47,400 nucleotides of DNA from a virus. The stretch covers positions 1-47,400 of IMG/VR virus record IMGVR_UViG_3300021475_000024; one strand, given 5' to 3'. Positions 1 through 47,400 of this stretch are shown one piece after another. Under the pieces are notes generated by a model. It was not told the DNA's origin and searched no databases. It worked only from the letters and a program-made list of their open reading frames with translations. Position 1 is the first letter of the stretch. Each line of letters begins with the position of its first letter. The position numbers and the translations under genes were made by a program.

Positions 1-145
1 ATCGCGCGGTCCCCCCATCCGGCTGCGCCCACCAAAGGACCCCAAATCCGATGCGGGTCATTTCTTTCCAGACCCCTTCAGACGCGATGCGGGGCTCCGT
101 GGTGCGTGCGCTCGCTCCCCGCACATGATCTGCGCCCTTCGGCAT
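1..145 (-). CDS. Hypothetical protein, partial (runs off left edge)
   Basis: The reading frame opens at ATG 145-143 after a good ribosome site (AGGGAGAAGCGCA) and stays open to the edge of the window, starting MPKGADHVRGASARTT. It begins 21 bases after the stop of the preceding leftward gene, so it looks like the next member of the same operon. Only 48 residues are visible and I recognise no family. In a circular map the genes beyond this edge should lead to the terminase and portal genes, so a packaging or head role is possible, but this is inference from position only. Confidence 0.5.
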   Translation of the reverse strand, partial: MPKGADHVRGASARTTEPRIASEGVWKEMTRIGFGVLWWAQPDGGTAR

Positions 146-165
146 TGCGCTTCTCCCTGATCGTC

Positions 166-762
166 TCAGCGTCGCGTTGACATTGCCTGTTGGACGGCGA
201 GCGGGATGGTGCGCAACAGTTCTCGGCGCATCGACGCTGCATAGTCCTCATAAAACGGGACGCGCTTCGGTATCTTGGTTTGGTGCTTCAGCACGTAGAG
301 CAGGCGCAGCTTGCCCTTGCGGTCCTTCGCATAGAGAACGTCACCACGCCTGAAGGACTTGGTCGGCTGAAGGTTCTTGGGCCGCAGTGAGGCGGTGACG
401 CCGCGTGAGGTCTTTGGCACGCCGCTGGATGGCACGGCGAGGTTTGATCCGCCCATCGGTGCCCGTGTGCCGCCAAGCGCCTGCATCACAAGGTTACCGC
501 GATCGAGCTTGTCGTATATCTCGACCGCCAGCGACTGTTTGCTGGCGCGCGCTTCCTTGGTGGTGAGCGATGCAGCGATGAAGCTCTTGTTCCGCGACTG
601 CACATGCTGCGGCCATGTCGTCTCAATCAACAGCCTGCGGGTGACATCGGCAGAGCGGTTCAAGGCGAGGGCGAGGGCGAACGGCACCTGATCAGCGGCG
701 GCACCGACGTGCTTCGCATACGCCTCCAGTTCCGAGAAATCGATTTCGACCTTGAACACCAT
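166..762 (-). CDS. Putative phage minor structural protein
   Basis: 198 residues. The start at 762 is chosen over a longer frame because ATG follows AAGAGGTGACGCC and the protein then begins MVFKVEIDFSELEAYAK, a sensible fold start; the upstream frame overlaps the preceding gene. The protein is basic at the C-terminus. Its layout resembles minor tail/connector proteins of alphaproteobacterial phages (gpZ or gp10-like): an N-terminal helix with LALNRSAD, a middle part with GG and VPSSG turns, and a closing PKRVPFYEDY segment. The family is recalled from general pattern, not from a search. It is last but one in the visible part of the leftward operon, close to where the packaging genes should begin. 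Confidence 0.5.
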   Translation of the reverse strand: MVFKVEIDFSELEAYAKHVGAAADQVPFALALALNRSADVTRRLLIETTWPQHVQSRNKSFIAASLTTKEARASKQSLAVEIYDKLDRGNLVMQALGGTRAPMGGSNLAVPSSGVPKTSRGVTASLRPKNLQPTKSFRRGDVLYAKDRKGKLRLLYVLKHQTKIPKRVPFYEDYAASMRRELLRTIPLAVQQAMSTRR

Positions 763-773
763 GGCGTCACCTC

Positions 774-1049
774 TTACGGCAGGTCGTGCCTTCGGATGTT
801 GATGCGCAGCAGGTCGCCGCTCTGGATCGCGGGCTTGTCCTTGCCGATCCAGAGCGCCAGCCCAAGGCGCTGGATCACCAGCCACCAGCCTTTCGACACC
901 AACTTGTGTTCCATCTGGCTCTCGACCAAGGCGCTGCCGACCTTCTCTGGATCATAAACGCGGTCGAACCTCTCCTCCACGCGGGTGGCGACCTCCTCGA
1001 ATTCGAATTGGGTCATTGCGGTTTGCGATGCGATTTGCGTTTCGGTCAT
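774..1049 (-). CDS. Hypothetical small protein
   Basis: 91 residues from ATG 1049, which follows the strong ribosome site AAAAGGAGGCAACG; a longer frame from 1067 would begin inside that site. The N-terminal half is acidic and helical (EVATRVEERFDRVYDPEKV) and the C-terminal half is mixed, ending INIRRHDLP. No domain is recognised and no membrane segment is present. It lies 11 bases upstream of the structural-looking gene that ends at 166, so the two are probably co-translated. Confidence 0.6.
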   Translation of the reverse strand: MTETQIASQTAMTQFEFEEVATRVEERFDRVYDPEKVGSALVESQMEHKLVSKGWWLVIQRLGLALWIGKDKPAIQSGDLLRINIRRHDLP

Positions 1050-1118
1050 CGTTGCCTCCTTTTCCACATTGCTGCCTCATTCCGTTACTTTTCGCGTTAC
1101 ACGCCGTTACGCGGTTTT

Positions 1119-1304
1119 CTAAGTGCCTGAAGGCGGCGCGTTTTTTCCATTTACTCGATTTATTTCCGCTGCCTTGCGCATCCGTTTGGCCTTGCGCGTG
1201 ACGGCGGCGACGCTCGCCTCGATGTCCTCCTCCATGCGCAGCGCTACGTAGCGCTTCATCGCCACCCGCTGCCGCTTCTGCTCCTTGCGCTCGCGCCTTA
1301 GCAT
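1119..1304 (-). CDS. Small basic hypothetical protein
   Basis: 61 residues beginning 6 bases after the stop of the primase-helicase gene, with GAGG 5 to 8 bases ahead of the ATG. The composition is very rich in Arg and Lys (MLRRERKEQKRQR..., AVTRKAKRMRKAA), as in small nucleic-acid-binding phage proteins. Because the DNA is GC-rich and the composition simple, the frame could be spurious; position in the operon and the ribosome site favour a real gene. Confidence 0.45.
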   Translation of the reverse strand: MLRRERKEQKRQRVAMKRYVALRMEEDIEASVAAVTRKAKRMRKAAEINRVNGKNAPPSGT

Positions 1305-1310
1305 CCAGCC

Positions 1311-3377
1311 TCACAGTCCATTGACCGGCTTGCCTGACGGCCACCAGAACGGTTTCTGAATGCCGATGACGCCCGCATCCCGCAGTTTGTCGCCGCTGCG
1401 TTTGAAGGCGGCGCGAAAGCGGTTGTCGGCGGCTTTTTCGTCAATGTCGGGATCGACCATCTTGGCGCGCATGGCGTCGCGCACGAAAATGACATCGACC
1501 ACCTTGGTGATTTCCTTCGGCAGTCCCTTGAACGGCGGCGGCATGCCGTGCTCGTTGATGGCGTCGTACAGCGCAATCATCAACTGGCGTTCGTTGGCAG
1601 TCGGGTTGTAGCCGTTTTGCTGCGTCACCTGTCCGACATCGAACGGCACCACGGCGCACGATGTTTCGGTGTTGCCCCATTTGTTTTGCCCGACCGCGAT
1701 CACGGGCAAGGTGAATTCCCACTTGATGCCCGACTTTCCTTCGCGCTGCTTGCGCACGGTCGCCTTGTGAACGGTGCCGCCGCTCGATGTCTTTCTGTCG
1801 GAAAGCTCAAACTCGATCGTGGTTTCGAAGTCGGCGGTCAGCGATGAATGCCCGCGAGGCTGGCTGCCGCCTTTCGGCTTGTGATGCACAAGCACCACCG
1901 CAACGCCGAACCTCTCCTGCAATCTGACCAGCCGCTTGCGCACCATCGACACGTCTTGGCTGGCGTTTTCGTTCATGCCGGGCGCGAGCGCACTGAGCGT
2001 GTCGATGACGATCAGCACCAGATGTTCGCCGTAGCTTTTGCAGATGGCTTCGATTTCTTCCATCAGCGCCAGCAGGTCGTCGTCGCTCGAAAAAAAATCT
2101 GGCCGCTTGGTGCAGAGATAGAACGGGAAGGCTTGACCGTGCGGCAGTTCGTGCTGGATCGAATAGGCGAGCTTGCGCTTGCCGAAACCCTTGCCAGCTT
2201 CTGCCGCGACATAGATCACCAGACCGGGTTCGACGTTCTTGCCGTTCCACTTCAGGCCGCGCGCGCAGGACATGCCCATGTCGAATATCCCGAACGACTT
2301 GCCGCTGCCGCTGTCACCGAAGGCGAGACTGATTTCTCCCATCGGGATGATGTCCTCGATCAGCCATGTGTAACCAGTCTCATGACCGAGCGTGGCGATC
2401 TGCTCCCAGCGCAGCCCGCCAAACTTGGATTTGAACGGCGCTGGTGCCCATGTCGGCGTCTTGGCGACCAGCGCGTGCAGGGCATCTGCCGTGCCGCCGC
2501 CTTTGATCCAGTCGGACACGTCGCCCTTGAGCGGCATGTCGGGCCAGTGCGGCGCGAGGTCGAGGACGCGCACGCGTGAGGCGATCGGCTGCACCTGCTT
2601 GGCAACATCCTGCGCATGATCCTGACCGGGCAGCACCGGCCTGCCATCAGGATGGAAACGCAGCTTGCCGTCGCCTTTGGGTGGTTCTGGATTGTGCGCC
2701 TGCGGATCGTTGTCCTGAATGATCACCACGTCGGCGTCTTGGAAATAGGCGGTCAACCCGTTGTGCCATTTGCCGACGCCGCCGGGGTTGCACGTTGCTG
2801 GCACGCCGATCTTGTGCAGATTGTCGGCGTCCTTCTCGCCCTCGACCACGAACACCGTGTTTCCGTTCGCGATCGTCTCCACCAATTCAGGCAATCGGTA
2901 TGGCACCTGATCGATGTCGCGCACGCTGTAGACCCAGCCATATTTTATTTTGTCGGGCGCATCATCGGGACGCGGCTTGCGGCGCTGGCGGAATGTCTTC
3001 GGCTCAAAGCGAACCACCTGAAAAAGCAATTCGTCGTTCTCGTTGACATAGTCGTAATGCGCCACCTCGCGGCCGAGCAGCGCCTTGCCGTTGAATTGTT
3101 GTTCCTCGCGATCCGGTTCGAGGTATCCGTGCTGCTTCATCCATTCGATGGCAGCCTTGTGGTCGCAGCCGTTGTGCCGCGCGATCAGATCGAGCACACC
3201 GCCGCCTGATTTGGCTTCGTGGTCATAGAAGGTGCCGTTCGCCAGATCGATCGACACTGACCCTTGTGAGCCATAGCGCCGCTCGACATCGCTCGACAGT
3301 CGCAAGTTTGGTGCGCCCAGCAATTCGGCGGCGACCGATGCCATATGCACAGCAAACGATGATGGCGGCTCATGCAT
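1311..3377 (-). CDS. Toprim / RepA-type AAA primase-helicase (phage replication)
   Basis: 688 residues. An N-terminal segment (YGSQGSVSIDL, KSGGGVLDLI) resembles the leading part of phage and plasmid primases. A Toprim-like region follows, with VFVVEGEKDADNL (Glu about 179) and VIIQDNDPQA (Asp about 222 and 224). The C-terminal half is a RecA-fold ATPase: Walker A GDSGSGKS at about 354-361, Walker B VLIVIDT at about 454-460, and VHHKPKGG, a sensor-like motif. This arrangement is that of bifunctional primase-helicases which start and drive phage replication. The ATG at 3377 lies 2 bases after the upstream stop, indicating coupling; a GTG at 3407 would overlap the neighbour and lacks a clear ribosome site. 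Neighbouring RuvC-like and GapR-like genes support a DNA-metabolism operon. Confidence 0.85.
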   Translation of the reverse strand: MHEPPSSFAVHMASVAAELLGAPNLRLSSDVERRYGSQGSVSIDLANGTFYDHEAKSGGGVLDLIARHNGCDHKAAIEWMKQHGYLEPDREEQQFNGKALLGREVAHYDYVNENDELLFQVVRFEPKTFRQRRKPRPDDAPDKIKYGWVYSVRDIDQVPYRLPELVETIANGNTVFVVEGEKDADNLHKIGVPATCNPGGVGKWHNGLTAYFQDADVVIIQDNDPQAHNPEPPKGDGKLRFHPDGRPVLPGQDHAQDVAKQVQPIASRVRVLDLAPHWPDMPLKGDVSDWIKGGGTADALHALVAKTPTWAPAPFKSKFGGLRWEQIATLGHETGYTWLIEDIIPMGEISLAFGDSGSGKSFGIFDMGMSCARGLKWNGKNVEPGLVIYVAAEAGKGFGKRKLAYSIQHELPHGQAFPFYLCTKRPDFFSSDDDLLALMEEIEAICKSYGEHLVLIVIDTLSALAPGMNENASQDVSMVRKRLVRLQERFGVAVVLVHHKPKGGSQPRGHSSLTADFETTIEFELSDRKTSSGGTVHKATVRKQREGKSGIKWEFTLPVIAVGQNKWGNTETSCAVVPFDVGQVTQQNGYNPTANERQLMIALYDAINEHGMPPPFKGLPKEITKVVDVIFVRDAMRAKMVDPDIDEKAADNRFRAAFKRSGDKLRDAGVIGIQKPFWWPSGKPVNGL

Positions 3378-3379
3378 GT

Positions 3380-3886
3380 TCACGCGACCACCAATGCCTT
3401 CAAACACAGATCACGGATGTCGTGCAGGACGTTCTGCGGGACGAACCATGCTGGGGGACGACCGCCATACGTCTGCACCCACTCTGGACGCTGCGCATCC
3501 TTCGCCATAAGCCAGCCGCGCACGGCAAAACGCGGAGCCGTCCCGGTTACAAGAATAAACGCATGGTCCTCGTTGTCTTTCTTCGGTCGCACATAAAGTT
3601 CGTAATGATGCCGCGATCTGGTCCTGACCTGAATTGTCAGACCGATGTCGGCAGCCTTGAAGGTGTTGACGGTCGGCGACCAGAAACGACCCATCACTTT
3701 AGCGGCTCCCACTTCACCGCAAGCACCTTCGATGTGAATTTTCCACGCATCGTCACCCTTCTCGACATCGAACCCATTTGCTGGCTCCCGCCCGTCGATC
3801 ATGCAGGCTATGTTGCGCATGATCCCGCACTCTGCTCCCATCATCATTTCGCGGTTTGTCAGCGTGACCCAAATCGGTTCACTCAT
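3380..3886 (-). CDS. Conserved phage protein, possible PD-(D/E)XK-like nuclease
   Basis: 168 residues from ATG 3886, whose ATGA overlaps the stop of the RuvC-like gene; a longer frame starts inside that gene and is not favoured. The middle contains ADIGLTIQVRT followed by YELYVRP, then FILVTGTAPRFAVRGWL. The Asp, then Gln-Val-Arg spacing looks like a degenerate PD-(D/E)XK core, and the position between a resolvase and a primase-helicase fits a DNA-processing role. The nuclease idea is weak because Gln replaces the usual acidic residue and Arg replaces Lys. No family is firmly recognised. Confidence 0.6.
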   Translation of the reverse strand: MSEPIWVTLTNREMMMGAECGIMRNIACMIDGREPANGFDVEKGDDAWKIHIEGACGEVGAAKVMGRFWSPTVNTFKAADIGLTIQVRTRSRHHYELYVRPKKDNEDHAFILVTGTAPRFAVRGWLMAKDAQRPEWVQTYGGRPPAWFVPQNVLHDIRDLCLKALVVA

Positions 3887-4407
3887 GCCGCACCTCGCCC
3901 GAACAACGGTGTTGGCATCAGCGCAAGTTTCGGCTCGATCAGCGAGCACATATAGGACCACGTCGCCAACGCATCGGCCTCGTTATCGTCAGCAACTTCC
4001 CAACCCATCGCAAAGCATTGCCGGACCACCATCGGCTTTGCCTTGGCGCGCTTTGGATTGCAGCCGATGAAGTGATGCCGGATGGCGGCGGTGTCGGCCT
4101 TACGGATGTCATAGACGCCGCATTGATAGGCGACGGTGCCGACCACGGCGGGTAGCCCGAACAGGATGGTCGTCACGTCAACCGTGGTCTTGCCGCTCTT
4201 GAACCCGGCGAGCGGCGCTTCCCACACCACCAGCGTCGGTTTGTGTTCCTGCATCATGTCGGTCATCCACCGGAACGCCTTCGTGAAGGTCGCTTCGTGC
4301 GATGACGTGCCGCCAAATTTTATCGACCCGTGCAGAGGCTTGCCGCCCGGCTCGCCTACGGCCCAGCCAGATGTGGATGCAAGGTCGAGGGCAAGCACGG
4401 TTGGCAT
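3883..4407 (-). CDS. RuvC-like Holliday junction resolvase
   Basis: 174 residues, the usual size of RuvC. The RNase H-fold acidic residues are in place: Asp8 in LALDLASTSGWA, Glu63 in VVWEAPL, and Asp141 and Asp145 in DDNEADALATW. RuvC-type enzymes cut four-way junctions as dimers; in phages they resolve replication and recombination intermediates before packaging. The start follows GTGTGAGCCACA. It sits 6 bases after the GapR-like gene and overlaps the next gene by ATGA, so it belongs to the leftward DNA-metabolism operon. Confidence 0.9.
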   Translation of the reverse strand: MPTVLALDLASTSGWAVGEPGGKPLHGSIKFGGTSSHEATFTKAFRWMTDMMQEHKPTLVVWEAPLAGFKSGKTTVDVTTILFGLPAVVGTVAYQCGVYDIRKADTAAIRHHFIGCNPKRAKAKPMVVRQCFAMGWEVADDNEADALATWSYMCSLIEPKLALMPTPLFGRGAA

Positions 4408-4413
4408 TGTGGC

Positions 4414-4794
4414 TCACACCCCCATGTGCGTCTGCTTGCCCTTGCCTTCAGCCTTCGCCATTGCCGCCTGACCCAGCGGCGTGTCGGCAAATTCGCCCAG
4501 CTTCTCCGTCAACATCTGGTATTCGGAACGCTCATCATCCTCCAAGTCTTCGGTGATGCCCTCGATCTTGCGTTCCAGATCGCGTTCCTTGATTTTCTTT
4601 TTCAGCAGTTTTTTGCTGATGCCCTGATCACTGGCGTGATCGTATTTGTCGGCCTTCATTTTGCGGATGATCTTGCACCGGTTCATGTAGGCCATCTTCT
4701 CTGACAGCAGGTCGCCGTCGAGCTTTTCTATAGCTTCCACGGCAGCTTGAACGTCTTCCGCCGCTGGCTCATTTGCGGTTGCTGGGTTCGCCAT
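4414..4794 (-). CDS. GapR/DUF2312-like DNA-binding protein
   Basis: 126 residues from ATG 4794, preceded by GGAGGCCAGCAA. The protein is one long charged helical stretch: an acidic N-terminus, IEKLDGDLL, then a Lys-rich part (ISKKLLKKKIKERDLERK) and LTEKLGEFADTPLGQAAM. This order, and the closing 'LG...DTPLGQAA', resembles the alphaproteobacterial GapR family (DUF2312), which clamps overtwisted DNA ahead of replication forks and RNA polymerase. The match is by pattern and is remote. As first gene of the leftward operon, next to the control region, it would be made early. Confidence 0.55.
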   Translation of the reverse strand: MANPATANEPAAEDVQAAVEAIEKLDGDLLSEKMAYMNRCKIIRKMKADKYDHASDQGISKKLLKKKIKERDLERKIEGITEDLEDDERSEYQMLTEKLGEFADTPLGQAAMAKAEGKGKQTHMGV

Positions 4795-4955
4795 TTGCTG
4801 GCCTCCGGTTGGCTTGCTGGGGAAAGGTATTGGCGCGGACCCGTGATGTGATCCACGCTGGCATCGAGACAAAATTTTCGCAGCAGAGATTTTTGCTCTC
4901 GCCGAAATTGTTCGGTCAAGCAGAAAAAAAAGTTAGGGCGAAAAATCTGCATTTT

Positions 4956-4973
4956 GAGTAAAGCGCTTTACTC
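4956..4973. promoter_or_regulatory. Operator, perfect palindrome GAGTAAAGCGCTTTACTC
   Basis: Each half is GAGTAAAG with a GC centre, so all 18 bases are self-complementary. It lies 162 bases ahead of the GapR-like start codon. The same 8+2+8 pattern recurs at 5227-5244 and 18690-18707, which marks it as a binding site for a dimeric phage regulator rather than chance. Which protein binds it is unknown; the CRP/FNR-type product of 17990-18622 is the leading candidate because a copy lies in front of its own gene. Confidence 0.7.
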
Positions 4974-5003
4974 TGCGCCGCATTCTCGATGTCGCCACAT
5001 TCT

Positions 5004-5197
5004 GTTACGCGCGCGTTACTTTCATTTATTTTTGCGGTTCCAAAAATCGATTGGCACGATCGATGCTACGCGCGGGCGCGCGCGGCATTTAAAAACAACT
5101 ACCTATTATGTTGATACAGGGCGCGCTTTAGCGCGACCTGTATGTCATCTGCCGCTGTGACATCGCGTTACGCCGATCTTGTGACACGGCGCGTTAC
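5004..5197. repeat. GTTAC repeat cluster
   Basis: GTTAC occurs at 5004-5008, 5015-5019, 5167-5171 and 5193-5197, each in a GCG-rich setting. The first two are 11 bases apart, about one helical turn. A similar trio occurs at 1084-1088, 1096-1100 and 1106-1110, between the genes that start at 1049 and 1304. They could be iterons or protein-binding sites. The unit is only five bases, so chance is not excluded. Confidence 0.3.
5114..5143. other. Long hairpin in control region
   Basis: ATACAGG (5114-5120) and CGCGC (5122-5126) pair with GCGCG (5131-5135) and CCTGTAT (5137-5143). One G/A mismatch interrupts the stem and the loop is TTTA. Twelve paired positions in 30 bases form a very stable structure. 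It has no following T-run, so it is not a typical terminator; a role in origin structure or leader RNA is possible. Confidence 0.5.
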
Positions 5198-5226
5198 ATC
5201 GCGTACTCGAAAAAAAAGTGGCCTCA

Positions 5227-5244
5227 GAGTAAAGCCCTTGACGC
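5227..5244. promoter_or_regulatory. Operator copy overlapping a -35-like element of the early operon
   Basis: GAGTAAAG-CC-CTTGACGC matches the palindromic pattern at 8 of 8 bases in the left half and 6 of 8 in the right. The right half contains TTGACG (5238-5243), a good -35 hexamer reading toward the recE/recT-like operon. The clearest -10-like hexamer, TATGAT at 5267-5272, is 23 bases away, which is too far, so the exact promoter is uncertain. A bound regulator would block polymerase here, as expected for early-operon repression. Confidence 0.6.
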
Positions 5245-5361
5245 GACAGACCATCAAAACCGTGTTTATGATTTCCCGATCACGCGGTTTCGAAAATTCA
5301 AAAACCAAAAACTGCTGACCGCGAACGGCGCTGCGCGCGCCATTCGGAGGAACTTTGTGCC

Positions 5362-5529
5362 ATGTCCGACAAGACCATCGCCAACATCGCCCGCGACCTT
5401 GCCGCTGCCATCATCGCGGCAGCGGAAAAGCACAACGCGCACGATGAACCGCAGCGGGAGATCAGCGCGCTCGAAAAAAAGCTGATCGATGCCTATCGCG
5501 ACGAAGCCGTTGAGACGATCCGGGTGTGA
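5362..5529 (+). CDS. Small hypothetical protein, first gene of early operon
   Basis: 55 residues, starting at ATG 5362 with GGAGGA about ten bases upstream. The product begins MSDKTIANIARDLAAAII and is helical, with an Ala-rich first half and an acidic second half (ISALEKKLIDAYRDEAVE). Its stop overlaps the start region of the exonuclease gene (GTGTGACGATG), so translation is probably coupled. No family is recognised. It may assist the recombination proteins, but only its position suggests this. Confidence 0.65.
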   Translation: MSDKTIANIARDLAAAIIAAAEKHNAHDEPQREISALEKKLIDAYRDEAVETIRV

Positions 5530-6458
5530 CGATGATCCAGAGCATTCGATGGGACGGCAGTCAGATCACGGAGCCCGGCATCTACAGCGGAATTCCGCTG
5601 GATGAGTACCATCGCGCCGACATCTGCGCAGGGCCGTCGATTTCGTCAACGATGCATCGCGATGTCACCAACGGGTCGCCCGCGCATGCGTTCGCGAAAT
5701 CGCCGCTCAATCCGAAACGGCCCGAGCCGAAGGAAACCGAAGCGATGGCCCTTGGCAGCGCGCTGCACTGGATCGTCGCGCGCGAACCGGGCTTCGATAG
5801 TCGCTTCGTGATCAAGCCTGAGAAGTGGCGCGGCAAGGCATGGAACAGCGATGACGGCAGGGACCAAGTGAAGCGCTGGAAGCGGGACCACATGATCGTT
5901 CTGACCGAGAAAAACGTCGAACAGCTTGAGGGCATGGCTGCCACACTCAGCGTTCATCCGATGTTTCTCGCTGGCATCCTGCGCGGCAGGCTGGAGCAAT
6001 CAGGGTTCTGGATCGACAAGACGACCGGGCTGTGGATCAAGATCAGGCCCGACGCGATGCCGAACGACAGCGGCGATTTTGCCGACCTGAAGACGACGCA
6101 ATCGGTGATGCGTTACGAACTCCAGAACAGCATTTGCGAGTACGCCTATCACCAGCAGGGCGCGCTGATCCTCGAAGGCGCGCGCGAGCTTGGGCTTGAG
6201 GCAACCAGCTTCACGCTGGTGTGGGTTGAAAGCGCGCTGCCCTATGCGGTGCGGGTCACGCAACTGAAGGACGAAGACCTCGCGCGCGGACACAACCAGA
6301 ACCTTGTGGCGCGTCGCGTCATCGCCGACTGCCTCAAGACCGGCGAGTGGCCCGGTCCCGGCGATGGGCGCGACGATGCCGAGTACATCGACCTGCCGGA
6401 CTGGAAGCGCAAGCAGATCGATGACCGCCTGAAATACGATTTGCAGGAGGCGGCATGA
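5526..6458 (+). CDS. RecE-like PD-(D/E)XK exonuclease (DUF3799-like)
   Basis: 310 residues from GTG 5526, or 308 from ATG 5532. The opening GIYSGIPLDEYH, the LGSALH motif (77-81), the RPDAM segment (174-178) and the active-site core DFADLKT (Asp184, Asp187, Lys189), followed by YAYHQQGA, are those of phage exonuclease-VIII-like nucleases. Such enzymes chew one strand of double-stranded DNA to expose single strands for an annealing protein. The RecT-like gene lies two genes downstream, giving the usual recE-recT pairing. Start overlap with the preceding stop indicates coupling. Confidence 0.85.
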   Translation: MTMIQSIRWDGSQITEPGIYSGIPLDEYHRADICAGPSISSTMHRDVTNGSPAHAFAKSPLNPKRPEPKETEAMALGSALHWIVAREPGFDSRFVIKPEKWRGKAWNSDDGRDQVKRWKRDHMIVLTEKNVEQLEGMAATLSVHPMFLAGILRGRLEQSGFWIDKTTGLWIKIRPDAMPNDSGDFADLKTTQSVMRYELQNSICEYAYHQQGALILEGARELGLEATSFTLVWVESALPYAVRVTQLKDEDLARGHNQNLVARRVIADCLKTGEWPGPGDGRDDAEYIDLPDWKRKQIDDRLKYDLQEAA

Positions 6459-6874
6459 GCGATGACATCGCCAGAATGCTGGGTACGGCTCTCGTTGCGC
6501 AGGTCGAAGAAACGCTACGCGCGGTTGTGAGCGACAACATCCGTATCGAAGCGAAGATCATAGAGCTTGAAAGCACGGGCAAGCGCATCGTTGATGGCGG
6601 CCAAATCAGCGACGGTGACGAGGAGTACGAATGGGAGTTCACCGACCATCGTACCGGGGAAGTCTTGGCAACAGGCAAGGGCGACAAACCTGAGTGGACG
6701 AACGGTTGGTTTCACATCGACGCCGTCTGGAATGAAGTCGGCATCAGCCAGCAGGTTTATGTCGAACCGCTTCCTTTGGCAGTCGCTGAAGCTGTCAGCG
6801 AATGGGCCGAAGAACATGAGCAGGAGGCCCGCGCTTGGCTTGCCGAAATCGGAAAGGTCGGAGACGTGCCATGA
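6455..6874 (+). CDS. Hypothetical protein in recombination operon
   Basis: 139 residues; ATG overlaps the exonuclease stop (ATGAG) and is preceded by AGGAGGCGGC. It is strongly acidic (ISDGDEEYEWEF, EWAEEHEQEARAWLAEIG) with a helical N-terminus. No domain is recognised. A position between exonuclease and annealing protein, together with an acidic surface, would fit a DNA-mimic or a partner of the recombination proteins, but nothing in the sequence proves this. Confidence 0.7.
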   Translation: MSDDIARMLGTALVAQVEETLRAVVSDNIRIEAKIIELESTGKRIVDGGQISDGDEEYEWEFTDHRTGEVLATGKGDKPEWTNGWFHIDAVWNEVGISQQVYVEPLPLAVAEAVSEWAEEHEQEARAWLAEIGKVGDVP

Positions 6875-7185
6875 GCGACATCGGCCGCGCCTATCGCGAG
6901 CTTGGCGACCTGATCACCTATGCGCAACTACCGGACCCGGTGCGCAACCGGCTGATCCTGATCCGATCGTTTCTGCCACGGCAGCGCCCGAGCCGTCGCG
7001 CGCCAGAACCATCGGTGAAGCTGACGCCAACGGTGAAGCAAGCCATCCGCGACATCAAACTCCAGAACCCGGCGCTGACCGAGCAGGAGATTGCGTCGAT
7101 GGTCAACGTCAGCGACTGGCGCGTGAACGAAACGCTCACAGGCAAACGCGGCAAGCGGTTCGCAATCGAGGGGTATCAGCCATGA
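6871..7185 (+). CDS. Small helix-turn-helix protein
   Basis: 104 residues from ATG 6871, overlapping the previous stop by ATGA. The C-terminal half has a helix-turn-helix pattern (LTEQEIASMVNVSDWRVNE, about 71-89) followed by a basic tail, so the product may bind DNA. The Arg-rich middle (RQRPSRRAPEP) looks like a linker. It overlaps the recT-like gene start by 4 bases. It could be an operon-level regulator or a replication accessory protein. Confidence 0.65.
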   Translation: MSDIGRAYRELGDLITYAQLPDPVRNRLILIRSFLPRQRPSRRAPEPSVKLTPTVKQAIRDIKLQNPALTEQEIASMVNVSDWRVNETLTGKRGKRFAIEGYQP

Positions 7186-8189
7186 CCGACGAAACGATGC
7201 GCGGTCATCCGACCGAACAGCACACCGCTGACGAAATTCCCGGCGTGAAGTCGCGCGAGCCGGATGACGGTCGCGTCACCAAGCGCATGCTGGCCGAAGG
7301 TCAGATCGAGAAAGTGCTGACCGACCGCACCACGATGGTGCCGGTCGCTGAGTTCGGGCTGCGGTTCGAGAACGCGATGCAGATGGCGGAAGCCGCGAAG
7401 CTGATGGCGACCGCCGGTCCTCTGCTGCCGACATGGCTGCAAGGCAACCCCGGCGGCTGCTGGGCGATCATGCTGCGCTCGACCGAGATTGGCATCTCGC
7501 CGCTGACGCTGGCGGCGATGAGCTTCGTCACCGAGAAGACCACGGGCGGCGTGAAGACGCAGCGCATTGGCTGGGACAGCAGCTATTTCCGCACGCTGGT
7601 CGAGAAGTACGCGCCGATCAAGGGACGCTTGCAGGCGCGCTATCAGGGCGAGGGCGACGATCTGGTCTGCATCGTGTTCGCGACGTTCAAGGGCGAGAGC
7701 GAGCCGCGCCAGTTTCCGCCGCCCGGCACCGAGAAGGACTTCACGCTGGCGAAGCTGCACCCCGGTCGCGGCAGCAAGGAGGTCAACGGCGAGAAGATCA
7801 CATGGGTCAAGGGCTCGCCGCTGTGGGACAGCAAGCCGCCGCTGCAAATGTTCTACGCCATGAGCCGCGACTGGGCGCGCATGTACTGCACCGACATCGT
7901 CGCGGGCGTCTACACGCGCGAGGAGCTTATTGAACAGGGCTTCACCGACGTGGTGCAGCCAAGCGACCTGTCGCCGCGTTTGCGTGAGCGCCTGCGTGGC
8001 CCGATCGGCGACCACGACATGAGTGCCGACATCGATGCCGCGATCAGGTCGGCGCGTGTCGATAGCAAGAAATCCGGCGCGGCGTCCGCCCCTGCCGGTG
8101 AGGCTGCGCCGTCACCCTCCGCTGCCCCCAGTGAAGGTGACGGCGCAGTAGCCGCAACCAATCAACAGCAACAGGAGTCAACGTCATGA
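7182..8189 (+). CDS. RecT-like single-strand annealing protein
   Basis: 335 residues from ATG 7182, inside the previous stop (CATGA). The core shows features of phage RecT-type proteins: an N-terminal helix, LLPTWLQGNPGGCWAIMLRS followed by TEIGISPLTLA, a beta-rich middle, and the closing signature WDSKPPLQMFYAMSRDWAR followed by GVYTREEL (compare P..Ml..Ra...aR...G.Yt.EEl). The tail after about residue 290 is Ala/Pro/Ser-rich and probably disordered. It should coat and anneal the strands exposed by the upstream exonuclease. The longer frame back to 6567 is a shadow of the preceding genes. Confidence 0.8.
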   Translation: MTDETMRGHPTEQHTADEIPGVKSREPDDGRVTKRMLAEGQIEKVLTDRTTMVPVAEFGLRFENAMQMAEAAKLMATAGPLLPTWLQGNPGGCWAIMLRSTEIGISPLTLAAMSFVTEKTTGGVKTQRIGWDSSYFRTLVEKYAPIKGRLQARYQGEGDDLVCIVFATFKGESEPRQFPPPGTEKDFTLAKLHPGRGSKEVNGEKITWVKGSPLWDSKPPLQMFYAMSRDWARMYCTDIVAGVYTREELIEQGFTDVVQPSDLSPRLRERLRGPIGDHDMSADIDAAIRSARVDSKKSGAASAPAGEAAPSPSAAPSEGDGAVAATNQQQQESTS

Positions 8190-8512
8190 CCGCCACCCCT
8201 TTGCCCGTCACCAGCATTGTCATCGCCGACGACGAAGCACCGACCGAGTTGAACAAGCGCCGCGAGATGATCAAATCAGCGGTCGAGGCCGCTGCCAATG
8301 GCGTGATGTCAGACATCAAGGCGCTGCGCACGCAACTCGATGAACTCGAAACGCTGGTGATCCAGAGCGCCGACCGCAACATCGAAAGCCTCAACGCTCA
8401 CGTCGGCATCTGCGAGGCGGCGCAGATCGAGGTCAACCGCGTGAGCAGCGTCGTCGCCGAGATGCGCAAGACCCAAATCAACAAGGGCCTGACCAATGGC
8501 GCGGGATCATAA
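8186..8512 (+). CDS. Hypothetical helical protein
   Basis: 108 residues, ATGA overlap with the recT-like stop. After a Thr/Pro-rich start it is almost wholly helical, with heptad-like LRTQLDELETLVIQ and AEMRKTQINKG, suggesting a coiled coil. No family is recognised. Its position directly after the annealing protein suggests a recombination accessory. Confidence 0.65.
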   Translation: MTATPLPVTSIVIADDEAPTELNKRREMIKSAVEAAANGVMSDIKALRTQLDELETLVIQSADRNIESLNAHVGICEAAQIEVNRVSSVVAEMRKTQINKGLTNGAGS

Positions 8513-8729
8513 GTTCTACGCGGTGGCTGCCGACGCGGCGATCAAGATGCGCGAAGGCTACACCGTCCATCAGAAATTCACCTGCGCGCGTTGCCGGTCG
8601 CGCCAGACCATGGCGCAGCCGAACATTTTTTTCGAGCAAGGCAAGTGCGAGGAATGCGGGCACGTCACCGACATCGTCGCGACTGGCTGCAATTATGTCG
8701 CGATAGCCGGGGCGCTGACGGCCCACTGA
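8496..8729 (+). CDS. Small zinc-ribbon protein
   Basis: 77 residues. Two Cys pairs, CARC (about 30-33) and CEEC (about 51-54), form a zinc ribbon between helical ends. It overlaps the previous gene by 17 bases in another frame. Short ribbons of this kind are common in phage early operons and bind nucleic acid or protein partners; no specific role can be assigned. Confidence 0.7.
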   Translation: MARDHKFYAVAADAAIKMREGYTVHQKFTCARCRSRQTMAQPNIFFEQGKCEECGHVTDIVATGCNYVAIAGALTAH

Positions 8730-8743
8730 CGGAAGAGGCGAAC

Positions 8744-8977
8744 ATGGTGACGATGAAAAGCACGTTAGAACCGTGGGGCGGCGTCTCTTTCGGAGAACGC
8801 TTGGGCCTCGAAATGATGACCGCCGTGCTGTGGCCGCTCAACTTCGACCAGCGCATCACGGTGATCATCAATCTGCTGGCGTTGCAGATCGAGAACGAGG
8901 ATCAGATCGACGCGATCAGCGACATGCTGAAGAAGATGCTGAAGCTAAGCCAGCAACATGAACCGCAAGGTCGATGA
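8744..8977 (+). CDS. Hypothetical small helical protein
   Basis: 77 residues from ATG 8744, after GGAAGAGGCGAAC. The product is helical and hydrophobic in the middle (RITVIINLLALQIENEDQID), without a clear membrane segment. Its end overlaps the HNH gene start by 20 bases. No family is recognised. Confidence 0.65.
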   Translation: MVTMKSTLEPWGGVSFGERLGLEMMTAVLWPLNFDQRITVIINLLALQIENEDQIDAISDMLKKMLKLSQQHEPQGR

Positions 8978-9332
8978 ATGGATCGGCAAGACCGACGACA
9001 CGCCGGTCCCGCCGCACGTCAGAGTCAGGGTGTTTGAGACGTTTCATGGCGTGTGCGGCATCTGCACCGTCAAGATCAGAGTGAAGCGATGGGTCTGCGA
9101 TCACAGGAAGGCAATCGTCAACGGTGGGGAGAACCGGGAGAACAACCTATGGCCGATCCACGAAGCCTGCGACCGGACGATCAAGACACCTTCGGACGTG
9201 GCGGAGAAAAAAATCAACAACCGCGTGCGGGCGAAGCACCTTGGCGTAAAGAAGCGCAAGGGCAAGCCCATGCCCGGCTCGCGCGACAGCGATTTCAAGC
9301 GGAAGATCGGCGGCGGCTGGGAACGCCGCTGA
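8958..9332 (+). CDS. HNH endonuclease
   Basis: 124 residues. A zinc-knuckle HNH fold is visible: CGIC (33-36), CDHRKAIVNGG with Asp48-His49, the Asn run ENRENN, then PIHEACD with His68 and Cys71. A basic tail (VKKRKGKPMPGS) follows. Small HNH enzymes in phages nick or cut double-stranded DNA and may act in packaging, recombination or as free-standing homing enzymes. Being within the recombination operon rather than beside the terminase, recombination support or selfish activity are both possible. Its stop overlaps the next start (TGATG). Confidence 0.85.
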   Translation: MNRKVDEWIGKTDDTPVPPHVRVRVFETFHGVCGICTVKIRVKRWVCDHRKAIVNGGENRENNLWPIHEACDRTIKTPSDVAEKKINNRVRAKHLGVKKRKGKPMPGSRDSDFKRKIGGGWERR

Positions 9333-9487
9333 TGCGCGTGCTGCTAACGCTGGCGCTGCCGTTCATCCTGATCTGGGCATTCGTCGCCGAGTTCTGTTGC
9401 GAGATGCGGAGAGCGTTCGGCTACGCGTGCCTTGAGGTCCGCGCCAACATCGAGGCGTACCACCGGCACATGAGGGGCGAGTGGTGA
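9332..9487 (+). CDS. Small membrane protein
   Basis: 51 residues, starting in the TGATG overlap with the HNH gene. Residues 3-20 (VLLTLALPFILIWAFVAE) form a membrane segment or uncleaved signal, followed by a Cys/Arg-containing short soluble tail. It is too short for the usual search threshold but has an operon-style overlap at both ends. It could be a moron or inner-membrane effector; it is far from the lysis genes, so a lysis role is unlikely. Confidence 0.55.
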   Translation: MRVLLTLALPFILIWAFVAEFCCEMRRAFGYACLEVRANIEAYHRHMRGEW

Positions 9488-9651
9488 AGAAGCCGGAGCC
9501 GCGAGCAACCAAGCGCGAGCGCCTGCACGACATCCTTGGCCGGTTCGGCGACGGGCTGATCACGATGGATGAATTCTTGGCGCTGATGCGCCAGCACAAA
9601 CTGACCAACGACGACATCGACGCCTATTGCATGGGGACATTGAATGATTGA
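9484..9651 (+). CDS. Small hypothetical protein (GTG start)
   Basis: 55 residues from GTG 9484 in a GTGA overlap with the preceding stop. The product begins VKKPEPRATKRERLHDIL and continues as a helical hairpin (GLITMDEFLALMRQHKL). Overlaps at both ends (ATGATTGA at the 3' side) support a real gene. No family is recognised. Confidence 0.6.
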   Translation: MKKPEPRATKRERLHDILGRFGDGLITMDEFLALMRQHKLTNDDIDAYCMGTLND

Positions 9652-9841
9652 ACGACCGAGCATCAGCGAAATCGAGAACCGGATCGCCACGATCCAAGCC
9701 AGCCGCGACAAATGGCACAGCGATCCCGGCTATGCCCGCAATCTCGACATCGAGTTGCATGCGTTGAAGCTGCTCTTGATTGTGACGCGGATCGAGAACG
9801 AGGAAACCAACGTCGCCGCGTCGCTGAAGGGGATCGCCTGA
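9644..9841 (+). CDS. Small hypothetical protein
   Basis: 65 residues, starting 8 bases before the previous stop. It is helical (ISEIENRIATIQASRDKW, LDIELHALKLLLIVTRIEN), and its stop overlaps the next start (TGATGG). It is probably a short coiled-coil protein; no function can be assigned. Confidence 0.6.
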   Translation: MIERPSISEIENRIATIQASRDKWHSDPGYARNLDIELHALKLLLIVTRIENEETNVAASLKGIA

Positions 9842-10182
9842 TGGACGCAACGATCAGAACCCCACGGGCAATCTTGCGCGAGGTCATCTCGCAGGTGGCG
9901 CGCGAGCGCAGGCTGAACCCGGAAGCGATCGAGGGCCGCAGCCGTCAGCGCGAGGTGGTGGCTGCCCGCATTGCCGTCGCCAAGCGATTGTTCGGGCGCG
10001 GCGTGGCAGAGGAACGGATCGCGCGGATGATGCACACCAATCTTGAGACGGTGCAGATTTTTCTCGGCAGGCGAGCACCACGAACCAAGGAGCATGCACA
10101 TGGGCAAGATGGGACCGAAGGAAGCGGAACTGCGGGCGAAGCGGGAGGCGCGCGTGGCGGCGAACAAGCGCCTGATCGATGA
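9841..10182 (+). CDS. DnaA domain IV-like DNA-binding protein
   Basis: 113 residues from ATG 9841. Residues about 12-75 (ILREVISQVARERRLNPEAI, EGRSRQREVVAARIAVAKRL, ARMMHTNLETVQIFL) follow the pattern of the DnaA C-terminal DNA-binding domain: a helix, 'sR.reiv.aR' and a helix-turn-helix. The AAA domain of DnaA is absent, so it cannot be an initiator ATPase; it may bind DnaA-box-like sites or compete with host DnaA. The last 30 or so residues are Gly/Glu-rich and are encoded in the part shared with the next gene, so they may not be functional. Confidence 0.65.
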   Translation: MDATIRTPRAILREVISQVARERRLNPEAIEGRSRQREVVAARIAVAKRLFGRGVAEERIARMMHTNLETVQIFLGRRAPRTKEHAHGQDGTEGSGTAGEAGGARGGEQAPDR

Positions 10183-10264
10183 CGCCAACACCCGGATCAA
10201 AGCCAAGGCGATCGGCAAGCTCACCAACATCAAGGCGGTGAAGCGCGGAGGTCGCGGGCGATGA
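10100..10264 (+). CDS. Small basic hypothetical protein
   Basis: 54 residues from ATG 10100, preceded by AAGGAG with seven bases between. It begins MGKMGPKEAELRAKREARV and is helical and very basic (IKAKAIGKLTNIKAVKRGG). It overlaps the DnaA-IV-like gene by 83 bases in another frame, an unusually long overlap for this operon. Its strong ribosome site and the overlap with the next start (CGATGA) argue that it is translated. Confidence 0.55.
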   Translation: MGKMGPKEAELRAKREARVAANKRLIDDANTRIKAKAIGKLTNIKAVKRGGRGR

Positions 10265-10461
10265 CGCCGACCAGCACGCGTTCGGTTGAACTGCTCGAAT
10301 TGGCGTCCCTGTTTCTGTGGGTCGCCTCGCTCGATGACATCGATGCAGAGCGGACGCGGCTGGAGATGTTTCACAAGGTGGACCTTGCCGTCCATGAGGT
10401 GAATTACCCGACGCATTCGGGCAAGCGCTGCACGCGCGTGACGTGGAAGGTCTGCGCATGA
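10261..10461 (+). CDS. Small hypothetical protein
   Basis: 66 residues, starting in a 4-base overlap with the previous gene. The first half is helical (SVELLELASLFLWVASLDDI), amphipathic rather than membrane-spanning. The second half is His- and basic-rich and ends VTWKVCA. No family is recognised. Confidence 0.6.
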   Translation: MTPTSTRSVELLELASLFLWVASLDDIDAERTRLEMFHKVDLAVHEVNYPTHSGKRCTRVTWKVCA

Positions 10462-10847
10462 TCCTGAAATCACCACACGGGCAACCCTGCAACGGTTGCG
10501 GCATATGCTGCATGGAAGAACTCTGCCCGCTGGCTTCCGGGGTGTTCGGCGAGCCGATCGAGCGGCGCTGCCCGGCGCTGGAGCCGGACGGGGACCGCTA
10601 CGCCTGCGGGCTGATCGTTCACCCGATGGTCTACGCAATGCGCCAGACGTTGCTGCATGGGGTCGCGGCGATGTCGGCCGCCGCCGGTCATCTGATCGGT
10701 GCCGGTCGCGGATGCGATGCGCAGCTTGATGGCGAGCCCGCTGATGAAGCGTGGCGCGCGCGGATGAAGGCGCAGCGCAACCCGCCATTGACCAAGAGCA
10801 GTCTGAAAATCTGGGGGCTCAAGCAACCGAAGGGAGAGCTATTGTGA
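10458..10847 (+). CDS. YkgJ-family CxxCxxCC metal-binding protein
   Basis: 129 residues from ATG 10458 (ATGA overlap). The N-terminal cluster CNGCGICC (Cys11, 14, 17, 18), with further Cys residues in ELCPL, RRCPALEP and YACGLI, matches the zinc- or iron-chelating YkgJ-like family. The biochemical role of this family is poorly known. A second, different member lies at 22195-22749. The C-terminal half is basic and ends with an Lys/Leu-rich tail. Confidence 0.75.
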   Translation: MILKSPHGQPCNGCGICCMEELCPLASGVFGEPIERRCPALEPDGDRYACGLIVHPMVYAMRQTLLHGVAAMSAAAGHLIGAGRGCDAQLDGEPADEAWRARMKAQRNPPLTKSSLKIWGLKQPKGELL

Positions 10848-11029
10848 AAGTTCCAAAGGGCACTGACATCCGCGTCGATACCAGCGGCGAGCGGATCAAA
10901 CTCAACATCGTCGCGGAGGTCACGACCAAAGCGGAAGCGAACGAACTGGCTACCGCGATCAAGTCGTTCGCCAACATCCTCGACGGCGAGAAGCGGACGC
11001 GCAAGCCGAAGATCGCGGCGGTGGCGTGA
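10844..11029 (+). CDS. Small hypothetical protein (GTG start)
   Basis: 61 residues from GTG 10844 in a GTGA overlap, with AGGGAGAGCTATT ahead of it. It begins VKVPKGTDIRVDTSGERIKL and ends basic (GEKRTRKPKIAAVA). Predicted mixed beta then helix. A longer frame to 10751 is a shadow of the YkgJ-like gene. No family is recognised. Confidence 0.6.
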   Translation: MKVPKGTDIRVDTSGERIKLNIVAEVTTKAEANELATAIKSFANILDGEKRTRKPKIAAVA

Positions 11030-11048
11030 AGCGAAAGAAAATGGGGCA

Positions 11049-12026
11049 ATGGACCCATTCTATCGATCGCCGTATGCGAAACATCTCCACAACATCGTGG
11101 TCAACGGCTTCTGGGAACGCGACCTTGATGCCGATGACCATGAGTTTCTGGAATATGTGCGAGCGCGCGGCATCGCCAACGGCTCGCTGCCCAACACCAG
11201 CGTGGTGCTGCTGGAGGAGTTGGAGTTCTGGCATCTGCCCTACAGCATTGCACCCGGCGTCGAGCGCCGGGTCGGGCCGCGACCGCGAGAGGTCGAGACA
11301 CCAGAACAACGCAAGCTGCGGAAGGCGCGAACCGCTGCATGGCACGCGCGCCGCGAAATTCGGAAGCATGAACGGGCGATTGCCGCCGTCGAATTGGCGC
11401 GCGAGCAGGCCGAATGGAAGGAAGCCAACAGGAACCGCAGAATACGCGAATTGATTTCAGACTTGGAATGGGAAGCCGCAGCGCCACCACGTAAGGCGAA
11501 GTTCGGCACGACGATCGATCGGCATCATGTGCCGCAGTGGAAACTGGATGAAATCAAAACAAAGTTGCTGGCAGAAAAGCTGGCGCGAGAGCAGGCCATG
11601 GCGGCGGTCAGAAAGGCCAAGGCGGAAAGGAAACGCAAGGATGACTGGCAGCGGGCACGGGCACAGCGCGCGAAGAATGCGGAGCAAAGTCTGGCGTGGC
11701 GGGAGAAAAAAATCGCGGAGGCGCGCGACACAATCGAACACGCGAGGGTCGTCGGTAACGAACTGGACATGCTGCGAAGACGTGAGTTCCACGAAAGATA
11801 CGATGAACAGGCGACTATCGAAATGAAGCAGGCCATCCTAAAAATGCTGAACGGCTCCCCGGTGATCAAGCCGCATCCGAATGAAAGGCCGGTCGAAGCG
11901 CATCGATGGACAGTGCGTGCGATAGCGCGATCGGTCGGCTGCGATGATGTGGAGTTCGTGTTCAAATGCATCCAGCAGTTGGTCGCCAGCGGTCTGTTGC
12001 AAGAGGTCGGGACAGTGGCAGCATGA
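11049..12026 (+). CDS. Long coiled-coil protein, unknown function
   Basis: 325 residues. After a globular N-terminus (about 1-80), residues about 85-255 are highly charged and helical, rich in Arg, Glu, Lys and Ala (REIRKHERAIAAVELAREQ, KAKAERKRKDDWQRARAQR), giving a long coiled coil. The last 70 residues (WTVRAIARSVGCDDVEFVF, IQQLVASGLLQEVG) look like a winged-helix domain. The combination suggests a structural or DNA-bridging protein. It is the largest unassigned product of the early operon. No homologue is recognised. Confidence 0.75.
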   Translation: MDPFYRSPYAKHLHNIVVNGFWERDLDADDHEFLEYVRARGIANGSLPNTSVVLLEELEFWHLPYSIAPGVERRVGPRPREVETPEQRKLRKARTAAWHARREIRKHERAIAAVELAREQAEWKEANRNRRIRELISDLEWEAAAPPRKAKFGTTIDRHHVPQWKLDEIKTKLLAEKLAREQAMAAVRKAKAERKRKDDWQRARAQRAKNAEQSLAWREKKIAEARDTIEHARVVGNELDMLRRREFHERYDEQATIEMKQAILKMLNGSPVIKPHPNERPVEAHRWTVRAIARSVGCDDVEFVFKCIQQLVASGLLQEVGTVAA

Positions 12027-12292
12027 AGCGACTTCTTTCAGAGACTAAAATTCCCGGCATGCAAAGCAATCGTTGCTGTTCGGGTTGCGGCGCGCTGTTG
12101 CAGGAGTGGGATGACGGACGTTGCTCCGAGTGCCGTCCTCGCTTGAGCGATGAGGCGCGCGCCGTTGGCGTGGCGCGGCGGCGCGAGCGCGAGGAAATTG
12201 AACAAGCCGAACGTCAGATCGTGAGCCTCGATCACCTGATCCGAAGACTTTACAGGAGATTGAAAGATGCCAATTCCAGCGACCGCTCTTAA
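12023..12292 (+). CDS. Zinc-ribbon protein
   Basis: 89 residues from ATG 12023 (ATGA overlap). The ribbon CSGCGALLQEWDDGRCSEC gives two Cys pairs about 14 residues apart, followed by a basic helical tail (ARRREREEIEQAERQI, RRLYRRLKDANSS). Such a layout fits a small nucleic-acid-binding protein. The longer frame from 11966 is a shadow of the coiled-coil gene. Confidence 0.65.
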   Translation: MKRLLSETKIPGMQSNRCCSGCGALLQEWDDGRCSECRPRLSDEARAVGVARRREREEIEQAERQIVSLDHLIRRLYRRLKDANSSDRS

Positions 12293-12518
12293 AGACACAG
12301 CCGACATCCGCGCCAAACTGCTCGACATCTGGAAGCAGATCGAGGAGAAAAAAATATCGTCATCGGAGGCGCGGCTGCACATCAGCGTGGCCCGCGCGAT
12401 CCTCGATACGCTGAAGGTCGAGATGGCTGCGCTGCATCTGTCGCAACAAGCCATCCCGTCTGTTCCAGTGAGGGGTAGCGGCGTTGTGCCGTTGCGAGCA
12501 GTGAGATCGGCGAAATGA
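12267..12518 (+). CDS. Small helical hypothetical protein
   Basis: 83 residues from ATG 12267, preceded by ACAGGAGATTGAAAG; it overlaps the zinc-ribbon gene by 26 bases. The helical core is IRAKLLDIWKQIEEKKISSS and ARAILDTLKVEMAAL. No family is recognised. The next gene starts in its stop codon. Confidence 0.6.
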   Translation: MPIPATALKDTADIRAKLLDIWKQIEEKKISSSEARLHISVARAILDTLKVEMAALHLSQQAIPSVPVRGSGVVPLRAVRSAK

Positions 12519-12733
12519 TCATGGGCATCGCAGCGCAGACGAGCGGACATTATCCCCGCGACATCGCGCTGACGTTGTCCTGTGACGGCTGTCTGAATTT
12601 CGAAGAAGTCTTCACTTCGCCGGTTGGCTATGTTGGTTGCCACGCGGCGGCGATGACAAAGGGGTGGCTGGAGCGACAGGCCCCGCAGGGGCGGCTCTGG
12701 CTATGCCCGCAATGTTCGGGGAAACGATCATGA
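12515..12733 (+). CDS. Zinc-binding small protein
   Basis: 72 residues, 4-base overlap with the previous gene. Cys pairs CDGC and CPQC, with a lone Cys-His (YVGCHAAA) between them, suggest a small zinc fold; the end WLCPQCSGKRS resembles the second knuckle of a ribbon. It resembles small phage proteins that pass metal or bind nucleic acid, but nothing specific can be said. Confidence 0.65.
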   Translation: MIMGIAAQTSGHYPRDIALTLSCDGCLNFEEVFTSPVGYVGCHAAAMTKGWLERQAPQGRLWLCPQCSGKRS

Positions 12734-12987
12734 CCATCACGGCGAAAGAACTGCGCGAGGCGACGGCACGCGGGGAAGGTCCGCTCGCCAAAGCCCATGA
12801 CGACGAACCGGTGTTCCTGTTGCGCGGGCAGGACTGCCACGCTGCCGATCTGGTCGAGAAGTGGGCGATCTGGGCGGGCGCAGCCGTGCCCACGGTCGGC
12901 GGCAGCGAGGTGAACCACAAGGTCCAAGAGGCAATACTGATCGCCGATTTCATGCGGCGCTGGCCGATCCACAAGCAACCGGACTGA
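12730..12987 (+). CDS. Hypothetical protein, last gene of early operon
   Basis: 85 residues from ATG 12730 (ATGA overlap with the upstream stop). It begins MTITAKELREATARGEGPL and includes FLLRGQDCHAADLVEKWAIW, a helical segment. A hairpin terminator begins 10 bases after its stop, marking the operon end. The pattern 'FLLRGQD..A...V..W' is seen in small phage and host accessory proteins of unknown function. Confidence 0.65.
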   Translation: MTITAKELREATARGEGPLAKAHDDEPVFLLRGQDCHAADLVEKWAIWAGAAVPTVGGSEVNHKVQEAILIADFMRRWPIHKQPD

Positions 12988-12996
12988 GGGTGCATC

Positions 12997-13026
12997 TCTC
13001 ACAGCCACGTCTTGCTGTGAGATTTT
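12997..13026 (+). terminator. Candidate terminator of early operon
   Basis: TCTCACAGC (12997-13005) pairs perfectly with GCTGTGAGA (13014-13022) around an 8-base loop and is followed by TTTT. Nine base pairs and a short T-run make a moderate intrinsic terminator. It sits between the last early gene and the excisionase-like gene. A second small hairpin (CCCC/GGGG, 13027-13041) follows directly. Confidence 0.55.
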
Positions 13027-13093
13027 CCCCGAAATCCGGGGGATTACGCAGGTAGCAGAGCGAGCCATTTTCGAGTAAAAATAGGGTGCGTCG

Positions 13094-13417
13094 ATGGGTG
13101 ACAAGCTGAAGACGATGCCGGAGGTGGCTGATGAACTGTCGGTCGATCTGGAACAGGTTCGCCGTCTGGTGAAAGACGGCGAGTTGCATCCCATCAACGT
13201 GGGTCGAGGCACAAAACGCGAGTGCCTTCGGTTCGAAGATGCGGACATCGCAGCATTCAAGCAGAGAAGGGTCACATGCCGACCGTCTACAAAACGCCGA
13301 AATCGAAATTCTACCAAACCGACATCTGGATCGACGGTGTTAAATTTTCTCGCTCAACAAAGAAAACGAGCGAGCGAGAAGCAAGCCGCGAAGCTGATGA
13401 AATCGAAAAAGGACTGA
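13094..13417 (+). CDS. Excisionase-like helix-turn-helix protein
   Basis: 107 residues. Residues about 7-58 (MPEVADELSVDLEQVRRLVK, then INVGRGTKRECLRFEDADI) match the MerR-like/HTH_17 winged helix of excisionase-type proteins, which bend attP DNA and set integration direction. The half-site GAGTAAAA (13073-13080) lies just upstream of its start. Its 3' end overlaps the integrase gene by 142 bases in another frame, and the residues there are basic and low in order, so only the N-terminal half may matter. A role as recombination directionality factor is inferred from fold and position. Confidence 0.7.
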   Translation: MGDKLKTMPEVADELSVDLEQVRRLVKDGELHPINVGRGTKRECLRFEDADIAAFKQRRVTCRPSTKRRNRNSTKPTSGSTVLNFLAQQRKRASEKQAAKLMKSKKD

Positions 13418-14523
13418 GGGCCGACATCGTCGCCGAAGGCCCGCAGAAATTCTCGCTGCGGCTGATCGACGTGGCGGGTTGCTACATGACCGACATCGGC
13501 GACCATCACTCCGGTGAAGGCGCTGGTATCACCCGCAGCAAGGTCGCGCTGGTGGTGAAATTCTTCACCGACAAGTACGGGCAGAACATCCCGCTGACCG
13601 ACATCGACCACGACAAGGCGACCAAACTGCTCAACTGGCGGCGCAAGCACAAACTCGACACGGCGCGTGCATTGCTCGACCCGACCGGCGAGTACGAGGC
13701 GACCAGCGAGAAGCCGATCGGTGCCTACACCGTCAACGACACGATCGAGCAATTGAAGAAATTGTTCACCTACGCCAAGGGGCGCAAGGCGCATCTGCCG
13801 AACGCGCCCGAGTTCAAGAAACTGTACCTGCGCGAGAACAAGCATCAGGCCCGCCCGCTGTCGGAGGCGCAGAGCGAACGGCTCGATCTGGCGACCATCA
13901 CGGTGAAGGATGGCGATTATGATCCGCTGATCCAGTTCTCGCGGGCGACCGGCAAGCGCAAGACCGAGTGCCTGCTGCGCTGGCCGCAGGTGGACTGGGA
14001 TGCGGGCGTCATCCACATCACCGGCAAGCGCGACAAGCCGATGACCGTCGCCATCACGCCGGTCATCAGGGCGATCCTGTGGCCCCTGCGGGACCACCAC
14101 CCCGACTGGGTGTTCACCTATCAGGCGGCGACCACGCAGCGCCGCAAGCAACCTGACGGCACGTTCATCAAGTGGGTGAAGGGCAAGCGCTACCCGATCA
14201 CCAAGTGGAGCCTGCGGACGCACTGGATCAACATCCGCAAGGCGGCTGGTCTGCCGCTGACGGGACCGGGGCGGTTCCGCTACCACGATATTCGGCACGA
14301 CTTCGCGTCGAACCTGCTGGCCTCGATCCCGACAGCGGACGGCATGAAGATCGTGCAGGAGGCGCTGGGGCATTCGAAGATCACGACGACGATGGACATT
14401 TACGGGCACGTCGCCGCCGACAAGGTCGCGGCTGCGATCGAGCAGCAGGCGCAGGCGCGGCTGCAAAAGCGTCACAAGAACCACCGGAGTGACCACCGGA
14501 GCCGAACCCTGAAAGCGGTCTAA
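13276..14523 (+). CDS. int: Tyrosine integrase
   Basis: 415 residues from ATG 13276, preceded by GAAGGG; a longer frame back to 13222 adds residues unlike an integrase start. The protein opens with an arm-binding beta-sheet (MPTVYKTPKSKFYQTDIWID). The catalytic part carries the first Arg region (SRATGKRKTECLLRWPQVDW), YHDIRHDFAS (His-x-x-Arg), LGHSKITTTMDIYGH (His and the Tyr nucleophile). It should integrate the phage at the 3' end of a tRNA-Pro gene, since that sequence lies directly downstream. Two CCACCGGAG repeats lie inside its last codons, so its own 3' end doubles as part of attP. Confidence 0.95.
   Translation: MPTVYKTPKSKFYQTDIWIDGVKFSRSTKKTSEREASREADEIEKGLRADIVAEGPQKFSLRLIDVAGCYMTDIGDHHSGEGAGITRSKVALVVKFFTDKYGQNIPLTDIDHDKATKLLNWRRKHKLDTARALLDPTGEYEATSEKPIGAYTVNDTIEQLKKLFTYAKGRKAHLPNAPEFKKLYLRENKHQARPLSEAQSERLDLATITVKDGDYDPLIQFSRATGKRKTECLLRWPQVDWDAGVIHITGKRDKPMTVAITPVIRAILWPLRDHHPDWVFTYQAATTQRRKQPDGTFIKWVKGKRYPITKWSLRTHWINIRKAAGLPLTGPGRFRYHDIRHDFASNLLASIPTADGMKIVQEALGHSKITTTMDIYGHVAADKVAAAIEQQAQARLQKRHKNHRSDHRSRTLKAV
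14481..14501 (+). repeat. Left arm-type repeats (two CCACCGGAG)
   Basis: Two copies 12 bases apart, in the last codons of int (encoding part of NHRSDHRS). In tyrosine-integrase systems, arm-type sites are short direct repeats bound by the integrase N-terminal domain. Copies of the same nonamer on the far side of the core support this role. Confidence 0.6.
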
Positions 14524-14565
14524 CCCCTATTTTGACAGGGGCAATTGTCAACCTCCCGCTTATCT

Positions 14566-14608
14566 GGGAGACTAGGGGTCGGAGGTTCAAATCCTCTCGC
14601 TCCGACCA
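14566..14608 (+). other. 3' end of tRNA-Pro (att core, partial tRNA)
   Basis: 14581-14597 folds as a T-arm (GGAGG/CCTCT with loop TTCAAAT), followed by CGCTCCG (acceptor 3' strand), A73 and CCA at 14606-14608. The acceptor needs C1 opposite G72, which with A73 is the hallmark of bacterial tRNA-Pro. A GGG stretch lies where the anticodon would be, but the anticodon stem is imperfect and there is no 5' acceptor strand or D-arm. So this is a phage-borne 3' fragment that would restore a host tRNA gene on integration, not a complete tRNA gene. Confidence 0.75.
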
Positions 14609-14612
14609 CTTC

Positions 14613-14638
14613 AAACCCCTGAGAAATCAGGGGTTTTT
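14613..14638 (+). terminator. Intrinsic terminator after tRNA end
   Basis: AAACCCCTGA (14613-14622) pairs with TCAGGGGTTT (14627-14636) around a GAAA loop and runs into T residues: a strong rho-independent terminator. It lies 5 bases after the tRNA CCA. It may end int transcription in the free phage and the reconstituted tRNA transcript in the lysogen. Confidence 0.85.
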
Positions 14639-14693
14639 AGTTTCAGGGACCAAAAACGGGATGCGAACAAACGTCGGACAGAACCGCCAGAAA

Positions 14694-14743
14694 CCACCGG
14701 AGCCGGACACAAACCACCGGAGTTTCCACCGGAGCCACCGGAG
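14694..14743 (+). repeat. Right arm-type repeats (four CCACCGGAG)
   Basis: Four copies at 14694, 14714, 14726 and 14735, the first two in the longer context AAACCACCGGAG. Spacings are 20, 12 and 9 bases. They are non-coding, which makes functional conservation more likely than for the left pair. Confidence 0.65.
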
Positions 14744-14785
14744 CCGGTTGCCGCTCTGTTCACCCGAAAAGGAGGGCTGGTATAC

Positions 14786-14995
14786 ATGGCAATAGGACCG
14801 GGGAAGTATGACGACATCTGCACCATGGTGCGCGAGCGGGTTGGCATCGGCGACGAGGGCGGCGGCGTCATCGTGATCGTGTTCGGCGGGAACCGGGGCA
14901 ACGGGTTCTCCTGTCAGGCTGACCTGCTGACGACGCTGGCGCTGCCCGACGTGCTGGAGGAAACCGCCCGGCAGATAAGGGGGTCGCTGCCATGA
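14786..14995 (+). CDS. Small hypothetical protein
   Basis: 69 residues from ATG 14786 after AAGGAGGGCTGGTATAC. Contains the beta-rich glycine stretch GGVIVIVFGGNRGNGFS, followed by a helix (LPDVLEETARQIRGSL). This is the pattern of small phage proteins of unknown function in rhizobial phages. Its stop overlaps the next start (CCATGA). It begins a short rightward operon just beyond attP, so in a lysogen it would be at the opposite end from int. Confidence 0.6.
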   Translation: MAIGPGKYDDICTMVRERVGIGDEGGGVIVIVFGGNRGNGFSCQADLLTTLALPDVLEETARQIRGSLP

Positions 14996-15396
14996 AGACG
15001 CTGGTGATGTCGAATTTCGATCCGCTCGCGGACGAATTCATTTACTCCAACGATCGCGGATCGTGGAACGTGACGCGCGCCCTGCGGGACTGCAAGGCGG
15101 GCAAGCACAAGGTCTGGAAGCTCGACGTTGCCGAGAGCTATGAGGCCAACAAGGCATGCGAGGTCGATGACGCCAAGGTCGAGCGGTTCATGCGGACGCC
15201 GGACGTGTTCGCGGAGCCGTGCATCGGCATCATCGAGGACGGCGCGTGCTGGTTCATCGACGGGCACCACCGGCTGCGGGCGCTGCACCGGCTCGGCATC
15301 AGGGATTTCGCCTGTTACGTCATCGAGGAGGCAGACGCCGCGCCCTATCAGGTCTGGTACAACGGCAAGCGCAAGCCGCCGTTCAAAGCGTTCTGA
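14992..15396 (+). CDS. ParB/Srx-like domain protein
   Basis: 134 residues, ATGA overlap with the previous stop. The motif IDGHHRLRALHRLGI (89-103) is the ParB/sulfiredoxin-fold signature (DGHHR, nucleotide-binding loop) followed by its helix. It is far shorter than chromosomal ParB and lacks a helix-turn-helix, so partitioning is unlikely. Single-domain proteins of this fold occur in phages as putative nucleases or nucleotidyl-binding enzymes. Confidence 0.75.
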   Translation: MKTLVMSNFDPLADEFIYSNDRGSWNVTRALRDCKAGKHKVWKLDVAESYEANKACEVDDAKVERFMRTPDVFAEPCIGIIEDGACWFIDGHHRLRALHRLGIRDFACYVIEEADAAPYQVWYNGKRKPPFKAF

Positions 15397-15408
15397 TGGA
15401 GGATCGCC

Positions 15409-15603
15409 ATGCAATGCCGCTACGCCAAATCCGACATGACACCCTGCGTGCGCCGGGACGGCCCGGTCGCCTTTGCGATGGACAGCCGCGACGAGCCGAT
15501 CTGCGTCGGCTGCGAGCATGGGCCGAAGTTTCTCGGCGTGCCGCGCCCGACTGATTGGGAGCAAACGGTCGCCGACTACAAAAAGAAAACAAAGCGTCGC
15601 TGA
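15409..15603 (+). CDS. Small Cys-containing hypothetical protein
   Basis: 64 residues after a strong ribosome site (GGAGGATCGCC). It has MQCRYAK, MTPCVRRDG, and ICVGCEHGPKF, four Cys in two loose pairs that may bind zinc. The C-terminus is basic (YKKKTKRR). No family is recognised. Confidence 0.6.
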   Translation: MQCRYAKSDMTPCVRRDGPVAFAMDSRDEPICVGCEHGPKFLGVPRPTDWEQTVADYKKKTKRR

Positions 15604-15869
15604 TGTCGTTCACCTGCCCGCGCTGCGGTGCCGTCAGTCACCATCCGCAGGATGAGCGACACGGCTATTGTGGTCGCTGTCACGATTTCACCGCCGTCAC
15701 CATGTCGGTCGAGGAACTTCAGTACGATGTCGCTGAACTCGAATTGATCATGAGACAGGTTGATGCCGCGCCGCCCGACAAGCGAGCGGAATTGTGCGCG
15801 CGTCTGATGAAGGACTTTCTAACCGAACGCGGGTTCCCCCTGAGAAAGCGCGGCGGGTCGGATGCTTGA
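15603..15869 (+). CDS. Zinc-ribbon protein
   Basis: 88 residues from ATG 15603 (TGATG overlap). N-terminal ribbon: CPRC (5-8) and CGRC (about 24-27). The rest is helical (VEELQYDVAELELIMRQVD). The frame upstream of 15603 is a shadow of the preceding gene. Probably a small nucleic-acid- or protein-binding factor. Confidence 0.65.
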   Translation: MSFTCPRCGAVSHHPQDERHGYCGRCHDFTAVTMSVEELQYDVAELELIMRQVDAAPPDKRAELCARLMKDFLTERGFPLRKRGGSDA

Positions 15870-16488
15870 ACTCGGCGACATGACGGTGGTCGGGCGCTGG
15901 CCCGGCAAGGCGATGAAGGCACTGGCGACGGTCGCGCTGGCCCTGCATCCTGCCTATGACGCCGTCAGCGGGCTCGCCGCCGGAGCCGGACACGACAAGT
16001 GCCTGTTCATGTCGCTCGCCGTGCGCGATTTCCTTGTGCAGATCGGGTTCGAAGACGCGACGGTCAAAAGCTGTTTCCTGTACGTCGCGGCGGACGATCT
16101 GGCGGGCAAACAGATTTGGTCGGTTGGTCTTGGTGCGCCCGGTCAAGAACCCGTTCTTGGCAAATTCAACGGGCACGCGGCGGTCATCGTGCCGTCGCTC
16201 GACCTGCTGATCGACACCACCGTGTATCAGGCGATCAGACCGCAATGGTGCGAGACGGTCAGCGGCATGGTGGCGATCCGCTACCATGCGCCGTCCACGC
16301 TGGTGATCGCCGGTTGCCCGTCGATCGCCGGAGCCGAACTCGAATTGCGCGATCGTATCGTGATGATGCATTGGCTCGATCGCCCTGATCTGCTCTGGAA
16401 ACGCGAACCTGATTTCCGCCAGAAGAACGATCGCCGCCGGGCGGTCACCAAAGCACTGGTCGAGGCTTTCGGCTCTTGGCAAGAATGA
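15862..16488 (+). CDS. Possible papain/transglutaminase-fold cysteine peptidase-like protein
   Basis: 208 residues. A catalytic-triad-like spacing is visible: Cys47 in GHDKCLFMSLAVRDFL at the start of a helix, His105 in FNGHAAVIV and Asp118 in LLIDTTVYQA, each on a predicted strand, as in papain/transglutaminase folds. No signal peptide is seen, so it would act in the host cytoplasm. Candidate roles are deamidation, peptide cleavage or defence interference. The assignment is from residue spacing only. The 3' end overlaps a convergent gene by 44 bases. Confidence 0.55.
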   Translation: MLELGDMTVVGRWPGKAMKALATVALALHPAYDAVSGLAAGAGHDKCLFMSLAVRDFLVQIGFEDATVKSCFLYVAADDLAGKQIWSVGLGAPGQEPVLGKFNGHAAVIVPSLDLLIDTTVYQAIRPQWCETVSGMVAIRYHAPSTLVIAGCPSIAGAELELRDRIVMMHWLDRPDLLWKREPDFRQKNDRRRAVTKALVEAFGSWQE

Positions 16489-16633
16489 TCGCATTGATGA
16501 ATTGTTCGATCGCTGCCATGGCGTCGTCCGCTGCAACACCGCGCTCCATCATGTGACACCATAGGCGTGGCATCCATGGTCCGCTGCACCCGTTCGCCTT
16601 GACCCAGTCGGTGATCATCTCCTGCAAATCCAT
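16445..16633 (-). CDS. Small hypothetical protein
   Basis: 62 residues from ATG 16633 after CAGGGGGCTGGCG; a TTG-started longer frame overlaps the upstream gene and is not favoured. Begins MDLQEMITDWVKANG, helical, with CSGPWMPRLWCHMMERG, a Trp/Cys-containing turn. It is the last gene of the leftward accessory operon and its 3' end lies antisense to the end of the cysteine-peptidase-like gene. Confidence 0.55.
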   Translation of the reverse strand: MDLQEMITDWVKANGCSGPWMPRLWCHMMERGVAADDAMAAIEQFINAIILAKSRKPRPVLW

Positions 16634-16647
16634 CGCCAGCCCCCTGT

Positions 16648-17079
16648 TCAACTGTCCAACTCCAATTCGAGGACGTTCACCGCGTGCCGCTTCGGCTCGT
16701 ACTCCTCCATCCAAACCCGGCTCGGACGCGTGAGCGGCCAGCCGGAGAAGCCGAACTCGGCGAGCAGCATCGTCATGACCTCCAGACCCGGCACCTTGCC
16801 CTTCATCGCCGACGACACCGACAGGTGCCGAAACAATCCGGCGGGCTGATGCTCGAATGAAATCGCGGCGTGATAGGTGCCCAGCATCAGATGCTGCGAC
16901 GGATATTGCTTGCGCAGGTCGGCGACGCCGGGCGCGCGATCCTTCAGCTTCGACAGAAGCGATGCCTGATCAGGATCGACCAACTCCGGCATCCATGGTG
17001 TGGGTCGTTCGCGCGCCTTCGCAATAGCCGCAGCGATTGCCGCCTTCGCTTCCTGATCGATGACAAGAACTCCGCTCAT
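16648..17079 (-). CDS. Hypothetical protein
   Basis: 143 residues from ATG 17079, preceded by GGAGGTGCAGGCG. It begins MSGVLVIDQEAKAAIAAAI, is helical at first, then beta-rich (SQHLMLGTYHAAISFEHQPA, EFGFSGWPLTRPSRVW). The motif WMPELVDPDQASLLSKLKDR is distinctive. No family is recognised. It overlaps the secreted-type gene upstream by ATGA. Confidence 0.65.
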   Translation of the reverse strand: MSGVLVIDQEAKAAIAAAIAKARERPTPWMPELVDPDQASLLSKLKDRAPGVADLRKQYPSQHLMLGTYHAAISFEHQPAGLFRHLSVSSAMKGKVPGLEVMTMLLAEFGFSGWPLTRPSRVWMEEYEPKRHAVNVLELELDS

Positions 17080-17432
17080 CGCCTGCACCTCCATGATCTG
17101 CCGCCGTGCGTCTCGACCTTGTGCATGCCGTGCCGCGTGCAGATGTCGCCGTGATGTTCGGTGTGGCGGCGGGCGCTTACAGTCGCCCCGACAGTTTGAT
17201 GCACGTCGGTTCGTGCAGCCGCCACTGGCACCGGAGGCTCGACCGCCGCCGCCGGGGCTGGCTCTGCGATCGGCAGTCGATTGGCTTTCGGTGCAACCGG
17301 TTCTTCTGCGGGCCATCGTCCCGCGAGCGTATCGGGCGCGCTCGGCGGCGGTGGTGCGTCGCGCTGCGATGCCAGCAGGAACAACGCAGGCCACAACGCC
17401 GCTGCGCCCAGTAACACCTTGAACGTCGTCAC
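17076..17432 (-). CDS. Secreted or membrane-anchored Pro/Ala-rich protein
   Basis: 118 residues from GTG 17432 in a GTGA overlap with the upstream stop. Residues about 4-22 (FKVLLGAAALWPALFLLAS) are a signal anchor or signal peptide, followed by about 65 residues rich in Pro and Ala. The C-terminus GDICTRHGMHKVETHGGRSW with two Cys looks like a small folded knot; this ending is familiar from rhizobial proteins of unknown role. As a phage gene in a lysogeny-side operon it may act in the host envelope, for example in exclusion. Confidence 0.6.
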   Translation of the reverse strand: MTTFKVLLGAAALWPALFLLASQRDAPPPPSAPDTLAGRWPAEEPVAPKANRLPIAEPAPAAAVEPPVPVAAARTDVHQTVGATVSARRHTEHHGDICTRHGMHKVETHGGRSWRCRR

Positions 17433-17689
17433 TGCGTCCCCCAGCCCTCCGGCCTGCCGCCATGCCGGTCGAACATGATCGCCTCGTTGACCGGGATCAG
17501 TCCGCGCATGCATGTGATCCAGTGCTCAATGCTTTCCTCGCGCAACGCGGGATGATGCCCCGCAAAGAATATCGCCACCAGATCGGCGAGCGCCGCGCCT
17601 TGTATCTCCGGCCCTCGACCGTGCAGCAATTCGCCGATCTTCTCGGTCAGCTTCTCGGCTTCAAGCGTCAGTCGCCGTTGTCGCTTCAT
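17429..17689 (-). CDS. Hypothetical small protein
   Basis: 86 residues. The N-terminus is basic and helical (MKRQRRLTLEAEKLTEKI); the rest is mixed (ADLVAIFFAGHHPALREESI). It overlaps the upstream gene by 29 bases and the downstream gene by 4. No family is recognised. Confidence 0.55.
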   Translation of the reverse strand: MKRQRRLTLEAEKLTEKIGELLHGRGPEIQGAALADLVAIFFAGHHPALREESIEHWITCMRGLIPVNEAIMFDRHGGRPEGWGTQ

Positions 17690-17993
17690 CGTACTCTGCC
17701 TCTGCCACGTCCAAGATCACGTCGATCATGCCGACCACATGGCTAAGACGCTTGTGTATTTCCGCGCCGGTTTCTTCGCGCATGTCGATCAGGCCAATCA
17801 GCAGGTTGCCCATCTCATTCGATCGAAACAGGGTCAGCGCGCCGACCAGCGCCGGAAACAGATTGATGGCGCGCGCGACCATGAACGCGTCCTCTGTTAC
17901 ATCCTCGCAATGAATGGTGATCGTGTGGCCGCCGCCCTCGTTTAGCTGCAACTCGGCGTTGGTGTCAGTTATAGGCCCGAACTTGATCTTCAT
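17661..17993 (-). CDS. Hypothetical protein cotranscribed with CRP-like gene
   Basis: 110 residues, ATGA overlap with the CRP/FNR-type gene. The N-terminal third is beta-rich (MKIKFGPITDTNAELQL, GGHTITIHCEDVT) and the rest helical (ARAINLFPALVGALTLF). No membrane segment is convincing. Its tight coupling to the regulator suggests a related job, for example modulating it, but no evidence shows this. Confidence 0.6.
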   Translation of the reverse strand: MKIKFGPITDTNAELQLNEGGGHTITIHCEDVTEDAFMVARAINLFPALVGALTLFRSNEMGNLLIGLIDMREETGAEIHKRLSHVVGMIDVILDVAEAEYDEATTATDA

Positions 17994-18622
17994 CGGTCGT
18001 CCCCACTCTCTGCTCCCAGAAACATGGAAAGCGCCAGCTTGCTCAGTCGGTACTTGCCGGTGCTGATCTTTACCGCCATGCCGGATTTATGGAAGACCTT
18101 GAGGATGTCGGTGACGCGCTGACGTGTCGCGCCGATCTGAATGCCAAGGCTCTTGGGCGCAGTCTCGATGATCAGCGCCTCTCTGCCGTTGAGTATCTTG
18201 AGCAGGTGGCGCGCGAGCCGCTTCGCCGCCGGGTCATTGTTGTTTCGTTCCGTCACCCGCTCTGCCATGTCCTCCACAAACTTGGCGTTGAGAACAGGAT
18301 ACTGCGCCAGCAGATCGAGAAAATTATTCGACTGAAACGCCATCACGCGCGTGTCTTCGACCAACGCGACGGCGTCGTGGAGAAAATGATGCGCCAACTC
18401 ATGTGCGCTTTCGAACAGCCAACGGTTGGGACCGACGACCTCCAGCGTGCGTGCCTTATCGACCAGCCCGATCTGCCCGCGTTGCACCATGAAGACCCGC
18501 GTGGCATCGCCGCCCTTCTTGTAGAGCGCCTCGCCTTTGCGCAGGCGAAGCATGGTTCGTCCCGGTCCATCTCTGGAAAAGAATTCGCGCAGCCACGCGC
18601 CGCCGTGGTCCGCCGCCGCCAT
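17990..18622 (-). CDS. CRP/FNR-family transcription regulator
   Basis: 210 residues from ATG 18622 after GGGAGTGAACC. Residues about 15-125 form a cyclic-nucleotide-type beta-barrel (LRKGEALYKKGGDATRVFMV, then QRGQIGLVDKARTLEVVG). The long dimer helix follows (PVLNAKFVEDMAERVTERNN), then a CRP-type winged helix with recognition helix ATRQRVTDILKVFHKSG. The recognition helix has TRQ where CRP has SRE, so a non-CRP target is expected. The first gene of a leftward operon of six. The palindrome GAGTAAAG-TC-CTTTACTC lies 68 bases upstream, suggesting autoregulation. Likely lysogeny or host-state regulator; inference. Confidence 0.85.
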   Translation of the reverse strand: MAAADHGGAWLREFFSRDGPGRTMLRLRKGEALYKKGGDATRVFMVQRGQIGLVDKARTLEVVGPNRWLFESAHELAHHFLHDAVALVEDTRVMAFQSNNFLDLLAQYPVLNAKFVEDMAERVTERNNNDPAAKRLARHLLKILNGREALIIETAPKSLGIQIGATRQRVTDILKVFHKSGMAVKISTGKYRLSKLALSMFLGAESGDDR

Positions 18623-18689
18623 GGTTCACTCCCGTCAGGTAGGTGCAGTGTTTTTCAAAGGTCATGGCAGCGAGGCCATGGAACCGGTA

Positions 18690-18707
18690 GAGTAAAGTCC
18701 TTTACTC
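18690..18707. promoter_or_regulatory. Operator GAGTAAAG-TC-CTTTACTC
   Basis: Perfect 8+8 inverted repeat with a two-base centre, 68 bases ahead of the CRP/FNR-type start codon. It matches the 4956-4973 site at 16 of 16 arm positions. Two TGATTGCA repeats (18715-18722, 18732-18739) lie just beyond it. No clear -35/-10 pair was recognised. Confidence 0.65.
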
Positions 18708-18831
18708 ATGCTTCTGATTGCATGCAGCGTTTGATTGCACTACCGTCACCGAATTGCAAACGGAGTTTTGCGATAGATCAAACGTCCATTGGAGCCTGCC
18801 CAAAATGGGCATTGCCATAAAGGACAGGTTG

Positions 18832-19218
18832 TCAGGTAAGCGCCTTCGCGGCAGCGCGGATCGCTGCGATCATGTGCAGGAAGTATCTGGCATTGACGCG
18901 CGCCTGAAGGAATGCATCGTGCCCGACGTAGCCACCGCCGCACTTGGCGACCACTTGGTTTCTGACCAGCGGCTTCAGAAATCGTTGCACATTGGCTCGC
19001 GGCATGCCGGTCACCTTGGTGATGCGCATGATGGACATCGGCTTGGCGTGCCGGTCATCGTTCACCCGGATCGCCATCGCCACCAAGATTTCGGGGAAGA
19101 TCGCGCCGATGTTGTCGTGGCGCACATAGCCCTCGATCATCGCCTTGACGCAGATCAGCATCATCTTCGACACGACGACCGACGCCCGGCGGCGCATTTC
19201 AAGCTCTTTCGATGTCAT
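18832..19218 (-). CDS. Winged-helix regulator-like protein
   Basis: 128 residues from ATG 19218 after CGGAGGGTGTC. A helical N-terminus is followed by a winged helix: IRVNDDRHAKPMSIMRITKV, then TGMPRANVQRFLKPLVRNQV and a glycine wing (AKCGGGYVGHD). This is the pattern of MarR/IclR-type DNA-binding domains. It faces the XRE gene (19346) across a 127-base divergent spacer, a classic cI/cro-like arrangement, so it may be a lysis-lysogeny regulator. Family is not settled. Confidence 0.7.
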   Translation of the reverse strand: MTSKELEMRRRASVVVSKMMLICVKAMIEGYVRHDNIGAIFPEILVAMAIRVNDDRHAKPMSIMRITKVTGMPRANVQRFLKPLVRNQVVAKCGGGYVGHDAFLQARVNARYFLHMIAAIRAAAKALT

Positions 19219-19345
19219 GACACCCTCCGATTGCAATGGAAAGGATTAACGGCTTCAACAGTTTACCGCTTCTTAAAAGTAGAATTAGGTTGTGCAGGTG
19301 CGGAATAACCCGCAGAATTATTGAAAACACCGCAGAGGACGGAAA
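19219..19345. promoter_or_regulatory. Divergent promoter region between the two regulators
   Basis: 127 bases with higher A/T than its surroundings. It contains the dyad TGCGG-AATAAC-CCGCA (19299-19314) and a GATTGCAA motif (19229-19236) that resembles the repeats downstream of the winged-helix gene. It should hold the promoters of both regulators. No -35/-10 pair stands out. Confidence 0.45.
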
Positions 19346-19729
19346 ATGCCACCACACATCAAAGCCGCCACCCCGGTGGATGCCTATATCGGGGAAAAAA
19401 TTCGCGGCTACCGCAATCAACAGGGGCTGTCTCAGGAGGCGCTGGGGGCGATGATCGGCGTCACGTTCCAGCAAATCCAGAAATACGAGAAAGGGGTCAA
19501 TCGATTGAGCGGATCGCGGCTGCAACAGGTCGCTGACATCTTCAAGGTGCCTGTCTCCGAACTGTTTCCTCCGGCGATGCGCAACGGGAAGAAGAAGGAG
19601 CTAACGAGCGTCGATCGCATCGTTGCGACACGCGATGGCATGAAGCTGGTGGAATGCTTCGTCACCATCAAAAACGAAACCATGCGGGCGGCGGTGGTCA
19701 GTCTGGCAGCGCAGTTTGCCGGGCTCTGA
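19346..19729 (+). CDS. XRE-family repressor-like protein
   Basis: 127 residues from ATG 19346 after AGAGGACGGAAA. The first 70 residues are a Xre/Cro helix-turn-helix: VDAYIGEKIRGYRNQQGLSQ, then LGAMIGVTFQQIQKYEKG and VADIFKVPVSELF. This is the form very common in Rhizobiales genomes. No LexA-like peptidase domain follows, so induction is not by RecA-driven self-cleavage. Divergent to the winged-helix gene. It is the best CI- or Cro-like candidate in the window. Confidence 0.85.
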   Translation: MPPHIKAATPVDAYIGEKIRGYRNQQGLSQEALGAMIGVTFQQIQKYEKGVNRLSGSRLQQVADIFKVPVSELFPPAMRNGKKKELTSVDRIVATRDGMKLVECFVTIKNETMRAAVVSLAAQFAGL

Positions 19730-19766
19730 AAATAAATCCCTATCAACAGCAAGAGGCGGACACAGG

Positions 19767-20453
19767 ATGGCTAAACAACCAGAGACGGTCGATCGTATCG
19801 TGATCATGGCAGAGGCACCGACGCTGGAGATGGTCGGTGGCGGGCTCGCTGCGCTGACGCGGCTCGGTTTTGAGAATGTCGGTTACAAGCTGATCACGGA
19901 GGAGCTTCGGTACAAAGGTCGCAAGGTGCATGAGGTGAGCGCGGAGGAGTTTGCCTTCGCGTTCATCAAGGACAATCCCCGGTTCACCTCGCGCGATCTG
20001 GTCGCGCACTTCAGGGAAGCCGGGCGCGAACCGGGTGCCGCCTATTACGCGGCGAAGAAACTGACGGATGGCAATGTCATCGCCAAGAACGGCGATGGCT
20101 ATGTGCGGGTCGAGGCGCTGACAGCGCCACCGAAGAAGACCAAGACGAAGACGACGGCGCGCGGTCAGCAGAAACCCTATGACGTGCCGAACATCGTGTT
20201 GATCACCCGCGCCATCCGTGGTCGGAAGCACATCACGCTGGTCGAATTGCGTGAATTGTTTGCCAAAGAGAAGCGACCAGAGAAATCGATCAGCCCGATC
20301 CTGACGAAGCTGGTCGGTGCGAAGCGGCTCAAGGCGCTCGGCGAGGGCAAGTACGACGTGCTGACACCTGCCGTGAAGAAGAAGCCCAAGCCGAAACCGA
20401 AGTCAGTCGCTGTTGGTCCCGCCATGAACGGTGGCGAGGTGGCCCATGGCTAA
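19767..20453 (+). CDS. Tandem winged-helix-like protein
   Basis: 228 residues from ATG 19767, preceded by AGAGGCGGA. Two similar helical units appear, one around FAFIKDNPRFTSRDLVAHFR with a wing (VIAKNGDGYVRV), another around LVELRELFAKEKRPEKSISP with LKALGEGKYDVL. They are joined by a Lys/Thr-rich linker. The repeat suggests a DNA- or RNA-binding protein with two winged helices. The C-terminus is Lys/Pro-rich. No specific family is recognised. Confidence 0.6.
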   Translation: MAKQPETVDRIVIMAEAPTLEMVGGGLAALTRLGFENVGYKLITEELRYKGRKVHEVSAEEFAFAFIKDNPRFTSRDLVAHFREAGREPGAAYYAAKKLTDGNVIAKNGDGYVRVEALTAPPKKTKTKTTARGQQKPYDVPNIVLITRAIRGRKHITLVELRELFAKEKRPEKSISPILTKLVGAKRLKALGEGKYDVLTPAVKKKPKPKPKSVAVGPAMNGGEVAHG

Positions 20454-20847
20454 GAAAACCAACGGTCACGCCAACGGTCACGGACAGCCCGGTCACAATT
20501 CTGGTCGGCTCTGGTTGCAACGCGCGTGGATGACGGTCGAGCGCGATCCTGAAATCGATGTTGTCGAAGAACATTGGCACAAGGAAAAGATTTACAAGGA
20601 AAGCGACCTCGCGGTGCTGGCCGGAATTTCCGCCAGCACGGTCCACAACATGCTGAACGGGAAGACACGCAGACCGCAGCACGCGACCTTCTGCAAAATC
20701 TTTGCCGCGATGAATTTCAAGTACAAGCTGGAGCGCATTGGCGATGCGCCCAACTATGCGGAGGAAGTGCCGAAGGCGCGCGCGGAGTTCAAGGCATACA
20801 AATCGTCGCTGGCAAAGCGGAAGGCGCGCAAGCGTCCGAAACCATGA
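20446..20847 (+). CDS. XRE-like helix-turn-helix protein
   Basis: 133 residues from ATG 20446, overlapping the previous gene by 8 bases. A His/Gly/Asn-rich N-terminus is followed by a helix-turn-helix (YKESDLAVLAGISASTVHNM, LNGKTRRPQHATFCKIFAAM) of the XRE type and a Lys/Arg-rich tail. It is a second candidate for a Cro-like or operon-specific regulator downstream of the first XRE gene. Confidence 0.7.
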   Translation: MAKKTNGHANGHGQPGHNSGRLWLQRAWMTVERDPEIDVVEEHWHKEKIYKESDLAVLAGISASTVHNMLNGKTRRPQHATFCKIFAAMNFKYKLERIGDAPNYAEEVPKARAEFKAYKSSLAKRKARKRPKP

Positions 20848-21110
20848 TCGGCATCCCGTTCCCCGATGACGAAGCCTGTCCCGATTGCGGCTGCAAGGTC
20901 TTCCGTGGCGGCCCGCGTGGCGGCATCAGCCAGAACATCGAATGCGCGCAATGCAAGGCGCGCTTCAACGTCACGCGGTGGGATCGCAACATTGGCGATC
21001 ACCATCAGCGCGAGGGGCCGATGCCGATCGTATGGGCGCACCGCATCCCAAGCGAGGCAGAAGGCGGCAGCGAGTGGCGCGAGGATATGTTTCCGAAGGT
21101 CTGCCAATGA
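20844..21110 (+). CDS. Zinc-ribbon protein
   Basis: 88 residues (ATGA overlap). Starts MIGIPFPDDEACPDCGCKVF; Cys pairs CPDC (12-15) and CAQC (about 33-36) form the ribbon. The C-terminal half is Trp- and His-containing and not recognised. Similar short proteins are frequent in alphaproteobacterial phages. Confidence 0.65.
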   Translation: MIGIPFPDDEACPDCGCKVFRGGPRGGISQNIECAQCKARFNVTRWDRNIGDHHQREGPMPIVWAHRIPSEAEGGSEWREDMFPKVCQ

Positions 21111-21328
21111 CGAAGGGCGACAAGATCGAAATCATTCATGAGGGTCGCATCATCGATGGCATCGTGCTGATGGCGTCGGGCAACGGGCTCTCGCTGATGA
21201 TCGCCTTCGACGCGATGATCACCGGGCACTTGGGCATGATGCCGGTGACCATGCGCGACGCCGTCAGCGGCTTCTCGATCATCGACGGCACCGAAATCAT
21301 GATCAAGATGAAGGGCGCGTTGCAATGA
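21107..21328 (+). CDS. Small hypothetical protein
   Basis: 73 residues in ATGA overlap with the previous gene. Beta-rich (KIEIIHEGRIIDGIVLMASG, DGTEIMIKMKGALQ). Its stop lies in the loop of a strong hairpin (21311-21338). No family is recognised. Confidence 0.65.
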   Translation: MTKGDKIEIIHEGRIIDGIVLMASGNGLSLMIAFDAMITGHLGMMPVTMRDAVSGFSIIDGTEIMIKMKGALQ

Positions 21329-21338
21329 ACGCGCCCTT
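21311..21338 (+). terminator. Strong hairpin at gene end (terminator or reinitiation element)
   Basis: AAGGGCGCGTT (21311-21321) pairs with AACGCGCCCTT (21328-21338) around GCAATG. Eleven base pairs make a stable stem, but only TTTGG follows, so intrinsic termination would be weak. The stop codon of 21107-21328 lies at the edge of the loop. It may tune expression of the following small genes. Confidence 0.5.
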
Positions 21339-21439
21339 TGGTCATCGTGGTGCTGGTGTTGTTGGTGCTGCTGTGGCCTGCCAAGTACGACCCGGCGATC
21401 TGGTTCAAGGAATGGCTCAACAAGGATCGGCGACCGTGA
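21338..21439 (+). CDS. Very small membrane protein
   Basis: 33 residues from TTG 21338 (or 30 from GTG 21347): VIVVLVLLVLLLWPAKYDP then a charged end (WFKEWLNKDRRP). The hydrophobic run followed by charged residues is a typical single-pass peptide. Its TGA overlaps the GTG start of the next gene (GTGA), the coupling used throughout this phage, which is the main support. Too short to be certain. Confidence 0.45.
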   Translation: MVIVVLVLLVLLWPAKYDPAIWFKEWLNKDRRP

Positions 21440-21654
21440 CCTCACTCAAGATGTCATTTCATTCTGCGACCGGGCGACGGATGATCGAAGTCTACAACGA
21501 CGACGGCAAGATGGTCGGTTGCATCTATCCGACTGAGAACGGTTCGAACAGCATCCACATCGTCAGCAATTATTTTGCCGATGACCCGATCAAGGAAAGC
21601 CACGGCATGTTGCCAGCCCCCGGCTATCTCGTAAAATTCAGGGCGAAGCAATGA
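21436..21654 (+). CDS. Small hypothetical protein (GTG start)
   Basis: 72 residues from GTG 21436, with AAGGATCGGCGACC upstream; an in-frame ATG at 21451 is an alternative without a clear ribosome site. It has a beta-rich start (MSFHSATGRRMIEVYNDDG) and ends GMLPAPGYLVKFRAKQ. A longer frame from 21325 would cross the small membrane gene. The stop overlaps the next ATG. Confidence 0.55.
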   Translation: MTSLKMSFHSATGRRMIEVYNDDGKMVGCIYPTENGSNSIHIVSNYFADDPIKESHGMLPAPGYLVKFRAKQ

Positions 21655-21872
21655 ACGTCACGATCTTCACGCGCGCGACGATGCCGGAGAACCTGCAACA
21701 GAAATGGTTGCAGCATCTTCGCGATTTCGACACCGCCAACCCCGAATGCCATTTCGATGTCGGTATCGATGGACCCGACGAGCCGATGGCGGACATGCTC
21801 AAGCGCGTCCATGTCGAGCCGGGGCTGACCTTCACCAAGATGTACGCGCGGGCGAAATGGTCGCCGCCATGA
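21651..21872 (+). CDS. Small hypothetical protein
   Basis: 73 residues (ATGA overlap on both sides). It begins MNVTIFTRATMPENLQQKWL, helical, and contains HFDVGIDGPDEPMADMLKRV. No family is recognised. Confidence 0.6.
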   Translation: MNVTIFTRATMPENLQQKWLQHLRDFDTANPECHFDVGIDGPDEPMADMLKRVHVEPGLTFTKMYARAKWSPP

Positions 21873-22198
21873 GCTATGTCATCAGGCAAATCCATCCGCC
21901 CGGCAAATCGGCCCGCGCCGACGAAGCCGATACGGTTGCGCTCACGCTTGCCAGTGTCGATGGCACGATCGTCATCGGCGATTATCTCGAATGGTCCGAT
22001 CCAGACGCGAGGTTCGGTCGCGGCGATGATCGATGGACGCCCGATGTCGCCAAGGCGAAACGCTTCCCGTCATTCGAGGCGGCAACTGCATGCTGGAAGG
22101 CGCAGAGCAAACTTGTGCCGAGACGCACTGACGGCAAGCCGAACCGACCGATGACCGCCTATAACGTCTCCATCGAACAAGTGCCGGACGAGCCATGA
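21869..22198 (+). CDS. Hypothetical protein
   Basis: 109 residues from ATG 21869. Mixed fold with a YVIRQIHPPGKS start, a beta section (DTVALTLASVDGTIVIGDYL) and a helical part (FPSFEAATACWKAQSKLV). Ends NVSIEQVPDEP. No family is recognised. It overlaps the next gene by ATGA. Confidence 0.6.
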   Translation: MSYVIRQIHPPGKSARADEADTVALTLASVDGTIVIGDYLEWSDPDARFGRGDDRWTPDVAKAKRFPSFEAATACWKAQSKLVPRRTDGKPNRPMTAYNVSIEQVPDEP

Positions 22199-22749
22199 CG
22201 CGCCAATGCGGTGACTGCCAACTCTGTTGCAGACTGGTGCCGGTGCAATCGATCAACAAACCGGCGGGCACCGCGTGCGCGTTCCAGAAATTCCACAAGG
22301 GCTGCACCGTCTATCACCAGCCGAAGATGCCGCCGGAGTGTGCGATCTGGAATTGCCGCTGGCTGGTGAACGACGACACCGCTGACCTCTCGCGACCAGA
22401 TCGAGCGCACTACGTCATCGATCTGATGCCCGACTTCATCACCATCAAGCCCGACGATGGCGGCGAGACGCAAAACATTCAGGTCGCGCAGGTCTGGGTC
22501 GATCCGAACCATCCCGACGCGCATCGTGATCCGGCGCTGCGCCGCTGGATGCATCGTCGCGCGCAACAGAACATCGCGACCATCGTGCGCTTCAATAAGA
22601 AGGACGCCTTCGTGATCTTCCCGCCGCCGTTCGACGCTGGCGGCGAGTGGCACGAAATCAGGAGTGGCATGCAGACGAGGCCGTCGCACACGTTCGATGA
22701 AGTCGTGCAGGCGTTGGGCGGGCAAGCAAGAGCGGTGATCGAGCCATGA
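22195..22749 (+). CDS. YkgJ-family metal-binding protein
   Basis: 184 residues. The N-terminal CGDCQLCC (Cys5, 8, 11, 12), then Cys28, 37, 49 and 54 (ECAIWNC), match the YkgJ-type zinc/iron-chelating family. Compared with the 10458-10847 protein it is longer and has a Trp/Asp-rich C-terminal domain. In rhizobial genomes such proteins occur often as single genes of unknown role. Operon overlaps at both ends support it. Confidence 0.75.
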   Translation: MTRQCGDCQLCCRLVPVQSINKPAGTACAFQKFHKGCTVYHQPKMPPECAIWNCRWLVNDDTADLSRPDRAHYVIDLMPDFITIKPDDGGETQNIQVAQVWVDPNHPDAHRDPALRRWMHRRAQQNIATIVRFNKKDAFVIFPPPFDAGGEWHEIRSGMQTRPSHTFDEVVQALGGQARAVIEP

Positions 22750-23162
22750 GCAAAACCTATCGCGTGATCATGATCGACCCGGCAGAGCGACACATCAGCG
22801 AACTTGAAAGCGACTGCTCGCTCGACAGCATCCACAAGCTGATCGGTGCGCCTGACCTTGGTCACTTCGGGCTCGCGATCCATGCTGATGGTTGCCGCGA
22901 CTTCGGCTGGGTCGATGATGCCGGACTGAGCGCAAACAAGCCGGTGCATGCCTTCCTGTTGCCGACCGCCAAAGACCCGGTCGCCGGGCGCTGCCTGATT
23001 ATCGGCGCGACCGATCGAGGTGAGACGGCGAGCGCGAAATTGCCGATCGAATTGCTGCGGCAGGACGTGACGTGGCTGGGGATGATCTTGCCGGAGGTGG
23101 TCTGGGATCACACGGAACATGGCTCGCGGGCGATCGTTACCTACGCGCGCGTAAAGGGGTGA
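22746..23162 (+). CDS. DUF3846-like protein
   Basis: 138 residues, ATGA overlap. It begins MSKTYRVIMIDPAERHISEL and contains IHADGCRDFGWVDDAGLSAN and VAGRCLIIGATDRGE, a pattern like DUF3846 proteins, in which a 'VDDEGL..N..A' segment is followed by 'GN.L..G'. The function of that family is unknown; some members sit with anti-restriction genes. Match is by pattern only. Confidence 0.5.
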   Translation: MSKTYRVIMIDPAERHISELESDCSLDSIHKLIGAPDLGHFGLAIHADGCRDFGWVDDAGLSANKPVHAFLLPTAKDPVAGRCLIIGATDRGETASAKLPIELLRQDVTWLGMILPEVVWDHTEHGSRAIVTYARVKG

Positions 23163-23194
23163 AATTCCGGTGATTGTGCAGTCGGTTCAATGGG

Positions 23195-23500
23195 ATGCGA
23201 AAGCAGACTACACTCCTGAAATGCGCCGTCTGCGGCAAGCCATGGCGTCGGGCGAAGGACAGCCCGGCTGACCATCCGCCAGCGTCATGCCCGAAGTGCC
23301 GTGGCACTCACCGTGGGCGCTCGATGCGGGCGCACTGGAAGCATCGCCAGCGCCGTTTAGAGCTTGCCAGAGAGGTCGCCGCCGACACCGGGCCACCACC
23401 ACCGGACACGCTGGAAGAACTCATGAGGCAAGCGGACAGAGTCAGCGCGCGCGCCTTGAACGCGGCTCTCTCGATCGCGGCGAAGAAGCCAGACCGATGA
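23195..23500 (+). CDS. Zinc-ribbon protein
   Basis: 101 residues from ATG 23195; a TTG-started frame from 23174 is possible. Cys pairs CAVC (about 10-13) and CPKC (about 32-35) form a ribbon, followed by a basic helical region (HWKHRQRRLELAREV). Its stop overlaps the next start. Confidence 0.6.
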   Translation: MRKQTTLLKCAVCGKPWRRAKDSPADHPPASCPKCRGTHRGRSMRAHWKHRQRRLELAREVAADTGPPPPDTLEELMRQADRVSARALNAALSIAAKKPDR

Positions 23501-23706
23501 TCGAAATCCTCGCCCAGATCAGAGCGCCGAAGCCGAAGGCGTTCACCGCCGGGATCGTTCTCTGGGACGATGTCGTGGTCGAGGCCGCGCCGATCGTCGG
23601 TTACATGAAACGCCAGAAATGGACCCGCGACCGCGTGCGGGACTTCTGCGCAACGAGTGGCTGGGAGGTGACGGTGATCCACAAGATCGAACGGACGCGC
23701 TGTTAG
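23497..23706 (+). CDS. Small hypothetical protein, last rightward gene
   Basis: 69 residues (ATGA overlap). Begins MIEILAQIRAPKPKAFTAGI and contains MKRQKWTRDRVRDFCATSGW. Its stop codon (TAG, 23704-23706) overlaps the stop of the convergent gene at 23703. No terminator is seen between the two operons. Confidence 0.6.
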   Translation: MIEILAQIRAPKPKAFTAGIVLWDDVVVEAAPIVGYMKRQKWTRDRVRDFCATSGWEVTVIHKIERTRC

Positions 23707-24017
23707 CAGAAATCCACCTTGCCGCGCTGGATCGAGTAGTGCGCCCGACAGCCGCCGATCATGTGAACCGGCGTGCGCCCGGCCTTCAACGACAGATCAT
23801 GATACCCGGTGCCGTCAAAGCCCCAGCATCGCGGACGCGGCAACAACCAGATCGTGGTCGCGTGCGTCCAACCCTTGTTGCCGTTGTTCGACCAGAAGCA
23901 CGCCGGGCACAGAAAGATCATGCCTTCGGCGACGCTGATGTCGTCGGTGTATTTGTAGCGGAGCCGCGACACCGGCTTGAGGAAATGCGGCTCCAGCTTC
24001 GGCAAGGTGATCTTCAT
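23703..24017 (-). CDS. DUF6527-like zinc-binding protein
   Basis: 104 residues from ATG 24017 with AAGGG ahead. The pattern FLCPACF, a His (WTHATTI), CWGFDGTGYHDLSLK and GGCRAHYSIQRGKVDF resembles small phage proteins of the DUF6527 type (CPxC ... H ... W.FDG ... CH..I..G.I.F), which should bind a metal. Last gene of the late leftward operon, downstream of the lysis genes. Function unknown. Confidence 0.55.
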   Translation of the reverse strand: MKITLPKLEPHFLKPVSRLRYKYTDDISVAEGMIFLCPACFWSNNGNKGWTHATTIWLLPRPRCWGFDGTGYHDLSLKAGRTPVHMIGGCRAHYSIQRGKVDFC

Positions 24018-24083
24018 CTGCAACCCTTGCAGATAGAAGGTGGCATAGGTTCGGCAGGCGGCAGCGCATCGAACTGCGATTGC

Positions 24084-24326
24084 TTACCGGTAGGCGAGGT
24101 GTCCCCAAAAGGGCGGCAGACCGGGACCACCTCCCAAAATGCCCGCGAGCCAGACGACGACGGCGATCAGGCAGAGCAGGCCGACGATGACCTTGCCCCA
24201 CTTCATCACGTTGGCGTCGATCGACCAGCCCATGAACGACTGGATCACCCAGACGATCACGAACGCGATGAAAATGATGATCGCGATGTACAGCAACAGG
24301 TTGAGAAAGCTGATCAGGATGCTCAT
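24084..24326 (-). CDS. Two-pass membrane protein, candidate holin
   Basis: 80 residues from ATG 24326, preceded by GGAGGACACCGC. Two membrane segments are clear: about 5-30 (a run rich in Ile, Leu, Val) and about 48-68 (VIVGLLCLIAVVVWLAGILG). The GATCAGGATG... start overlaps the endolysin stop by ATGA. Two-helix holins of this size sit beside endolysins. The alternative candidate is the 25287-25574 product. Confidence 0.6.
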   Translation of the reverse strand: MSILISFLNLLLYIAIIIFIAFVIVWVIQSFMGWSIDANVMKWGKVIVGLLCLIAVVVWLAGILGGGPGLPPFWGHLAYR

Positions 24327-25285
24327 GCGGTGTCCTCCGTCCACGGGAAAATCACTTCCACTTCGTCGTCGGTCATCAGGGCAAGATCGCCCATCAGGCT
24401 TGGCGAGATGTCGGCGACACGATCGGTGTCACCATGCGGTCCCCAATCGGCGGGGATCGCCGTCAGCGCGATACCCGTGCGGATCGAACGCACCAGCGCC
24501 AGCTTCGATAGCATCGTGTCCTTCGGATGCTCCTCATAATCCCAACGACACGCAATGTAGTGCGTGAAAGGATTAAGTCGCCGAGCCAGCCCGGTTGTAC
24601 CGGCGGGCTGGTAAGGCAGGAAAAGATGCGGCGCTTGATCGATGTCATAGATGAACGCCAACCCTTCGCTTGGTGACACGCCAGTGTCGTCGGGACCACC
24701 GAACCAACTTACCTTGCCGATGACGCTGGTGCCTTGTTCGATTGGCGGCGGCGCTTCGATGACATCGCCGCTCAACACCGTGGCAATCGCCTCACAGATC
24801 AGACCGAAATTGGTCCTGTAGTTCTCCGCGTCGGCGGTGCTGTCAACGAAGCACGTCTCGATCAGGATCGACGGCATCGCGGTCTGATTGAGAAAATATA
24901 AATCGTTGCGTTGTTTCGCGCCGCGATTGATCAGGTCACCAGCGTCGGCGATGGCGACCGCTACCTGCGATGCCAGCGATGGCTGCGTCACATGCAGCAC
25001 CTCGACGCCCATCGGCTCGTCGGTTTCGACGTAGGCGTTGAAATGCACCGAGATGTCCAGGTCGCGCGCCTTGCTGTTGTGGAAGTCCACGATGCGTTCA
25101 AGATTTTCGCTCTGCGTTGTCGAGACATCATCATGGTAGGTGACGACATCGACGCCGCGCCCGCTCAATTCGTCGGCGAGATGTTCGACCACCCGGCGTG
25201 CTTCGGTCACTTCATCGAGTTCATCCGATGCACCGCGCACGAATTTGGAATGCCCGCTGGAGATGACGATGCGGTTGTAGCCCAT
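24323..25285 (-). CDS. Endolysin: Amidase_3 plus DPBB-like C-terminal domain
   Basis: 320 residues. Residues 5-172 form an N-acetylmuramoyl-L-alanine amidase (Amidase_3): SSGHSKFVRGAS with His12, an acidic ligand in DELDEVTEARRV, DISVHFNAY with His81, and ILIETCF with catalytic Glu143. It cleaves the amide between MurNAc and the stem peptide. A linker (about 175-187) leads to a second domain (188-315): KVSWFGGP, IPADWGPHGDTDRV, ADISPSLMGDLAL, the pattern of a double-psi beta-barrel (RlpA-like, 'WGP..tgR..DiS...a..L'). The same module occurs in the tape measure protein. No signal peptide, so a holin is needed. Neighbouring holin candidate overlaps by ATGA. Confidence 0.9.
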   Translation of the reverse strand: MGYNRIVISSGHSKFVRGASDELDEVTEARRVVEHLADELSGRGVDVVTYHDDVSTTQSENLERIVDFHNSKARDLDISVHFNAYVETDEPMGVEVLHVTQPSLASQVAVAIADAGDLINRGAKQRNDLYFLNQTAMPSILIETCFVDSTADAENYRTNFGLICEAIATVLSGDVIEAPPPIEQGTSVIGKVSWFGGPDDTGVSPSEGLAFIYDIDQAPHLFLPYQPAGTTGLARRLNPFTHYIACRWDYEEHPKDTMLSKLALVRSIRTGIALTAIPADWGPHGDTDRVADISPSLMGDLALMTDDEVEVIFPWTEDTA

Positions 25286-25286
25286 G

Positions 25287-25574
25287 TCATTTGTCCCTCT
25301 GTGGCTGGATGTGCAATTCCTTGGTCATCACGCCGACGATGCGATCGATGGCTTCCTTGTTGTCGGTTGTCTTGCTTTCGAGCACCGTCAGGCGATTGTC
25401 GATCACGCCGAGATGCGGCGAGCCGCGTACCTCCAGCGTGTTGACGCGCGTTTCCAGCCGCACCATGTAGGCCGTCATGCTCAACACGGTCGCGCCGATG
25501 GCGATGCCCTGCGCGATCAGGAAATAGACCAGCGTTTGGTTTTCCTTCAGCCATGATCGCGCGGTCGTCATCAT
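25287..25574 (-). CDS. Single-pass membrane protein with coiled coil (holin or spanin candidate)
   Basis: 95 residues from ATG 25574, after GGGAGTTGAAATTGCG. An N-terminal membrane segment (about 17-36, YFLIAQGIAIGATVLSMTAY) is followed by a coiled-coil-like region (VRLETRVNTLEVRG, LTVLESKTTDNKEAIDRIVG). This is the layout of an i-spanin or of a class of holins. It lies immediately upstream of the endolysin. No embedded lipoprotein gene was found. Confidence 0.6.
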   Translation of the reverse strand: MMTTARSWLKENQTLVYFLIAQGIAIGATVLSMTAYMVRLETRVNTLEVRGSPHLGVIDNRLTVLESKTTDNKEAIDRIVGVMTKELHIQPQRDK

Positions 25575-25581
25575 CGCAATT

Positions 25582-25896
25582 TCAACTCCCGCCGTTGTCG
25601 AGCGCGGTGATCTGCGCCTGATTGGCTGCCAGAAACGCCTGCAACGCCTGATCGAGAACGTCGAGCGCATAGGAGTAGGCGGCACCCTGCTTGCCGGGTT
25701 CGTTCTCATCCGGCATCACACCGAAGTTGCTGCCGGTTTCCAGCGTCGCTCCGATCGGCTCCGGTGCGCCGCTCTGCGCCGCCGCCGCCGCGAGGTTGAC
25801 GCGATGAACGTCCTCGATCGCGGTGATCAGATTTGCAATGGCGTCGTTGCTCATTCCACCGAAGGGGGTCGAGCCGTTGACGATGATGGCAGACAT
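25582..25896 (-). CDS. Hypothetical phage protein
   Basis: 104 residues from ATG 25896 after AAGGAGCATCCC. Starts MSAIIVNGSTPFGGMSNDAI; the rest is Ala-rich and helical (VHRVNLAAAAAQSG, LDVLDQALQAFLAANQAQIT). No family is recognised. Position between fibre and lysis genes suggests a small structural role. Confidence 0.55.
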   Translation of the reverse strand: MSAIIVNGSTPFGGMSNDAIANLITAIEDVHRVNLAAAAAQSGAPEPIGATLETGSNFGVMPDENEPGKQGAAYSYALDVLDQALQAFLAANQAQITALDNGGS

Positions 25897-25906
25897 GGGA
25901 TGCTCC

Positions 25907-26194
25907 TTAGCCGGTTGCCTTGAACAGAAGTTTGATCGCGTCGTAAGTCTTGCCCTTGGCCTGTAGCTTGTCGGCCTGTCGCTCCAGTCCGGCGCGATAG
26001 GACTGCTCGACAATGGCGGGCGCGTCGAACGACGGGGACGGTTGTTTGTAGGGATCAGGCACGCCGCCAGCGTCAAGCCACGCTTGATACCTGATCCAGT
26101 CGGCGTTCTTGGGATCGTTCGGGATCGTGGTGAGCGGCGGCGGATCGAACCGCTGCACGACGCCTTCAAAGGCTGTCAGGCGATATTGTGCCAT
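25907..26194 (-). CDS. Tail-fibre-associated small protein
   Basis: 95 residues from ATG 26194. It contains DPKNADWIRYQAWLDAGGVP, a motif typical of small proteins or domains next to tail fibres ('N.dW..Y..WL..G..P'), and a basic helical C-terminus. Directly follows the collagen-like fibre gene. A chaperone or fibre-partner role is inferred from position. Confidence 0.6.
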   Translation of the reverse strand: MAQYRLTAFEGVVQRFDPPPLTTIPNDPKNADWIRYQAWLDAGGVPDPYKQPSPSFDAPAIVEQSYRAGLERQADKLQAKGKTYDAIKLLFKATG

Positions 26195-26197
26195 GTC

Positions 26198-28075
26198 TCA
26201 ATACCTCGCACTCAGAGCGTCAACGAAATTGAGCGCCTGCGTCCAAGCGGCGGTCGCGCCTTCCATCGACAGCAGCACCGAATTGTCGGTAAGGCCGATG
26301 CAGTTCACAAAGTTCGTCGGGTCATTGCCCCGGATGTTGGTCATGCTGCCAACAGCTATGCGGGTCGTTGACGGCGTAGCGCGCATCGCCGGGATCGCGG
26401 TCATGTTGGTCACGCGCGGGTTGGCGTAACCCTCCATATTCCATGTGTACTTGCGATAGAGACGTTCGACCAAAGGCCGTTCGGTTTGCGGCAGCCGCAT
26501 GATCAGCGGATGCTGCTGCTGGGTTGGAGCCCCAGCGCCGGGCAAGATCGCGAGCCCGCCGATCATCACGCCGTAGTTCGCGGCGCTGAAGAAGTTCGCG
26601 GTCTGTGCGGTCGCGAATTTGGCATCGGCATTCCAGCCGCCCGCCACACCTTGGTTGCTTGCACCCGCGCCGAAGCAGAGGGAGACGTAGGCACCAAGGG
26701 TGTTGTCGGCGGCCCACGCGCCCGCCACGTCGCCGGGGATGGTGATCGTGACATACTGCCAGACGTTCGCCACCGGGATGTTGAAGTTAGCCAGATAGCT
26801 TCGGTTGGGGGTGCCATTGCGGATGCTGGCCGTTGCCATCCCGGTCACTGCAAGCGAAAACACCCAGAATGCCAGCGTGACCGGCAGCGCACCGGCATTG
26901 CCGAAGCCGAGCCGCATCCAGCGATTACCTTCGACAAAGAACTGGCCGTTGACATAGTCGGCAGCCCCGAGCGCCCCCAATCCCGGCGACGCGACCAAGC
27001 GCAGCGTGTTCGGCAGGCCGAGACATCCGCCAGCCTGATACTGCGCGCAGACCAGCGTGCCGCCACCGCTGGTGACGTTAGAGATATAGAAGTTGTCGCA
27101 GACGTATTTTCCTGAGCCCGCCGCGAGGTTGATCTGATTGGTGCCGTTCTCCAGCGAGATGTCGAACGAGCCATTGACCTGAATGCCGCTGAAGCCCATC
27201 GCATCGAACGGCGCGGCGGGCACCCACAGCGACGATTGCCTCCCGTACAGCTTCCCGTCCGTGGGTGCCTCTGCGATCACGCCGGGCACGCCTTGGATGC
27301 CCTGATCACCCTTCGGACCCTGAATGCCCTGCGGCCCGATCAGCGAGGTGCCTGCGGGCCACGCGCCTGCGGCCTTCGGCCCGAACATGAAATGCGATGT
27401 CGTGTTGATATAAAAATTGCCGTCGATGCCGGTGCCAGCGACCGGATCAGCCGCGCCATACAACACGGTGTTGCCGGGCACGCCTTGCACGCCCTGCGGA
27501 CCTTGAACGCCTTGCGCGCCTTGGATGCCTTGCGGTCCCTGCGGCCCGATCAGCGCGATGCCGCCCGGCCAGACGCCTCCAGCTTTCGGGCCGAACATGA
27601 AATGCGTCGTGGTGTTGATGTAGAAGTTGCCGTCAACGCCGGTCGGTGGGCCGGGATCGCCAGCGCCATAGAGGATGGTGTTGCCGGGAATGCCCTGCAC
27701 ACCCTGAATGCCCTGCGGACCTTGAATGCCTTGAATGCCCTGCGGACCTTGCGGGCCGATCAGCGACACGCCGGGCGGCCAGATATTCAGGTTGCTCTTG
27801 GGACCGAACAGCTTCGAGGTCGCGGTGTTGATCCAGCTATCGCCGGGTGCGCCGTCCGTCACGGTCGGATCGCGGGTGTCATAATGGATGGTGTCGCCCA
27901 TCGGACCTTCCGGTCCTTCAGGACCATCAGGACCACGCGGGCCGGGCGGCCCCATCGGGCCGGGCGGTCCTGCATCCTGCGTCTGGATCACCTCGATGTC
28001 GAAGTCGGTGACGACGGTGATGTCATCCGCCTCGATCGAAACATCGGTGTCCTGCGTGACCAGCGTTTCGTTCAT
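26198..28075 (-). CDS. Collagen-like tail fibre
   Basis: 625 residues. Residues 36-61, 107-132, 177-202 and 247-265 are Gly-X-Y tracts of collagen type. The tracts from 107 alternate with a repeated spacer ([18 protein letters not shown]), giving units of exactly 70 residues (107-176, 177-246). The C-terminal 350 residues are a mostly beta domain with an aromatic-rich closing part, probably the receptor-binding head. Such fibres trimerise through the collagen triple helix. N-terminal about 35 residues should attach to the baseplate. Confidence 0.85.
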
Positions 28076-28419
28076 CGGCTTGGTCCTGCGTTGACGGTGA
28101 GCAAGCCCGACCAGATGCGAAGCTGCATGCCGGTCGAGGGGAGACGGACCAGCGAATGGTCGTAATCGCCAAGCTGGAGCCGCACCAATTGATCCTGCGA
28201 AATCCAGACGGTGAACAATCCGTTCGGCGCGTCGGTGATGGTGATGCCGCTGTTCTCCGTCGTCAGCAGCAGTTGTTCGGCAACATCTTCGGCGTGACGG
28301 CGCACGCCCATCCGCATCTTGTTGCCGGTCAGGTCGATCGGCACGCCCGAAACGGTCTGGTAGGCAAACTGCCTGATCCAGTCGGCATCGTTCTGCGTGG
28401 TGATGTTGACGACAGCCAT
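28072..28419 (-). CDS. Putative baseplate/fibre attachment protein
   Basis: 115 residues (ATGA overlap with the fibre gene). Beta-rich: [20 protein letters not shown], then [39 protein letters not shown]. The Ig-like or beta-sandwich pattern, with 'iDLTG..mrm.vR' near the start, is common in small proteins next to phage fibres. Its specific role is inferred. Confidence 0.55.
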
Positions 28420-28422
28420 GGC

Positions 28423-29043
28423 CTATCCCGCCTTCTTCAGCCAGTCCTTGCGAGCCTCCGTGATCGGCGCGTCAAACGCGGCGTCGATCTGCTCATGCGT
28501 GGTGATGGTGCCTGCCTCGATCTGAGCGATGCAATCGTCCGAAATCGAAAAGCAGTCGTTGATGTGCGCCAGCAATTCGAGGTTCATCGCTTCCATCGCC
28601 GCCGCGTCGAGATTGTAGATCGCGCCATCGGCGGCGTGCCACGGCGTGACCACAGCGGGATTGACCTGCTGCGCGTTATAGACGCCCGTGATCTTCGCCT
28701 GCGCACGATCGTCGGTCTTGATCGGCATGCCGGACGACAGCGTGATGCCCGCCTGTTCTTTCCGCCAGCGCTTGTAAGCGGTGTAGCTCTGAAGCGTGAC
28801 GAAGATGTTGAAGGGCTGAAGCACAGCCTGCAATTCCGCGTCGGTCTGTTCGCCAGCCAGATCGCGCGGCCATTGCGTTGGCATCGCCATCTGCTTGAAC
28901 ACCAGATAGTCGGCGTCATCCTCCGCGACGATGATCTGTCGCGCGCTGGCGAAGACACGACCATCGTCGGCGAGCCAGTACCAATCGGTCGGGTCGTACA
29001 TGCGACGCGCTGAAGCGAACGCGAGCGGGTTGGGCGTGTTCAT
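28423..29043 (-). CDS. DUF4376-like tail-fibre protein
   Basis: 206 residues from ATG 29043 after GGAGGACAATACAT. The C-terminal part (about 100-206) follows the DUF4376 pattern: [53 protein letters not shown] and [16 protein letters not shown]. This domain occurs in tail-fibre and fibre-assembly proteins. The longer frame upstream is a shadow of the preceding gene. Confidence 0.7.
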
Positions 29044-30380
29044 ATGTATTGTCCTCCATACTGCTGAACGCCCGCGATGCTGCCGGGCAGATAGTTGAGG
29101 CCAGCGCCGCCGGTGTTGATGACGCCGTTGGTCTGCACAAGAAATTTCTTGCCGGTGCAGGCCGCTCCGCCAGCGAAGCCGCCGTTGAATGCAAAGCTCG
29201 CCACGCCAACGTCGCTCACCATCGCGAACGCAGCGGCAAAATTCATCGGCGTGTTGGTAAGCTGGAATTGCGGCGGCGTGGACTGGTTCACGATGTCGAT
29301 GCGACCGGAGCCGAAACAACTCAGCCAGCACGCTGGAGCATAGGTGTTGCCAAGCGGTGGCCCGCTGACCTTGAAAATATCAGTGCCAATGCCGTTCAAG
29401 CGGCACGTCCCGCCATTGTAGATCGTCATGTGGGTGCCGTTGGTCGGCCCCCAGTCGATGTTGTCGATGATCAGTTGCGTGGAGTTCGGCACGGCGATGC
29501 CGCCGCCATAGGCACCGAGATTGCCGACACAGCGGAAACCGCTGAGAACATTGTTGACGCCCTGCGCGACGAAGCAGACTTGCGCGATGGCGTTGTCACC
29601 GCAGGAGACGAGCGTATTCCCCGGATTGCCCTTGTTGCCTTGCCAGAGAACCGTGCCTTGACCCGAAACGGCGGGAAGAACGCATTGCCGGTAGTTGTTG
29701 GCATCCGCGACGTGGACCGTGACGTTGAAGCCGTTGAGATTGAATTTCGACACCGCGTTGCTGGCGCGCTGCAACGTCTTGAACGGACCCTTCGGCGCGG
29801 TGCCGACCGCTGCCTGTGATCCATCGAAGGTGTCGTTGCCGATATTGCCGTCCACGTAGTAGTCGAGCGCGGCGGTCAGATAGATCGGGCCGCCCGAGCC
29901 GGAGGCGTTGATGCCGGTCAGCACCCATTTGCCAAGACAATAGACGAAGGTCGCGATGCTGTTCTTGATCAGATCGTACTGCTGCAAGACGGTCCCATCA
30001 GGGCGCGTCACAGGCTTCGGCGATAGTGGATAGAGCGCCAGCGTGCTGTCGCCCGCGTTGCTTGCGCCGACCAGCAGGCGGCACACCATGCCGTCGTAAT
30101 AGTCATCCGGCGCTGGCGCGAGATGGGCGACGTAGGCATTGGCGGTGCCGTAGTCCGTGGAGAAATTCAGCCGCTGCGACTGGATCGCCTTGCCGAGTTG
30201 CCGGAGGTCCGTGTTCTCTGGCGTGGCGATGCTGACATCGGAAATCAGGTTCACAATCTCGCGCTGCGGATATTCGATGCTCTCCGCTGGCGGGATCGAC
30301 CCCATCGTTCCGGTCGAGGGATTGCCGTTGACATACGCCGCGTTCGGATCAGAGACGCCGTAAGGCTGATTATATTTCAT
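29040..30380 (-). CDS. Tail fibre, beta-helix type
   Basis: 446 residues from ATG 30380, preceded by GGAGGGCACGCC and overlapping the upstream stop by ATGA. The N-terminal 130 residues bind the baseplate (QLGKAIQSQRLNF is familiar from gp49/gpS-type fibres). Residues from about 180 (YVDGNIGNDTFDGSQAAVGT, a phage fibre motif preceding a beta-helix) form repeated short strands with Asn/Gly turns, as in right-handed beta-helices of tailspikes. No catalytic residues are obvious. Likely binds a host surface glycan. Confidence 0.75.
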   Translation of the reverse strand: MKYNQPYGVSDPNAAYVNGNPSTGTMGSIPPAESIEYPQREIVNLISDVSIATPENTDLRQLGKAIQSQRLNFSTDYGTANAYVAHLAPAPDDYYDGMVCRLLVGASNAGDSTLALYPLSPKPVTRPDGTVLQQYDLIKNSIATFVYCLGKWVLTGINASGSGGPIYLTAALDYYVDGNIGNDTFDGSQAAVGTAPKGPFKTLQRASNAVSKFNLNGFNVTVHVADANNYRQCVLPAVSGQGTVLWQGNKGNPGNTLVSCGDNAIAQVCFVAQGVNNVLSGFRCVGNLGAYGGGIAVPNSTQLIIDNIDWGPTNGTHMTIYNGGTCRLNGIGTDIFKVSGPPLGNTYAPACWLSCFGSGRIDIVNQSTPPQFQLTNTPMNFAAAFAMVSDVGVASFAFNGGFAGGAACTGKKFLVQTNGVINTGGAGLNYLPGSIAGVQQYGGQYI

Positions 30381-31144
30381 GGCGTGCCCTCCATCGGATC
30401 GCCGGGATGCAAATTCGTGTAATCGAAAATGATGTGCGTGTGCGCTGGCTTCCAGCGGTTGAGCAGGCATTCCAGATCGTCGGCGAGCCCGATGCGCAGA
30501 TGCGGATCGACGCCGGTCTGACCGGACGTGACGCGAAACCAAGTCAGCTTCGCCATGTGGACATGCACGGTCCAATAGTAGCGGTTCTCCAGCGGACCCA
30601 GCCCGTAGTTCGGCCACGCCGACAATTCGCCGTCAGAGACGTTGTGATCACCGGGCGGCGCGAGGATCGGCTGGCCCCACTGGTTGCGCATCGGATCAGG
30701 CGGCACGACGCCGATGGTTCGGCAATCACCGCAGCCATCCATGGCGATGAAGAACGGGCGATACTCGGTGATCGTGATCGTGTAGCCGAGCATCGCCGCC
30801 GCGTTGATGAAGAATTCGCGGCTCTGCGCGCCCCACAACGTCATGCGCATGACAAGCGCAAGCTGACGCTCCGCGATCGATTGCGGCGCGCTGTAGCAGG
30901 GATCAGGCAGACCCCAGTTGCGTTCCCAGTCCGGCAGCAATTCGACGGTCTGGCGCGGGTCGCTTTCCATCTCCAGCAATTTGCTGGCGCGGATTTCAAA
31001 ATCGCCCCAGATGCGCGTCAGCCCGCGCACGACACGCATCAGCACGCCTTCCCAGTCGCGCGGCCACGCCTGCCCGAGCGGCAGATGCGCTTGCAGCGCG
31101 TCGGCATAGTCGTCGCCGGTTCTGGTGACGTGCTTGTCAGGCAT
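30377..31144 (-). CDS. Mu gp48/YmfQ-like tail protein (DUF2313)
   Basis: 255 residues. Signature: YADALQAHLPLGQAWPRDWE near the start and LLPDWERNWGLPDPC (about 68-82), as in the YmfQ/gp48 family. This protein connects the baseplate wedge to the fibres. The start overlaps the baseplate J stop by 8 bases. The next gene is the fibre, the order found in Mu (gp47, gp48, gp49). Confidence 0.85.
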   Translation of the reverse strand: MPDKHVTRTGDDYADALQAHLPLGQAWPRDWEGVLMRVVRGLTRIWGDFEIRASKLLEMESDPRQTVELLPDWERNWGLPDPCYSAPQSIAERQLALVMRMTLWGAQSREFFINAAAMLGYTITITEYRPFFIAMDGCGDCRTIGVVPPDPMRNQWGQPILAPPGDHNVSDGELSAWPNYGLGPLENRYYWTVHVHMAKLTWFRVTSGQTGVDPHLRIGLADDLECLLNRWKPAHTHIIFDYTNLHPGDPMEGTP

Positions 31145-32219
31145 AGAGAACGGTTCCTAAAACGGGCATGTAGGCTGGCGCTGGCATCTCCGTCGTCTCG
31201 AAATCGAGTTCGTGATTTTCCTCGCCGATCGCTTGGCTGATCGCCTCATCGACCCACGATCGGTACATGGTCTGGCCGGGCTTCGATCGCACGAACTCCA
31301 TGTCCCTGATCGATGTCTCGATGCGTGCGCGCACGGTCGGATCGTCAGTGACCAGATTGCTGATGGTGATGTTGTAGAAGAACAGGATCGGAGCGAAGAC
31401 GAAGCAATCGATCACGGTGACGGGCCGTTTGCTGTTGATGTAGTCGCTGACCATCTCGACATCGGCAGGCTGCGGCAGTCCGTAATTGTCGGGATAGGTG
31501 TCGTCCATCAGGAAGCGCACCGTCATGGTGCCGGGTCCGATTTCGCAGGCTGACCACGCGCGCGTGACGCCCGGCACCGCCATCGCCCACGCGACATAGT
31601 CGGCGAGGTCGCCGCCCATCGGCGGGTTCTGGATGCGGAACAGGATGCGCTCGCGAAGCTGATCATCCGTCTCGGTGTCGAAGCCGCCGCTGATGTCGCC
31701 CAGCGCTTGAGCAAGATCGACACCGGGGACCGCCGGGCTCAAATTCAGCGCGTCGCCATCGGGCAAATTGCTGATGCTTCCGGCGGTGAGCGCCGCCGCG
31801 TTTGCCGTGCCAGTGCCGCCCGAACCAATCTCGCCAGCCGTGGTCGTTTGATATTGGACGCCGTTGCCGCCGGTCATCAGCGTGCCGATCGGAATGATCG
31901 CGCCGGGATTGCCGCTGTTGTTGATGAACTCGACAACGCCGCTGGCGTAGGTCGCCGCCTTGCGACCCTTCGATCCGTCTGCGTTGACCAGCCAGATGTT
32001 GCCGTGACGATCGAGCCATTCCTGCTCTGCGGTGTCCGGCATCAACTGCTTTGCCAGCCAGTCGAGATACAGGAAGCAGAGATGCGTGAGCCCGGCCATC
32101 GCATCGCTCATGATGCGCAGCGCCGAGTTCGGGATCATGGCCTTCGCGCCAAGCTGCGACAGCACATAGTCGCGCGTCAGGCGGCGCGTGTCTTTGAGCG
32201 TTGGCGTTGTCCAAGGCAT
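31137..32219 (-). CDS. Baseplate J-like protein (Mu gp47)
   Basis: 360 residues, typical for gpJ/gp47. Contains ADGSKGRKAATYASGVVEF with GAIIPIGTLMTGGNGVQYQT (entry to the J domain), ADYVAWAMAVPGVTRAWS, and DDTYPDNYGLPQPADVEMVS, then YINSKRPVTVIDCFV. It forms the baseplate wedge with gp46 and gp48-type proteins. Starts directly after the gp46-like stop. Confidence 0.9.
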   Translation of the reverse strand: MPWTTPTLKDTRRLTRDYVLSQLGAKAMIPNSALRIMSDAMAGLTHLCFLYLDWLAKQLMPDTAEQEWLDRHGNIWLVNADGSKGRKAATYASGVVEFINNSGNPGAIIPIGTLMTGGNGVQYQTTTAGEIGSGGTGTANAAALTAGSISNLPDGDALNLSPAVPGVDLAQALGDISGGFDTETDDQLRERILFRIQNPPMGGDLADYVAWAMAVPGVTRAWSACEIGPGTMTVRFLMDDTYPDNYGLPQPADVEMVSDYINSKRPVTVIDCFVFAPILFFYNITISNLVTDDPTVRARIETSIRDMEFVRSKPGQTMYRSWVDEAISQAIGEENHELDFETTEMPAPAYMPVLGTVLYA

Positions 32220-32726
32220 CTATCTGCCCTCCCGCAAATCGTCCCACAATTCGCTGTAGCGAAGCTCCACCGCTGTTCGCGGGCCGCGATAGATCGTGAC
32301 GCCGACATCGATGCGCTGGGTGTCCACCTGCACCGAATTGACATCGATGCGCGAGGCGATCAGGCGTTGCGTGAAGGGCTTCATCGCATCGCGCGTCCAG
32401 CCTTCGGCGCGGGCCTGCGTCGAGCCGCGCCGCGCGTTCGGCCCGGTGATCTTCTCGCGCGACAACAGCCACAGCAGGCAGCCGACCGGCCAGCCGCCCC
32501 ACAATTCGTCCGCGTCCATGTCGCCCCACCAGCCCCGGCGATCGGTCGCGTCTGGATCAGGCAACGGCTGTGCTTCCGGCGCGAGCATGTCGGTGCCGAG
32601 CGCGACAATCACGGCGGATTGCAGATCGTAACCATCCGCGAGCAGGTTCTGATCGGTCAGCAACCAATCGAGCGTGACCGCATAAGCGGGGAAATCGAGT
32701 TGCTGGAGATAGCGAATGTCGCTCAT
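32220..32726 (-). CDS. Mu gp46-like baseplate protein
   Basis: 168 residues. The motif DATDRRGWWGDMDADELWGG (about 58-77) is the core signature of the phage GP46 family, followed by TQARAEGWTRDAMKPF. Homologous by position to gpW of P2 and gp46 of Mu. It stops directly before the J gene and overlaps gp45 by ATGA. Confidence 0.88.
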   Translation of the reverse strand: MSDIRYLQQLDFPAYAVTLDWLLTDQNLLADGYDLQSAVIVALGTDMLAPEAQPLPDPDATDRRGWWGDMDADELWGGWPVGCLLWLLSREKITGPNARRGSTQARAEGWTRDAMKPFTQRLIASRIDVNSVQVDTQRIDVGVTIYRGPRTAVELRYSELWDDLREGR

Positions 32727-33727
32727 GTGGCCCTCGCTTCCAGTTCGGCGATCCGCCGCTCCAGATCGATGATGCGCTGCTCTGTCGCCAGCGGGTCCGT
32801 GTCCATCGATGTCGGCGGTCCCGGCTTCGTCGCGTTGACCAGCACCGCGCCGTCGCCGCTTGGCACCGTGGTCATGCCCTGACCGCCGCTGACGCCGTAG
32901 GCGGGATGGCTCGCATCTTCAGCGCCAAGATGGATTTCGCCCATGAACGCCCACTTCTTGGCCTGCTTGTCGTAATAGCCGACGACAGTGTCGCCGCTGC
33001 GAAACTCGATGCGGTTCGCAGTCGTGCGCATCTCGGTGTTGATGGTGTCGCCTTCGTGCTTGTAATTTTCATTGTTCGGCGCGCTCGCCATCTCAGCGAG
33101 TTCGTCAGGCGTTGCCTTGCTCAGATCGACGCCGCTGTCCGCCCATGACTTCAGGTTCTGGGATGGGCTGCCCTGATCGCGGTTCTGCTTTTGCTTCACG
33201 ACATGGCGTATCGAGGCATAACGCTGCTTCTGCTGGCCGCCAGCTTGGGATGCGTACTGTCCCGGCGCATTGCCGTCGCCTTGGTCATCGAGCGCGAGCA
33301 TGTGGATGGCGTCGCGACGGATCAGCGTCATCATGCCTTGGTCGTCAAATTGCGCGCTCTCGCCGGGCTTCAGCCCCATGGGGCGATGCCTGCGATCGTC
33401 CATGCCGATAATCACGGGATGATTGCGCTGCCCACCGATCAGGAGCGCGATGCCTTCCGCCGCCGGTCCCTGCATGGGCGAGCCGTCGCCGCCCGTGCCG
33501 CCACCACCGCCGCCACCTTGCCCGCCGCCCTGTTGCTGGTCGCGCGGCAGCGGCATCGTCGTGATGCCGTAGTTCTGCAATCGCTCCACGATTTTGCGGC
33601 CTTCAGAATTCATGCCGTCGAACGAAAGCTCCTGCATCATCGGATTGTCGTTCGCCTTGTTGAGCGTCAGGCGCAGGATCGAATGCATCGCGCGACCCGA
33701 CATCTCCATCAGACTGTTGCGGTTCAT
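32723..33727 (-). CDS. Mu gp45-like baseplate spike protein
   Basis: 334 residues from ATG 33727 (ATGA overlap). Residues about 1-170 match the gp45/gpV type with an OB-fold: ERLQNYGITTMPLPRD, LIGGQRNHPVIIGMDDRRHR and FDDQGMMTLIRRDAI. A Gly-rich loop (about 65-85) interrupts it. The C-terminal part has a beta-helix-like SGDTVVGYYDKQAKKW and a short coiled coil (EQRIIDLERRIAELEA) at the end. The spike pierces the outer membrane at contraction. Confidence 0.88.
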   Translation of the reverse strand: MNRNSLMEMSGRAMHSILRLTLNKANDNPMMQELSFDGMNSEGRKIVERLQNYGITTMPLPRDQQQGGGQGGGGGGGTGGDGSPMQGPAAEGIALLIGGQRNHPVIIGMDDRRHRPMGLKPGESAQFDDQGMMTLIRRDAIHMLALDDQGDGNAPGQYASQAGGQQKQRYASIRHVVKQKQNRDQGSPSQNLKSWADSGVDLSKATPDELAEMASAPNNENYKHEGDTINTEMRTTANRIEFRSGDTVVGYYDKQAKKWAFMGEIHLGAEDASHPAYGVSGGQGMTTVPSGDGAVLVNATKPGPPTSMDTDPLATEQRIIDLERRIAELEARAT

Positions 33728-35010
33728 TGACTGGCCTCCGCTTGTGCCTTTGCCGCTGCCGCCGCCAGCGCCTTCTGCTTCTCCATCGCGACCCGCGCGC
33801 TTTCCGCCGCCATCACGTTCATCGCGGCGTTGAGGTAGGAAAGCTGACCGTTCATGTGGATCGGATCGACCAGTTGCAGCGTGGTCGTGGTCCCGGCATC
33901 GCTCTGCTCGTAGACGCATCCGGCGCAGCCAAGCACCAGTTCGTTCATGATGAGCGAGGGCGACGTGATGCTGTAATACTCGCCAGCCTTCCAGACATCG
34001 TCGCTCTGGTTTTGATCCTTGAACCAGCCCTGCACCGTGATCTGCGCCTCGATGAAGCTGCCTTCGGTGAAGACCTTCTCCATCATCGCGCGCCGCTGCA
34101 CACCGTGCATGGTGTCGGCAACGTCCATCACCGTGACCATGTAGCGATTGCGCGACGATGTACCCGGCTGGAAGGCGATCTGCTTGTTCTGGCTGTCGCC
34201 ATAGGCGGCATTGCTGCCGTTGGTCTGGCCCATGGCATAGATTTTTTTGTAGACCATCTGATCGCGCAGCACGACGCTGGCGCGCAGGATGTTGACGCCC
34301 TCGACCAGATCGCCGGTCGAGATGACAGGGTTCTCTCCGATGGCAAGCAAGCCGCCATTCGCATTCGAACCGATGACGATGTTGCGCGGTTTCGCGTACC
34401 GCTCCAGCGCCATCATGATGGTTTCGCCGGGCTGGATTTGGATTTTCTCGAACGGCGTATTATCGACCGCGCCCATGGTCGTGAGCTTGATGCCGAGATG
34501 CGCCATCAGATCGGTCGCCAAATTCGACCATGACTGCCCGTCGTGCCCGTCCAGCTTCTCGATCGGCACCGACGAATTGGTCAGATCGACCGTGTCGCCG
34601 CAACCGATCAGGCGGACGCCATGGTTCTTTTCATCGAAGCCGACATGCCGTTCGGTGATGTAGCCAAACACGGCGGGCACGCCGCCGATGTAGACGCGGA
34701 CGATGTCGCCGGGGACGAATTGCACGGCATCCCAGACCAGCGGGATCGGGCTCTCCTCGCTGCATTCAAACTGGAATGTCGGGAACGGTTGCGTCACGCG
34801 CTGCTCGACGCGCACGCTTGTCCAATTGGTGAACAGACCACCGCGCACCTCAAGCGTGGCAATCTCCTTGCCGGTGTCGAGCCGCTGCGGCACCGGAGGA
34901 CCGCCATCGGGTGACGGTGCGGTCTGATCCGGGTTGATGGTGACGCCGGTCGAGGGCGGCTTGTCCTGTAGCGCCGACCAGCGGTCATCAAATGTGGGTC
35001 CGTCTGCCAT
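33724..35010 (-). CDS. Mu gpP-like baseplate hub (gp44)
   Basis: 428 residues. The phage D/gpP fold is indicated by WTSVRVEQRVTQPFPTFQFE, PGDIVRVYIGGVPAVFGYIT, and VRLIGCGDTVDLTNSS, followed by a LysM-like part, TPFEKIQIQPGETIMMALER. The last 50 residues are Ala-rich and helical. The hub joins tube, tape measure end and spike. Two bases after the upstream split-gpN gene. Confidence 0.88.
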   Translation of the reverse strand: MADGPTFDDRWSALQDKPPSTGVTINPDQTAPSPDGGPPVPQRLDTGKEIATLEVRGGLFTNWTSVRVEQRVTQPFPTFQFECSEESPIPLVWDAVQFVPGDIVRVYIGGVPAVFGYITERHVGFDEKNHGVRLIGCGDTVDLTNSSVPIEKLDGHDGQSWSNLATDLMAHLGIKLTTMGAVDNTPFEKIQIQPGETIMMALERYAKPRNIVIGSNANGGLLAIGENPVISTGDLVEGVNILRASVVLRDQMVYKKIYAMGQTNGSNAAYGDSQNKQIAFQPGTSSRNRYMVTVMDVADTMHGVQRRAMMEKVFTEGSFIEAQITVQGWFKDQNQSDDVWKAGEYYSITSPSLIMNELVLGCAGCVYEQSDAGTTTTLQLVDPIHMNGQLSYLNAAMNVMAAESARVAMEKQKALAAAAAKAQAEASQ

Positions 35011-35012
35011 GG

Positions 35013-35681
35013 CTACACCGACAACATCTTGCCCTCGATGGGCATGAACGCGGGATGCACGACGCTGTTTTCGGCGATCAACTCCTGATAGCGGGACGGG
35101 TCTGCGTAGGCGCGCTGCGCCATTCGCAGCGCGGGCATCACCATCTGGTACTTGTAGGCGATGACGCGCGGCAATTGCCTGCCGCGATCGGCGAGATGCC
35201 GCGTCACGTCGCCGTGCAGCCGGATCAACGCCATGTAGGTGTAGCTGTCGAGGTCATCGGCGGCGACCTCGCTCGTCTGACTGAAGGCATCGTTCATCGA
35301 CATGGCGATGGCATCGACTTCGTCGCGCGAAGCGAACGTCATGAAGGAGATGATGCGAGCCTCGCACGCCAACGCCAGCCGGACGATCGCCAGCACGGTT
35401 TCAGTCGCAGGCAGACTGACCGGCGTTTCCGTCAGCGCGGCCAAGCGGACACGATCCATCGTCACCAGCGTTGCGTTGCAGTTGCGCGCCAGATCGAGCG
35501 CGATGCTGAGTGCTGTGCTGAATGTCGGCAGGTCGATCATGTTCTCATCGGCGATCATCATGCCGACGCAGCGCCGCAATCCAGAACCGATTGTGCCGCT
35601 GATCGTGACAGCCGACGACAGCACCACGGGGCCGATGCGCTGTACGATGCCGAGAACTTCGTTTGCTTCGTCGCTGGTCAT
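35013..35681 (-). CDS. C-terminal half of DNA circularisation protein N (split gene)
   Basis: 222 residues (ATGA overlap with the DNA_circ_N gene). The closing segment LPRVIAYKYQMVMPALRMAQ followed by RYQELIAENSVVHPAFMPIE resembles the end of full-length gpN proteins ('LP...lAy..YGDa.ra.eI..rN...HPgF.P'). The first half is helical. In Mu the two halves are one protein; here they are two coupled frames. Role: tube-to-hub connection. Confidence 0.65.
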   Translation of the reverse strand: MTSDEANEVLGIVQRIGPVVLSSAVTISGTIGSGLRRCVGMMIADENMIDLPTFSTALSIALDLARNCNATLVTMDRVRLAALTETPVSLPATETVLAIVRLALACEARIISFMTFASRDEVDAIAMSMNDAFSQTSEVAADDLDSYTYMALIRLHGDVTRHLADRGRQLPRVIAYKYQMVMPALRMAQRAYADPSRYQELIAENSVVHPAFMPIEGKMLSV

Positions 35682-36229
35682 GATGGCGGTGCCGTTCCGA
35701 ATACCATTTGATAGACCTTGGCGTAGGGCACAGCGGCGGCACCTGTTAGCTCGTTGCCGATCACTGCCTGCTCGACGTTGTTCGCTGATTTCTGGATTTC
35801 GCCTGTCGTTGAAATCGTCGTCCGCCAGACCGGATCGCCGTACTCGACAAAGTCCATGTCGATGGTGCAGAAGCCGCCTTTGTCGCGGCTCTCGCTGATG
35901 CTGTAAGCCTGCACCATCACCTGCACGTCGCTCATCTGATACGGCATCGGCAGGCGCAACATGCCGGGGCCGTCAGCCTCCAGCGCGTTGATCAGATCGT
36001 CCTTGCGGTCGAGATAGTCGCGCCCGATCAGATAGCCCTGCACCAGAAAGCGGTTCGCGGTTCGCCCCATGTCTTCGGCATAGGGGACGTTGCGCTTCGG
36101 GTACTGATGCAGCGCCACACGCCGACCACCACCACGACCATCCGTCTCGACGTGAAACTCCATGCCGCGAAACGATGCGGTCTGGTACTTGTCGCGCCAC
36201 GGGTTGTGGAAGTCTTTGATGACTGCCAT
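35678..36229 (-). CDS. DNA circularisation protein N-terminal domain (DNA_circ_N)
   Basis: 183 residues. Residues 1-95 match DNA_circ_N: the start IKDFHNPWRDKYQTASFRG, then ALHQYPKRNVPYAEDMGRTA, FLVQGYLIGRDYLDRKDDLI and PGMLRLPMPYQMSDVQVMV. The rest (MDFVEYGDPVWRTTI) continues the same fold. Together with the next gene it equals about one gpN. Follows the tape measure gene by 12 bases. Confidence 0.85.
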   Translation of the reverse strand: MAVIKDFHNPWRDKYQTASFRGMEFHVETDGRGGGRRVALHQYPKRNVPYAEDMGRTANRFLVQGYLIGRDYLDRKDDLINALEADGPGMLRLPMPYQMSDVQVMVQAYSISESRDKGGFCTIDMDFVEYGDPVWRTTISTTGEIQKSANNVEQAVIGNELTGAAAVPYAKVYQMVFGTAPPS

Positions 36230-36241
36230 TGCATCAATCCG

Positions 36242-38890
36242 TCAGTTCGCTGCAACCTTGCCCACGGGGGCGCTGGTCGGCTGCATCTGTTTGTAATTGT
36301 CGATGGTCGTTTTCTGCCAAAGCGCGCCATCGGTCGAAGCCTTCGCCTTCGCCGCTGTGCCGTTGCTCTCGATCGCGACGTGGACGCTGCCTTCAGCCTT
36401 CGAGCCGCCGGTCGCTGCGGTGTCGATCGCGTCATCGACGCGGCGATAGCTGAATTTCTGATCGGTCGGAAAATTCTTGGACGTGTATCCCATCTTCGCG
36501 CCAGCGGCGGCGGTGATGTCGATGTCGCGCCCGGTCTTTTCGTTCGGACCCCAGTCAGTCTGCGGCAACATGAATTTGCGACCGTCAGGCGTCGTCACTT
36601 CGAACATCTTGCCCATGGTGGACTTGTCGCGAAGCGCGATGCCGGGGCGATTGCTCTTTGGGCTGCCGACTGGCTCCGAAGGATCACTCCAGCCCGGCGC
36701 GTTGCCGAACCACGAACCTTTTCCGGTTCGCGCACCTTGCCCGCCGGGCACAGCGGCTCCGGTCTTTATGGCGGCCTGCTGTTTGTCAGCATTGATCTTT
36801 TCCTGCGGCGTCCATTCGAAGTGACCCCAGTCGTGCCTACCGCCTCCCGCGTTTATCAAATTCCGCATGTGATGCTTCGATTGCAGTTCGGCGAACTTTT
36901 CCGGGTTCTTCTGTGCCCACGCATAGAGCGCAGGGCTGTTGTCCGGCCCGCTTCCGAAGCCAGTCTCCAAGTCGAGCGCATTGCCGTAGGCGTGCTGCGA
37001 TGCGCCGCCACCGCCGCGTTTGCCTCTGTTGGCATAGACGCCGCTAAAATTAGTCAACGGCGCACCGGCTTCGTGCAGGTCTTTAAGGAAGCCAGCGATG
37101 TCCGTGCCAGCATACTTGTTGGCTGTGATCGATTGCGGACCCTGACCCTTGGGGATGCCGGTTGCGAATTTCATCTGTGCTGCGGCACTTCCGGGCGTGA
37201 CATCTCCCATGCCCATCGCGCGCGCTCTGGCGCTGCCCATAAAATTGTAACCGCCGACGCCGGTCACTTCGGTGTTCGCCGCCGCTGCCTCCGCGTTTGA
37301 CATCGTCGGTCGTGACTGACCGTTAGCCGGAGGGCTTCCGCGATCCATCCCCATCGCGCGTGCAAGACCACGTCGCCCGCCGCCTGCCGTGCTTGGCGCT
37401 GCGCCTGCTGTTGCGCCGCCCGTGCCCGGCGTGAGATTGCCGCTGTCGCCACGATACCCTGTGTCGAGATTGGTATAGCCGCCGCCGCCGAACGATGCGG
37501 CCCCACCACCGCCACCGCCGCCACCGCCACCGGCTGCACCTGCGCTGCCTCCGAACGATGCGTTCATCATCCCGGTGCCAGCCGCGCCGCCGCTCTCGAC
37601 ATAGCCCTTGAAATCGACCAGCGCCGCGAACACGCCTTCCTTCACCGCGCGCGAGAACTCACTGAGATTGCCGCCACCACCGCCGCCGCCTTGGAAACCA
37701 TCGGTGAAGGCACTCGGATGATAGAGGCTGTTGCCGCGCTGCATGAGCGAGCCCCGGTTCTGGCGCAGTGCGAACGGTGCGCCGAACGTGCCTGCGCCGG
37801 GGAAGCGATCATTGAAGCTGGAGCCCGGCGTTGCCGGTGTGGTCGTGCTGGGGCTTCCTGTCGTGGTGCCTTCGGTGGCGCGACCTTCTTCCGCCGCTTC
37901 TGCCTTGGCGCGCGCCGCATGGTGCTGACGCAGCCAATGGATCGCCGAACCGGCTGCGGTCCCTGCAACGGGGCCACCAGCGACGCGCGCCGCGCCTTCG
38001 ACCAGAGCGCCAGCACTGGGACCGCCGCCGGGGAGCATGCCCGCCAGCTTCTGCACGCCGTCGATCAATTCGTTGATGTCCTTGATGACATCGGTGAGCC
38101 ACGGGAAAATTTTGACGCCGGTCTTGATGACCAATTGGTCCCACGCCTCGCCAAGCTCAACCAGACTGTCGGCGAATTTTTGCGCGCGTTCCTGATCCTC
38201 CGGCGACAGCGGTTTCAGCTTCGCCTGCGCGCGCTCGTACTGTTCGAACGACAGCCGCGCCTTGTCGGCACCCAGACCGATCTGATCGAAGAACATCCGC
38301 GCCTTGAAGCCTGACGGATCGTCCTTCATCAGTTCGTCTTTGAACCGGAAGGCGACCTTCATCTTCTCGACTTGCGTGGTCGCGGCCTGCATGCGCTGCA
38401 CGATCGGGCCAGCGCCCATCGCATAGAGTTCGTCGCGCGCGCCGCCGATGTTATACTTCAGTCCATCGGTCGTTTTCTTGAATGCCTCCATGCCCGACAT
38501 CATGGCCTGCGCCGAGACACCAGCCTTCTCTGCCGTCGATTGCCACGCGCGAAGATCGCGCTCGGACATGCCGAGTTCTTTGCTGGCGTACTTCAGTTCA
38601 ACGACGCGCTTCGATGCGTCGCTCATCGTCTTGAGCAGGATGCCGATCGCCGCGCCAGCGCTGGCAGCGCCTATGCCCAAAGCCCCGAACGCCGGGACAA
38701 CCGACAGCACTTCGCCGCCCAGCTTCTTGACGGTGCCGCTGAAGGTTTCGAAATCCTTGTTGAGCGCGTGGATGCCGGGACGCGCCTTCTGCGGCAGCAG
38801 ACCAAGCTCGCGACCGAAGGCGCGAATTTTCGCCAGCCCTTCGTCGGTGACGACGGTCGTTCTGAGCCGGAGGACTTCGTCATTCGCCAT
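36242..38890 (-). CDS. Tape measure protein with M15-type peptidase and DPBB-like domains
   Basis: 882 residues. The first about 280 residues are helical tape-measure sequence (KRVVELKYASKELGMSERDL). A low-complexity Gly/Ala/Ser stretch follows. At about 600-700 a zinc peptidase of M15/extensin type is visible: SQHAYGNALDLE (His633, Asp640) and DWGHFEW (His690). At about 722-818 a DPBB-like module has KGSWFGNAP, LPQTDWGPNEKTGRDIDIT. The tape measure sets tail length and its tip enters the envelope; the peptidase should cut peptidoglycan for DNA entry. Confidence 0.9.
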   Translation of the reverse strand: MANDEVLRLRTTVVTDEGLAKIRAFGRELGLLPQKARPGIHALNKDFETFSGTVKKLGGEVLSVVPAFGALGIGAASAGAAIGILLKTMSDASKRVVELKYASKELGMSERDLRAWQSTAEKAGVSAQAMMSGMEAFKKTTDGLKYNIGGARDELYAMGAGPIVQRMQAATTQVEKMKVAFRFKDELMKDDPSGFKARMFFDQIGLGADKARLSFEQYERAQAKLKPLSPEDQERAQKFADSLVELGEAWDQLVIKTGVKIFPWLTDVIKDINELIDGVQKLAGMLPGGGPSAGALVEGAARVAGGPVAGTAAGSAIHWLRQHHAARAKAEAAEEGRATEGTTTGSPSTTTPATPGSSFNDRFPGAGTFGAPFALRQNRGSLMQRGNSLYHPSAFTDGFQGGGGGGGNLSEFSRAVKEGVFAALVDFKGYVESGGAAGTGMMNASFGGSAGAAGGGGGGGGGGAASFGGGGYTNLDTGYRGDSGNLTPGTGGATAGAAPSTAGGGRRGLARAMGMDRGSPPANGQSRPTMSNAEAAAANTEVTGVGGYNFMGSARARAMGMGDVTPGSAAAQMKFATGIPKGQGPQSITANKYAGTDIAGFLKDLHEAGAPLTNFSGVYANRGKRGGGGASQHAYGNALDLETGFGSGPDNSPALYAWAQKNPEKFAELQSKHHMRNLINAGGGRHDWGHFEWTPQEKINADKQQAAIKTGAAVPGGQGARTGKGSWFGNAPGWSDPSEPVGSPKSNRPGIALRDKSTMGKMFEVTTPDGRKFMLPQTDWGPNEKTGRDIDITAAAGAKMGYTSKNFPTDQKFSYRRVDDAIDTAATGGSKAEGSVHVAIESNGTAAKAKASTDGALWQKTTIDNYKQMQPTSAPVGKVAAN

Positions 38891-38896
38891 GATCGC

Positions 38897-39438
38897 TCAC
38901 CGGTCCCGTGGTCGTTGCCTTTCGGCAATTGCCAAAAGCCTGTCGGTCCAGATCATGTGCTGATGGACTTCATCCAGCGTCATCGCCAGAAACTCAGCCG
39001 GGGGCCGTGAGTAGAATTTCGCAAGGCGATAGCAGTTCAATATCGCATCGCCTGTACGCCCGGCGGGAAAAAACCCATCAGCGCGTGAGCGCAGGTTGAC
39101 CAGTCCTCCGCGTCAAGAGCCTTGATCGTTGATGGTGGCACCGCTGCGAGCGTCACCATCATGTCGCCCATCGCTGGCGGGTTCGGTCGTATCTCGCCGG
39201 TCTGCCAGTTGATGTGGATCGGGTAGTTGTCGCCCAGCGCCATGATGTCGCCGCCGGTCGGTCGGCGGAATTTCAATTGCTTGATCATCTCGCCGTGCGC
39301 CATCACCGGGACTTCGAGGTCGATGACGATTTCCTTCACACGCGCCTTTGGCTCTGGCGCATCGGGCTTCGCCGCGATGTCCGTCATGTCCTTCGGCGGA
39401 TGTTGCTCATGCCGTCGCGCTGTCGCTGATGCGTCCAT
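38897..39438 (-). CDS. Tail assembly chaperone frameshift product (gpE-E' type)
   Basis: Read with a -1 shift at 39067-39076 inside the gp41-like gene. The shifted frame runs PAGRTGDAILNCYRLAKFYS, then PAEFLAMTLDEVHQHMIW and TDRLLAIAERQRPRDR, ending at TGA 38899-38897, 6 bases before the tape measure start. The slip sequence reads G-GGT-TTT-TTC: both GGGTTTT and TTTTTTC fit X-XXY-YYZ. P2 E-E' and lambda G-GT make the same kind of fusion, and the short and long forms wrap the tape measure during assembly. Confidence 0.8.
39037..39438 (-). CDS. Tail assembly chaperone, short form (Mu gp41/P2 gpE-like)
   Basis: 133 residues from ATG 39438, preceded by GGAGTGACCG. Its core VKEIVIDLEVPVMAHGEMIK, with QLKFRRPTGGDIMALGD, matches gp41/gpE-family proteins, in which a 'L..Pi...G..i..L..R.Pt..d' segment is followed by LDAEDWSTCAHALMGFFPPG. 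Lies between tube and tape measure genes. The C-terminus overlaps the slippery sequence. Confidence 0.85.
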   Translation of the reverse strand: MDASATARRHEQHPPKDMTDIAAKPDAPEPKARVKEIVIDLEVPVMAHGEMIKQLKFRRPTGGDIMALGDNYPIHINWQTGEIRPNPPAMGDMMVTLAAVPPSTIKALDAEDWSTCAHALMGFFPPGVQAMRY

Positions 39439-39452
39439 CGGTCACTCCAGAG

Positions 39453-39818
39453 TTACGAGTGCTCGATGCAGGCAACGCCTTCGAAGCGGATGCGGAATTG
39501 ACCGTCGTGCGTGTTGATTTCGAGCGGTCCCTTCGTCCACGCCTGACTGAGCGTGTAGACCTTGCCGTTGATCAACTCGGCGGTGACGGTCGCGTTGATG
39601 ACGCCCTCCAGAAAATCGAGCGACACTTCAGGCAGCGTCGATACGTCGCCCTCGATGTAGGGGACGCGCGGCAATTCCTGATAGCCGTGAACGTAGTCCT
39701 GACCGGCGATGCCGGTGCGCTCGACCGGCGAGCCCGACACCGTCAGATTGCCTTTGAGCGGGTACTGGTCGCCATCGACCTTGAGATACGCGGTGCCTGC
39801 GAACGGTCCCTGCGGCAT
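39453..39818 (-). CDS. Tail tube protein (Mu gpM-like)
   Basis: 121 residues from ATG 39818 after GGGAGAGGACC. The start PQGPFAGTAYLKVDGDQYPL, SGSPVERTGIAGQDYVHGYQ and LPRVPYIEGDVSTLPEVSLD follow the FluMu/Mu-type tube protein. It polymerises as rings under the sheath. In Mu it is directly next to the sheath; here three unrelated genes lie between. Confidence 0.85.
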   Translation of the reverse strand: MPQGPFAGTAYLKVDGDQYPLKGNLTVSGSPVERTGIAGQDYVHGYQELPRVPYIEGDVSTLPEVSLDFLEGVINATVTAELINGKVYTLSQAWTKGPLEINTHDGQFRIRFEGVACIEHS

Positions 39819-39914
39819 GGTCCTCTCCCAGATTTGGAAAAAACGATGCCGACTAATATTCACCGCACTTCGCCGCGCTCAACAATGCCGTCGAGAAACG
39901 CGATCACACGAATG

Positions 39915-40466
39915 TTAACGCACCTGCATCAATCTCAAACGGGTATCGAAAAAGTCCTGCGACACGAATTTCTGCAACGATTGCGCGGACGGATACAGTT
40001 GCTCGATGCAGGTCGCCGGGCCGGTGTGGCGATGATCCAGCATCAGCAGATCGCGCCGCCGTTCGAACGCGCTCCAGATGAAGTTGCCCATGCCGCCGCC
40101 GATCACCATCACGGCGGGATTGTATCTCGCAGCCACATCTTTCTGGGAGATGATCGAGAACTCGCCGGGCACGTCGGCGAGCGGCGAGATGTCGCCGATC
40201 ACGTCCACATCGAGGTCGAGGAAGATCACCTTGCTGCGTTCGCGCCACATCGGTTCGAACACCACCATCTTGTTCCACCAACCGACAAGGCCGATGGCAC
40301 TGATGTCCACGAACGCCACGCCGGAACAGCGCTCCGGCTGATCCGTCAGGCAGACCAGCGTATGTTCGCGGGGGAAGTGCCGCGCGATCTTGTTTCGCAG
40401 CGTGGTGACGCGATCAAAGCAGCATCTCACTCCGATGCGCAGGCAGGCGACGATCGTCTCGCTCAC
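39915..40466 (-). CDS. Glycosyltransferase-like protein (GT-A fold)
   Basis: 183 residues from GTG 40466 (GTGA overlap with the DUF115-like gene). Contains TTLRNKIARHFPREHTLVCL, the metal-binding DxD region VIFLDLDVDVIGDISPLADV, and GEFSIISQKDVAARYNPAVM followed by GGGMGNFIWSAF, matching GT-A folds of small glycosyltransferases. Unusual within tail genes; could modify a virion protein or host surface glycan. It is partnered by the next gene. Confidence 0.75.
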   Translation of the reverse strand: MSETIVACLRIGVRCCFDRVTTLRNKIARHFPREHTLVCLTDQPERCSGVAFVDISAIGLVGWWNKMVVFEPMWRERSKVIFLDLDVDVIGDISPLADVPGEFSIISQKDVAARYNPAVMVIGGGMGNFIWSAFERRRDLLMLDHRHTGPATCIEQLYPSAQSLQKFVSQDFFDTRLRLMQVR

Positions 40467-41050
40467 GGCCCATTGGTGCAGATCGCGACACCATCGCGCA
40501 GCGCCACCTTCTGAAAGCACCTGATCGCCGACGCCGGGCAGGCGTTGACCACCTGAATGCCGTGCTGATTGAGATAGGGGACATAGATCGAAAAATGCGC
40601 GGCCCAATGCTCCCACTTTTTATCGACCGATGAATTGCCATCGTAGTCGAAACCGAACAGCACGATCTGCTTGGCGCGCTTGTGAAGGCAAACCTGCAAC
40701 GCACCGAAGCCGCTGGTGCCGCCGCTATAGATCACGCCGGGATCATCCGACAGGTCTTGCCCGTCGATGCGTTTCAGGAATGTGATGTTCTTCGCTGGCG
40801 GCGGATCGGGTTGATCCTCGCGCACCGCCCAATAGATGCGGCTCTGCACGCTGGCGAGCTTGTCGCGGCAGCCGTTGAAGTCGAGGCCGAACACCGCATC
40901 CGCCCATGGGATGTCGAAGATCGTGCCCTTGACCGCGAGGACATGCGCGCCGCGCAACTTCTCAAAATCGAAATCGATCAGCGATGACCCGCCGCCGATG
41001 ACGGCGACGGGTTTGTCATCCCAGAACGGCTTGTTGATCTTGCCGTACAT
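40463..41050 (-). CDS. DUF115-like protein (glycosylation-linked)
   Basis: 195 residues. A Rossmann start VAVIGGGSSLIDFDFEKLRG, a second motif PWADAVFGLDFNG, and SGGTSGFGALQVCLHKRAKQ with IVLFGFDYDG match DUF115/MAF or CST-I-type sialyltransferase-like proteins. In flagellated bacteria such proteins help to transfer nonulosonic acids to flagellin. Paired with a GT-A enzyme, it suggests sugar transfer on the phage or host surface. Function inferred. Confidence 0.7.
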   Translation of the reverse strand: MYGKINKPFWDDKPVAVIGGGSSLIDFDFEKLRGAHVLAVKGTIFDIPWADAVFGLDFNGCRDKLASVQSRIYWAVREDQPDPPPAKNITFLKRIDGQDLSDDPGVIYSGGTSGFGALQVCLHKRAKQIVLFGFDYDGNSSVDKKWEHWAAHFSIYVPYLNQHGIQVVNACPASAIRCFQKVALRDGVAICTNGP

Positions 41051-41062
41051 TCATTCTCCGGG

Positions 41063-41494
41063 TTACGCCTTCGGCTGCGGTGTCGGCGGCAGCGTGTTGT
41101 CGATGCTTGCCGGATCAATCGCCTTGCCGTGCCATTCGGTCGTGTTGGGCAGGTGCCAGAGCACGACCAGCTTCTCTTTCAGGTTTGGCGGGACCGTGGG
41201 CGGCGTGAGGCCGGGAGGAACCGGCAGGCCGTTGTCGGGATGCCCCGGTGACCACGGCAAACCTTGGTCTGGATGCGGGCCACCAGCAGAGCCGGGCGGA
41301 CGATTGCCGGGATGACCCGGCACGGACGGCAGGCCATGATCGGGGTGACCGGGATGATAGATCGGCGGCGATACGTGCCCCGGCTGACCGGGCAGACCGT
41401 GCGACGGATAAAGCCCGCCACCGACGCCGTAACCCGGATCGACAGGACCGCCATCCACTTCCTGAATAACCAGACACAATGCCAACTTCGCCAT
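41063..41494 (-). CDS. Pro-Gly-His repeat protein
   Basis: 143 residues from ATG 41494 after AGGGAGAGAACGC. Residues 1-16 (MAKLALCLVIQEVDGG) are followed by about 90 residues of imperfect repeats of the type 'GHPDHGLPSVPGHPGNRPPG', then a more ordered end (KEKLVVLWHLPNTTEWHGKA). No signal peptide. The repeats have no acidic pairs and should be extended. It may be a virion spike or spacer; similar repeat proteins occur in rhizobial prophages. Confidence 0.65.
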   Translation of the reverse strand: MAKLALCLVIQEVDGGPVDPGYGVGGGLYPSHGLPGQPGHVSPPIYHPGHPDHGLPSVPGHPGNRPPGSAGGPHPDQGLPWSPGHPDNGLPVPPGLTPPTVPPNLKEKLVVLWHLPNTTEWHGKAIDPASIDNTLPPTPQPKA

Positions 41495-41559
41495 GCGTTC
41501 TCTCCCTTGTTGTGCGCGAAATGCGCTTCCGTCGTTTAGCTCTCGCAATGTGACGCCCG

Positions 41560-43383
41560 TTAGACGGCGATCGATGTATCGACGCCGCGATCGTATTGAA
41601 GCCTGAATTGCGCCAACACTGCGAAGATGCGCAACTGATTGATCAGATCAGGCGGATACAGGACGTTGACGCGGTTCGGATCGTTCGGATCGCGCTCCAC
41701 GATCAGATTGGTCTTGAACGCTTGCAGGTTCTCGACGCGACCAAGGAAAATGTCCTGCTGATATTGCGAGATCAGTTCCGCCTTGATGATCTTCGGAGTG
41801 ACGATCGCCTGACCCAGACCGAAGCGCGTGCCGTCGTCGGCCAGCTTGTGCCTTGGGAATTTGGTCGTGATGGCATAGCGCTGCGAACGGAACAGCGCCG
41901 CCAGCGTGGCGAGCGTCGGCACCAATTCATAGGCGTCGTCACCCTGACCATAGAGGTTCTTCTGGTAGGTCGTGCTCTCCCGCTTGATCGCCGGGACGCC
42001 GTCACCGTTGATCGCCTGCGTTGCGATGCCGACCCATGCGAGGTCGTTCAACTGCCGCATGGTGAAGCGCTGATGCTTGGGCGCGGGCAGGCAGCCGTCG
42101 AGCGACAAGGTCTGCAACGGACGCGCCGGATCGTTGACCAGAGCGCGCGCTGCCTTAGCGGTGTAAGCCGCCGCGAAGCACCATGGCGGTGTCGGTGAAT
42201 TGCTCTCGATGCCCATGATCGAGACGACGCCGGAGTTGTTGTTCGGCCCATACTGGAGCAGATCGGCATAGCCAACGGCATCGCCTGCCGCCTGCACGCC
42301 GCGACGTGCGCCGAAGACGTGGCCGTAAAGCTGACGCATCCATCCCCAGCGCCCGTTGTCGCCGAAACCATATTCCGTCTCCAGCAGCGCGAGCGCGGTG
42401 CTGTCGGTGAAGCCCGTGGCGACATATTCGTAGGGCTCATCGCCGAGATTGGTGACGGCTTGGGTGATGTCCACCGTGCCAGCACCACCAGACAACTTGT
42501 TGCCCGTGGGCATGGTGAAGGTGAGCCCCACCGGCACCTGTTCCGCCGCGAGCGCACCGCCATAGGCCATGCGCACGTCGATGTCGTTGCCCTCGACGCC
42601 CTTCCATTTGCAGGTGAGCGTGATGGCTCCGGCGGCAGCGGCTGCCGTCACTGGCATCGACAGATCGGCAATGATCGCCGCCGCGATGTTCTCGGCGGTA
42701 ATATCGACAGCCTCGCCAGCCGCGACGAACACCTGCACCCTGCGGCCAGCGACGTAGACCGGCAGCGTGCCTGCCGAGAGCGCCCCGGTGATCACCGTCA
42801 CCACGCCGGACGCGGCAACGCCTGCCGCTGCTTCCGAAATCGGGACCACCCAGAGTTCCTGCGCAAAATTGTTCTGGGTGAAATAGTCCACCATGCCGTC
42901 GAGCATCGAGCCATAGCCGAACAATTGGCGCGCATCGGCGACCGAAGGCACCGGCACCGGCACGTCAGGGATCGCAGTGCCTGATCCGGTTGCCGGACCA
43001 AAATCCTCCCACGTCAGAGTGAAGGTCGCGCCCTGTCCAAGCGCGGAGCTTGAAGCCTGCGACACCGGGTTGGCTGGCGGGATCGCGCCGCCGGGGATTT
43101 GACCGGCCTTGTGCAGTAGCACGGTCTGGACCACGCCAAGCGCGCCCACCGTCTCGACCAGCAACTCGACGCCGTTTTCCAATTCGATGAGTTCGTCGGC
43201 GACGTAGTCTGTGCCGCCATCAGCGACGACGGCGGCGCTGACGCGCTGTCCGGCTGAAATCATGGTGCCGAAGATCAGCGATGCCAGTCGCGAGCGAGGA
43301 TAACCCGCCATGCTCGGATCGACTTCGACCCAATAGAGCGGCATCCGCCAGTTGGCGGGAATTGAGTTAAACGAGACAGGCAT
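41560..43383 (-). CDS. Contractile tail sheath protein (Mu gpL-like)
   Basis: 607 residues from ATG 43383 after AAGGAGCCCTGACC. Typical entries: MPVSFNSIPANWRMPLYWVE, PRSRLASLIFGTMI, VADARQLFGYGSMLDGMVD and, at the C-terminus, TIVERDP-type VERDPNDPNRVNVLYPPDLI, followed by AQFRLQY. Size and order match gpL of Mu-like phages (about 500 residues); it is longer. The sheath contracts to drive the tube through the envelope. Confidence 0.92.
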   Translation of the reverse strand: MPVSFNSIPANWRMPLYWVEVDPSMAGYPRSRLASLIFGTMISAGQRVSAAVVADGGTDYVADELIELENGVELLVETVGALGVVQTVLLHKAGQIPGGAIPPANPVSQASSSALGQGATFTLTWEDFGPATGSGTAIPDVPVPVPSVADARQLFGYGSMLDGMVDYFTQNNFAQELWVVPISEAAAGVAASGVVTVITGALSAGTLPVYVAGRRVQVFVAAGEAVDITAENIAAAIIADLSMPVTAAAAAGAITLTCKWKGVEGNDIDVRMAYGGALAAEQVPVGLTFTMPTGNKLSGGAGTVDITQAVTNLGDEPYEYVATGFTDSTALALLETEYGFGDNGRWGWMRQLYGHVFGARRGVQAAGDAVGYADLLQYGPNNNSGVVSIMGIESNSPTPPWCFAAAYTAKAARALVNDPARPLQTLSLDGCLPAPKHQRFTMRQLNDLAWVGIATQAINGDGVPAIKRESTTYQKNLYGQGDDAYELVPTLATLAALFRSQRYAITTKFPRHKLADDGTRFGLGQAIVTPKIIKAELISQYQQDIFLGRVENLQAFKTNLIVERDPNDPNRVNVLYPPDLINQLRIFAVLAQFRLQYDRGVDTSIAV

Positions 43384-43385
43384 GG

Positions 43386-43970
43386 TCAGGGCTCCTTCTC
43401 AGTCGGGGGTGGGCGCGAACCGTTGGTTCGCTTCAAGGCGGCGAGTTTGTAGACCTGCTCCAGAACCGGCGTGCCGTCAGGCACCACCGTCGTGACATCG
43501 ACGGTCGCGAGCACATCTGGGATGCGCGGTTCGAAGTAGCTGCGGAACTGGATGTTCATCTCGACGCGGATTTCAAACAGCGTCGTCTCGCCAACCTTGG
43601 CGTATTGACCGACGCGATCCATCGCGGTGAAGCCTTCGGTCATTCTGACGAAGCTCGGGTCCGACAGCAGGATGTCGTCCAGCGTGCTCATCCACTCCTC
43701 AAGCGCGTTGATCTGATCCTGCTCCTGCGTCTCGACCTGCACCGCGCCGGAGAAGCCCAGCGTCAGGTCGTGAATGAATTTCGGGACGGTCTGATTTGGC
43801 TCGCCGTCAGGCACGCGCTTCTCGCGCAGAATGTGAACCGCGAGGACCGGCAGATCGCCCGGCTGGATTTGCAGCATCGGCGTCAGGCGATAGGTCTTGA
43901 AGGTCGCGCCGAAACCGGCCTGTACCAGCCGCATCGCCTGTTGATGAAGCGTGTTTGCCCAATGGCTCAT
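43386..43970 (-). CDS. Tail completion/terminator protein (Mu gp37-like)
   Basis: 194 residues (ATGA overlap with the connector gene). Contains QPGDLPVLAVHILREKRVPD and FIHDLTLGFSGAVQVE with DILLSDPSFVRMTEGFTAMD, a pattern of gpU/gp37-type terminator proteins. It lies between connector and sheath. Family call is by position plus pattern. Confidence 0.65.
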   Translation of the reverse strand: MSHWANTLHQQAMRLVQAGFGATFKTYRLTPMLQIQPGDLPVLAVHILREKRVPDGEPNQTVPKFIHDLTLGFSGAVQVETQEQDQINALEEWMSTLDDILLSDPSFVRMTEGFTAMDRVGQYAKVGETTLFEIRVEMNIQFRSYFEPRIPDVLATVDVTTVVPDGTPVLEQVYKLAALKRTNGSRPPPTEKEP

Positions 43971-44362
43971 GGCCGCCGCCAGCTTTCGTGACGCAGAAGC
44001 GGGTTGACTTCATCTGTCGGGTTTTTCAGGCGCAGCAACAGCGTGCCGCCGCCTTGCCCGTCTTCATCGAGGTCGCCGATCCAGAATTGCTTGCCGTAGG
44101 CCGGGTGCCTTGGATCGCTGATGGTGACGTGGTCGCCTTCCTCCGGGTACGCGGCGAAGTCGGCCAGTCGAACGTCGAGCTTGGTCTGCTGGTCGGAATA
44201 GATCGTGTCGTCTTGCAGGACCACGTCGAGCGGCGCGCTGCTGTAAACGCCGAACGTGGCAAACGGGAGAACGCCCGGTTGGCTCACGGTCGGCGTGTAC
44301 ACCACAGCGATCTGAAAGATGTCGCCTGCTGGTTTCAGGACCAGTGCATCGAAGTCGATCAT
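43967..44362 (-). CDS. Head-tail joining protein (gpFII-like)
   Basis: 131 residues, preceded by GAGGTCGG. Beta-rich (VVYTPTVSQPGVLPFATFGV, YSDQQTKLDVRLADF, YPEEGDHVTISDPRHPAYGK). This fits the gpFII/gp36 connector fold with a short beta barrel. It follows the capsid gene by 10 bases. Family call is moderate. Confidence 0.6.
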   Translation of the reverse strand: MIDFDALVLKPAGDIFQIAVVYTPTVSQPGVLPFATFGVYSSAPLDVVLQDDTIYSDQQTKLDVRLADFAAYPEEGDHVTISDPRHPAYGKQFWIGDLDEDGQGGGTLLLRLKNPTDEVNPLLRHESWRRP

Positions 44363-44372
44363 CCGACCTCAC

Positions 44373-45386
44373 TTAGCTGTGCGTGCCGCTCAACAGCGCC
44401 AGCGGACGCGTGCAGAAGTTGAGAGCGTTCATCTGCGTGTCGAGATGGACGCCCTTGTCGTTCGGCATGTCGTACTGCTTGACGTAGCGCGGGATGCCCA
44501 AGGTGTTGACGGTTTCGATGTAGTCGGCGGGCGCGAACACGGTTGGGAACAGGTTCGGCACGCCGGTCGGATAGAAATAAGCCTTGTCGGTTTCGACAAT
44601 CGGAACGCCCTGCGCATAGCCGCGATAGTTCGTCCACAGGATGCCGCCGAAGGCGAACGATCCCCACGTCTGTCCGCCGGAGATGTAGGCAGAGCGCAAT
44701 TCTGCCGCGTCCTGCATGTTGAGGTAGGTCGCGCGCACCTCTTGGCTCATGATCAAGGCGTCGAAGAACGCATCGCCGCAGATCGCCTCGACGCCCGTGA
44801 AGCCCTGACCGTCGAGATTGGCACCAACAGTGCGGATCACCGCCGCACACTGCTGCCGCACCGCGCCAGTGTTCGCCGCCGCGCTGAAGACGAAATTGAT
44901 CGGCGGCGGCTGCGTCAGCCCGTACTCTTGGAACAGATTGAGCGTCGTGCCATCGGCATAGGTGACGATGCCCTTGATTGCGCCGACACGCGAGAATTCC
45001 TGCGTGTACTCCAGCGATTGACCGGCGGTCTGCATGCGCTCGCCGACCTTCGTCATCACCGCTTCGGTGCCGGTTTCCTGCCCGAACGGGCGCACGCCTT
45101 GAACTTCCTCTGCCATGATGGCGTCATTGATTTCGAAATGCGGGACGCCCAGCATGCGCATGGAGCGGCGCGGTTTCGGCATCGTATGACCGGGACCGCC
45201 GCGAGGTGTCGGCGCGACCAGCGTCAGGATGTTGTTCTTCTCCTCGATCGCCACCACCGTTTGCGCGATGCTGGTTTCATTGAACACGCCTCGACCGCTG
45301 ATATAGCCGGGGATGAACTTCAGATTATTGATGGCGATTGAAAGCGGCACCACGCCGAAGGCATCGCCGCGAAAGATGTCAAGCAT
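44373..45386 (-). CDS. Major capsid protein (lambda gpE family)
   Basis: 337 residues from ATG 45386 with AAAGGATCACGGAA ahead. The start MLDIFRGDAFGVVPLSIAIN is typical of lambda gpE-like capsid proteins, as are FIPGYISGRGVFNETSIAQT, FEINDAIMAEEVQGVRPFGQ and FGGILWTNYRG, then AYFYPTGVPNLFPTVFAPAD. HK97 fold. Follows the decoration gene, as in lambda (C-D-E). Confidence 0.92.
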   Translation of the reverse strand: MLDIFRGDAFGVVPLSIAINNLKFIPGYISGRGVFNETSIAQTVVAIEEKNNILTLVAPTPRGGPGHTMPKPRRSMRMLGVPHFEINDAIMAEEVQGVRPFGQETGTEAVMTKVGERMQTAGQSLEYTQEFSRVGAIKGIVTYADGTTLNLFQEYGLTQPPPINFVFSAAANTGAVRQQCAAVIRTVGANLDGQGFTGVEAICGDAFFDALIMSQEVRATYLNMQDAAELRSAYISGGQTWGSFAFGGILWTNYRGYAQGVPIVETDKAYFYPTGVPNLFPTVFAPADYIETVNTLGIPRYVKQYDMPNDKGVHLDTQMNALNFCTRPLALLSGTHS

Positions 45387-45438
45387 TTCCGTGATCCTTT
45401 TGTTAGCTGCCTGTCGGCGAGCGGTTGATGGGGTCCGC

Positions 45439-46188
45439 TTAGAGGCGGACGATGATGCCGTGGGTGGCGAGTTGCACGATGCCAAGCGCCTGCTCGGGAG
45501 CGGTGATCGCGCCCCAAGTGATCAGGTTGCCGTTGACCTCTGCGTCACGCGCAATGACCGAGATGCGCAGCCCCTGACCCGGCAGGCTGCCGCCCGCATA
45601 CATCGCGAGCGCATCGCAATCCGCGCCAGCCGCAGCCGGGACGTAGGTCGCGAACTGGGTCAGGGTCGCCGCTGCGGTTTTCTTCAGCGGCATGCCGACA
45701 GTGACGGTGACCGGATCGGCGAGATACGCGTTCTCGCGCGAGCGTTGCCCGTTCGCTTCCGTCAGAATGAACTCTGCGGTGTGATGCGGCTCATTCAGGA
45801 TCGGAAACTGCGATTGCCCGGCCAGCAGATTGATCTGGTCGAAGGCGTCGGGCTTCACCAGTCCCTTGCTTTCGTCGTCCTTGGCGCGATCCTCCGGCGT
45901 CATCGCCGCGCGCTTGTCATCTTCGGCAAGGCGATCAGGCGGGCTGAGTGCTGCACGGCGATCGTCTTCCTTCTTGCGCGCCTCCGCGTATTTCTTCGCG
46001 GCGTCAAGGCGAGTGTCGTCCGCCTTCCGCTCCTCCTCGCGGCGCTTGTCTTCGCTCTCGCGAGTGGCCTTGCGCGCCTCGTCTGCCTTTTTCTCCGCAT
46101 CCGCGCGGCGCTGTTCTTCCATCTGGCGCTGCTCATCCGCACGATGCTTGACATCGGCCTGCGCATTCTCGTTGTGAGTGTCCGTCAT
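45439..46188 (-). CDS. Head decoration protein (gpD-like) with charged helical extension
   Basis: 249 residues. The C-terminal 115 residues match gpD of lambda: FILTEANGQRSRENAYLADP, then VTVGMPLKKTAAATLTQFAT and VNGNLITWGAITAPEQALGI. The N-terminal about 105 residues are almost all Glu, Lys, Arg, Ala and Asp (RQMEEQRRADAEKKADEARK), a long coiled coil. Canonical gpD is about 110 residues, so the extension is unusual; it may decorate or anchor something else on the head. Confidence 0.8.
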   Translation of the reverse strand: MTDTHNENAQADVKHRADEQRQMEEQRRADAEKKADEARKATRESEDKRREEERKADDTRLDAAKKYAEARKKEDDRRAALSPPDRLAEDDKRAAMTPEDRAKDDESKGLVKPDAFDQINLLAGQSQFPILNEPHHTAEFILTEANGQRSRENAYLADPVTVTVGMPLKKTAAATLTQFATYVPAAAGADCDALAMYAGGSLPGQGLRISVIARDAEVNGNLITWGAITAPEQALGIVQLATHGIIVRL

Positions 46189-46210
46189 GTTGAGAACTCC
46201 TTCCGTTGGG

Positions 46211-47221
46211 TTACTTCTTGAAGCGGGCGTTGATCTTGTCGGTGATCTTTTCCCACGCTGATGCTTGTGCCGCTGGCGGCACCAGCGGGTGTTGCGGCAT
46301 CACCGTCTGTGCCGTGCGCACCTCCAGCAGTTCCTTGCGGACCTGTTCGATCGGCGTGTTCGCGCGCACATAGCCGCCGACGCGCTCCGGCGTTGCTGCC
46401 AGCGTGCAAAGGTCGGTGACACTGGCGACGTACTTGCGGTGCTCCTCGATGCCCTGCGCCTTGGCGGCGTCGAGCGTGATGACGGTCGCAGATGCGGCGG
46501 GCGGTTCGGTCTTCGCGGGCTCGGTCTTCTCCGGCGGCTCGGTCTTCGCCGGTTCGGTTTTTTCCGGCTCCGTCTTCTCGGGCTCCGTCTTCTCGGGCTC
46601 GCCTGCTTCGGCGCGGAATTTGTCGGCGGCGGCTTTGGGCAGGAGGCGCAGCGAGAATTTCGCAGCCATCTTTTTCTCTGCCGTGACTTCGTCGGCGAAG
46701 CCCCAGTCCTTGGCTTCGGCAGCGTCCATCAGCCGGTCTTCCTTCATCAGCGCCTTGACCTTGGCGGTGGTCGAGCCAGCGCGCGCGACGTAGGTCGAGG
46801 TCAGCGATTTGTCGATGCGATCGAGGTCGTCGGCGACCGCGCGCATGTCATCGGCGTTGCCCCACGACATGCCGGACGCGCCGTGGATCAGCAGAAACGA
46901 ATTCGCGGGCATCACGATCTTGTCGGCAGCCATGACGATGAAAGAGGCGGCGCTTGCCGCGATGCCATCGACATGCGCGGTCACCTTGGCCTTGTGGTTC
47001 TTCAGCGAATTGTGGATGGCGACGCCATCGAACACGTCACCGCCGGGCGAGTTGACGCGCAACGTGATGGCATCGACATCGCCCAGCGCGGTCAGATCAT
47101 CCAAGAATTGCTTGGCGCTGACCGTGTCCTCGCCCCACCATGATTTGCCGATTTCGTCATAGATGACGATTTCGGCGGTCTTGTTGTCGTTGTCGGCCTT
47201 CATCGTGAACCACTGGCGCAT
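46211..47221 (-). CDS. ClpP-type head maturation protease
   Basis: 336 residues from ATG 47221, preceded by AGGAGCACGCC; an ATG at 47239 overlaps the upstream stop. ClpP fold: ITLRVNSPGGDVFDGVAIHN (56-70), active Ser90 in DGIAASAASF, His113 in LLIHGASG. After about residue 200 a repeat of PEKTEP/PAKTEP leads to a helical C-terminal domain that may serve as scaffold, as in lambda C/Nu3 fusions. It cuts portal or scaffold in prohead maturation. Confidence 0.88.
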   Translation of the reverse strand: MRQWFTMKADNDNKTAEIVIYDEIGKSWWGEDTVSAKQFLDDLTALGDVDAITLRVNSPGGDVFDGVAIHNSLKNHKAKVTAHVDGIAASAASFIVMAADKIVMPANSFLLIHGASGMSWGNADDMRAVADDLDRIDKSLTSTYVARAGSTTAKVKALMKEDRLMDAAEAKDWGFADEVTAEKKMAAKFSLRLLPKAAADKFRAEAGEPEKTEPEKTEPEKTEPAKTEPPEKTEPAKTEPPAASATVITLDAAKAQGIEEHRKYVASVTDLCTLAATPERVGGYVRANTPIEQVRKELLEVRTAQTVMPQHPLVPPAAQASAWEKITDKINARFKK

Positions 47222-47235
47222 GGCGTGCTCCTGTT

Positions 47236-47400
47236 TCATGCCGCGTCGTCGGCGGCAGCCTCATCGGCTTGATCTTCCGCAGCCTGATCGGCGGCGTCCT
47301 GTGCGGCTTGATTGGCGGCGTCCTGTGCGGCCTGATCGCTTGGCGCGAGCGGTTGGTTCGCCGCCGCGTAGACCACCGGGAAAACCAGATCGAGTTGTTC
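47236..47400 (-). CDS. Partial CDS, probable portal C-terminus
   Basis: The last 54 codons of a gene entering from the right edge. Ends in an Ala/Asp/Gln-rich tail; a 24-base tandem repeat (47285-47332) encodes QAAQDAAN then QAAQDAAD. The frame before it (LDLVFPVVYAAANQP) is not recognised. Portal is inferred from lambda-like order (portal, protease, decoration, capsid). The stop overlaps an ATG of the protease gene. Confidence 0.55.
   Translation of the reverse strand, partial: EQLDLVFPVVYAAANQPLAPSDQAAQDAANQAAQDAADQAAEDQADEAAADDAA

Follow-up and report, generated by a model that had tools for sequence, protein, structure and literature searches.

A CRP-family regulator with its own predicted operators in temperate phages of Bradyrhizobium

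Introduction

Most phage decision circuits described so far are built on CI/Cro, LexA-like or peptide systems. Bacterial regulator families have also been reused by phages: the temperate phage GIL01 uses its LexA homologue gp6 to activate one of its promoters (PMC6182141), and Aeromonas phages encode LuxR receptors (PMC6456758). An earlier description of a phage-encoded Crp/Fnr regulator, or of a switch built on one, was not found in the open literature, which does not prove its absence.

In CRP, the Arg82-Ser83 pair holds the phosphate of cAMP, and class II activation uses a site centred at -41.5. The Escherichia coli protein binds TGTGA-N6-TCACA. It contacts bases through Arg180, Glu181 and Arg185 (PMC12531629, PMC10127613), and RE(T/M)VGR is the recognition motif of cAMP-dependent CRP (PMC10127613). 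Regulators of the FNR and FixK type belong to the same superfamily and bind dimeric palindromic sites with TTGAT half-sites. Here we describe a CRP-family protein that is encoded by several temperate Bradyrhizobium phages, together with the set of palindromes that it is predicted to bind.

The phage and its CRP-family gene

The window analysed spans an entire IMG/VR virus record, 47,400 bases long (IMGVR_UViG_3300021475_000024). It is classed as linear, and its ends (1-166 and 47239-47400) may be incomplete. A contractile-tail structural block is present, and none of the ORFs examined was recognized as a portal or terminase. The phage is considered temperate because it carries a tyrosine integrase. 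Two early operons were predicted from gene spacing.

13222-14523, plus strand: tyrosine integrase (PHROG 1, 9.7e-34; PF00589)
1311-4795, minus strand: leftward early operon, primase/helicase (PHROG 239, 1.3e-35) and accessory genes
5362-8189, plus strand: rightward early operon, comprising a small gene, an exonuclease VIII-like gene (5526-6458; PHROG 412, 3.8e-67) and a RecT-like gene (6567-8189; PHROG 561, 4.3e-28)

The regulator and the genes that follow it lie elsewhere in the window.

17990-18622, minus strand: CRP/FNR-family regulator gene (crp), 210 aa (Pfam PF00027; PDB profile; syntenic orthologues in three other phage lineages)
18107-18127, minus strand: beginning of the DNA-recognition helix, TRQRVTD, which alignments place at CRP positions 179-185 (E. 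coli: SRETVGR)
17661-17993, minus strand: partner gene, 110 aa, overlapping the crp stop codon by ATGA
17429-17689, minus strand: second small gene behind crp in the operon, encoding 86 aa and also conserved in lineages G001 and G950

A sequence-only reading of this DNA had recognized a CRP/FNR-type regulator that leads an operon and carries a non-canonical recognition helix, and each of these points was borne out. The gene is a real ORF on the minus strand, and the N-terminal cyclic-nucleotide-binding-like domain of its product matches Pfam cNMP_binding (PF00027) at 2.4e-8, above the curated cut-off. The C-terminal Crp-type winged helix-turn-helix (HTH) matches HTH_Crp_2 (PF13545) at 1.7e-3, which is below the cut-off; two orthologues match the same model at 2.6e-8 and 7.4e-8, and a profile built from three orthologues matches full-length CRP structures in the PDB at about 1e-10. 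In an alignment with E. coli CRP, T-R-Q replaces S-R-E at residues 179-181, and D replaces R at residue 185. The corresponding motifs of the orthologues are SRQTVHR, SRQTVND and ARGTAHR, and the RE(T/M)VGR motif is absent from the window protein and its orthologues. The crp gene is followed by two small same-strand genes, the first of which overlaps its stop codon. This 110-aa partner is conserved (44-51% identity in G196 and G001, 50% in G950), has no Pfam, PHROG or PDB match, and is a possible co-regulator.

Related phages

As a single-protein query the window CRP found no match in IMG/VR, GTDB genomes or INPHARED, and relatives were reached only by way of the exonuclease, the primase and the partner gene. 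The exonuclease led to two phages, G001 (IMGVR_UViG_2908764845_000003) and G002. The primase led to a remnant prophage in Bradyrhizobium barranii and, among 266 Bradyrhizobium genomes, to a prophage in genome G196 and to the G001 phage inside genome G118, while the partner gene led to a further lineage, G950, and a near-identical second record. The crp gene, its partner and a divergent gene for an XRE-type regulator are syntenic in four lineages (the window, G001, G196 and G950). These are the only crp-bearing lineages known; they are separated by long branches, and the CRP proteins of the other three are 25-35% identical to that of the window.

The nearest non-phage relatives found are orphan Crp/Fnr paralogues of Bradyrhizobium with a TTRSRVS helix, which differ from the phage proteins in recognition helix and nucleotide pocket. 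They score about 100-110 bits against the phage profile, versus 357-390 bits for two prophage proteins that are themselves part of that profile. In a tree with long branches, the proteins of the window, G001 and G196 group together as a clade that excludes 30 host paralogues (support 99/96). Matches to CRP in records labelled as phage include apparent host contigs.

A crp gene of G002 (L004:891-1595, plus strand) was rejected as an orthologue: it has a host-like helix (RRTSVTD), falls outside the phage clade and lies near a response-regulator receiver gene (L004:45-461, minus strand). The response-regulator and Crp/Fnr pair is probably cargo, and the G002 record stops short of where the crp locus would lie.

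Predicted operators of the phage family

The sequence-only reading had also placed a shared operator in front of the regulator. A perfect palindrome does lie there, and copies of it recur before both early operons.

18690-18707, no strand assigned: operator GAGTAAAGTCCTTTACTC before the crp gene, with counterparts in G001, G196 and G950
4956-4973, no strand assigned: operator site 1, GAGTAAAGCGCTTTACTC, lying before the leftward replication operon
5227-5244, no strand assigned: operator site 2, GAGTAAAGCCCTTGACGC, lying before the rightward recombination operon

The palindrome, GAGTAAAG-NN-CTTTACTC (8+2+8), is perfect at the crp-proximal site and at site 1, and the window holds no other perfect 8+2+8 palindrome; site 2 departs from it at two positions. 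Sites 1 and 2 fall in the gap that separates the leftward primase operon from the rightward exonuclease/RecT operon. With up to three mismatches, three matches were found in the 47.4-kb window versus 0.04 expected from shuffles, and a limit of four mismatches added none. A scan of IMG/VR with the palindrome gave one unrelated contig, which was taken as a chance match.

Operators occur at the same three places wherever these can be read, that is in the window, G001, G196 and G950, all of which carry a crp orthologue; G002 and B. barranii have them at sites 1 and 2. The number of crp-proximal operators is one in the window and G001, two in G196 and three in G950. Matches to a half-site rule with a spacer of 2 number three in the window, four in G196 and two in G002; G950 has five, all with a spacer of 3, and matches of a CC type number three in G001 and two in B. 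barranii. At each phage's own spacer, the rule hits only the known operator places in these records; it was derived from the sites themselves, and what makes the result informative is that hardly any further matches turn up. Phage G003 shares the replication module but lacks both the operator and a crp gene; this module can therefore also be controlled in another way.

Host genomes were searched for the operators as well. With at most two mismatches, the G196 genome (8.4 Mb) yields three matches, all of them prophage operators, and the same search gave none in two other genomes; with the looser CC type, the two best matches in the 10.4-Mb G118 genome are the prophage operators. Their absence elsewhere in the G196 genome at that mismatch limit speaks against the crp gene being a passenger (moron) taken from the host's orphan paralogues and acting on host genes. 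Bradyrhizobium genomes do hold many Crp/Fnr paralogues, and the host-like crp gene of G002 is itself a probable passenger, but the separation of the phage clade from the host paralogues and the synteny with the XRE and partner genes in four lineages make such an origin and role highly improbable.

The gap that holds sites 1 and 2 has a further repeat. CGTTA/CGTTAC is several-fold to twenty-fold denser at 4796-5361 and in the counterparts of this stretch in G001, G002 and G196 than elsewhere (GTTAC, 7.1 per kb at 4796-5361 versus 0.4 elsewhere in the window). These repeats do not vary with the type of CRP protein and may be origin repeats or XRE sites.

The probable reader of the operators

The predicted targets fit the register of CRP, NGTNA-N6-TNACN, in the window, G196, G002 and G001, and its N7 form in G950. 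Arg180 (CRP numbering) is kept in all four phage proteins, while G5 and T6 are invariant in 34/34 half-sites counted. Gln181 occurs in the three phages with GTAAAG/GTCAAG half-sites (helices TRQ, SRQ and SRQ), and Gly181 in the one with GTNACC (helix ARG). The G950 protein, whose sites have the longer spacer, carries insertions adjoining the recognition helix and ahead of the HTH. The operators were assigned to the CRP-like protein because the two co-vary over the four lineages, and from this comparison the palindromes are very likely the protein's own targets.

The phage system shares with E. coli CRP its two-domain family, its operator register and spacing, the base-contacting Arg180 and the base G5. 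It departs from it in that Glu181 is replaced by Gln or Gly, half-site position 7 is not G, Arg82-Ser83 is missing and the targets are phage early promoters. From FNR and FixK it differs in having no cysteine cluster, in a GTNA rather than TTGAT half-site, and in the Arg kept at CRP position 180.

The palindromes might instead belong to the neighbouring regulator, with the CRP-like gene as merely one of its targets.

19346-19729, plus strand: XRE (CI-like) regulator, 127 aa, divergent to crp (Pfam HTH_3, 7.8e-15)

Such inverted repeats are commonly bound by CI-like proteins in phages, and an XRE gene is present in the same locus of all four crp phages. Its recognition helix, FQQ[IV]QKYEKG, is nevertheless the same in the window, G001 and G196, and therefore cannot explain why their operators differ. 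Half-sites and spacing instead match the CRP register and shift with the CRP protein, and no operator lies directly before the XRE gene in the window and G001. Recognition by the XRE protein is accordingly an improbable explanation.

Direction of control

Promoter elements near site 2 bear on whether the CRP-like protein would activate or repress.

5267-5272, plus strand: predicted -10-like hexamer, TATGAT

Judged by the predicted -10, site 2 occupies the position expected of a -35 element. Its centre lies at -43.5 in the window and G196, and at -41.5, the class II position of E. coli CRP, in G001 and B. barranii. The hexamers downstream are TATGAT, TATCAT and TATATT, with no -35 hexamer at normal spacing; G002 and G950 have a weaker -10-like hexamer. 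An equally good hexamer at these offsets has a chance of about 0.013 per sequence, the sequences being related to one another. Because site 2 sits in the -35 place, centred 41.5-43.5 bp upstream, activation of the class II type is proposed at the exonuclease/RecT promoter. In an activator site that overlaps the -35 region and in having a second regulator alongside, the system would resemble that of GIL01 gp6, which differs in its LexA fold, its late promoter (P3) and its Bacillus host. For the early operons as a whole the balance tilts slightly towards activation, and repression of them is the more doubtful outcome.

At its own gene the protein probably acts as a repressor. Negative autoregulation is suggested by the position of the crp-proximal sites near the start codon in G196 and G950; this is clearest in G196, in which no -10-like element lies between these sites and the start codon.

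A different account makes the CRP-like protein the immunity repressor, which in the lysogen would occupy the operators, shut both early promoters and tune its own synthesis until induction removes it. An operator set with an autoregulatory site suits such a repressor, as do the crp-proximal sites that stand in tandem, two in G196 and three in G950, in a repressor-like layout. However, site 2 precedes a -10-like element that has no normally spaced -35 hexamer, which suits an activator; site 1 has no consistent promoter register and does not lie over any evident promoter (a conserved TTGA lies 28-36 bp downstream); and the conserved CI-like XRE protein, encoded beside the crp gene, could hold immunity. 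The immunity repressor is a tentative reading with an appreciable, though minority, probability.

The explanation we prefer is that the CRP/FNR-family protein would be a dedicated phage transcription factor, binding NGTNA-N6-TNACN operators as a dimer in front of its own gene and at both of the divergent early promoters (primase; exonuclease/RecT), three regulatory places in all. It would thereby set both the early-gene programme and its own level, with class II type activation at the exonuclease/RecT promoter and probable repression at its own. As a whole, a dedicated regulator of early genes acting through private operators is reasonably likely; protein family, operator set and co-variation rest on comparative sequence. 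The sequence-only reading had cast the regulator as a possible lysogeny switch, which stays conjectural: the CI-like XRE gene lies beside it, and the promoter geometry points to an activator of early genes.

Sensing and neighbouring regulators

In all four phage proteins Arg82-Ser83 is replaced by a His-containing stretch (FLHDA, IHRHT, HHRHT and VHSTT). The window and G196 proteins have no cysteine and that of G001 has one, so these three lack the cysteine cluster that carries the [4Fe-4S] centre of FNR. Since Arg82-Ser83 is lost and the window protein lacks cysteine, neither the usual type of cAMP sensing nor oxygen sensing in the manner of FNR is likely. The coupling to host metabolic or oxygen state that the sequence-only reading had suggested is not supported. 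AlphaFold2 models, with a mean pLDDT of 62 and 53, were too poor for reading the ligand pocket, and only their HTH part is reasonable.

Between crp and the XRE gene the phages differ in content.

18832-19236, minus strand: winged-HTH gene between crp and XRE in the window phage

At the same position G001 has a LuxR-type gene (L026:2378-3169, minus strand), and G196 has no such gene. The LuxR-type product matches Autoind_bind at 9.3e-23 and GerE at 8.4e-13, and the residues that usually line an acyl-homoserine-lactone pocket (W, Y, D-P, W, G) seem present on visual inspection. It recalls the LuxR receptors of Aeromonas phages, from which it differs in host and in its place beside a CRP/XRE pair; the window phage has no LuxR-type gene. 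In two phages an AraC-type gene (HTH_18, 4e-17) adjoins the crp partner (L065:17294-18280, minus strand, in G196; L136:6719-7702, plus strand). A decision core of CRP-family early regulator and XRE protein, with exchangeable sensor genes plugged in (LuxR-type in G001, AraC-type in G196 and G950, winged-HTH in the window), is a speculative and rather unlikely reading.

Implications

A phage-private CRP-family regulator with a co-evolving set of early-promoter operators is unusual, and on comparative grounds this description is well supported. Should a CRP-family protein occupy the decision seat and use a fast-changing operator language of its own, nitrogen-fixing bacteria would harbour a new type of phage switch. 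The four proteins, with three to five cognate sites each and a one-base change of spacer, form a natural data set on protein-DNA specificity. If the sensor genes are exchangeable, related phages would respond to different host signals by way of a common operator logic, and the system allows a direct test of whether early phage expression is tied to small-molecule or quorum signals.
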